Positions 1 through 34,238 of a stretch of 34,238 bases of DNA are shown piece by piece. The translations under genes were made by a program, and so were the position numbers. Under the pieces are notes generated by a model. The model was not told the DNA's origin, did no database searches, and saw only the letters and a list, made by a program, of their open reading frames with translations. How positions within the stretch are numbered: the first letter of the stretch is position 1; the number at the start of each line of letters is the position of its first letter. This DNA comes from Phycisphaeraceae bacterium (GTDB lineage: Bacteria; Planctomycetota; Phycisphaerae; Phycisphaerales; UBA1924): NCBI GenBank assembly GCA_021604785.1, contig BQJQ01000008.1, positions 1 to 34,238 on the forward strand, read 5' to 3'.

Positions 1-147
1 CTCGTCGGCAAGGGCGCCGTCGAGGGCATCGCCCGCCAGCCCGAAGCCGGCGGCCCCATCGGCACCAACATGATCCTCGCGGCGGCCCTGATCGAGGGTG
101 CGACCCTCTTCGCCGTCGTCGTGGGTCTGCTGACCCTCTTCCTCTGA
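1..147 (+). CDS. atpE: ATP synthase F0 subunit c, C-terminal part (5' end outside window)
   Basis: The frame is open from the first base and ends in TGA at 145-147, giving the last 48 residues. They contain the polar-loop region (GIARQPEAGG) followed by the second transmembrane helix with the ion-binding carboxylate in ALIEGATLF. Subunit c forms the membrane rotor ring that carries protons or sodium through F0. The Glu is followed by Gly-Ala rather than the Ser/Thr typical of sodium-binding rings, so a proton ring is more likely (inference). The next genes are atpF and atpH, the usual order. The 5' end, and presumably atpB, lie left of the window. Confidence 0.93.
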   Translation, partial: LVGKGAVEGIARQPEAGGPIGTNMILAAALIEGATLFAVVVGLLTLFL

Positions 148-230
148 ATCAACTCCCTCGGGCGGTTAGCGCCGCCCGTCGGATTTCGAGTACCCCGCCG
201 CGCCCAAACGCGGCCTTACGGGAGTGGACC

Positions 231-878
231 ATGAACCGGCTCGCACGCACCGCGTTGATCACCTTGGGCGCCTTCCTCCTCCTCGCGATCGCCGCGCCCG
301 CCCTCGGCAGCAGCGCCCTCGCGGCGGATGAACCCGCCGGCGCCCACGGCGACGGGCACGCCGACGCCGAGCACCAGGGCGTCATCCCGACGCCCCTCCA
401 GGGCGCCGCCCCCGCGATCACCGCGCTGATCTCCTTCGCGGTCGTCCTCGGCGTCATGTACGTCGTGATCTGGCCCAAGATCAACAAGGGCTTGGATGAG
501 CGTGCCGGCAAGATCACCGAAGAGATCGCCGCCGCCGAGCGTGCCCGCAAGCAGGCCGCCAGCGCCCTCGACGAGTACGAGAAGAACCTCGCCGAGGCCC
601 GCGCCGAGGCCAAGGCGATGCTCGAGAAGACCAAGGCCGACCAGACCGAGCTCGCCGCCCAGCTGCGCGCCAAGGCCGAGACCGAGCTGACGGCGATGCG
701 CGACCGCGCCCGCCAGGACATCGAGGCCGCCAAGCGGGCCGCGGTCAACGAGATCTACGCCGAGTCCGTCGGGCTCGCGTCGAGCATCGCGGGCAAGATC
801 CTCCAGCGCGAGGTCTCCGCCGGCGACCAGCAGCGTCTTGTCGAAGAGTCCCTCGCCGAGATGCAGGCCCAGGCCTGA
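231..878 (+). CDS. atpF: ATP synthase F0 subunit b with signal-like N-terminus
   Basis: The 215-residue protein is longer than the ~156 residues of E. coli subunit b. Residues 1-31 look like a signal sequence (MNRLAR, hydrophobic stretch, then an Ala-rich cleavage-like region). A short His/Asp/Gly-rich segment follows, then a transmembrane helix around 64-83 (ALISFAVVLGVMYVVIW). The rest is a long Ala/Glu/Arg-rich coiled coil, the peripheral stator stalk that links F0 to F1 through delta. The ATG is preceded by GGGAG about 7 nt upstream. It lies 83 bp after atpE and 47 bp before atpH, in one likely operon. The extra N-terminal segment is the unusual part. Family assignment rests on position, topology and coiled coil. 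Confidence 0.93.
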   Translation: MNRLARTALITLGAFLLLAIAAPALGSSALAADEPAGAHGDGHADAEHQGVIPTPLQGAAPAITALISFAVVLGVMYVVIWPKINKGLDERAGKITEEIAAAERARKQAASALDEYEKNLAEARAEAKAMLEKTKADQTELAAQLRAKAETELTAMRDRARQDIEAAKRAAVNEIYAESVGLASSIAGKILQREVSAGDQQRLVEESLAEMQAQA

Positions 879-925
879 GCCCACTGGCCTGACCCGAGCC
901 CGCCCGACCCGCGCAGGAGACCACC

Positions 926-1543
926 ATGCCCCTCGTTGAATCCCAGCCCGACGCCCTCGCCCGCGTCTACGCGACGAGCCTGTTCGAGCTCGCCGAGGCC
1001 GACGGCGGGCAGTCCCGCGCCGAGGAGATCCTGGGCGAACTCGAGGACATCTTGGAGCTCGCCCGCGCCGACGCCTCATTCTCCGAGTTCCTCGCGTCGC
1101 GCGTGCTCACCGCCGAGAAGCGCGAGGGCGCCCTCAAGAAGATGCTCGCAGGCCGTTGCCAAGACCTGACCCTCCGGTTCCTCCTCCTGCTCAACGAGAA
1201 GAACCGCCTGGGCCACCTCCCCGCGATCACGGGCGCCCTCGACCAGCTCGTCCAGGACCGCTTCGGCCGCGTCGAGGTTGATGTCTTCACCGCCTCGCCC
1301 ATCGGTTCCGAGGAGGTCGGGCTCATCAAGCAGCGCCTCAAGGCCGCGCTGGGCAAGGACCCGATCATCCACCCCTACACCGACACCGCGATGATCGGCG
1401 GCATCAAGGTCCGCATCGGCGACCGCCTCATCGACGGCTCGATCTCCACCCGCCTCCGCCAGATGCGCGACCGCCTGTCTCGCGAGGGCAACGCCGAGAT
1501 CCGCGCCAAAATGACCGACCTCATCGACGACGCCGGCGCCTAA
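926..1543 (+). CDS. atpH: ATP synthase F1 subunit delta
   Basis: The 205-residue protein starts at ATG after a strong AGGAG. The N-terminal helical domain (about 10-125) includes the typical [13 protein letters not shown] start and the LLLNEKNRL segment. The C-terminal domain carries [10 protein letters not shown] and the hallmark [20 protein letters not shown] near residues 157-176. Delta (OSCP in mitochondria) couples the b stalk to the top of the alpha/beta hexamer. Length is slightly above the usual ~180. The expected next gene, atpA, is absent. pgk follows after 38 bp, so the remaining F1 genes must be elsewhere. Confidence 0.94.
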
Positions 1544-1581
1544 ACAAAGCGCCCGGCCCACGCGTCACCCGGGAGCTCAAG

Positions 1582-2784
1582 ATGCCCAAGAAGACCATCG
1601 CCAACGTCGACGTCGCAGGCAAGCGCGTCCTCGTCCGTGTCGATTTCAACGTCCCCCTAGATGGCACCACCATCACCGACGACCGGCGCATCGAGGCCGC
1701 CCTCCCCACCATCAAGTCGATCACCGACCGCGGCGGCAAGGCCATCTTGATGTCCCACCTCGGCCGCCCCGACGGCACCGGCGTCGAGCCCGCGCTCTCC
1801 CTGCACCCCGTCGCCGAACGACTCAGCCAGCTGCTGGGCAAGCCCGTCGCGTTCCCGAGCCACGACGCGACCGACGCCGACGCCGCCTCGGGCGTCGCCG
1901 CGATGAACGACGGCGACGTCCTCCTGCTCGACAACCTCCGCTTCCACAAGGGCGAGAAGAAGGGCGACGCCGACTTCGCCGCCAAGCTCGCCGCGTACGC
2001 CGACGTATACGTCAACGACGCCTTCGGCACCTGCCACCGCACGGACGCCTCGATGGTCGCCGTCCCCAACGCCGTCGCGGGCCCCAAGGTCGCCGGGTTC
2101 CTCGTCGAGAAGGAAATCAAGTTCCTCTCCGAGGCGCTCGCCAGCCCCGCCAAGCCCTTCGTCGTCATCCTCGGCGGCGCCAAAGTCTCCGACAAGCTCC
2201 CCGCCATCGAGCACCTGCTCACCAAGGCCGACGCCATCCTCGTCGGCGGCGCCATGGCCTACACCTTCATCAAGGCCCTCGGGCACGAGGTGGGCAACTC
2301 GATCGTCGAGACCGACATGGTCACCGACGCCAAGCGGATCATCGACGCCGCCGCCCACTCGGACGTGGACCTGCACCTCCCGACCGACCACATCTGCTCG
2401 ACGCAGTTCGCCGCCGACTCGGGCGACATCGAGGTCTTCGAAGACCAGATCAAGCCCGGGTACATGGGCCTGGACATCGGCCCCAAGACCCAGGGCCACT
2501 TCGCCGAGGTCATCGCCCACGCCAAGACCGTCGTCTGGAACGGGCCCATGGGCGTCTTCGAGTGGCGCCCCTTCCGCATCGGCACCAAGACCATCGCTAA
2601 CGCCTGCGTCGAAGCCACTGAGAACGGCGCCACCACCATCGTCGGCGGGGGCGACTCCGCCGCCGCCGCCGAGCAGTTCGACGTCGCCGACAAGCTCTCC
2701 CACGTCTCCACCGGCGGCGGGGCGAGCCTGGCGATGCTCGAGGGCCAGCGGTTTGCAGCGGTCGATCTCCTCGACGACGCGTAA
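1582..2784 (+). CDS. pgk: Phosphoglycerate kinase
   Basis: The 400-residue protein has normal bacterial PGK length. It catalyses 1,3-bisphosphoglycerate + ADP to 3-phosphoglycerate + ATP in the cytosol. Diagnostic motifs run in order: [76 protein letters not shown] and the nucleotide-loop [10 protein letters not shown] followed by STGGGASL. The start ATG has GGGAGCTC upstream. It sits 38 bp after atpH in the same direction and may be co-transcribed with the atp genes. Its TAA stop overlaps a -10-like hexamer for the following kinase gene. Confidence 0.98.
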
Positions 2785-2787
2785 ACT
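2782..2787 (+). promoter_or_regulatory. Putative -10 element (TAAACT) for the 2794 kinase
   Basis: TAAACT begins on the pgk stop codon and ends 6 nt before the GTG at 2794. That spacing would place the transcription start on the start codon. No Shine-Dalgarno sequence is present. No convincing -35 is seen. It matches the -10-to-start arrangement at mutL, HIT, nadC, the histidine kinase and miaB. Confidence 0.4.
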
Positions 2788-2793
2788 CTCCGC

Positions 2794-3516
2794 GTGACCA
2801 TCTCCTCCCGCTTCGGCATCAAGCCCGGCCGCGTCCTCGCGTCCAAGTACGTCGTGGACGAGTTCCTCGGCTCGGGCTGGGAGGGCGAGGTCTACCTCGT
2901 CACCGAGCGCCTCACCGGCGCCCAGCGGGCCGCCAAGCTCTTCTTCCCCGAGCGCAACCCCCGCAACAAGTCCGTGCTGTTCTACGCGCGCAAGCTCGAG
3001 AAGCTCCGCGATTGCCGCATGGTCATCCAGTACCACCACTCGGAGAAACTCCGTCTGCGTGGCGAGGACGTCCACGTCCTCTTTTCCGAGTTCGTCGAGG
3101 GCTCCATCCTCTCCGACTTCATCAAGGACCAGCCCGGCAAACGCATGCAGCCCTTTGCCGCGATGCACCTGCTGCGTGCGCTCGCCGCGGGCCTGGCCGA
3201 GATCCACGAGCGCCGCGAGTACCACGGCGACCTCCACACCGGCAACATCCTCGTCTCACGCCGCGGCGTCCATTACGACGCCCGCTTTGTGGACCTCTAC
3301 GACTGGGGCCGCGCCACAAAGGCCCACATCCAGTCGGACGTCATGAACCTCGTCCGCGTCTTCCACGAATCCCTCGGCGGCTCCAAGCGCTATGCATCCA
3401 TGCCGCCCGAGGTGAAGCACATCTGCTGCGGGCTCAAGAACACGCTCATCGCCGCGCGGTTCCCCGACGCCTGGGCCCTCGCCCGCCACCTCGACACCTT
3501 CGAATGGGCCGACTGA
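2794..3516 (+). CDS. Short Ser/Thr-type protein kinase (DWG variant)
   Basis: The 240-residue protein starts at GTG 9 bp after pgk. Kinase landmarks: glycine-rich loop LGSGWEGEVYLV (25-36), the ATP-anchoring Lys48 in AAKLF, the catalytic loop YHGDLHTGNIL with Asp146 and Asn151, and the metal-binding Asp170 in DLYDWG, a DFG variant. Eukaryotic-like kinases carry HRD; here it is HGD, as in aminoglycoside-kinase-like and some bacterial kinases. The C-lobe is much shorter than in PknB-type enzymes (~270 residues for the kinase domain alone). There is no transmembrane helix or sensor domain, so it should be soluble. The catalytic residues look intact. The substrate is unknown; proximity to pgk is only suggestive. 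Confidence 0.8.
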   Translation: MTISSRFGIKPGRVLASKYVVDEFLGSGWEGEVYLVTERLTGAQRAAKLFFPERNPRNKSVLFYARKLEKLRDCRMVIQYHHSEKLRLRGEDVHVLFSEFVEGSILSDFIKDQPGKRMQPFAAMHLLRALAAGLAEIHERREYHGDLHTGNILVSRRGVHYDARFVDLYDWGRATKAHIQSDVMNLVRVFHESLGGSKRYASMPPEVKHICCGLKNTLIAARFPDAWALARHLDTFEWAD

Positions 3517-3569
3517 CACCCCGCCAGAGCCGATCCCGATCGGTTTGTGTCCGCGGCACGGTTATCCGG

Positions 3570-3597
3570 TTGATCCGCCCCGCCGGCGCCCCATACT
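3570..3597 (+). promoter_or_regulatory. Putative promoter for the 3637 secreted protein gene
   Basis: TTGATC at 3570-3575 and CATACT at 3592-3597 are separated by 16 bp, a sigma70-like pair. The predicted start leaves a leader of about 33 nt that includes a GGAG Shine-Dalgarno sequence before the ATG at 3637. The rest of the 120-bp gap (3517-3636) has only a weak 5-bp inverted repeat, CCGAT/ATCGG. Confidence 0.45.
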
Positions 3598-3636
3598 GAG
3601 GATGCAGGGGAAAACACCCATCCGGAGAACGCCCGC

Positions 3637-4209
3637 ATGCCCGCTCACGCCCGCCTCGCGATCGTCGCGTTGGTCGCCTCGTCCCACGCCGCCCTCGCCG
3701 GCATCGTCCACGACGAAGCAACCGACGGCGATCTCTCCGGCGACCGCCTCGCCCCCACCGCCCTCACGCTCGGCCCCGGGTCCAACACCCTCCGCGCCAC
3801 CGTCTCGCCCGGCGACCTCGATTACTTCACGTTCACAATCGCCCCCGGCCAGCGGCTCGACGCGATCGTCGTCGACGCGTTCAGCACGATCGGCGACGTC
3901 GCGTTCCTGGGCGTTCAACAGGGCACCGTCTTCACCGAGCCCGCGGGCCTCGCCGACGTCGCGAACCTCCTCGGGTACACCCACTTCGGCATCACGGGCG
4001 ACATCGGCCGCAACATCCTCCCGCGCATCGGCACCGGCAACGGCGCGATCGGCTTCACCGACACCCTGCCCGCCGGCGACTACGTCTTCTGGATGCAGCA
4101 GCAGGGCAAGCCCAGCCCGGTCACGCTTGACTTCGTCGTGACCCCAGCCCCGCCGACCGCTCTCGCGCTCGCCGGGTTCGCGCTGGTCGCGTCTCGCCGA
4201 CGCCGCTGA
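3637..4209 (+). CDS. Secreted protein with PEP-CTERM-like sorting tail
   Basis: The 190-residue protein has an N-terminal signal peptide (MPAHARLAIVALVASSHAALA, cleavage near 21). Its body resembles bacterial pre-peptidase C-type beta-sandwiches (SPGDLDYFTFTIAPGQRLDAI). The C-terminus is a short Pro motif, a hydrophobic helix and a basic end: TPAPPTALALAGFALVAS followed by RRRR. This is the PEP-CTERM/exosortase layout with a PAP-type variant in place of the canonical PEP. It is therefore probably exported and then processed or anchored by an exosortase-archaeosortase system encoded elsewhere. GGAGAA precedes the ATG. It converges on the alcohol dehydrogenase with a 3-bp gap. The exact function is not recognisable. 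Confidence 0.8.
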   Translation: MPAHARLAIVALVASSHAALAGIVHDEATDGDLSGDRLAPTALTLGPGSNTLRATVSPGDLDYFTFTIAPGQRLDAIVVDAFSTIGDVAFLGVQQGTVFTEPAGLADVANLLGYTHFGITGDIGRNILPRIGTGNGAIGFTDTLPAGDYVFWMQQQGKPSPVTLDFVVTPAPPTALALAGFALVASRRRR

Positions 4210-4212
4210 CCC

Positions 4213-5232
4213 TTACGCGAGGTCCTGCTCGAGCACGATCCGGTACCGCGCCTTGCCCGCGCGCAGGTGCTCGAACGCGTCGTTCGCCGCAGACATCTTG
4301 AATGTCTCGGTCACGGGCGCAATCGCGTGACGCGCGCAGAAATCGAGCATGTCTGCGATCGTCGCCGGGCTCCCGATGGGCGACCCGCTCACCGACTTCT
4401 GCCCCATGATGATCGGGAACGCGGTCACCGGGATCGGCTCCATGACCGCCCCCACCACGTGCAGCCGCCCCTTGGGTGACAACGCCCCGATGTACGCCTC
4501 CCAGTTCAGCGGCACGTTCACCGTGCTGATGAGAAAGTCGAACCGCCCGGCCTCCGCCTCGATCGCCGAGTCGTCGCGCGAGTTCACACACCGGTGCGCG
4601 CCCAGTTCTTTCGCCTCGTCCATCTTCGCGCCCGTCGAGGTGAACGCCGTCACCTCGCACCCCCACTTGTTCAGAAACCCCAGCGCCATGTGCCCGAGCC
4701 CGCCGATCCCGATCACCCCCACCCGGTCCGTCGGCTTCACCCCGAACTGCACGATTGGGTTGAAAACAGTAATCCCACCGCAGAACAGCGGCCCCGCGCC
4801 CACCGAGCCCACGCCCTCGGGCAGCGGCACCGCGAACGCCGCCTTCGAGCGCACGTGCGTCGCGAACCCGCCATGGCGTCCGACGATGGTCCCCTCCATC
4901 TCGCCGCAGAGGTTGTGATCCCCACCGACACAATGCCTGCAGTGCATGCAGCTGCCCGCCTGCCACCCCACGCCCACACGCTGCCCGATCTCCAGGTGTG
5001 TGACCAGTTCGCCCTTCGCCGCCACCGTCCCCGCCGCCTCGTGCCCGGGCACGAACGGGAATGATGCCATCCCCCACTCGTTGTCGAGCATCGACAGGTC
5101 CGAGTGGCAGATTCCGCAATGCGTCACCGCGACGTCCACCTCATGCGGTCCGAGCTCGCCCAGCTCATACTCGAACGCCCCGAGCGCCCCGCCCGCGTCC
5201 GTCGCCGCCAACGCCTTGACCGTCGTCCCCAT
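4213..5232 (-). CDS. Zinc-dependent alcohol dehydrogenase (cinnamyl-alcohol/YahK-like family)
   Basis: The 339-residue medium-chain dehydrogenase has the catalytic zinc site [11 protein letters not shown] (Cys39), PGHEAAG (His64-Glu65) and the Cys in GPLFCGG. The structural zinc loop has four cysteines (Cys95, 98, 101, 109). The Rossmann motif is [10 protein letters not shown], and the following TSTGAKM resembles NADP-binding members of the family, so it is probably an NADPH-dependent aldehyde reductase (inference). The start ATG has GAAGAGGAG upstream. It begins 32 bp after the mutL stop on the same strand and may be read from the mutL promoter. The substrate cannot be told from sequence. 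Confidence 0.92.
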
Positions 5233-5264
5233 CGCCCGTCTCCTCTTCCCTATTGCCTATTGCC

Positions 5265-7118
5265 TCATCGCCTATCAAACAGCTTCTCAAGCTCGGTGAT
5301 CGTCAGCCGCACCGTCGTCGGCCTCCCGTGCGGGCACGATCCTGACCGCTCCGTCCGTGCGCGCATTTCGAGGATCTCCCCCATCTCCTCGTCGCTCAGC
5401 GTGTCCCCCGCCTTGATCGCGGCTTTGCACGCCATCATGTCCAGCACCTCGTGCAACGCCTCCTCCGTGTCCGGCGCCAGCCCGTCGCGGGCGAACCGCT
5501 CGAGCAGGTCCTTCACGAACACGTCCGGCTCCACGCCCCGCGACTGCAAAAAACTCGGGTACGCGTGCACCCCGATCGTGCGAGGCCCCAACGCCGCCGC
5601 CTCCACGCCCACCTTCGCCAAGACCGGCGCCAGCTCATCAAGCCGCCCGACCAGATCCTCGTCCGCCTCCACCACCGCCGGCGTCAGCAGCCGCTGCTGC
5701 TCAAGCGTCCCGCCCCCCGTCACCCGCGCCAGCAGCTTCTCGAACATCACCCGCTCGTGCAGCGCGTGCTGATCGATGATCACCACGCCGTGCTCGTCCT
5801 GCGTCACCAGAAAACTGTTGTGCACCTGCAGCACCCGGTCCGCGCGCCGGACCGTCGCCATCGGCGTCGGCTCGGGTATCGCACCCGGCGCGCGCGCCTC
5901 GATGAACCCCCCGGGCGGCGCCCCCGTGTGCGCCCGCCAAGGCTCGTTCGCCGGGTCCAACGCCCGGCGCAGTTCCTCGACCCCGCCCTCGCCGAGCCCC
6001 GGATCGCCCGCCCCACCGCTCGGCGGCAGCACCCCGCCGCCCGCGTCGCGCGCGCCGGACCCGTACCCCAGCTTCGACATCACCGTCGGCGTCAGGTCCG
6101 CCCGCTGCAGCGCCTCGCGCACGCTCCGCAGCACCGCCTGGTGCACCATCGACTGATCCCGGAACCGCACCTCCAGCTTCGCCGGGTGCACGTTCACGTC
6201 AAACGCCGTCGGCGACATCTCCAGCATCAACACCGCCGTCGGGTGCCGCCCCGGCTCGATCAGCCCGCGGTACGCCTCCCGCAGCGCGTGCTGGATCGAC
6301 TTGTCGCGGATCCACCGCCCGTTCAGGAACACGTGCTGCGCGCTCGCCGTCGCCCGCGCCACGCTGGGCAGCCCCGCGAGCCCCCAGATCAGGACGCCCC
6401 GATCATCATCGAACCGGTCCCACGATACCTCGACCAGCTGCGACTCGAGGTCCTTGCCCAAGACCGCGATCGCGCGCTCGCGGGCGGTCTGTCCGGGCGG
6501 CAGGTCCAGCGCCCGGCGCCCGTCCCCCTCGCACACGAACCCGACCGCCGGGTGCGCCAGCGCCAGCCGCCGCACCCACTCGACGCACCGCGTCTTCTCC
6601 GTCGTCGGCGTCCGCAGAAACTTCCGGCGCGCCGGCGTGTTGAAGTACAGGTTCCGCACCTCGACGACCGTGCCGCGTGATCCGCTCGCCGGGCGGACCG
6701 GCTCGACCGCCTCGCCCTGCGTCCGGATCTCCGACGCCGCATCCGCACCCGCCGCGCGCGAGCGGACGGTCATCCGCGAGACCGACGCGATCGACGCGAC
6801 CGCCTCGCCGCGGAACCCGAGCGTCCCGATCCGGTCCAGGTCCGCTTCCTGGCTCAGCTTGCTCGTCGCGTGCGACGCGATCGCCAGCGGCAGGTCCTCG
6901 GGCGTCATCCCCCGCCCGTCGTCGGTGATGCGGATCAGCTCGATCCCGCCCTCGACCAACTCCACGCGCACATTCGTGGCGCCCGCGTCGATCGCGTTCT
7001 CGACCAGTTCCTTGACCACACTCGCCGGGCGCTCGATCACCTCGCCCGCGGCGATCTGGTTCACCAGATGCGCGGAGAGTTTCTTGATCCGGGCGGGCTC
7101 GGAAGCGGTCGCGTCCAC
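5265..7118 (-). CDS. mutL: DNA mismatch repair protein MutL, endonuclease type
   Basis: I choose the GTG at 7118 (617 residues). The longer reading would run into the HIT gene, and the GTG starts just before the conserved region. The N-terminal GHKL ATPase has IAAGEVIERP, the ELVENAIDAG box, DDGRGM, HATSKL and LGFRGEAVASI. A Pro/Gly-rich linker follows. The C-terminal domain has the metal-dependent nicking motif DQHALHERVMFE (Asp449 to Glu460), plus ACKAAIKAG and CPHGRPT, which complete the endonuclease site. It should therefore nick DNA itself, as in bacteria lacking MutH, rather than resemble E. coli MutL. No MutS is nearby. A TACACT hexamer lies 5 nt before the GTG, with no Shine-Dalgarno sequence. 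Confidence 0.96.
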   Translation of the reverse strand: MDATASEPARIKKLSAHLVNQIAAGEVIERPASVVKELVENAIDAGATNVRVELVEGGIELIRITDDGRGMTPEDLPLAIASHATSKLSQEADLDRIGTLGFRGEAVASIASVSRMTVRSRAAGADAASEIRTQGEAVEPVRPASGSRGTVVEVRNLYFNTPARRKFLRTPTTEKTRCVEWVRRLALAHPAVGFVCEGDGRRALDLPPGQTARERAIAVLGKDLESQLVEVSWDRFDDDRGVLIWGLAGLPSVARATASAQHVFLNGRWIRDKSIQHALREAYRGLIEPGRHPTAVLMLEMSPTAFDVNVHPAKLEVRFRDQSMVHQAVLRSVREALQRADLTPTVMSKLGYGSGARDAGGGVLPPSGGAGDPGLGEGGVEELRRALDPANEPWRAHTGAPPGGFIEARAPGAIPEPTPMATVRRADRVLQVHNSFLVTQDEHGVVIIDQHALHERVMFEKLLARVTGGGTLEQQRLLTPAVVEADEDLVGRLDELAPVLAKVGVEAAALGPRTIGVHAYPSFLQSRGVEPDVFVKDLLERFARDGLAPDTEEALHEVLDMMACKAAIKAGDTLSDEEMGEILEMRARTERSGSCPHGRPTTVRLTITELEKLFDRR

Positions 7119-7123
7119 AACGC

Positions 7124-7129
7124 AGTGTA
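7124..7129 (-). promoter_or_regulatory. Putative -10 element (TACACT) for mutL
   Basis: On the minus strand TACACT ends 5 nt before the mutL GTG. There is no Shine-Dalgarno sequence, and this fits a leaderless transcript. It is divergent to the HIT -10 about 60 bp away. Confidence 0.45.
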
Positions 7130-7188
7130 CGGGCCCACGCCCGCCCGCGGGCCCCACCCACCCCCGCCGGGCGCGCCCCGGGGTGCGG

Positions 7189-7194
7189 TATGAT
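7189..7194 (+). promoter_or_regulatory. Putative -10 element (TATGAT) for the HIT gene
   Basis: TATGAT is a near-consensus -10 in otherwise very G+C-rich DNA and ends 6 nt before the ATG at 7201. No ribosome binding site is present between the two, which suggests a leaderless mRNA. Confidence 0.5.
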
Positions 7195-7200
7195 CCGGGC

Positions 7201-7653
7201 ATGACCGACTCCATTTTCAGCAAAATCATCCGCGGCGAGATCCCGGCCCACAAGCTCTACGAGGACGATTTCGTCATCGCGATCCTGGACATCAACCCGC
7301 TCTCCGAGGGGCACACGCTGGTGATCACCAAGGAGCCCGCCGAGACGCTCGACCAACTCTCCGACGACCACGCCGGCGCGCTCGGGCACGCCCTGCCGCG
7401 CATCTGCCGGGCGATCAAGAAGGTCACCGGGTGCACAAGCTACAACATCCTGCAAAACAACGGCAGCGCCGCCGGGCAGGAAGTGCCCCACGTGCACGTC
7501 CACGTCATCCCCTGCTACCCCGGCCGCGGCACACCCGTCGCCGGCAAGCCCGACAAGGACAACGGCCCCGGGCTCGAGAAACAGTGGCACCCCGGCACGC
7601 TGACCCAGGAAGAGGCGCTCGAGCTGGGCAAGCAGATCAAACGCCTGCTCTAA
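7201..7653 (+). CDS. HIT family nucleotide hydrolase (histidine triad)
   Basis: The 150-residue protein begins with the HIT start IFSKIIRGEIPAHKLYEDD. It has the LDINPLSEGHTLVITK strand region and the histidine triad HVHVHV (His97, 99, 101), preceded by NNGSAAGQEVPH. Hint-branch enzymes hydrolyse adenosine phosphoramidates and similar AMP/GMP-linked nucleotides in the cytosol. Bacterial HIT proteins are usually 110-140 residues; this one is slightly longer. It is a single gene, divergent from mutL and convergent with birA. Its physiological substrate is not evident. Confidence 0.95.
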   Translation: MTDSIFSKIIRGEIPAHKLYEDDFVIAILDINPLSEGHTLVITKEPAETLDQLSDDHAGALGHALPRICRAIKKVTGCTSYNILQNNGSAAGQEVPHVHVHVIPCYPGRGTPVAGKPDKDNGPGLEKQWHPGTLTQEEALELGKQIKRLL

Positions 7654-7672
7654 TCTCGCCCATTCCTGGTGG

Positions 7673-7749
7673 AGCCGATTTTCAACCGGCTTCTCTCTCC
7701 CCGCCGGGGAGAGGGCCGGGGTGAGGGGTCTTCGAGCACCGCAGTGCTC
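7673..7749. repeat. Cluster of three inverted repeats, REP-like, between convergent genes
   Basis: Three hairpins lie between HIT (+) and birA (-). AGCCG/CGGCT (7673-7677, 7687-7691) has a 9-nt loop. CTCTCCCC/GGGGAGAG (7695-7702, 7706-7713) is a perfect 8-bp stem with a GCC loop. GAGCAC/GTGCTC (7734-7739, 7744-7749) has a 4-nt loop. The middle one plus the following GGCCGGGGTGAGGGG resembles a palindromic REP-type intergenic repeat seen in many bacteria (recalled, not searched). Position suggests a bidirectional terminator, though there is no clear T-tract. Confidence 0.6.
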
Positions 7750-7758
7750 ACCGCTTGC

Positions 7759-8382
7759 TCAAGATCCCCACCGAACCTCGATCGCGCGCGCATCAAGCGT
7801 GATGGCCACCGACATCGCCCCGACGAGCACCTCGGCGACGTCGATCCGGTCCGCCGCGACGCCGAGCTGCGCGAGCGACACGGCGCGATCTCCCAGATCG
7901 CCCGCCCACGCGCGCTGCGCGACGTTGATCCCGACGCCGATCAGCGTCAGCCCCCCGCGCCGCTCGATCAGCACACCCGCGATCTTGCGCGCCACGCCGT
8001 CGGGCCCAACCGCCAGCACGTCGTTCGGCCGCTTGAGCCGTAGCACGGCCCCCGGGGCAACCCGCGAGACGGCGTCGCGCGCCGCAATGCCCCCGATCGC
8101 AGCCAACTCAGCCGACTCGCGCCCGTCGTCGGGCAGCGCAAACGTCATCGCGAGCCCAGCGTCGGCGGTGTCCTCCCACGCGCGCCCGTGCTGCCCACGC
8201 CCTGCGGTCTGCCGCCCCGCGACGACGAGCAGCCCCGGGCGAGCGCCGGCGTGCGCCAATGCCGCGTCCTGCGTGGAGGCGGTCTCGGCGATCACGACCA
8301 CCTGATCGACGCAGCACCCCGGCGTGCGCGCGATCGCCGCCTCGAGCCGGTCCGCCCAGTCCTCGATCGGCACGGGCGTCAT
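7759..8382 (-). CDS. birA: Biotin-[acetyl-CoA-carboxylase] ligase, catalytic domain only
   Basis: The 207-residue biotin protein ligase activates biotin as biotinyl-AMP and transfers it to the biotin carboxyl carrier lysine. Motifs: AETASTQDAA, the biotin/AMP loop GRQTAGRGQHGRAW, LRLKRPNDVL, the KIAGVLIE strand and GVGINV. There is no N-terminal winged helix, so it should be an enzyme and not the biotin-operon repressor. The C-terminal SH3-like domain is also very short. The ATG overlaps the nadC stop (ATGA), indicating translational coupling as the second gene of a nadC-birA unit. Confidence 0.92.
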   Translation of the reverse strand: MTPVPIEDWADRLEAAIARTPGCCVDQVVVIAETASTQDAALAHAGARPGLLVVAGRQTAGRGQHGRAWEDTADAGLAMTFALPDDGRESAELAAIGGIAARDAVSRVAPGAVLRLKRPNDVLAVGPDGVARKIAGVLIERRGGLTLIGVGINVAQRAWAGDLGDRAVSLAQLGVAADRIDVAEVLVGAMSVAITLDARAIEVRWGS

Positions 8383-9356
8383 CCGCGTTCGGGCGCCATG
8401 TCGAGCCCGACGTCCAGGCTCACGGCGTGGTGCGTCAGCCCGCCGACGCTGATGCGTTCCACCCCCGTGCGCGCGATGGCGGCGATGGTCTCGAGCGTGA
8501 CGCCGCCGGAGGCTTCAAACGCGGGCTTGGCCGGCGAGTGCTCCCGCCGGGCGCACGCCTCGCGCATCTCGTCGGTCGTGAAGTTGTCGAGCAGCACGAA
8601 ATCGATCAGCCCAGCTTCGACAGCGAGCACGGCGTCGAGTTGGTCAAGCGTGTCCACCTCGACCTCGACAAATTTGGGCGCGGGGTCGATCGTGCGGGCG
8701 CGCCTGGCGGCTCGATCCAGGACCGCCGTCAGATCCACCCCCGCGACGCCGGCGATGTGGTTGTCCTTGATGAGCACAGCGTCGCCGAGGCTGAACCGGT
8801 GCGGCGTGCCCCCGCCGCAGAGGACGGCGTACTTCTCTAACGCGCGCAGGCCGGGCGTGGTCTTGCGGGTGTCGCAGACGGTGGCGCCGGTGCCCTCGAC
8901 GGCACGCACAAACTCAGCGGTCCGCGTCGCAACGCCCGAGAGCCGACCGACGAGGTTGAGCAGCGTGCGCTCGACGAGGACGATCTGGGCGCGCGGGCCG
9001 ACGAGCGTGCCGGCGACGGCGCCCGCAGCGCACGTGTCGCCGTCGGCGAGGGCAGGCTCGAATCGCACGCCCACGCCGAACGTTTCGCAGATGTCCGGGA
9101 TCGCCACCAGCCCCGCGGCGACGCCCGGCTCGCGAAAGACCACATCCGCGCGAACAACCTCGTCCGATCCGTCCGCGTCGGCGTCCATCGCTGCCGAGGT
9201 GAGGTCGCGTCCGCCCGGGTGCAGGTCCTCGTCGCGGGCGAGCTCGAGTAGGCGGGCGATCAGCCCGGTCGCGCGCAGCCTCGCGTACACCTCGCCCAGC
9301 GGCTCGGCGGGGGCAGTCCCATCGGCGGGGCAGGCATGAGGCGGCGTCTCGGGCAC
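8379..9356 (-). CDS. nadC: Nicotinate-nucleotide diphosphorylase (quinolinate phosphoribosyltransferase)
   Basis: The 325-residue enzyme makes nicotinate mononucleotide from quinolinate and PRPP in de novo NAD synthesis. Conserved blocks: ERTLLNLVGRLSGVAT, the DTRKTTPGLRALEKYAV active-site strand, GGGTPHRFSLGDAVLIKDNH, then VEVEVDTLDQ, FVLLDNF and the ASGGVTLETI/VERISVGGLTH phosphate-binding end. The N-terminus is about 30 residues longer than usual. The start is GTG at 9356, 5 nt after TACGAT with no Shine-Dalgarno sequence. It overlaps birA by 4 bp. nadA and nadB are not in the window. Confidence 0.96.
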   Translation of the reverse strand: MPETPPHACPADGTAPAEPLGEVYARLRATGLIARLLELARDEDLHPGGRDLTSAAMDADADGSDEVVRADVVFREPGVAAGLVAIPDICETFGVGVRFEPALADGDTCAAGAVAGTLVGPRAQIVLVERTLLNLVGRLSGVATRTAEFVRAVEGTGATVCDTRKTTPGLRALEKYAVLCGGGTPHRFSLGDAVLIKDNHIAGVAGVDLTAVLDRAARRARTIDPAPKFVEVEVDTLDQLDAVLAVEAGLIDFVLLDNFTTDEMREACARREHSPAKPAFEASGGVTLETIAAIARTGVERISVGGLTHHAVSLDVGLDMAPERG

Positions 9357-9361
9357 GCCCG

Positions 9362-9367
9362 ATCGTA
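9362..9367 (-). promoter_or_regulatory. Putative -10 element (TACGAT) for nadC-birA
   Basis: TACGAT on the minus strand ends 5 nt before the nadC GTG. It lies only 15 bp from the opposite-strand TACACT of fabI, so the two promoters are divergent and their upstream parts overlap. Confidence 0.42.
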
Positions 9368-9382
9368 CGCTCGCATCGGCCC

Positions 9383-9412
9383 TACACTCTCGTTTGGCCC
9401 TTGGTAAGGAGG
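9383..9412 (+). promoter_or_regulatory. Putative fabI -10 (TACACT) and Shine-Dalgarno (AAGGAGG)
   Basis: TACACT at 9383-9388 precedes a leader of roughly 24 nt. A perfect AAGGAGG at 9406-9412 lies 6 nt before the GTG at 9419. This fixes the fabI start at 9419 rather than the in-frame TTG at 9401, and gives a contrast to the leaderless-looking neighbours. Confidence 0.6.
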
Positions 9413-9418
9413 CTCCGC

Positions 9419-10201
9419 GTGCCCGAAAAGCTGCTCGAAGGCAAGGTTGCTCTGATCGTCGGCGTCGCGAACGACCGCTCGTACGCGTGGCACATCGCTA
9501 AGGGGCTCACCGACCACGGGGCGACGTGCGCCTACGCCCACATCCCGGGCGAGAAGAACGAGCGGCGGACGCGAAAGGCCGCCGAGAAGGTGACCACCGA
9601 CCCGTGGCTGTTCCCGTGCGACGCGGGGTCGGACGAGGACCTCGACAAGCTCTTCGGCGCGTACCGCGAGAAGTTCGACAAGATGGACATCCTGGTGCAC
9701 TCGATCGCGTACGCCGAGCGGGAGTACCTGCAGCCGGGGATGTTCGCGGGGACGCCGCGCCAGGCTTTTCTGCAGGCGATCGACATCTCGGCGTACACAC
9801 TCGCGGCGATGGCCGACCGGGCCAAGCCCATGATGCCCGCGGGCGGGTCGATCATGTGCATGAGCTACTACGGAGCCGAGAAAGTGGTGCCGGGGTACAA
9901 CGTGATGGGTGTCGCGAAATCGGCGCTCGAATCGACGGCCCGGTACCTCGCCGCCGAGCTCGGCGAGCACGGCATCCGCGTGAACACGATCTCGGGCGGG
10001 TATCTCAAGACGCTGGCGTCGTCGGCGGTCGGGGGGACCGACGCGTTCGACGAGCACGCCAAGACACGCTCGCCGCTGCGCCGTGGCGTGGAGGGTGCGG
10101 ACGTTGGCGGAACCGCCGTCTACCTCGCGTCGGACCTTGCGGCGGGCGTGACCGGCGAGACGATCTACGTGGACTGCGGCGTGAACACGATCGGGATCTG
10201 A
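9419..10201 (+). CDS. fabI: Enoyl-[acyl-carrier-protein] reductase (NADH)
   Basis: The 260-residue SDR enzyme performs the last step of each fatty acid elongation cycle, reducing enoyl-ACP. The dinucleotide site is LIVGVANDRSYAWHIA. The catalytic set is Tyr150, Tyr160 and Lys167 in SYYGAEKVVPGYNVMGVAK, aligning with E. coli Tyr146, Tyr156 and Lys163. The HSIAYAEREYLQ and YVDCGVNTIG blocks are typical. The loop that is normally ISAGPIRTLA reads ISGGYLKTLA (191-200), so the usual Pro next to the NAD/acyl site is Tyr. The start is set by AAGGAGG 6 nt upstream of GTG. It is divergent from nadC. Confidence 0.95.
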   Translation: MPEKLLEGKVALIVGVANDRSYAWHIAKGLTDHGATCAYAHIPGEKNERRTRKAAEKVTTDPWLFPCDAGSDEDLDKLFGAYREKFDKMDILVHSIAYAEREYLQPGMFAGTPRQAFLQAIDISAYTLAAMADRAKPMMPAGGSIMCMSYYGAEKVVPGYNVMGVAKSALESTARYLAAELGEHGIRVNTISGGYLKTLASSAVGGTDAFDEHAKTRSPLRRGVEGADVGGTAVYLASDLAAGVTGETIYVDCGVNTIGI

Positions 10202-10232
10202 CCCCGCGGCACACCCCCCGGATCCGGCGATG

Positions 10233-10249
10233 GATTCCGTGTCGGAATC
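10233..10249 (+). terminator. Hairpin downstream of fabI
   Basis: GATTCCG/CGGAATC is a perfect 7-bp stem with a TGT loop, 32 nt after the fabI stop. A 10-bp palindrome CCGGATCCGG (10218-10227) lies just before it. No T-tract follows, so a terminator role is tentative. The rest of 10202-10346 shows only the -10-like element listed next. Confidence 0.35.
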
Positions 10250-10335
10250 GCGGTTGATCACACAACATGTGGGGGATGAGACGGCCGGTAACCGCTATTT
10301 GTCCTGTATCGTGGAGCGGCTGCCGGACGGAACCC

Positions 10336-10341
10336 GATACT
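10336..10341 (+). promoter_or_regulatory. Possible -10 element (GATACT) for the 10347 small gene
   Basis: GATACT ends 5 nt before GTG 10347 and 8 nt before ATG 10350. There is no Shine-Dalgarno sequence. The first base deviates from the TAnnnT pattern. Confidence 0.3.
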
Positions 10342-10346
10342 GATGG

Positions 10347-10637
10347 GTGATGACGGGCGCGATTAACAACCTCGCGGCATCCGCAGCCGGTGCCCCGCTC
10401 ACCTCCGCGCAGGCCAACAAGGCCAAGAAGCGTGAGGAGACGCAACGGGCCCAGCGGCGTGCCCGCGATATGTTCGAGCACCAGGTCGAGCAGGTGGAGC
10501 ACGCGGAGGGTCCGCGTCGGGCCGAGGACGCGACGCAGGAACAGACGCGCGAGGACCACCAGACGCACGGGCTGGAGTACGGCGCGGACGGGTCGGCCAA
10601 GCACGGACCCAAACGCAAGGTCGATCTGAGCGCGTGA
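10347..10637 (+). CDS. Small highly charged hypothetical protein
   Basis: The protein is 96 residues from GTG 10347, or 95 from the adjacent ATG 10350. After a short N-terminal Ala-rich stretch (AINNLAASAAGAPLTSAQ) it is almost entirely Lys/Arg/Glu/Gln/His. The sequence KKREETQRAQRRARDMFEHQ suggests one amphipathic helix, followed by a disordered acidic/His-containing tail ending KHGPKRKVDLSA. There is no signal peptide or membrane segment. I do not recognise a family. It converges on sdhB. Support for coding comes from an open frame in a tight gap, a -10-like hexamer and a composition unlike random frames here. It could be a nucleic-acid- or partner-binding small protein, but that is speculation. 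Confidence 0.6.
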   Translation: MMTGAINNLAASAAGAPLTSAQANKAKKREETQRAQRRARDMFEHQVEQVEHAEGPRRAEDATQEQTREDHQTHGLEYGADGSAKHGPKRKVDLSA

Positions 10638-10664
10638 GCGTCGGACCCCGCTCGATCTCTTCGC

Positions 10665-11513
10665 TTACTTGCCCTTGAAGAACCTCGTGACGGCGTGCAT
10701 GGTGACGCCGCGCCCCATGGCGCCGATCGACTCGGTCAGCGGGACGCCCTTGGGGCAGACCTTGACGCAGTTCTGGGCGTTGCCGCAGTCGGCGACGCCG
10801 CCGGGGCCCATGAGTTCGTCGAGGCGTTCGGGGGCGAGGTTCTTGCCGGTGCCGTGGAGGTTGAAGAGACGGGCCTGGGCAATGGCATGCGCACCGATGA
10901 AGGCCGAGTCCCACGCGTCCTCGTCGCCCTCAAGGAGGAACTGGGGGCAAGCCTCGAGGCAGCACCCGCAGCTCATGCACTCGGAGATCGCGTAGCGTGT
11001 GGACTGGGTCGCCTGGTCTTCTTTGGGGCCCGGGCCGAGGGCGGCGGTCGAGTCGATCGGCACCCACCCGCGGACGCGCTTCAGGCTGTTGAACAGGCGG
11101 GCGCGGTCCACCCAGAGGTCACGGATGACCGGGAACTTGCTCATGGGCTCGAGGGTGATCTCATCGCCCTCCTCGGGCGCGTATTCATCAATGAGGCACG
11201 AGCAGGACTGGCGGACGGTGCCGTTGATGACCATGGTGCAGGCGCCGCAGACCTCCTCGAGGCAGCCCGAGTCCCAGACGACCGGCGTGGTCTCCTTGCC
11301 GTCCGCGGTGACGGGGTTCGCCGCGATCTTCTGCAGGCACGAGATCACGTTCTCGTTGGGCTCGACGGGGATCTTGAACGACTCGAACCACCCGAGCTTG
11401 CCCGGGCCCTCGCACCGGCGGACTGTCATCACGATCGTGCGCCCGGGGACGGCCTTGGCCCGGTTCGCCTGGCGCCATGCGAGCGTCGATTGGTGGGCCT
11501 GGGGAAGGGACAT
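10665..11513 (-). CDS. sdhB: Succinate dehydrogenase/fumarate reductase iron-sulfur subunit
   Basis: The 282-residue electron-transfer subunit passes electrons from SdhA to the quinone site. The [2Fe-2S] site is Cys84, Cys89, Cys92 and Cys104 (CLEEVCGACTMVINGTVRQSC). The [4Fe-4S] motif is CMSCGCCLEACP (from Cys179). The [3Fe-4S] motif is CGNAQNCVKVCPKGVP. All cluster ligands appear present. It is a little longer than the usual ~240-260 residues. The ATG has TTGGAG upstream. It is the last gene of the sdhC-sdhA-methyltransferase-sdhB unit, 39 bp after the methyltransferase. Confidence 0.97.
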   Translation of the reverse strand: MSLPQAHQSTLAWRQANRAKAVPGRTIVMTVRRCEGPGKLGWFESFKIPVEPNENVISCLQKIAANPVTADGKETTPVVWDSGCLEEVCGACTMVINGTVRQSCSCLIDEYAPEEGDEITLEPMSKFPVIRDLWVDRARLFNSLKRVRGWVPIDSTAALGPGPKEDQATQSTRYAISECMSCGCCLEACPQFLLEGDEDAWDSAFIGAHAIAQARLFNLHGTGKNLAPERLDELMGPGGVADCGNAQNCVKVCPKGVPLTESIGAMGRGVTMHAVTRFFKGK

Positions 11514-11552
11514 CGTGCGGTCTCCAATCCGAACGGGCGCGGGCCCGCGTGT

Positions 11553-12368
11553 TCATGCTACGGCGGCGTCGTCTGCGTGCGTAGTTCCGGTGCCGGCGCT
11601 CTGCCACTCGCCTTCTTTCTGGAGGCGGAAGACGATCATCTGGTGCAAGCCGCGGACCTTGGTGCCGAAGAGACGGGCGTAGAGGCGCGGGGCGAAGCGC
11701 ATCGCGGACGGGAAGTACTGCTGCCACTGGGTGCAGGGCATGTACCAGACGTCGAGCGCTGAATACCCGAGCCCGCGGGCGGCCTTGGCGATCCGCCCGG
11801 CGCTGCCCAGGCGGTAGTACGCGGGGTAGGCGTTGACCTTGGCGACGTCGCTGTCGGACCCGTCGTTGGAGAACCGGTCCTTGAGGCCGATGAGCTCGAT
11901 GGAGCGCGAGACCATGGCGAAGGGGTGCCACCAGTTGGGGGTGTAGCCCATGACGACGCCGCCGGGCTTGAGCGTCTTGTGGATCGCGGCGAGGTGGGCG
12001 CGCGGGTCGGCGACGTGCTCGAAGACAAAGCAAGAGATCGCGGCGTCGTACTCGGACTCGGGGATCTCCCCGTTCGCGACGAGCTCCTCGACCCCTCCCT
12101 TCCACCGGCGCGTCAGGAGGGGGTGCTTGAAGACGTCGTCGGACGGGTCGAGCCCATCCCAGGTCCCGATGCGCGACAGCGCCGCCCGGATGACGGTGCC
12201 CTCGGACGACGCGGGCTCGTCGGCGCACCCGACATCGAGCACACGCCCAATGACGCGGTCGTCCTCGTTCATCATGTCCGCGAAGGGGGCCATCCACGAG
12301 TCGCGGTGTTCGTCGAGCCAGGCGAAGTTGCGGCCTTGGGCGTCGGGGCTGTGAAGGGTCACACGCAT
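11553..12368 (-). CDS. SAM-dependent class I methyltransferase inside the sdh operon
   Basis: The 271-residue soluble protein has a Rossmann-type methyltransferase core. Motif I is RVLDVGCADEPAS (42-54), the acidic/post-I region is WDGLDPSDDV, motif IV is YDAAISCFVFEHVADP and motif V/VI is LKPGGVVMGYTPNWWHP. The pattern fits the Methyltransf_11/UbiE-like superfamily. A C-terminal region rich in aromatic residues (YSALDVWYMPCTQWQQYFP) may shape the acceptor site. It starts 10 bp after the sdhA stop with GAGGGACG upstream, so it is very probably co-transcribed with sdhCAB. The substrate is unknown; a quinone or a subunit of the complex are guesses from context only. Confidence 0.85.
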   Translation of the reverse strand: MRVTLHSPDAQGRNFAWLDEHRDSWMAPFADMMNEDDRVIGRVLDVGCADEPASSEGTVIRAALSRIGTWDGLDPSDDVFKHPLLTRRWKGGVEELVANGEIPESEYDAAISCFVFEHVADPRAHLAAIHKTLKPGGVVMGYTPNWWHPFAMVSRSIELIGLKDRFSNDGSDSDVAKVNAYPAYYRLGSAGRIAKAARGLGYSALDVWYMPCTQWQQYFPSAMRFAPRLYARLFGTKVRGLHQMIVFRLQKEGEWQSAGTGTTHADDAAVA

Positions 12369-12378
12369 CGGACGTCCC

Positions 12379-14325
12379 TCATGACCCGACCGGCTGGGCG
12401 GTCTTCTTCGCCGGCTCGGGCGCTGTCTTGCCGTAGGTCCGCGGGCGGGGCTTGACCAAGGGGGCCCGCACGGGCTCGAAGGTCACGTCGGCCTTGCCGG
12501 TCGCGGGGTTGAACCGCGAGACCGAGGTCTTCCAGAACCTGGCGTCGTCGCGGTCCGGGAAGTCGGTGCGGTAGTGGCTGCCGCGGGACTCCTGGCGGAG
12601 GAGCCCGGCTCTGGCGATCGCCTCGGCGAGGATGAGCATGTCGCCGGTCGCGCGGGTGAAGCTGAGCGACTGGTTCGTCCACGTCGCGGTGTCCGAGAGC
12701 TTGACCCGCGAGTACCGCTCGCTCAGCTCGTCGAGCTTGGCGAGGCACTTCTCGAGGCGCGGGCCGGTCTTGACGACGGTGGACGCGGCGGTCATCTCCA
12801 CGCCCATCTCGCGGGCGATGACGTAGGCGTTCTCGCCCGAGTGGTTGCCGGCGGTCGCGATGAACGCTTCGTGCTTGTCCTGCTCGCGGTCGGAGGCGGC
12901 GTCGTACACCGATTGGGGCACGTCGGACGCCGGGCGGTCTGTGTGCTGGACGGCGTTGGCGACGGAGAGCCCGTTGAAAAGCCCGTCGAAGATGCAGCTG
13001 AGCAGGGCGTTGGCGCCCAGGCGTGTCGCGCCGTGGTACGCGAAGTTGACCTCGCCGAAGGCGTACAGGCCCTCGATGTTGGTCATCATGTTGTTGGGTG
13101 CGCCGTGCGTCATGCCGATGCCCGCGGTCGGGGCGACGGGGATCGCGTTGCCCGGCTTGTGCTCGGGGGCGGGCGCGTCGGGGGTGTAGCTGCCCTCGGT
13201 GTAGGTGGTCCACATGCCGCCCATGGTGTAGTGGACGGCGGGGAAGATCTTCATCGGGGTGTGGCGCGGGTCCTCGCCGGCGAACTTCTCGTAGATCTCC
13301 AGGATCCCGCCGAGCTTGTTCGTGAGGTAGTCCGGGTCCATGTGGGAGAGGTCGAGGTAGACCATGTTCCCGCCGCCGATGCCCATGTGGTCGTTGACGC
13401 AGACGTCGAAGATCTCGCGCGTCGCGATATCGCGCGGCACGAGATTGCCGTAGTCGGGGTAGCGCTCTTCGAGGAAGTACCAGCGTTCGCCCTCGGGGAT
13501 GTCCGCGGGCTTGCGTGCGTCGGCCTTGTCCTTGGGCACCCAGACGCGGCCGCCCTCGCCGCGGGCGGACTCGGACATCAGGCGGCACTTGTCGGCGCCT
13601 GGGATCGCGGTCGGGTGGACCTGGATCATCTCGGCGTTGCCGTACCACGCGCCGTGCTGGTAGCAGCGGCTCGCGGCGCCGCCGGTGCAGATGACCGAGT
13701 TGGTGCTCTGCCCGAAGACAAGCCCGTTGCCGCCGGTCGCCATGACGACGGCGTCCGCCCGGAACGAGCGGATCTGCATCGTCCGCATGTCCTGGGCGAC
13801 GATGCCGACGCATTTTCCGTTGTCGTCGAGGACGGGGGCGAGGAACTCCCAGAACTCGTACTTGGTCACCTTGCCCTCGGACTCGAACCGGCGGGTCTGC
13901 TCGTCGAGCGCGTAGAGGAGCTGCTGGCCCGTTGTCGCGCCGGCGAAGTGGGTGCGTTTGAACAGCGACCCGCCGAAGAGCCGCAGGTCGCGGAAGCCCT
14001 CAGCCGTGCGGTTGAAGGGGACGCCCATCCGGTCGAGCAGGTCGATGACCTTGGGGGCCCAGGCGGTCATCTCGAGGACGGGGCCCTGGTCGGCGAGAAA
14101 GTCCCCGCCGTAGAGGGTTTCGTCGAAGTGCTGGTACTCGGAGTACCCCTGCTGGCGGGCGACTTCGTTGCAGGCGTTGATCCCGCCCTGGGCGCACACG
14201 GAGTGCGAGCGTTTGACGGGGACCATGGAGAACAGGTCCACGGCGATGCCCGCCTCGGCGACACGGACGGAGGCGGCCAGCCCGGCCAGCCCGCCGCCCA
14301 CCACGATCACGCGTTGATCACTCAT
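12379..14325 (-). CDS. sdhA: Succinate dehydrogenase/fumarate reductase flavoprotein subunit
   Basis: The 648-residue protein oxidises succinate to fumarate with FAD. The FAD dinucleotide motif is VIVVGGGLAGLAA (7-19). The covalent FAD attachment histidine is His41 in RSHSVCAQGGINA. The substrate/active-site blocks are QVHPTAIPG and SESARGEGGRVWV. Further FAD contacts include ATGGNGLVFG and the YAFGEVNFAYHGATRLGANALLSC stretch. It belongs to the B-type branch (B. subtilis/Wolinella) paired with a single cytochrome b subunit. The ATG overlaps the sdhC stop (ATGA). The downstream methyltransferase separates it from sdhB. Confidence 0.97.
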   Translation of the reverse strand: MSDQRVIVVGGGLAGLAASVRVAEAGIAVDLFSMVPVKRSHSVCAQGGINACNEVARQQGYSEYQHFDETLYGGDFLADQGPVLEMTAWAPKVIDLLDRMGVPFNRTAEGFRDLRLFGGSLFKRTHFAGATTGQQLLYALDEQTRRFESEGKVTKYEFWEFLAPVLDDNGKCVGIVAQDMRTMQIRSFRADAVVMATGGNGLVFGQSTNSVICTGGAASRCYQHGAWYGNAEMIQVHPTAIPGADKCRLMSESARGEGGRVWVPKDKADARKPADIPEGERWYFLEERYPDYGNLVPRDIATREIFDVCVNDHMGIGGGNMVYLDLSHMDPDYLTNKLGGILEIYEKFAGEDPRHTPMKIFPAVHYTMGGMWTTYTEGSYTPDAPAPEHKPGNAIPVAPTAGIGMTHGAPNNMMTNIEGLYAFGEVNFAYHGATRLGANALLSCIFDGLFNGLSVANAVQHTDRPASDVPQSVYDAASDREQDKHEAFIATAGNHSGENAYVIAREMGVEMTAASTVVKTGPRLEKCLAKLDELSERYSRVKLSDTATWTNQSLSFTRATGDMLILAEAIARAGLLRQESRGSHYRTDFPDRDDARFWKTSVSRFNPATGKADVTFEPVRAPLVKPRPRTYGKTAPEPAKKTAQPVGS

Positions 14326-15191
14326 CCCTCACCCCCGGCGTTCGCGTGTTCGTCTGCCGGCGGGCGCCCCTCGAGCTTGTTCTCGATCCGCTGCAACTCT
14401 TCGGGGCCGTGCTCGTGGAGGATCATCTCAGCCTCGGTCGCCCGGGCCTCCTGCGGATCGACCATGAACGCCGCGCCGAGCGATGACCATGCCGCGAGCA
14501 TCAGGCCCGCGCCGAGCCCGAAGCAGACCAGGCCCCACCGCTTCTGGGCGGGCACGGAGACCGTCAGCCCCCACGTGATCGCCGCGGTCCAGAGCCCGTT
14601 GGCGAAGTGGAAGACGAGCAGTGTGATCCCGGCGAAGTAGAGCAACGCCACGGCGACGCCCAGCGCCGTCCACCCCTCGGGCGAGCCCTGGATCGCCGCT
14701 GCCAGCGTCGAGGCGCTGAAGTGGTGGCTCCACTGCGTCCCGCCCGGGACGAGCCACGTCCACCCCCAGCGGAGCGTCGCGACGTGGTAGAAGATGAACG
14801 CGATGCCGAGGTACCCGCTGATCCGCTGGAGCGAATACCGCCAGTTGTCCATATGCGGGTAGTGGGCGGTGTTGCCCTTGCCCGTGGTCGCGTAGTAGAC
14901 GCCCAGGATGGCGTGGAACGCGATCGAGACCCAGAGCGTCACCTCGATCAGCAGCAGGTGCGGCACCTGTTCGTTGATGTAGCTGACCTCCTCCTGGAAG
15001 TACTTGACCCCGCCCTGGGCGATGGACATGCCCTCGCCCTCGCCACGCAGGGCGAACCGCCCCCACGCCAGCGAGCTGTTGGTGGTCAGGTGCGCGATCA
15101 GGAAGACCCCGATCGGGACGATGCCCGAGAGGGAGTGCAGCCGACGCAGCAGGAAGGAATGTCGCTCGAAGAAGCTCTGTCGATCGCTCAC
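14322..15191 (-). CDS. sdhC: Succinate dehydrogenase cytochrome b subunit (type B, single anchor)
   Basis: I choose GTG 15191 (289 residues, MSDRQSFF...), which puts about 15 residues before the conserved RRLHSLSGIVPIG. An upstream in-frame GTG at 15215 is an alternative. Five hydrophobic segments are visible, with histidines in RRLHSLSG, FLIAHLTTN, IAFHAILG, FIFYHVATLRWG and VFHFANGLW, expected to hold two hemes b. There is no separate sdhD, consistent with type B complexes that reduce menaquinone. The C-terminus has a hydrophilic extension after about 250. TAGACT at 15231-15236 is a candidate promoter. Confidence 0.92.
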   Translation of the reverse strand: MSDRQSFFERHSFLLRRLHSLSGIVPIGVFLIAHLTTNSSLAWGRFALRGEGEGMSIAQGGVKYFQEEVSYINEQVPHLLLIEVTLWVSIAFHAILGVYYATTGKGNTAHYPHMDNWRYSLQRISGYLGIAFIFYHVATLRWGWTWLVPGGTQWSHHFSASTLAAAIQGSPEGWTALGVAVALLYFAGITLLVFHFANGLWTAAITWGLTVSVPAQKRWGLVCFGLGAGLMLAAWSSLGAAFMVDPQEARATEAEMILHEHGPEELQRIENKLEGRPPADEHANAGGEG

Positions 15192-15230
15192 GGTTTTCGC
15201 CCCAGCAAGGCCCACGGACCCTGTTTCGGC

Positions 15231-15236
15231 AGTCTA
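15231..15236 (-). promoter_or_regulatory. Putative -10 element (TAGACT) for the sdh operon
   Basis: TAGACT on the minus strand lies in the short gap upstream of sdhC. It would give a leader of about 33 nt to GTG 15191 or about 9 nt to GTG 15215. No convincing -35 is visible. Confidence 0.38.
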
Positions 15237-15268
15237 GCTCGCGGCGCACCACTCATGGTGCGGCCCGC

Positions 15269-15730
15269 TTACATGCCGGGGGGCCCGCCGCCCAGGTCGA
15301 TCGCCCCGCCGCCCGAGGCGTCGAGCTTGCCCTCGGCCTTGGCCTTCTCGACGGCTTTGACGATCTCGGCGAACTGGAGGCGCAGCTCGTGCACCGTGCC
15401 GTCGAGCATTGACTTCTCGTCGTCGCTCAGGTTGCCCTTGGTCTTGTCCTGCATGAGCCCGAGCATGTCGATGTGGAGCTTGGCGAGGTCCAGTGCGATC
15501 ATCGCCTTGCCCGTCTGCGGGTCGGGGAAGGCCCCGAGGTACATCAGGGCCTGGGTCGCGAGCATTTTGATCAGGTCGTCGAAGGTGAGCTTCTCGGGGA
15601 GCCCGCCCGGGCCCGCGCCGGGGCCCTCGGCCTTCGCCTGGGCGTCCTGGGCGGCGAGTTTCTCCTTCTCGGCCTGTGCTTGAGACTTCCAGTCGTCATC
15701 GACGATAATCTTCGGGGTATCTTCGGGCAT
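15269..15730 (-). CDS. DUF1844 family protein
   Basis: The 153-residue protein has an acidic, Lys/Ala-rich N-terminus (PKIIVDDDWKSQAQAEKEK), a Gly/Pro linker around 35-45, and then a helical core that matches DUF1844. That core includes FDDLIKMLATQALMYLGAFPDP, ALDLAKLHIDMLGLMQDKTKGNL and LHELRLQF-type helices. The C-terminus is Gly-rich, ending GGGPPGM. No enzyme motif or signal peptide is present; the family function is unknown. The ATG has AAGGAAC upstream and TAGGAT further up. It lies just upstream of sdhC on the same strand, but a candidate sdh promoter sits between them. Confidence 0.88.
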   Translation of the reverse strand: MPEDTPKIIVDDDWKSQAQAEKEKLAAQDAQAKAEGPGAGPGGLPEKLTFDDLIKMLATQALMYLGAFPDPQTGKAMIALDLAKLHIDMLGLMQDKTKGNLSDDEKSMLDGTVHELRLQFAEIVKAVEKAKAEGKLDASGGGAIDLGGGPPGM

Positions 15731-15749
15731 GCTGTCCAGTTCCTTCCGG

Positions 15750-15765
15750 CCCGCGGATCCGCGGG
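15750..15765. repeat. Perfect 16-bp palindrome in the DUF1844 leader
   Basis: CCCGCGGATCCGCGGG reads the same on both strands. It lies between the candidate TAGGAT -10 (15774-15779) and the Shine-Dalgarno sequence of the minus-strand gene at 15730. It could be an operator for a dimeric regulator or a 6-bp RNA hairpin with a GATC loop. Confidence 0.5.
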
Positions 15766-15773
15766 TCCGCCCG

Positions 15774-15779
15774 ATCCTA
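15774..15779 (-). promoter_or_regulatory. Putative -10 element (TAGGAT) for the DUF1844 gene
   Basis: TAGGAT on the minus strand gives a leader of about 37 nt holding the palindrome and AAGGAAC before the ATG at 15730. Confidence 0.4.
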
Positions 15780-15823
15780 GCGGCCCCCCACCCGGGGAAG
15801 CCGCGCCGACGAGCACCGATCTG

Positions 15824-17119
15824 ATGCGAACCCCGACGAATCCGCGTGTTCTGGCCCCCGCGTGGGCCCTCGCCCTGACCACGGGCGCCCTGTCGCTAGC
15901 TCTGGCGGCCTCCGGGTGCTCGACGATCGCCGACGAGCTCGGCGGCGAGCCCGAGCGGTCCCGCGTCTCGCCCGGCTCGTTCGCCGGCGGCGCCGACGCA
16001 CCCGCCGTCCCCCGCCCCGATCCCGACGAATCCGGGTTCGACGTGGCCAGCGCGGGCCCGGTGCTCGCCGCCCCGCCGCGGACCAGGCCGCAGACGTACA
16101 CGCTGCGGGCGGACCCGGGCATCCCGGGGTACGCCCCCGCCGCCCCGGTGAGCCAGCCCGAGCTGGTGGACGCGAAGGTGGGCGACATCAACGGGCACCC
16201 GATCTACGCCGGCGCGTTCCTGGCGCCGCTCGAAGCACGCCTGATCGCCGAAGCCGACCGCCTGCCCGCGCGACAGTGGCACATGCTCGCGGACCGGGAG
16301 ATCAAGCGGGCGCTCGACCAGCTCGTCACCGACGAGCTGCTCCGGGCCGAGGCGCTCGCGGGCCTGAACGAGGAGCAGCGACAGGGCCTGCGGGCGTTCC
16401 TCGAGAACGCGCAGCAGGCGTTCGTGTCGGAGAACCGCGGCTCCGAGCGGCTCGCTGAGAAACGGCTGCTCGAGTCCGAGGGGCAGACGCTCGAGGACCG
16501 CAAGCGCGACGAAGAATCGAACACGCTCGTCCGCCTGAATCTGTCGCGGGAGATCGTGCAGCGGGTGCACGTCTCGCGGCGCGACATCGAGCAGCGGTAC
16601 GAGCGGGACTTCGAGCTCTACAACCCGCCGCCGCTGGCGCGGTTCAGGCTCATCCGGGCGTTCACGAGCGAGACGGCGAAGATCGCCGCCATCCGCGATG
16701 CGCTCGCGTCGGGCAAGGCGTTCGCCGAGATCGCGTCGGGCGAGCTCAACTCGTTCCGCCCCGACGAGGGCGGCGTGCAGGAGGTCCGCGTCGAGGGCGA
16801 GTTCGCCGACACGGAGTTCTTCGGGGCCGAGGCGCTCAACGAGTTGGCCAAGACGCTCTCCCCGGGGCAATGGGAGGGGCCGATCGAGTTCGGGTCGCTC
16901 ACGGGGTGGCTGCTGCTTGAGACGATCGAGCAGGAGTCGACGTCGCTGTACGACGCGCAGCTCAAGATCGAGCAGGAGCTGACCATCGAGCGCCGCCAGG
17001 AGGAGCTCGACAAGTACATCAACCGCCTGATCGAGCGGGCCCGCGTGGGGGATCTCGACGAGATCCACGCACGCCTGTACGAGATCGCCGTCGAGCGCTA
17101 CGGCCCGCGCGATCGGTGA
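15824..17119 (+). CDS. Lipoprotein related to parvulin-type peptidyl-prolyl isomerases (SurA/PrsA-like)
   Basis: The protein is 431 residues from ATG 15824; the frame is open further upstream, but the signal sequence starts here. A lipoprotein signal ends in LALAASGC with Cys32 as the expected lipidated residue. A Pro-rich linker follows to about 100. Then comes a helical SurA-N-like part beginning VDAKVGDINGHPIYAGAF (VNGxxI-type motif) and a C-terminal PpiC-like segment (RFRLIRAFTSETAKIAAI, GKAFAEIASGELNSF, LSPGQWEGPIEFGS, GWLLLETIEQES). The parvulin active-site pattern looks diverged, so it may be a chaperone only. YraN overlaps its stop by 4 bp. Confidence 0.78.
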   Translation: MRTPTNPRVLAPAWALALTTGALSLALAASGCSTIADELGGEPERSRVSPGSFAGGADAPAVPRPDPDESGFDVASAGPVLAAPPRTRPQTYTLRADPGIPGYAPAAPVSQPELVDAKVGDINGHPIYAGAFLAPLEARLIAEADRLPARQWHMLADREIKRALDQLVTDELLRAEALAGLNEEQRQGLRAFLENAQQAFVSENRGSERLAEKRLLESEGQTLEDRKRDEESNTLVRLNLSREIVQRVHVSRRDIEQRYERDFELYNPPPLARFRLIRAFTSETAKIAAIRDALASGKAFAEIASGELNSFRPDEGGVQEVRVEGEFADTEFFGAEALNELAKTLSPGQWEGPIEFGSLTGWLLLETIEQESTSLYDAQLKIEQELTIERRQEELDKYINRLIERARVGDLDEIHARLYEIAVERYGPRDR

Positions 17120-17550
17120 GCCCGCTCGCGCGCCTGCTCGCGGCGTTCACACACTCCGGCACCGCCCGCGCCCCCGCGTCCCCGACGGGTCGGCGGGGCG
17201 AGCGGCTCGCCGCGGGGTACCTCAAACGCAAGGGGTACCGCGTGCTGGCGCGGAACCTCGACACCGGCGTGGGCGAGGCGGACCTCGTCTGCGAATCACC
17301 CGACGGGCGCACGCTGGTGGTCGTCGAGGTCAAGGCCCGCGTCGCGTCCGCCGACCCGGGCGAGCGCCGCCCCGAGGCGAGCATCACGTCACGCAAGCAG
17401 CACGCCCTGCGACGCATCGCCCACGCGCTGGCTCGCCGCGACGGGTTCCGCGACCGCCCGATCCGGATCGATGTCGTCGCGGTGGACCTCGACGCCCGCG
17501 GACGCAAGGCGGTGGCGATCCGCCACCACGAGAACGCCGTCGGCGGGTAG
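17116..17550 (+). CDS. yraN: YraN/UPF0102 family nuclease-like protein
   Basis: The 144-residue protein starts at GTG overlapping the previous stop (GTGA). Family signature: GRRGERLAAGYLKRKGYRVLARN, then GEADLV (53-58) and VVVEVKAR (68-75), the Glu/Asp...Glu-X-Lys pattern of restriction-endonuclease-like folds (usually GEIDLI/VEVK). A conserved ITSRKQHALRRIA and RIDVVAVDLD follow. Family members are Holliday-junction-resolvase-like, but the cellular role is not established. The first ~22 residues are an extra Ala/Pro-rich stretch. It converges on the histidine kinase with a 2-bp gap. Confidence 0.9.
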   Translation: MSPLARLLAAFTHSGTARAPASPTGRRGERLAAGYLKRKGYRVLARNLDTGVGEADLVCESPDGRTLVVVEVKARVASADPGERRPEASITSRKQHALRRIAHALARRDGFRDRPIRIDVVAVDLDARGRKAVAIRHHENAVGG

Positions 17551-17552
17551 GG

Positions 17553-19220
17553 TCACACGCTCTTCGCGGGCTCGGGGTCCCCCGCGGGGGCGATGGTCCG
17601 CTCGGATTCGATCTGCTCGCGCCGCTCGGCGCTCTCGCGTTTGAACCGGTCCATGTCGAGCCGCGCGGGCAGGATGACGCTGAACATCGACCCGCGCCCG
17701 ACCTCCGAGACCAGCTGCACCTCGCCCTGCAACACCACGGTCAGCTCGGAGACGATCGCCAGCCCGAGCCCGGTGCCGGCGTGGCGCTTGGTGTGCCCCT
17801 CGTCGAGCTGGTGGAACTTGCCGAAGATGCGTTCCTGTTCCTCTGGCGCGATGCCCGGGCCGTCGTCGATGACCGAGACGCGGACTCGCTCGCCCGACGT
17901 GTCCTCGTTGGACGCGCCGGCCGCGGCGTCGGGCAGCCGCTCGGCCCGCAGCGTGATCTTGCCCCGGCTGCCCTCGCGGGCGGTGAACTTCACGGCGTTG
18001 GACAGCAGGTTGAAGATCACCTGCTGGAACTTCTTCACGTCCGTCTCGATCACCGGCAGCGTCGGCTCGACCTCGAGCTCCACCGAGATGCCCTTGCGGT
18101 GCGCCAGCGGGTAGATCAGCCCGACGAGCCCCTCGCAGACGTCGCGCATCACCATCGGCTCGGGGTGCACCTCGACGCGCCCCGCCTCGATTTTGGCCAT
18201 CTCGAGCAGCGACTCGATCATCTCGAGCAGCGTCCGCCCCGCCGTCACGATGTTGACCAGGTACCGCTCGCGTTTCTTGAGCTTCTCGGGGTCGATCTCG
18301 ACGGGCTCGCCCGCGTTGGCCGTCGCCGTCTCCTGGCGGGCGATCTCGAGCAGCAGCTCGGCGAACCCGATCACCGAGTTCAGCGGCGTCCGCAGCTCGT
18401 GGCTCACGCTCGCGACGAAGTCGCCCTTGAGCTTGGCGGATTGGTACAGCGTGACGTTCGCCTCCGACAGCTCGCTGAGCTTGAGATCCATCGCCGCGTT
18501 GATCGAGCGGAGCCGGTCCTGCCCGCGCTCCAGCTCGGCGAGCATCAGGTTGAACGTCTCGGCCAGCTCCTCGAACTCGTCGCCCGTGCGGATGTCCGCC
18601 CGCGTCGCGAGCGAGCCCTCGCGGACCCGCTCGGCGGCCTGCTTGAGCGTCTCGACCGGGGCGAGGATCAGCCGCGACGCGATCAGCGCAAAGACGATCA
18701 ACGCCACCGCGAGCACGAACGAGCCCGCCGCGATGACAAAGAAGACGTTGATGAGCAGCTGCCACGCCGCGCCTTCCGAACGCCGCTCGACCGTGGTCAG
18801 GGTTATCAGCGAGCCGTCCGCGCCCCGGCGGGCGCGGGCATAGCGGTAGACATGGGCCCCGCCGTCCCACTGGGTCTGCATCCAGTCCGCGCGGGCGTCA
18901 TCGCGGTCCAGTCGGCGGAGGGCCGCGCGGACGAACCGGTCGTCCGCCGCTTCTCGCACCGTCCCCTCTGCGTCGAGCACACGGACCTGGGCCGTCCCGA
19001 ACTGCACCGTGCCGTCGGCTTCTTGCTCGATCGACGCCCAGGCGTCGGCCAACGCTCGGGACTGCTCGAGCTGCCCGGACCCGACGAGCACGTTCATCCG
19101 CACCAGGGGGAGCATGAGCGCGATGACGATGATCAGGGCCGTCGCCGCCCCGAACAGCAGCAAGCTCTTGCTCGCCAGCGGCAGCTCGTGGAACCACTCT
19201 TTCACGTCGGTGCCGCGCAC
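17553..19220 (-). CDS. Membrane sensor histidine kinase (orphan)
   Basis: The 555-residue protein has, in order: TM1 (about 17-40), a periplasmic sensor of about 115 residues, TM2 (about 156-182), HAMP (183-235), a HisKA domain with His274 in SHELRTPLNSVIGF, and a HATPase. The HATPase has N-box QQVIFNLLSNAVKF, G1 IDDGPGIAPEE, F-box IFGKFHQLDEGH and G2 GTGLGLAIV. The loop between the two HisKA helices is about 20 residues longer than usual (LEIARQETATANAGEPVEID). No response regulator lies beside it, so its partner is elsewhere. The start is GTG, 6 nt after TAGACT with no Shine-Dalgarno sequence. It is divergent from miaB. Confidence 0.95.
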   Translation of the reverse strand: MRGTDVKEWFHELPLASKSLLLFGAATALIIVIALMLPLVRMNVLVGSGQLEQSRALADAWASIEQEADGTVQFGTAQVRVLDAEGTVREAADDRFVRAALRRLDRDDARADWMQTQWDGGAHVYRYARARRGADGSLITLTTVERRSEGAAWQLLINVFFVIAAGSFVLAVALIVFALIASRLILAPVETLKQAAERVREGSLATRADIRTGDEFEELAETFNLMLAELERGQDRLRSINAAMDLKLSELSEANVTLYQSAKLKGDFVASVSHELRTPLNSVIGFAELLLEIARQETATANAGEPVEIDPEKLKKRERYLVNIVTAGRTLLEMIESLLEMAKIEAGRVEVHPEPMVMRDVCEGLVGLIYPLAHRKGISVELEVEPTLPVIETDVKKFQQVIFNLLSNAVKFTAREGSRGKITLRAERLPDAAAGASNEDTSGERVRVSVIDDGPGIAPEEQERIFGKFHQLDEGHTKRHAGTGLGLAIVSELTVVLQGEVQLVSEVGRGSMFSVILPARLDMDRFKRESAERREQIESERTIAPAGDPEPAKSV

Positions 19221-19226
19221 GGGGCA

Positions 19227-19232
19227 AGTCTA
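19227..19232 (-). promoter_or_regulatory. Putative -10 element (TAGACT) for the histidine kinase
   Basis: TAGACT on the minus strand ends 6 nt before GTG 19220. No ribosome binding site lies between them, so a leaderless transcript is likely. Confidence 0.45.
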
Positions 19233-19299
19233 CCGACCCGCCCGCGCCCGAACACCCTGAGCCCCAGCACCTTGCACCCACCCGCCGGGGGCGTCGGGC

Positions 19300-19328
19300 T
19301 TGGGCCCCGGCCGATCAACGCGTACACT
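19300..19328 (+). promoter_or_regulatory. Putative promoter for miaB (TTGGGC-17-TACACT)
   Basis: TTGGGC at 19300-19305 and TACACT at 19323-19328 are 17 bp apart. The -10 ends 7 nt before ATG 19336, and no Shine-Dalgarno sequence is seen. This is one of two places in the window where a leaderless-type -10 also has a reasonable -35. Confidence 0.5.
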
Positions 19329-19335
19329 CGGGCCC

Positions 19336-21039
19336 ATGACCGGCCCACGCGTCCATCTCGAGACCTTCGGGTGCCAGATGAACGAGCTCGACTCCGAGCT
19401 CGTCGCCGGCGCCCTCGGGGCGCTGGGGTACCGGTTCGTCCGCGACGCGGGCGAGGCGGACGTGATCCTCTACAACACTTGCTCGGTGCGCGAGCGGGCC
19501 GAGCAGAAGGTCTGGTCTCGCCTGGGGATGCTCAAGGAGACCAAGGCACAGCGCCCGGACCTGGTCGTCGGCGTCCTCGGGTGCATGGCCGAGCGGGACG
19601 GCGCCACGCTGATGGACCGGCACCCGGTCGTCGATGTGATGTGCGGGCCCGCGGAGCTCGACAAGCTGCCCGCGCTGATCGACAACGCGGTGCGGACGCG
19701 CCGGTCGATGCTCGACACCGACCCGGCCCACGCCGCGGGGCGCTCGGCCCGGTCGGTCGCGCTGCAGGGGTCCGCGTCGCGCCGCAGCTCGACGCTCGGC
19801 GCGATCGGAGACTCGCTCGAGATGCTCGACCTGTCGCGGGCCATCTCGCCGATCGACGCGAACGCGCGCAAGAGCGCGTACGTCCGCATCACCCGCGGGT
19901 GCAACAAGTTCTGCACCTACTGCGTGGTGCCGCACACGCGTGGCGCCGAGGTCCACCGCCCACCGGACCACATCGTGGACGAGTGCAAGAGACTCGCCGA
20001 CGCGGGCGTCATCGAGGTCACGCTGCTCGGGCAGACGGTGAACCATTACCGGTTCGAGCATGGGTCAGCCGTGACGATCGACGGCGTCGTCCAGCCTCAG
20101 AAGGGGCGGACCTACAAGGGCTCGCACCACCGAGACGCCTTCGCGGGCGCCCAAACCACGACCTTCGCCGATCTGCTCGCGCGCATCCACGACGAGGTGC
20201 CCGCAATCGAGCGCCTCCGGTTCGTCACCAGCTACCCCCGCGACTTCGGCGACGACGTGCTCGAGGTCATCCGCGATCACCCGCGCCTGTGCCGATACCT
20301 GCACGTGCCCGCCCAGTCCGGGTCCGACCGGATGCTCAAGCTGATGAACCGCGGGTACACCGTGGGCGAGTACTACGAATTCCTCGACCGGGCCCGGGCG
20401 ATCCTGGATCAGCCCGAGATCGGGCGCCCGCTGATGATCTCGGGGGACGTGATCGTCGGGTTCTGCACCGAGACCGACGAGGACTTTGAGCTGACCAAGC
20501 AGATGCTGATCCGCTCGAGGTCCAAGAACCAGTTTATTTTCAAGTACTCACCCAGGCCTGGCACTCACGCGTACGACAAGATCGCCGACGACGTGCCCGA
20601 GAGCGTCAAGCGCGCGCGCAACAACGAGCTGCTCGCGTTGCAGTCGACCATCTCCGACGAGATCGCCCGCGAGCAGATCGGGAGCACCTTCGGCGTGCTC
20701 GTCGAGGGACTCAGCCGGGCCGAGAAGAAGAAGCGCGGCATCGACGTCAAGCCCGGCACGGGCATGGTGGACATCACGATCGGCGGGCGCTCATCGGCGT
20801 TCGGTGGTTCTCAAGGAGCCCCGAGCGTGAGCGGCGGGCCGACCACCACCGCACTCCAACCCGTCGCTCACGCTCAGGGCTCTTCGGTCCAGCTCTCTGG
20901 GCGCACGGATACGGACCTGATCGTCCACTTCGAGGTGCCGACCGCCGGTGGGCGCGCGCCCGACGACTGGATCGGATGCATCGTCCCCGTGCGCATCACC
21001 GAGGCGACCGGGCTCTCGCTCTTCGGCGAGACCGTCTGA
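19336..21039 (+). CDS. miaB: tRNA-2-methylthio-N6-isopentenyladenosine methylthiotransferase, with two insertions
   Basis: The 567-residue protein is longer than typical MiaB (440-510). It adds the methylthio group at A37 of tRNAs. The N-terminal [4Fe-4S] ligands are Cys13 (TFGCQMN), Cys48 (YNTCSV) and Cys82 (LGCMAE). The radical SAM cluster is RGCNKFCTYCVVP (Cys189, 193, 196). QSGSDRMLKLMNRGYT and VGFCTETDEDF are family blocks. The C-terminal TRAM domain includes QLSGRTDTDLIVHFE. One insertion (about 238-276) sits in the radical SAM barrel after LLGQTVNHY. A second (about 485-520) precedes the TRAM strand and is encoded by a palindromic repeat. The start is ATG 7 nt after TACACT. Confidence 0.95.
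   Translation: MTGPRVHLETFGCQMNELDSELVAGALGALGYRFVRDAGEADVILYNTCSVRERAEQKVWSRLGMLKETKAQRPDLVVGVLGCMAERDGATLMDRHPVVDVMCGPAELDKLPALIDNAVRTRRSMLDTDPAHAAGRSARSVALQGSASRRSSTLGAIGDSLEMLDLSRAISPIDANARKSAYVRITRGCNKFCTYCVVPHTRGAEVHRPPDHIVDECKRLADAGVIEVTLLGQTVNHYRFEHGSAVTIDGVVQPQKGRTYKGSHHRDAFAGAQTTTFADLLARIHDEVPAIERLRFVTSYPRDFGDDVLEVIRDHPRLCRYLHVPAQSGSDRMLKLMNRGYTVGEYYEFLDRARAILDQPEIGRPLMISGDVIVGFCTETDEDFELTKQMLIRSRSKNQFIFKYSPRPGTHAYDKIADDVPESVKRARNNELLALQSTISDEIAREQIGSTFGVLVEGLSRAEKKKRGIDVKPGTGMVDITIGGRSSAFGGSQGAPSVSGGPTTTALQPVAHAQGSSVQLSGRTDTDLIVHFEVPTAGGRAPDDWIGCIVPVRITEATGLSLFGETV
20816..20882. repeat. Imperfect 23-bp inverted repeat inside miaB
   Basis: The left arm at 20816-20838 (GAGCCCCGAGCGTGAGC then GGCGGG) matches the reverse complement of the right arm at 20860-20882 at 21 of 23 positions, with a 21-bp loop. 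It keeps the miaB frame and encodes residues 494-516. It looks like a mobile palindromic element (REP/MITE-like) captured in coding sequence. No second copy is seen in the window. Confidence 0.75.
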
Positions 21040-21048
21040 CCACCCCGA

Positions 21049-21273
21049 TCAGTGACCGCCGCGGTGCCCGCGATGCCCGCCGTGGTGGAGCACCGGCGGG
21101 CGGTGGCCGCGATGCCCGTGATGGTGCCCGGCGTGGTGTCGGGGCGGCCCGTGGTACCCGTGACTGCTGTGGTGAACGACCGAGTGCCACCCGCACCCGC
21201 CGAGCATGAACACGGCCCCTGCCAGGATCGCCCCAGCGAGCATCCGCGTTCCGATCTTCTTCGATGTGCGCAT
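21049..21273 (-). CDS. Very small histidine-rich lipoprotein
   Basis: The 74-residue protein starts at ATG 21273, 8 nt after AAGGAG in a GGGAAGGAG context, a strong ribosome binding site. The signal sequence is MRTSKKIGTRMLAGAILAGA, followed by lipobox LGGC with Cys27. The mature part is 48 residues with 17 histidines after the Cys, in clusters such as VHHSSHGYHG, HHAGHHHGHRGH and LHHGGHRGHRGGH. Such tracts bind divalent metals (Zn, Ni, Cu, Co), so a periplasmic or outer-surface metal store or buffer is plausible; no family is recognised. It converges on miaB with a 9-bp gap and is preceded by the glycosylasparaginase 152 bp upstream on the same strand. Confidence 0.8.
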   Translation of the reverse strand: MRTSKKIGTRMLAGAILAGAVFMLGGCGWHSVVHHSSHGYHGPPRHHAGHHHGHRGHRPPVLHHGGHRGHRGGH

Positions 21274-21425
21274 ACCGACAGCTCCTTCCCGGCGTCCGCT
21301 GGGGACCGAGTTATGTGTTTCTCGTGCTTCGGCGTGCCCGGCGGACCAGGCCCGATGCCATTGCACCGCCCGCGGAGGGGCGCCGCTGACAGGAAACCCT
21401 GATCCGACCGCAGCCGCCGGGGAGG

Positions 21426-22544
21426 TCAGCCCCGCTCGTACAGGAACGCGCACGGCTCGCGGCGGGCGCCGGCGTCGGTCGCGACGGCGAAATCTCGCCC
21501 CTCGGTCATCGCTGCGGACCCGTACGCGCCGTCCTTGCGCAGCGCGTACATGATGACGTTGAAGTTCAGGCGCCCGTTCTCGTCCACCAGGCGACGCTGC
21601 CTCTTCGACCGATCGGCGATCTCCTTGAGCACCGCGAGGCACGCCTCGGTGGGCGGCTTGCCGTCGGCCATGTGGCGGACGGCGCTGAACGCGCCGCACG
21701 ACTGGATGACCGCCTCGCCGCGCCCGGTCGCGCCGGCGGACCCGACCTCGTTGTCCACGTACATCCCGGCGCCGATGATGGGCGAGTCGCCCACGCGACC
21801 GGGGATCTTGTAGCTCAGCCCGCTGGTCGTGGTGCAGGCGCTGACGTTGCCCGCGGCGTCCGTCGCGCCGCAGTGGATGGTGCCGTAGGTGTAGGGAATC
21901 GGCTCGCGCGGATCGGCGGCTGCGTGCGCACGCTCGCGGCCGTCGGGCGTCCAGTCCATCTGGCCCTCGTCGAGCCAGTCGTCCTTTGGAGAGCTCGACC
22001 GCTTCCAGCGCAGCCACGCCTCGCGGGCGCGCGGGGTGAGCATGTCGGTGACGTCAAACCCGTTGGCGATCGCGAACCGGCGGGCGCCCTCGCCCACGAT
22101 CAGGACGTGGTCGGTGGTCTGGAGGACCTTGAGCGCGACCTGCGCGGGGTGGAGCATGTCTCGGATCGCCGCGACGGCGCCGGCTTTGTGCGTGGGTCCG
22201 TGCATGACCGAGGAGTCGAGCTCGACGACGCCGTCCTCGTTGGGCAGCCCGCCGAGCCCGACGGACATGTCGTCGGGGTCCGCCTCGACGATGCCGACGC
22301 CCTCGACGACGGCGATCACGGGGTCCACGCCCGCGCGGACGCGGTCGCGCGCCCGCGCGACGGCCTGCACACCGTTCCCCGAGGCGATGGCGCACGGGCC
22401 GCGGTGGTCGTCGCCGGTCTTCGGCGGATCACCCTCCGGCTGCGCTCGGGCGGGGACGTGCGCGCCGGACCAGTCGGTCACGGCTCCCAGCGCGGTCAGC
22501 GAGGCGGCGGCGAGGAACGTCCGGCGGGTCGGGTCTGTCGTCAT
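21426..22544 (-). CDS. Tat-exported glycosylasparaginase-like Ntn hydrolase
   Basis: The protein is 372 residues from ATG 22544; the open frame continues upstream, but the twin-arginine signal starts here (TRRTFLAAASLTALGAV). It belongs to the N-terminal-nucleophile asparaginase family, self-cleaving to expose Thr222 in YGTIHCGATD. The flanking blocks SACTTTSGLSYKIPGRVGDSPIIGAG and VDNEVGSAGATGRGE are closest to aspartylglucosaminidase, which splits GlcNAc from Asn. Glycosylasparaginases usually have Asp before the Thr; here it is Gly, as in isoaspartyl peptidases. Export would place it in the periplasm. A TATACC hexamer ends 6 nt before the ATG. Its upstream neighbour is the G8 protein. Confidence 0.9.
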   Translation of the reverse strand: MTTDPTRRTFLAAASLTALGAVTDWSGAHVPARAQPEGDPPKTGDDHRGPCAIASGNGVQAVARARDRVRAGVDPVIAVVEGVGIVEADPDDMSVGLGGLPNEDGVVELDSSVMHGPTHKAGAVAAIRDMLHPAQVALKVLQTTDHVLIVGEGARRFAIANGFDVTDMLTPRAREAWLRWKRSSSPKDDWLDEGQMDWTPDGRERAHAAADPREPIPYTYGTIHCGATDAAGNVSACTTTSGLSYKIPGRVGDSPIIGAGMYVDNEVGSAGATGRGEAVIQSCGAFSAVRHMADGKPPTEACLAVLKEIADRSKRQRRLVDENGRLNFNVIMYALRKDGAYGSAAMTEGRDFAVATDAGARREPCAFLYERG

Positions 22545-22550
22545 GGTCCC

Positions 22551-22556
22551 GGTATA
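22551..22556 (-). promoter_or_regulatory. Putative -10 element (TATACC) for the glycosylasparaginase
   Basis: TATACC on the minus strand ends 6 nt before ATG 22544, with no Shine-Dalgarno sequence. The last base deviates from consensus. Confidence 0.35.
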
Positions 22557-22600
22557 CCCGGGACGCTGGCGGTTGCCAATCCCGGTGCCGCAGAAGCAAG

Positions 22601-22633
22601 GCGACGCCCCCGCACAGTGCACGGGGGCGTCGC
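22601..22633 (-). terminator. Strong hairpin after the G8 protein gene
   Basis: A perfect 12-bp stem (GCGACGCCCCCG / CGGGGGCGTCGC) with a 9-nt loop lies about 55 nt past the stop of the minus-strand gene ending at 22686. On that strand it is followed by CTTGCTTCTG, moderately T-rich. It is probably an intrinsic terminator that separates this gene from the glycosylasparaginase. Confidence 0.65.
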
Positions 22634-22685
22634 GGCGTATGTCTTCGGGTGTCGCACGCCGGCCGGCGCGTCGGGCCGGGCGGGA

Positions 22686-25600
22686 TCAGCACCCGGCGAG
22701 GAAGGCGTCTACGAAGGCATCCACGTCGTCGATGTTGATCGTGCCGTCGCCGGACAGGTCCGCGCCGGCATCCCCACTCAGGAACATCGTGATGAACGCG
22801 TCGATGTCCGCGGCGTCAGCGTTGTCGTCGCCGGTCAGGTCTGCGGAGCACGAGCCGGTCACCGAGACGTTGTCGATGCGGACGTCGTCACCGGTCGCGT
22901 GGTTGATGCCCAAGCCGCGGAACTGCACGAGGAAGAACTCGTACCCCTCGCCCGCGTCGAACGTGCCGGCAAAGCTCACCTCGGCGGTGGGCGACGCGAT
23001 CGTCTCCTCGAGCAGCAGGTCCGCGACCATCGGGACGGCGCCGTCTGAGCGGGGCGGGTCGCCCTCGGGGCGGGCGAGGAATTCGCCGTGGATGCCCCAG
23101 ACCTGGGCGATGACGCGGTTGTCGTTCAAGCCGCCCTCGGTGTTGGTGAGGTCGAAGCTGAACCGCTGTGTGCCGCGCCGGGCGTAATCGTCGTACGCGA
23201 TCTGCCCGAGCCCAGCGACGCCCCACTGCTGCCCGAGCATGCGGGCGGCCCCGCCCTGCACCTCGCCGTCGCGGGCGAACCACTCGCCCGGGCGGGCGGT
23301 GTCGAACTGCCACCCGGGACCGGCGAGGGGCGCGTCGAACCCGGGGTCGGCGATCATCTCGGCGTATGGCTCGAGATCTACTTTGATCGAACGCTGCACG
23401 CTCGCGGTGGCGCCGAAGGCGTCGTAGACGGTCAGCGTGATCGCGTGCGGGCCCTTGGATTCGAACATCCGGTGCACGACGCGGCCGAAATCGTCGGGTA
23501 TCGTGTCCCCGTCGAAGTCCCACGCGTAGGACGCGATCGCGTCGCCAGCGAGTTCAAGATCGCTCGGCGGGTCCGGGTCGAAGGATGCGCCCGCGTCGAA
23601 GCGGATGATGCCCTCGTCGCCTACAGGTTCGTCATCGAACCACGCGACCGGGTCGTCGTTCGCGCCGGCGTACCCGAACGACGTGTCCTTGATCTCGAAG
23701 TAGTCGGGGAATTTGTCGGGGTCGCCGAAGTTGCGCTGCTTCTTGGACATCGGGTAGGTGTTGTTCGCGATGACCGAGTTCATCAGGCGCGAGCGGGCGT
23801 AGGGCACGGTGCGCTCGTCGAGCCCCTCGCGGGGCAGGCGGATCCCACGCTCGAAACCCTCGATGCGAAGATCGTCGAACGTAAGGCGCTGGGCGGGCCC
23901 GTTCATGCCGATGCCGTGCCCGCGGCCGGCGCCGTTGATGCCCAGGCGAACCGGCACGGGGTCGGACGGGTCACCCAGCACGAACCCGTCGCGGAAGTCG
24001 ATCTGGGTGGAGTACTGCATGAAGACGCCCTCTCCGAAGATATTCCAGAGACGGAAGTCCTCGACGAGCGATCGTTCGCGGTGGTTGTTGTTATCGCAGG
24101 GGCAGACGAAGCCGAGTTGCCCATCGTCGTTGCGCATGTGGTTCCAGAAGATGAGCCCGATCTCGGAGTTGGAGACCTCGAGCCCGCGGAGGCGTTTGAG
24201 CGGGACGTTGGTGACGTCGATCGCCGTGCCGTTGGTGACGATGTACTGATCGTCGGCGGCGAGGTGCGCACGCGGGATGGACCCCTTGTCGCGGTTGTCG
24301 TTGCCGTCGACGCCGTTGAAGATGTCCATGCCGACCATCGCGCTGGAGGCGGCGTTGTCGATCATCTCGACCTGCGCGCCGCCCTGCACCCAGTAGCCCT
24401 CGCCGTTGAAGCCGAAGTCGAACAGGGGCACGCGGGCAGATCCGTCGAACGTGGCGGCGGGGTCGTCGTCGCCGGTCGTCTTGATCGTCAGGTTGTGCTG
24501 CCAGCGTCCGATCTCGTTGCCCGCCTCGGCGACGATGGCCGAGCCGACGACGTCGAACACGACGTTGTCCTCGAGCACACAGTACGAGTCGTGGTGCACG
24601 AGCCCCCACCCGGGCGAGCCCCAGACGGCGTTGCCCCGCGCGACCGCGGGCGGGCACCCCGGAGGGATGCCCCCCGCGCGCGGCAGGTTCCGGTGGAAGT
24701 GGACGGCGTACCGCCCGCGGACGTTCGTGCCCCCGCCGGGCGAGCCGTCGAGGTTGGTGCCCGGGTCGTCGAGCAAGCGGTTTTTGTCCGATCGCCCGAG
24801 GTCGTAGAACGCGGCGTTCTCGATCAACGCATCGGAGGTGTGCATGACCATGACGTGCCCGCGCTGGGCGATCGGAGCGGCGGGGTCCTCGGACCGCACG
24901 ATCACGTTCCGCGTCAGATTCGCAACGTACACGTTCAGGCGCTCGTCGTCGTACCCAGCCGGGCGGGCGTGGTCGTGGAGCAGGCGGGCGCGATTGCCCG
25001 ACGGGATCCCCTCGTTGACGAACGAGACGGTGTCGCCGTTGATGGCGGTGATGGTGAGCACCTCGTCGCGGAAGCGCGAGTTGTCGGCGTCCGAGCCGTT
25101 CGCGTCGTAGCTCGTGCCAGCGAGGACGATCGTGTCGCCGATCGCCCACCCGAGCGGCGTGGTGTCGCCGTCGGTGAGTTCGATGATGAGTTCCCCGTCC
25201 CCGACCAGCGCATCGACGGCGAGCGGCGCGAAGTCGAGCACGTCCGACCCGACCAGCGAGACCCTGCCGTGCGGCACCAGCCCGCGCCCGACCTGCTGCG
25301 GGTCGCGGACCGTGTCGATCGGTCGGCCCGTGCGGATGATCAGTTCGGCCGTCACGCCCGCCTGCACCGGGTCGCCGGCGGACCCGACCTCGATGATGCC
25401 CCCGGGCGAGCTATAGAGCGTGTCCACGATCAGGCGCGTGTCGCGGTCGGTGGCGTAGCGGAGGGTGCCGTCCACGCGGATGACGTCGAGGCGCGCGTCG
25501 AATGCATCATCGACGGTCACCGTGACGCCCTCAGGGATCATCACCGTCGCGTCGTCGGCCGGGGGCATCCCGGACGCCCAGGTCGTGCTGCGCGACCAGT

Positions 25601-25784
25601 CGCCCGTTCGGACGGCGATGTCGGTCGCGGCGCCGACGGGCAGGATGTCGAGCAGCGGCTGGTGGACGTGCGGGTTGGAGCACGCGGGGTCGATGTCGCC
25701 GATCGCCGCGGCGGGCGCGCCGGCGCACCCGGCAAGGAGCAAGAGCAGTCGGACACGGTTCGGCGTGGTCGTGCGGGTTCGCAT
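22686..25784 (-). CDS. Large extracellular G8/PKD protein with dockerin-like tail
   Basis: The 1032-residue protein has an N-terminal signal with a possible lipobox LAGC (Cys20), though cleavage after APAAA is an alternative. A G8-type domain spans about 54-180 (TGDWSRSTTW, PPADDATVMIPEGVTVTVDD). A long parallel-beta-helix-like region follows to about 700 with many Asn/Asp turns (IENAAFYDLGRSDKNRLLDD, AVHFHRNLPRA). A PKD domain (about 712-800, SYAWDFDGD) precedes a jelly-roll-like region. The last 54 residues hold two calcium-binding dockerin-like repeats (ADLTGDDNADAADIDAFI, ADLSGDGTINIDDVDAF) ending AGC. G8 proteins of animals (CEMIP, TMEM2) act on hyaluronan. Here a surface glycan-binding or -cleaving role is inference. 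Confidence 0.85.
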   Translation of the reverse strand: MRTRTTTPNRVRLLLLLAGCAGAPAAAIGDIDPACSNPHVHQPLLDILPVGAATDIAVRTGDWSRSTTWASGMPPADDATVMIPEGVTVTVDDAFDARLDVIRVDGTLRYATDRDTRLIVDTLYSSPGGIIEVGSAGDPVQAGVTAELIIRTGRPIDTVRDPQQVGRGLVPHGRVSLVGSDVLDFAPLAVDALVGDGELIIELTDGDTTPLGWAIGDTIVLAGTSYDANGSDADNSRFRDEVLTITAINGDTVSFVNEGIPSGNRARLLHDHARPAGYDDERLNVYVANLTRNVIVRSEDPAAPIAQRGHVMVMHTSDALIENAAFYDLGRSDKNRLLDDPGTNLDGSPGGGTNVRGRYAVHFHRNLPRAGGIPPGCPPAVARGNAVWGSPGWGLVHHDSYCVLEDNVVFDVVGSAIVAEAGNEIGRWQHNLTIKTTGDDDPAATFDGSARVPLFDFGFNGEGYWVQGGAQVEMIDNAASSAMVGMDIFNGVDGNDNRDKGSIPRAHLAADDQYIVTNGTAIDVTNVPLKRLRGLEVSNSEIGLIFWNHMRNDDGQLGFVCPCDNNNHRERSLVEDFRLWNIFGEGVFMQYSTQIDFRDGFVLGDPSDPVPVRLGINGAGRGHGIGMNGPAQRLTFDDLRIEGFERGIRLPREGLDERTVPYARSRLMNSVIANNTYPMSKKQRNFGDPDKFPDYFEIKDTSFGYAGANDDPVAWFDDEPVGDEGIIRFDAGASFDPDPPSDLELAGDAIASYAWDFDGDTIPDDFGRVVHRMFESKGPHAITLTVYDAFGATASVQRSIKVDLEPYAEMIADPGFDAPLAGPGWQFDTARPGEWFARDGEVQGGAARMLGQQWGVAGLGQIAYDDYARRGTQRFSFDLTNTEGGLNDNRVIAQVWGIHGEFLARPEGDPPRSDGAVPMVADLLLEETIASPTAEVSFAGTFDAGEGYEFFLVQFRGLGINHATGDDVRIDNVSVTGSCSADLTGDDNADAADIDAFITMFLSGDAGADLSGDGTINIDDVDAFVDAFLAGC

Positions 25785-26403
25785 GGGTTGGGAGCCTTGT
25801 GCGCGGGGATCGCCGCCGGTGTGTGCACCGGGTGTGGGGACGCGGTTCCCGGGGCGACTCGGACAGCGCGGCGCGCACCGCGATCTCCGCCGAGTTCACG
25901 CCCGGGAGGGCGGCGGGATGGGTCTGGTGGGCCCTTGTTCGCGGGGCCTGTCGCCGGTCGCACGGGTTGTGCGCCGGCCGTCGCGTGTCACCGGCCGCGG
26001 CGGCACCTGCCGCCCGGGATGCTCCGCGTGACGCACAACTCTGACGAGTGAATCGCTCCGGGGCACGCTGATTTTCGAGGAACCCGTCCCCACCGGCGGG
26101 CCAGACCGCCCGGGTTCACTGGCCGGCACAACACCACCCCCGGCGATGCGGGTGCGGTTTGGGTGCGCCCGGGCACAGCCGAAGAACCCCCAATAATCGG
26201 GGTCAAAACCCCGAATGTGACAGCCGAGCCGCGTGACCACGCCCTGCACTCGCCCGCGGTCAACGGGATGCGATGCCAAGCGTTTCACGCTACGCTCTGC
26301 ACCGCGGCGCCCCGACGATGGCCCGCGAACCAAGCCTCGGCACGGACGCGCCGGGCACACCACGCCTCCCCGCGACAACGGAGTAGAAAGAGGACCCCAC
26401 AAC
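25785..26403. other. 619-bp intergenic region between divergent secreted-protein genes
   Basis: No frame here has a ribosome binding site, a recognisable motif or a signal peptide; the open frames look like high-G+C shadows. The region should hold the promoters of the G8 gene (-) and the 26404 gene (+). I see no convincing TTGACA/TATAAT pair for either. Two things stand out: a hairpin set at 26186-26214, and an A-rich stretch just before 26404 that contains AGAGGA about 10 nt upstream of the ATG. Confidence 0.6.
26186..26214. repeat. Three-arm alternative hairpin (ACCCC / GGGGT / ACCCC)
   Basis: TCGGGGT (26197-26203) pairs perfectly with ACCCCGA (26208-26214) over a CAAA loop. The same GGGGT can instead pair with ACCCC just upstream (26186-26190) over an 8-nt loop. 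The two stems exclude each other, an attenuator-like layout 190 nt before the 26404 start. Confidence 0.45.
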
Positions 26404-27483
26404 ATGAAGTCCATACGTACGGCGGCCGCCCTGGTCGCGATCGCAGCGGCTGTTGCGCCGTGGCCCGCGCTGCGCCCAGCGCCCGAGCAAGCGGCAACGC
26501 TCGACGTTGCCCTGTGGCAGACCAACACGACGACATCCAACACCGCCGTCGAGCAGCTCGCCGGCAGGCTCGTCGCGCACTTCCCGTGCGCCTCGGACCC
26601 GTGGTCCGAGGGAAACCCGAACCACATGAGCTTCGGGCTCGAACAGCCGGGCGGGTGGCAGCGGTTCACCGCCAACTACGTGCGCCACGCGATCGCGGAC
26701 CTCGGGTATCGGCGTGTGTTCTTCCACCTGCCCCTGGGCAAGCCGACCGGGCAGTCGCCCTACGAGGTGCACCTGCGGGAGACCGGGATCGCGGACGAAT
26801 CGCTCGATCAGTGGCACATGGGGCTCGACCAGGTCGACCACCTGCGCCGCACGGGGCAGGGGCACGTGCTCACGGACATGATCGAGGCGTTCGACACGAT
26901 CCACGACGCGGCGCCCGACGTCGAGATCATCGTCTACGTCGGCTCGTACGACAAGGAAGACCTGCACCGGTTCGAGAGCAACCTCGGGTCGCACGCGTTC
27001 GGGCTGTGGCTCGAGTCCCTCGCCCCGTTCCTCGAGCGTCCGTACGTCTCGATCGTGTTCGACAACCTGGTGGGCAAGGACGAGGACCATCCGAACGCCC
27101 GGTTTGCGCAGCTCGCGCGCTGGCACAAGACCGAGCAGGGCGGGTTCGTGGGGGCCGAGGCGCGGTTCCAGAAACAGCACACCTGGCTCAACGACTGGGG
27201 GTTCACCTGCGTCGCCGGCGAGGCGACGTGGCGGATGCAGGCGCACTCGGGGAACATCCCGCTCGCGTGGCACCGCGCCGAGGTCATCCGCATCCTCGAC
27301 GGGCACTCCACGGATCTGGTGTACGCGACGTTCCACGGCGACTGGGTGCAGGCGGCGGCGAACATCACGTGGGAGGGGTGCGTCCCGGCGGTGCAGACTC
27401 CGTACGAGTTCGAGCATTACACGGCCGAGGACCTCGCTGCGGAACTGCTCGAGCGGAGCAAGCGGCACGGGCAGGGCGCGTAA
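26404..27483 (+). CDS. Secreted protein of unknown function
   Basis: The protein is 359 residues from ATG 26404, with AGAGGA about 10 nt upstream. Residues 1-31 form a signal peptide (MKSIRTAAALVAIAAAVAPW, Ala-rich end). The mature protein alternates predicted strands and helices: LGYRRVFFHLPLGKPTG, DVEIIVYVGSY, PYVSIVFDNLVGKDED, GFTCVAGEATW, DLVYATFHGDW. This strand-helix rhythm with acidic or aromatic residues at strand ends suggests a TIM-barrel, perhaps glycoside-hydrolase-like, but no family motif is recognised. There are only two cysteines late in the chain (FTCVAG, EGCVP), and no PEP-CTERM tail. It is divergent from the G8 gene and terminated by a hairpin that overlaps its stop. Confidence 0.8.
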   Translation: MKSIRTAAALVAIAAAVAPWPALRPAPEQAATLDVALWQTNTTTSNTAVEQLAGRLVAHFPCASDPWSEGNPNHMSFGLEQPGGWQRFTANYVRHAIADLGYRRVFFHLPLGKPTGQSPYEVHLRETGIADESLDQWHMGLDQVDHLRRTGQGHVLTDMIEAFDTIHDAAPDVEIIVYVGSYDKEDLHRFESNLGSHAFGLWLESLAPFLERPYVSIVFDNLVGKDEDHPNARFAQLARWHKTEQGGFVGAEARFQKQHTWLNDWGFTCVAGEATWRMQAHSGNIPLAWHRAEVIRILDGHSTDLVYATFHGDWVQAAANITWEGCVPAVQTPYEFEHYTAEDLAAELLERSKRHGQGA

Positions 27484-27502
27484 GCCGCCCGACAGGCGGC
27501 TT
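27482..27502 (+). terminator. Hairpin overlapping the stop codon of the 26404 gene
   Basis: AAGCCGCC/GGCGGCTT is a perfect 8-bp stem with a CGACA loop. It starts within the TAA stop and ends in TT. It is probably a terminator, although the T-run is very short. Confidence 0.55.
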
Positions 27503-27531
27503 GCCCACGCACGGATCAGCCCGGCGTGGGC
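27503..27531 (-). terminator. Second hairpin, overlapping the 3' end of the SMR gene
   Basis: GCCCACGC/GCGTGGGC is a perfect 8-bp stem with a 13-nt loop that spans the SMR stop codon at 27516. Together with the hairpin at 27482 it forms a two-hairpin block between convergent genes. Confidence 0.45.
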
Positions 27532-27887
27532 GCCGCTTCGGAGATCTCGGGGGGCGACTCATCGCCCGCGCCGGGCGACGCAATCTTGAGCCCGATCACG
27601 CCGAGCAGGATGGCGCCGATGCTGGCGACCCGGACGGGCGACATCGGCTCGTCGAGCATGAAGACGCCGAAGAGGACCGTGCCCAGCGTCCCCACGCCGA
27701 CCCAGATGGGGTAGCCAACGCTGACGGGCAGCGTCTTGAGCGCGAGCGTGAGCAGCGAGATCCCGCCGATGACGCCGATGACTGTGAGCACGGTGGGCCA
27801 AAGACGCGTGAACCCGTGCGACTGCTTCATCGAGACGGCGAAGAGGATCTCGAAGAGGGCTGCGAGAGCGAGATAGAGCCATGCCAT
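27516..27887 (-). CDS. sugE: Small multidrug resistance (SMR) family transporter, SugE/Gdx-like
   Basis: The protein is 123 residues from ATG 27887, with AAGGA 8 nt upstream; four transmembrane helices are visible. Features: MAWLYLALAALFEILF with the essential Glu13, SMKQSHGFTRLWP, KTLPVSVGYPIWVGVGTLGT (the signature helix 3) and ASIGAILLGVIGLKIAS. The KTLPV...IW pattern resembles SugE/Gdx exporters, which expel guanidinium or quaternary ammonium ions, more than EmrE. A 20-residue acidic/Pro tail is extra. Gdx genes often follow a guanidine riboswitch; none is recognisable upstream. SMR pumps act as antiparallel dimers, and one gene can suffice. Confidence 0.88.
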   Translation of the reverse strand: MAWLYLALAALFEILFAVSMKQSHGFTRLWPTVLTVIGVIGGISLLTLALKTLPVSVGYPIWVGVGTLGTVLFGVFMLDEPMSPVRVASIGAILLGVIGLKIASPGAGDESPPEISEAAPTPG

Positions 27888-27996
27888 GGCGGGCGTCCTT
27901 GATATGGGTGGCCGGCCACCGCGGTGCTGTGCCCACGCCGACCGATCGGCAGCGCGGTGTCCCGGGCGGGGCAACAGCCCGGCCCCAGAACGAACA

Positions 27997-28036
27997 ACCC
28001 CGCTCCCGAGCAGCACAGCGCGGCTCCGAGCGGGGT
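27997..28036 (-). terminator. Intrinsic terminator of tRNA-Gly
   Basis: On the minus strand, a 9-bp stem ACCCCGCTC/GAGCGGGGT plus an inner 4-bp extension (GAGC/GCTC) begins 10 nt after the tRNA. It is followed by TGTTCGTTCT. Position, stem strength and the T-rich tail fit a Rho-independent terminator. Confidence 0.75.
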
Positions 28037-28046
28037 CATGCGAAAG

Positions 28047-28118
28047 AGCGGGTGATCGGAGTCGAACCGACGACATTCAGCTTGGGAAGCTGACGTTCTA
28101 CCACTGAACTACACCCGC
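28047..28118 (-). tRNA. tRNA-Gly (anticodon CCC)
   Basis: Read on the minus strand the 72-nt gene folds into a cloverleaf. The acceptor stem is GCGGGTG/CACCCGC with discriminator T. The D arm is GTTCAGTGGTAGAAC. The anticodon stem is TCAGC/GCTGA with loop TTCCCAA (anticodon CCC, reading GGG). The variable region is ATGTC. The T arm is GTCGG TTCGACT CCGAT, with one G-T pair. CCA is not encoded. It is followed by a strong terminator and preceded by a TAGAAT hexamer. Confidence 0.95.
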
Positions 28119-28134
28119 GTCATCGAGTTGCCGG

Positions 28135-28165
28135 GCACACACCAGGCCGAGGGCTCGGCGTGTGC
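28135..28165. repeat. Inverted repeat upstream of tRNA-Gly
   Basis: GCACAC/GTGTGC (28135-28140, 28160-28165) encloses GCCGA/TCGGC with a GGGC loop and a 5-nt bulge. It lies between the candidate tRNA -10 and the tRNA 5' end, in the leader that RNase P would remove. It could also end the transcript of the 28261 gene. Confidence 0.45.
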
Positions 28166-28172
28166 TGGGTGG

Positions 28173-28178
28173 ATTCTA
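28173..28178 (-). promoter_or_regulatory. Putative -10 element (TAGAAT) for tRNA-Gly
   Basis: TAGAAT on the minus strand is one base from TATAAT and lies 54 nt before the tRNA 5' end. No clear -35 is present. Confidence 0.4.
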
Positions 28179-28260
28179 TCCCGACGCCCGAACCGGGGCG
28201 AGACCATCCCCGCCAAGTGCGATGAGGACGCCCGCGGACCTCGCATGGCGTGGATATGGC

Positions 28261-28485
28261 TCAATTCGCAGCCGACGGCCCCGTCTTGTGGTTCAACGAC
28301 GCCGCGAGTTCGATCGCGTCCGACCGCGTCGGGCACGCCCGCCACGCGGCCCACCCGGACGACGCGAGCCGCCGCCACACGAACCACTGCCCACCGTCGT
28401 CCGCTTCGGCCCGGAACGGGTCGCGTCGGTCGTCACCGGCATCCGCCGCGTCGTGCGCCGTTGCCCTTCTGGTCTGCTCTTGCAT
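28261..28485 (-). CDS. Small Trp-rich hypothetical protein downstream of the bat operon
   Basis: The 74-residue protein starts at ATG 28485, set by a perfect AAGGAGG (28493-28499 on the plus strand as CCTCCTT) 7 nt upstream. The first ~30 residues are Asp/Arg-rich and probably disordered (TAHDAADAGDDRRDPFRAEA). Then follows a compact part GGQWFVWRRLASSGWAAWRA with four tryptophans, and CPTRSDAIELAASLNHKTG. There is no signal peptide or membrane helix. I recognise no family. It lies 114 bp after batE on the same strand and may be the last gene of that transcript. The ribosome binding site makes coding likely. Confidence 0.7.
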   Translation of the reverse strand: MQEQTRRATAHDAADAGDDRRDPFRAEADDGGQWFVWRRLASSGWAAWRACPTRSDAIELAASLNHKTGPSAAN

Positions 28486-28599
28486 GTCGCGGCCTCCTTG
28501 CGTCGTGCCCAGCAACGCGTGCCGCCCTCTCCTCCCGGACACCCCAGCCTACCCGCACCCGCGGGTCCGGCACAAGACCACGTTCGGGGGGCGGCTGAG

Positions 28600-29427
28600 T
28601 CAGACGATCTCGAGCGCCGAATCGACGATCCACGCCTCTCGGCCGTCCGCGAGCCGGATTTGCACCCACCCATCCTGGTGGGTCAGCACCACAACTTCCA
28701 CGCCCGGCGACAACCGCTGCTCGAACGACTCGGGGTAGACAGCCTCGCTCGGGCCCGCGCGAGCGACGGCGGACGCATCCACGACCACCCCCCGCCGCAC
28801 CGTCCGCGTCACCTCGCGCTCGGCGACGAGCGAGCCAAACGCGACGACCGCGACCAGCGCCAGCAGCACCGACCACACCCGCCCGATCCGCACGTCGGTC
28901 AACAGGCGCGCAAACGCAACGCCCCAGAACGCGAGGAATGCGCCCGCGGCAACGCCGAACATCACGCCCCGCGGCACGCGCCCGCGCCACCAGAAGACCG
29001 CCGACATCGAACGCTCGTGCACGCCCGGTGCCACCGCCGTCGCGACGCGAGAGCGCGCGTGGGCCAGGCTTGCGCGCGTGCGCTCGTCCGTCGGGTCCAG
29101 CCGCTCGGCGCGCAGGTAGCTCGCGATCGCCCTTCCGGGCGAACCCGCGAGCAGGTGGGCGTTGCCCGCCGCCCGGTGCAGTTCGACCGAGTCGATCGCG
29201 TGCGTTTGGATCAGGCGGTCGTACCGGGCGGCGGCCTCGGCGTAGAGGTCCTGGGCGAGCACCGGGTCCGCATCGGCGGCGCGGACGGCGTCCTCCATCG
29301 TTTGCTCGGCCCCTGCGAGGAGGTCCGCGGCGCTCGCGGGTTCCTGCGCGCGGGCCGGTGCCGAGGCAACCATCACCACGCCGAAACAGGCAAGCAGGAA
29401 CATCCGGATGACCACGCTTGTGCGCAT
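28600..29427 (-). CDS. batE: BatE-like TPR/SH3b membrane protein
   Basis: The protein is 275 residues from ATG 29427, overlapping the batD stop (TGATG); a GTG one codon earlier is possible. The signal peptide covers about 1-28 (ending APARAQ). TPR-type helices run over about 35-125 (YAEAAARYDRLIQTHAIDS, LHRAAGNAHLLAG, AIASYLRAERLDPTDERTRA). Two transmembrane helices lie around 145-200. A C-terminal SH3b domain has ARAGPSEAVYPES and HQDGWVQIRLADGREAWI. TPR plus SH3b is the standard BatE layout. With BatA-D it forms the Bacteroides aerotolerance-type envelope complex, whose biochemical role is unclear. Confidence 0.85.
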   Translation of the reverse strand: MRTSVVIRMFLLACFGVVMVASAPARAQEPASAADLLAGAEQTMEDAVRAADADPVLAQDLYAEAAARYDRLIQTHAIDSVELHRAAGNAHLLAGSPGRAIASYLRAERLDPTDERTRASLAHARSRVATAVAPGVHERSMSAVFWWRGRVPRGVMFGVAAGAFLAFWGVAFARLLTDVRIGRVWSVLLALVAVVAFGSLVAEREVTRTVRRGVVVDASAVARAGPSEAVYPESFEQRLSPGVEVVVLTHQDGWVQIRLADGREAWIVDSALEIV

Positions 29428-31208
29428 CACGCGCCCCCCTTCGTTTGCCGATATGCCGACCGGAGCACCCGCAGGGTTCTGGCCGAGTCCTGGGCCGAGG
29501 GGATGTGCGCGCCGAAGCGTGTCGCTTCCTCGGTCTCGATGAGCCCGACGAGGTCCGCGCGGGTCGGCGCGTCGAGGGCGAGCGAGCCGCAGTCGTCCGC
29601 CGTCACGGACTCGGGTGATCGTCCGACAAGGTCCGCGACGAGTCGGCGGGCGGCGCTGCCCGCGCCGGACCGCTTGAGTTCACGCCGGGCGTGCGCGAGC
29701 GCCCCGCGCCGGCGGGCCGCCTCGGGGTCGCGGGCCCGGGTCGCGGCGAGCCCGACGAACGCGAGGGCATACGCCGCGGGCGGCGCCACGAGCACCACGA
29801 TCCAGACCGGGCTGGTCACGCGTTCGATCGGGTCGAACCCGTCGGGCGTGAGCACACCCGGGCCGCGCTCGTGCGCCCAGAACGTGTCGTCCACGCTGTC
29901 GAGCCCCGAGCGGGCGATGGATGCCGGGGCCGATCCCATCAGCGCGTCGGCCGCGGTGATCTCGCGCACCGCGCGCACAAACAGCGGGATCGGTTCGGAC
30001 TCCGCAACGCGATACACGCCCTCGCCGACATCGAAGTACGCGACCGGGATCGCGGGGATTTCGGTCACATCTGCCGAGAGCGGGCGGATGGTGGTCTGGA
30101 AGATCCGGCGCCCCGGGATCTGCGTCGTCACGGGGTCCCACCCGTCGGCGGCGAGTTGGAACCCGTCGGTGAACGCCTCGATCGCGCCCAGGTCCGGGCC
30201 CGAGCCGACGCCGACCATGGGCTCGTCGCCCTCGAGGCGCAGCGTGAGCGTGATCGGGTCGCCCACGTTCGCGGCGGTCGCAGACGCCTGGGTGGTGACG
30301 CCGTACCGCCCGATCAGGCCGGCGTACCCCGCGGGCCGCCCCTCGATCGGCGGTGGGCGCACCGTCACCGTGATCGGGTCGGACACCGAGATGACCCGCA
30401 CCCGCCCGCGCCCGCGGACCACCCGGTCGAACACCACCCCCACCGGCCCAAGCTCGTACGTGCCCGGTTCGCTCGGCGAGACCAGCAGGTCGAACGAGAG
30501 CGTGCGGACTTCGCGCCCGTCGCGCTGCTCGCGGCCGAAGTCCATCACCAGCTCCTGCCCGAGCACCGCGCCCATGCGACGCTCGCGCGCGCCCGTCCAG
30601 TCCGGCGGCGTCCGGTTTGGCAAGACCTGCACCGAATCGGGCAGCGTCGTCACATCGAACGAGGGCGACTCGACGTCGCCCCCGATGTACCACGTCACCC
30701 GGATCGGCACCGCCTCGCCCGCCCACAGGTCCGTGCGCGCAAGCTCGGCGGTGATCGGGTACTCCGCGCTCGCGTCCTGCGGCTGCACGGCGCCGAGCGT
30801 CACGCGGTTGGTCGTGTACGTCTGCCCGTCCACGACGACTTCGACCGGGCCGATCGTGAACTCGCCCGCCTCCTGCGGCGAGACGTGATACTCAAACACA
30901 TACGCGAGGGTGGACCGCACGGTCCGGCGGCCGTTGACGATCGTCGTGAACGATGACGACCGCTCGCGCCCGCCGCGGTACTCGCCGGCGACGCCCGGGG
31001 GCAGCGTCAGATCGGGCACCTCGGGCGTGTTCGAGCCCGAGACGGTGATCTGAAACCGGACGCGGTCGCCCACGTAGACGCGCCGGCGTTCGATTTCGGC
31101 CGAGACGCCGATCTCGGGCGTGTCCGTCGGCTGCGCGTGCGCGCCCGGGACGCCCCACCACCACCCGGCGGTGAGCGCCATTATCGCGATGATCCAGGTC
31201 CGTTTCAC
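29427..31208 (-). CDS. batD: BatD-like envelope protein
   Basis: The 593-residue protein starts at GTG overlapping the batC stop (GTGA). The signal peptide covers about 1-25 (WWWGVPGAHA). A large extracytoplasmic part holds repeated beta-sandwich modules typical of BatD: VGDRVRFQITVSGSNTPEVP, the second module WAGEAVPIRVTWYIGG, and the third VGDPITLTLRLEGD. A single transmembrane helix lies near 464-488 (SPVWIVVLVAPPAAYALAF), followed by a cytoplasmic helical tail of about 100 residues. Bat operons usually pair this protein with the vWA proteins BatA and BatB. No enzyme motif is seen. Confidence 0.88.
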   Translation of the reverse strand: MKRTWIIAIMALTAGWWWGVPGAHAQPTDTPEIGVSAEIERRRVYVGDRVRFQITVSGSNTPEVPDLTLPPGVAGEYRGGRERSSSFTTIVNGRRTVRSTLAYVFEYHVSPQEAGEFTIGPVEVVVDGQTYTTNRVTLGAVQPQDASAEYPITAELARTDLWAGEAVPIRVTWYIGGDVESPSFDVTTLPDSVQVLPNRTPPDWTGARERRMGAVLGQELVMDFGREQRDGREVRTLSFDLLVSPSEPGTYELGPVGVVFDRVVRGRGRVRVISVSDPITVTVRPPPIEGRPAGYAGLIGRYGVTTQASATAANVGDPITLTLRLEGDEPMVGVGSGPDLGAIEAFTDGFQLAADGWDPVTTQIPGRRIFQTTIRPLSADVTEIPAIPVAYFDVGEGVYRVAESEPIPLFVRAVREITAADALMGSAPASIARSGLDSVDDTFWAHERGPGVLTPDGFDPIERVTSPVWIVVLVAPPAAYALAFVGLAATRARDPEAARRRGALAHARRELKRSGAGSAARRLVADLVGRSPESVTADDCGSLALDAPTRADLVGLIETEEATRFGAHIPSAQDSARTLRVLRSAYRQTKGGA

Positions 31209-32383
31209 CAGTCACGCTCCACGTACACAGGCTGTGCGATGCGCGAGCGCCGCTGCTCGCGTGCGTCGCGCTGCCGCTCTTCCCGGTCGATCAACTGCTC
31301 GGCGATCTCGTCGCCCGGGTCCTGCTCGGGCGGCTCTTGCGACTCATCACCCTCGCCCTCGGGCTGCTGGCTCGGGTCGCCCGATTCACCGGATTGGTCC
31401 TCGGGCTGCTGGACGGATTCGGCCGCCTCGCGCGCCGACGCCGCGGCTTCCTCGAGACGCTCGGCGGCTTCGGCCTGGCGCTCGGCGGCGTCGGGTGTGC
31501 GCCCTTCTTCGAGCGCCTCTTCGGCTTCCTGCTGGGCTGCGCGGGCCGCCTCGGCCTGCTGAGCCGCGTCCTCGAGCTTCTCGGCGAGCGCATCCTGACC
31601 GTTTTCGCGCGCCTGGGCGGCCTGCTGACGCAGACCCTCGATCGCCTCCTGGGTGCGCTCGGACAGGTCCTGCTGAGCGTCCTCCGCTTCCTGCGGGCTC
31701 TGCGGCTCTTCGCCCTCGTTCAGCTCGGACTGCTCGTGCTGCTCCTGGGCGAGTTGGTTCAGCTGGTCCGTGTTCTGCGGCGTCTGCTTTTGCTGCTGCT
31801 CGAGCATCTCCTGCATCTTGCGCAGATCGTGGATCTCGCGGCGGATGCGCTCGGTGTTCTGCGCGGCGTCGGTGTCACCCGGGGCGACGTCCAGGCACGA
31901 TCGGAAGGCCCGTTCGGCCGCCGTCAACGCTTCAATCCGGTCATCAATGGTCGTCCCGCCCTCGGTGACGCCCATCATGCCGGGCATGGAGACCTCGGGC
32001 GCCTGGGCGAGCAAAGCGTGGGCGAGGTTGAACCGCGCATCGGCGCGCACGGTGGCGTCGGTCGCACCCCGGTCGGCGGCGCGGAAGCGCTCGGCGGCTG
32101 ACACCGAGTCGCCAGCGCTGAGCATGGCGCGCCCGGCGTTGAGGCTCGCGATGGCGCCGAGGGCCGGGTCGGACGCTCGCTCGGCGGCGTCGGTCAGGAT
32201 GTCCGCGGCCAGTTCGGGCTCGCCCGCGTTGTACGCATCGGTCCCTCGCTCGATTGCGGCGCGGATCATCGGGGCGGGCAGTCGCTCTTGCTCCGTGGGT
32301 TTCTTGAGCGGCGCGGGGTCCGCGGCGTGCGCGGGTGCGTCGATCGCTGCGAGCATGGCCAGGGTGAGCCAGATGCGAATCAT
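31205..32383 (-). CDS. batC: BatC-like TPR protein with long Gln/Glu-rich tail
   Basis: I choose ATG 32383 (392 residues) because GGAGG lies 8 nt upstream and it overlaps the batB stop (ATGA). A GTG at 32392 has no room for a ribosome binding site. The signal peptide is MIRIWLTLAMLAAIDAPAHA. A TPR-like helical region spans about 35-180 (AYNAGEPELAADILTDAAERAS, FNLAHALLAQ, AERAFRSCLDVAPGDTDA). After that comes a low-complexity coiled-coil/disordered part rich in Gln, Glu and Ala (about 190-385), such as EQQQKQTPQNTDQLNQLAQE. The end is Arg-rich. It is translationally coupled on both sides. Confidence 0.85.
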   Translation of the reverse strand: MIRIWLTLAMLAAIDAPAHAADPAPLKKPTEQERLPAPMIRAAIERGTDAYNAGEPELAADILTDAAERASDPALGAIASLNAGRAMLSAGDSVSAAERFRAADRGATDATVRADARFNLAHALLAQAPEVSMPGMMGVTEGGTTIDDRIEALTAAERAFRSCLDVAPGDTDAAQNTERIRREIHDLRKMQEMLEQQQKQTPQNTDQLNQLAQEQHEQSELNEGEEPQSPQEAEDAQQDLSERTQEAIEGLRQQAAQARENGQDALAEKLEDAAQQAEAARAAQQEAEEALEEGRTPDAAERQAEAAERLEEAAASAREAAESVQQPEDQSGESGDPSQQPEGEGDESQEPPEQDPGDEIAEQLIDREERQRDAREQRRSRIAQPVYVERDW

Positions 32384-33417
32384 CGCCCCCACCTCCGATC
32401 ACTCACGAGCGCCTCGACGACGAGCAGGGCGAGCGCGCCGAGCAGGGGGATCCAGAACCGCTCGGTGTAACGCACGGTATCGACCGAGCCGAGCGCGCGG
32501 GTGGGTTCGTTGGCAGTTAGATCGCGGTAGACCTCGTCGAGGCGGATGGTGCCGGTGCCGACGTTGAGCATGACGCCGCCGGCTGACGCCCCAGCGATCT
32601 CGGCGAGCCCCGACGCGTCCATCGACGACCTGACCGGGCGCCCATCGTGCGTGATCGGTTGGCCCGTCTCGGGGTCTGGCACGAACGAGCCGGCGCCGCT
32701 GTCGCCCACGCCGATCGCGATGACGCGGACACCCACGCGCCCCGCGGCGGACGCGGCTTCGATGGGGAAGCTGTCCTGGTCCTCGCCGTCGGTGATCAGG
32801 ATGATGTCGCGCGTGATGCGCGCGGCGTCGGTGTCGTCGGGGTCGATCTCGAAGACGTCCGAGATGGTTTTGCGGATCGCGTCGCCGATGAACGTGCCGC
32901 CGATGGGGGCCGAGCGGGGTGTCAGTTCATCGAGGGCGAGGTCGAAGAACGTGCGGTCGTGCGTGAGCGGGCAGGCGACGACCGAAGCGCCGGCGAACGC
33001 GACGAGCCCGACGCGGTCGCCCGGGCGGTCCTCGACGAGGTCGGAGATCCAGAGCTTGGAACGCTCGAGCCGGTTGGGGGCGAGGTCGCGGGCGAGCATG
33101 CTCCGCGAGACGTCCACGACGAAGACGATGTCCCGCCCGTGCTGCTCGACCTCGACGGGCACGGGGTCGGTCAGCGGGCGCGCGATCGCGATGGCCAGCA
33201 GCCCGACCGCGAACGAAACCAGCCCGCCGCGTATCCAGCGTTTGCGGACGCTGAACGAGCCGGCGATTGCGTCGAGCATGCCGCGATCGGCGAAGCGCTC
33301 CAGCGCGCGCCGGCTGGCGCGGATCGACCACGCGAAGACGAGGAGCAGCACGGGCGCCGCCCAGACGGCGTGGACCCACTCGGGGTCGCCCAGCGCGAAG
33401 GGGAGGCCGCCGGTCAT
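32380..33417 (-). CDS. batB: BatB-like von Willebrand factor A domain membrane protein
   Basis: The protein is 345 residues from ATG 33417, overlapping the batA stop (ATGA). Two N-terminal hydrophobic helices (about 15-33 and 62-80) flank a basic loop. A periplasmic or cytoplasmic vWA domain follows, with an intact MIDAS: DVSRSM (Asp102, Ser104, Ser106), a Thr in APIGGTFIGDA and LITDGEDQD. A C-terminal transmembrane helix lies near 320-338 (FWIPLLGALALLVVEALV). This is the usual BatA/BatB topology. The metal-binding site is complete, so protein-protein binding through vWA is expected. Confidence 0.9.
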   Translation of the reverse strand: MTGGLPFALGDPEWVHAVWAAPVLLLVFAWSIRASRRALERFADRGMLDAIAGSFSVRKRWIRGGLVSFAVGLLAIAIARPLTDPVPVEVEQHGRDIVFVVDVSRSMLARDLAPNRLERSKLWISDLVEDRPGDRVGLVAFAGASVVACPLTHDRTFFDLALDELTPRSAPIGGTFIGDAIRKTISDVFEIDPDDTDAARITRDIILITDGEDQDSFPIEAASAAGRVGVRVIAIGVGDSGAGSFVPDPETGQPITHDGRPVRSSMDASGLAEIAGASAGGVMLNVGTGTIRLDEVYRDLTANEPTRALGSVDTVRYTERFWIPLLGALALLVVEALVSDRRWGR

Positions 33418-34238
33418 GGGATCCTCCGGAAGAGGGTGGCGCCGAGCAGCGCCTCGAGCCCTACGAGGGCGAAGGCTCCGATCGCGAGCGGGGCGAACCG
33501 CTCTTCGTACTCGGTGTGCTCGTCGATGGTGATCTCGGTCTTTTCGAGGTCTCCGATGGCGCTGTAGACGTCGCGGAGGTCGGCAAGGTCCTCGACGGGG
33601 AAGAAGCGGCCGCCGGTCATCTCGGCGACGGTGGTGAGTTCGCGTTCGTTGATCTCCTGACCGATGTTGCGGGACTGTCCGAAGACGGTGACGGTGGCGC
33701 CGCCGCGGATACCGATGATGTACACGCGGATGCCCCACTCGCGTGCGAGCTCGCCGCCCTCGCGGGGCATGAGCTCGCCCTGGGTGTTTTCGCCGTCGGT
33801 GAGCAGGACAATGACTTTGCTGGTGAGCTCGAAGGGCTCGGGCGCGTCGGCGGCTTTGGCGGACTCGGCCAGCGCGGACTCGGCGTCGCGGAGGCGCGCG
33901 CAGGCGAGCGCAAGGGCGTCGCCGATCGCGGTGCCGCCTTCGTCCTGGAAGACGGGGATCTCGACGCGTGAGAGGATATCGAGCAGGGCGGAGTGCTCGC
34001 GGACGAGGGGGCAGAGGGTGTCGGCGTAGGTGCCGAAGGCGATGAGCCCGACGAGGTCGCCGGGGCGGCCGACGAGGTCGTCGCCGTTGCCCGCGACGAA
34101 CTCGGCGAGGACGCGTTTGGCGGCTTCGAGGCGGGTGACCTGATTGCCGTCGAGCGCGCCGGGGTCATCCATGCTCCGCGAACGGTCGAGGACGAGCTGG
34201 ATCGCGATGCCCTCGGCGGAGGTCTCGGTGCTCGCGTT
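33414..34238 (-). CDS. batA: BatA-like vWA domain protein (5' end outside window)
   Basis: The frame is open to the right edge, giving the C-terminal 274 residues. The MIDAS motif DRSRSM lies at residues 18-23 of the visible part, with GTAIGDALALA and LLTDGENTQ completing the site. A C-terminal transmembrane helix (FAPLAIGAFALVGLEALLGATLF) precedes a basic end. It is the first visible gene of batA-batB-batC-batD-batE, and every junction overlaps by 1-4 bp. The N-terminal helices, and probably MoxR and DUF58 genes, lie beyond the window (known bat operon layout, not seen here). Confidence 0.9.
   Translation of the reverse strand, partial: NASTETSAEGIAIQLVLDRSRSMDDPGALDGNQVTRLEAAKRVLAEFVAGNGDDLVGRPGDLVGLIAFGTYADTLCPLVREHSALLDILSRVEIPVFQDEGGTAIGDALALACARLRDAESALAESAKAADAPEPFELTSKVIVLLTDGENTQGELMPREGGELAREWGIRVYIIGIRGGATVTVFGQSRNIGQEINERELTTVAEMTGGRFFPVEDLADLRDVYSAIGDLEKTEITIDEHTEYEERFAPLAIGAFALVGLEALLGATLFRRIP

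Follow-up and report, generated by a model that had tools for sequence, protein, structure and literature searches.

A methyltransferase gene between sdhA and sdhB in a Phycisphaeraceae bacterium, and other single genes at the same junction

The sdh locus and its additional gene

We analyzed a window of 34,238 nucleotides from a Phycisphaeraceae bacterium (contig BQJQ01000008.1 of assembly GCA_021604785.1), whose minus strand carries the order DUF1844–sdhC–sdhA–methyltransferase–sdhB (Table 1). The sdhC–sdhA–sdhB order is that of the B. subtilis-type operon, with SdhA and SdhB both above their NCBIfam cut-offs, but the window differs in having an extra gene between sdhA and sdhB. An earlier note on this DNA had placed a methyltransferase there with gaps of 10 and 39 bp and a ribosome binding site of its own. 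The ORF coordinates confirm the gaps, and a Shine-Dalgarno-like TGAGGGA at the sdhA stop puts GAGG 8 nt ahead of the methyltransferase start. SdhC scored below the TIGR02046 cut-off and matched no Pfam family, although its position is as expected.

The methyltransferase ORF is open throughout from its ATG start. It is coding, to judge by homologues at 35%–44% identity and a GC3 of 0.92 that resembles those of sdhC (0.92), sdhA (0.95), and sdhB (0.93); a foreign origin on compositional grounds was not supported, as the GC content (0.68) and GC3 match the sdh genes. Between positions 10300 and 15900, scans that are weak in DNA of 70% GC found no terminator-like sites (2.5 expected from shuffles) and a single promoter-like site, at 15680 on the opposite strand. 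From the spacing, we infer that the methyltransferase gene is co-transcribed with the sdh operon and translationally coupled to sdhA.

Table 1. Features of the sdh locus in the window and of nucleotidyltransferase (NTase) genes at comparable positions in other genomes
Feature	Position	Strand	Basis or remark
Short-chain reductase (read as FabI)	9401..10201	+	Syntenic marker, opposite flank of the sdh block
sdhB, succinate dehydrogenase iron-sulfur subunit	10665..11513	-	NF006391, 360 bits, cut-off 244
Methyltransferase–sdhB junction, 39 bp	11514..11552	-	GGAG 8 nt before the sdhB ATG
Class I SAM-dependent methyltransferase, 271 aa, planctomycete clade	11553..12368	-	ORF, Pfam, alignment, model
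sdhA–methyltransferase junction, 10 bp	12369..12378	-	sdhA stop TGA runs into Shine-Dalgarno-like GAGGGA of the methyltransferase
sdhA, succinate dehydrogenase flavoprotein, B. subtilis type	12379..14325	-	NF006392, 895 bits, cut-off 855
sdhC, cytochrome b558-type subunit, overlapping the sdhA start	14322..15215	-	TIGR02046, 55.4 bits, cut-off 96; operon position
DUF1844 gene, upstream of sdhC	15269..15730	-	Pfam; syntenic marker
NTase between sdhA and sdhB, 20 family genomes	L073-L086, L088-L092, L321
NTase genes directly after gyrB-type genes	L348:2310-5499 and L350:328-3427

The product exceeds the Pfam gathering scores of Methyltransf_23 (39.4 bits; threshold 27), Methyltransf_12 (36.9; 30), and Methyltransf_11 (32.5; 21.2), and stays below that of Methyltransf_25 (24.2; 27). 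No NCBIfam equivalog fits. The best, UbiG (TIGR01983), scored 19.9 bits where the cut-off is 102.95 and aligned over the generic SAM core only (residues 42–140), and there is a weak match to MpqE, a plastoquinone enzyme (12.1 bits; cut-off 335). UbiE/MenG gave no NCBIfam match up to E 0.1 and no match to the Pfam family Ubie_methyltran up to E 0.001. The view in the earlier note that this is not a standard UbiE/MenG thus holds, and the aromatic-rich C-terminus that it described is present (DVWYMPCTQWQQYFP...). Among solved structures, the methyltransferase profile best matched quinone O-methyltransferases of the UbiG type and assorted enzymes, these matches covering the SAM domain, and PADLOC returned only a weak SAM-domain match (mad2, E 0.005). 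The predicted structure (pLDDT 79) has a class I fold without a specific nearest relative, and a fold search with it was uninformative (831 matches at E ≤ 0.001, the 50 listed being assorted class I methyltransferases). Neither the solved-structure matches nor the non-specific fold matches thus give a direct pointer to a sugar substrate.

An alignment of nine members has 38 invariant columns, including the SAM-site motif; LDVGC and DGxDP are invariant in all nine, and the C-terminal half conserves N-x-[YI]-P-x-YY and W-x4-P. The enzyme and its relatives are best read as a small, fast-diverging planctomycete clade.

Distribution, neighborhoods, and origin of the methyltransferase

At a threshold of E ≤ 1e-40, the methyltransferase was found in nine of 163 genomes of the family, the window's included (next match 3e-18). 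An order-wide sample of 400 genomes yielded 12 carriers at E ≤ 1e-79 (next match 4e-36), namely the same nine and G664, G694, and G755, which belong to a second family of the order. Across the phylum, 392 sampled genomes yielded the window's genome plus a single weak match at E ≤ 1e-15 and nothing further; up to six first-look candidates per genome were scored in these two samples, so that absences from them should not be read as exhaustive. A scan of genome contigs added at least two members, L113 (Pirellulaceae) and L114 (Planctomycetota isolate B23T1B5), and L112 and G100 were counted once. G694, G755, and L114 are near-identical in the methyltransferase and are therefore treated as one lineage. 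Two further methyltransferases were set apart: in G037, the gene downstream of sdhB (L016, L105) encodes a distinct enzyme (40% over 52 aa, E 4e-5) and was not counted, and the one between sdhA and sdhB in G133 is another methyltransferase (31% over 105 aa), counted apart.

The order sdhA–methyltransferase–sdhB occurs in three of the 137 family genomes that carry sdhA and sdhB together on a single contig and strand (window included), and the sdhA–methyltransferase adjacency recurs in the second family. Since the order is found in other genera, it is not unique to this genome; such uniqueness would have counted against the proposal of the earlier note. The gap holds no such gene in the other 134, and 133 of the 137 lack it anywhere at E ≤ 1e-40, G041 carrying it elsewhere. 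Conversely, five of the nine family carriers (G005, G011, G099, G100, and G169; genomes 87%–96% complete) had neither an SdhA match at E ≤ 1e-80 nor an SdhB match at E ≤ 1e-40. They hold another SdhA/FrdA-type flavoprotein (486–501 bits, under the family cut-off of 567), which in G005 and G011 adjoins a distant SdhB-like match. Carriers lacking sdhAB are not alone in having this type of flavoprotein, as G124 combines sdhCAB with one of its own (513 bits).

Six of the 14 clade members, representing four lineages, lie beside sdhA; one lies at an sdh locus without sdhCAB, four beside glycan-type genes, and three elsewhere. All six that adjoin sdhA share its strand. The next gene is sdhB in G000, G124, and G043; three opposite-strand genes precede sdhB in G694 and two in L114, and no sdhB match was found on the 9 kb read for G755. 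The spacing behind sdhA is 10 bp in the window, an ATGA overlap in G124, 7 bp in G043, and about 20–50 bp in G694, G755, and L114, depending on the start chosen. In G005, the methyltransferase follows the DUF1844 gene within a NadC–FabI–PPI block, with no sdh gene matched there. (NadC, FabI, PPI, BirA, HIT, and MutL are labels that we assume from reading, not from family search.) A DUF1844 gene is also near the methyltransferase in G124, G043, G694, and G005. The glycan-type neighbors are a group 1 glycosyltransferase in G041; GT2, GT4, a hexapeptide transferase, and a Wzy_C match below cut-off in L113; a convergent polysaccharide flippase in G664; and, as a weaker case, an epimerase on the other strand in G169. 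In G011, G099, and G100, no glycan genes lie next to the methyltransferase and the neighbors are unrelated.

The larger insertions of G694 and L114, with all extra genes on the other strand, include a UbiA-family prenyltransferase (by Pfam for L114) and a membrane protein read as a glycosyltransferase, without a Pfam match. Both in L114 and in two families of the order, f2 and f4, we also observed sdhB adjoining a UbiA-family prenyltransferase and a large membrane protein that matched no Pfam family (L216, L217, L114:7149-9596, and L213:5425-7830), the UbiA assignment being by Pfam in L114, L216, and L217 and by reading in L213; in L114 and L213, both genes are between sdhA and sdhB. Within f2 and f4, sdhB can also occur without sdhA on the 8–9 kb read (L214-L218).

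Six of 14 members beside sdhA and one at a former sdh locus far exceed random placement, so some tie to sdhA is real, by descent or by function. We give slightly less than even odds to a single origin of the adjacency in an ancestor shared by the two families, followed by many losses, which would be compatible with any reading of function. Consistent with it, the gene family, orientation, and position are the same in G000, G124, G043, and the G694/G755/L114 lineage, and G005 retains a copy at a former sdh locus. Against it, a tree of SdhA plus SdhB (104 rows, of which five carry the methyltransferase) requires 20 losses after one origin, compared with a minimum of four changes; this was a quick tree without bootstrap, and its outgroup does not form one side of a branch. 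Its rows comprise 101 of the 137 family genomes (window included) and three from outside the family; 35 near-duplicate or truncated genomes, chosen by hand, and G176 were left out, and the NTase state of G007, G044, and G174, which the automatic slot test had missed, was set by hand beforehand.

AU tests also reject one clade of sdh-located methyltransferases (p 0.008 for all seven rows, 0.012 for the four of the window's family, and 0.039 for G000 with G043); the three tests were run after the first tree had been inspected, the first group being set by gene location and the other two chosen later. The rejection is compatible both with an original sdh location from which copies later departed and with repeated arrivals. 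The methyltransferase tree needs four changes of location, and by hand count both root states give four. Weaker homologues (E 1e-15 to 1e-36) formed a separate clade and served as outgroup only, one long-branch row (L207) being dropped.

Possible functions of the methyltransferase

Our preferred reading, to which we assign a probability of roughly 55%, is a class I methyltransferase that most likely O-methylates glycan sugars and rides the sdh operon as a coupled passenger, with chemistry independent of complex II. Translation would be coupled to that of sdhA, and the gene would borrow the expression of the operon, its product being made whenever the operon is expressed. The putative targets are sugars of a glycan, either in the envelope or extracellular, or else a precursor of such a glycan, and complex II would have no part in that chemistry. 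The sdhA/sdhB junction in this order would be a place that tolerates and repeatedly hosts single genes. Both the glycan substrate and the independence from complex II are probable, the former resting on the neighbors of four of the 14 members. The enzyme has the Pfam domain of the Methyltransf_11/23-type methyltransferases of polysaccharide clusters, and clade members adjoin glycosyltransferases and a flippase, but the copy in the window differs in that no glycan genes adjoin it.

The methyltransferase may instead be a passenger whose substrate is another small molecule or nothing of importance, kept or lost almost neutrally; this reading has perhaps half the weight of the glycan one. The high divergence, the sporadic presence, and the three members with unrelated neighbors all fit such a gene, but the 38 invariant columns, SAM-site motif included, do not; they speak for a function under selection.

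The earlier note had proposed co-expression with complex II, with quinone tailoring or Sdh subunit modification as possible roles, and neither role was supported. The methyltransferase is absent from most genomes with sdhAB and present in five carriers without this SdhAB; this complex II is thus neither its regular companion nor a requirement for it. Modification of a complex II subunit (for example, at Lys, Arg, or a carboxylate of SdhA or SdhB) or help in its assembly is accordingly improbable. Every sdh-located copy read is co-oriented with sdhA and closely spaced behind it, and the adjacency recurs in two families, both of which favor such a role. However, 134 of the 137 family genomes with sdhAB do without the enzyme there, more than half of the family carriers (five of nine) have no such SdhA or SdhB, and an unrelated nucleotidyltransferase occupies the same slot in other genomes. 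A same-genus genome (G001), with SdhB 81% and SdhA 85% identical to those of the window, has no insert between the two genes and no methyltransferase at E ≤ 1e-3.

Tailoring of the quinone used by complex II is the least probable of these alternatives. The enzyme has the class I Rossmann SAM core of the quinone methyltransferases UbiG, UbiE, and MenG, its best NCBIfam and solved-structure matches are UbiG or UbiG-type, and MpqE is among the weak matches, but it is 83 bits under the UbiG cut-off, the alignment leaves its C-terminal half unmatched, and its distribution is sporadic. The role is further countered by a separate UbiE/MenG-type gene elsewhere in the host genome (197 bits); the Pfam family of that gene matches in all 14 controls, so it indicates family and not substrate.

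The insertion is real and recurrent, but the comparison with relatives suggests that the methyltransferase travels as a passenger and is not a factor for complex II. This corrects a tempting argument from guilt by association, as location in the complex II operon does not commit an enzyme to the service of that complex.

Other occupants of the sdhA/sdhB junction

A literature search covering titles and abstract openings returned no description of a gene between bacterial sdhA and sdhB; in an excerpt of PMC11257911, the words "between sdhA and sdhB" refer to coupling, not to an insert. Among the 137 family genomes, the sdhA and sdhB matches are less than 250 bp apart in 110 and farther apart in 27. 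Three of the long gaps hold the methyltransferase, 20 a solo NTase, two NTase remnants only (G112, L224; G173, L223), and one the other methyltransferase of G133; the remaining one (G050) was rejected as an insert because it reflects a truncated SdhA match. Genes other than our methyltransferase thus fill the slot in 23 further family genomes, two of them with remnants. This suggests that unrelated single genes have repeatedly come to occupy the sdhA/sdhB junction as a slot. Such placement has been little studied: the genes, toxin-fold nucleotidyltransferases included, are found at a single, fixed junction within a core respiratory operon. With sister species that do and do not carry them, bacterial tolerance of interlopers in essential operons becomes testable.

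At E ≤ 1e-10, the NTase was found in 22 of the 163 family genomes; in 21 of them (the 20 above and G112), it lies between sdhA and sdhB and shares their strand. In the other, G142, the NTase (L349:41-571) lies directly before sdhB at a contig edge, with a partial sdhA on another contig. A weaker profile match (E 9e-14) lies elsewhere in G011, a genome without this SdhA and SdhB, and so counts against a location only at sdh. The copy of G084 (L280) is in two frames, reflecting either decay or an assembly error. The gene forms two subfamilies of sporadic presence in the family. Patristic distances of NTase and Sdh correlate (r 0.64 over 19 rows, with none of 2000 permutations as high), G170 being a clear exception; of 21 rows found, the NTase tree includes 19, as a length and motif filter removed two that were short.

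The predicted NTase structure (pLDDT 86) most closely resembles H. pylori JHP933-type and MenT1 chains, at modest similarity (E 1e-4 to 2e-3, TM 0.47–0.49), and the motif GG.A..LHG..R.T.D.D is invariant in 14 rows save for the R in one, features that liken it to AbiEii/MenT/JHP933 nucleotidyltransferases. Pfam at E ≤ 0.01 recovered AbiEii in four of 14 rows and DUF6036 in two; nothing was found in NCBIfam at E ≤ 0.01 or among PDB sequences at E ≤ 0.1. An excerpt of PMC3985639 describes AbiE systems as bicistronic. No arrangement of NTase and antitoxin genes in tandem was met in the slot gaps read, which, unlike AbiE type IV toxin–antitoxin loci, have no room for an antitoxin gene. The longest NTase-bearing gap, 964 bp in G174, holds an NTase ORF of 585 bp. 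The size of an AbiEi antitoxin gene is the yardstick for the space in these gaps, and the G174 gap therefore has no room for a second gene of that size.

Outside the family, an order sample of 301 genomes, with up to 11 first-look candidates scored in each so that absences are not exhaustive, contained four further genomes with the NTase at E ≤ 1e-12. The gene directly follows atpA in G694 (TTG 15 bp and ATG 21 bp away; region L347:1526-5507), lies 25 bp after gyrB in G591 and 33 bp after a gyrB-type gene in G573, and lies 82 bp after a gene read as a TPR protein in G677. We take the atpA and gyrB cases as a lead to a broader, tentative idea: in Phycisphaerales-type planctomycetes, spots 3' of essential operon genes (sdhA, atpA, and gyrB) may be docking sites for solo passengers. 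The main passenger would be the MenT/AbiEii-like NTase, almost only at sdhA/sdhB in the family, and the methyltransferase an alternative occupant. If true, docking inside an essential operon would shield a passenger from deletion and silencing, or allow it to act on the product of the operon.

Other genes were observed near these sites. In the atp operon of G694, atpH and atpA are separated by SIMPL and PDDEXK_3 genes; in G573 (L350), the gyrB-type gene is immediately preceded by a HepT-like gene.
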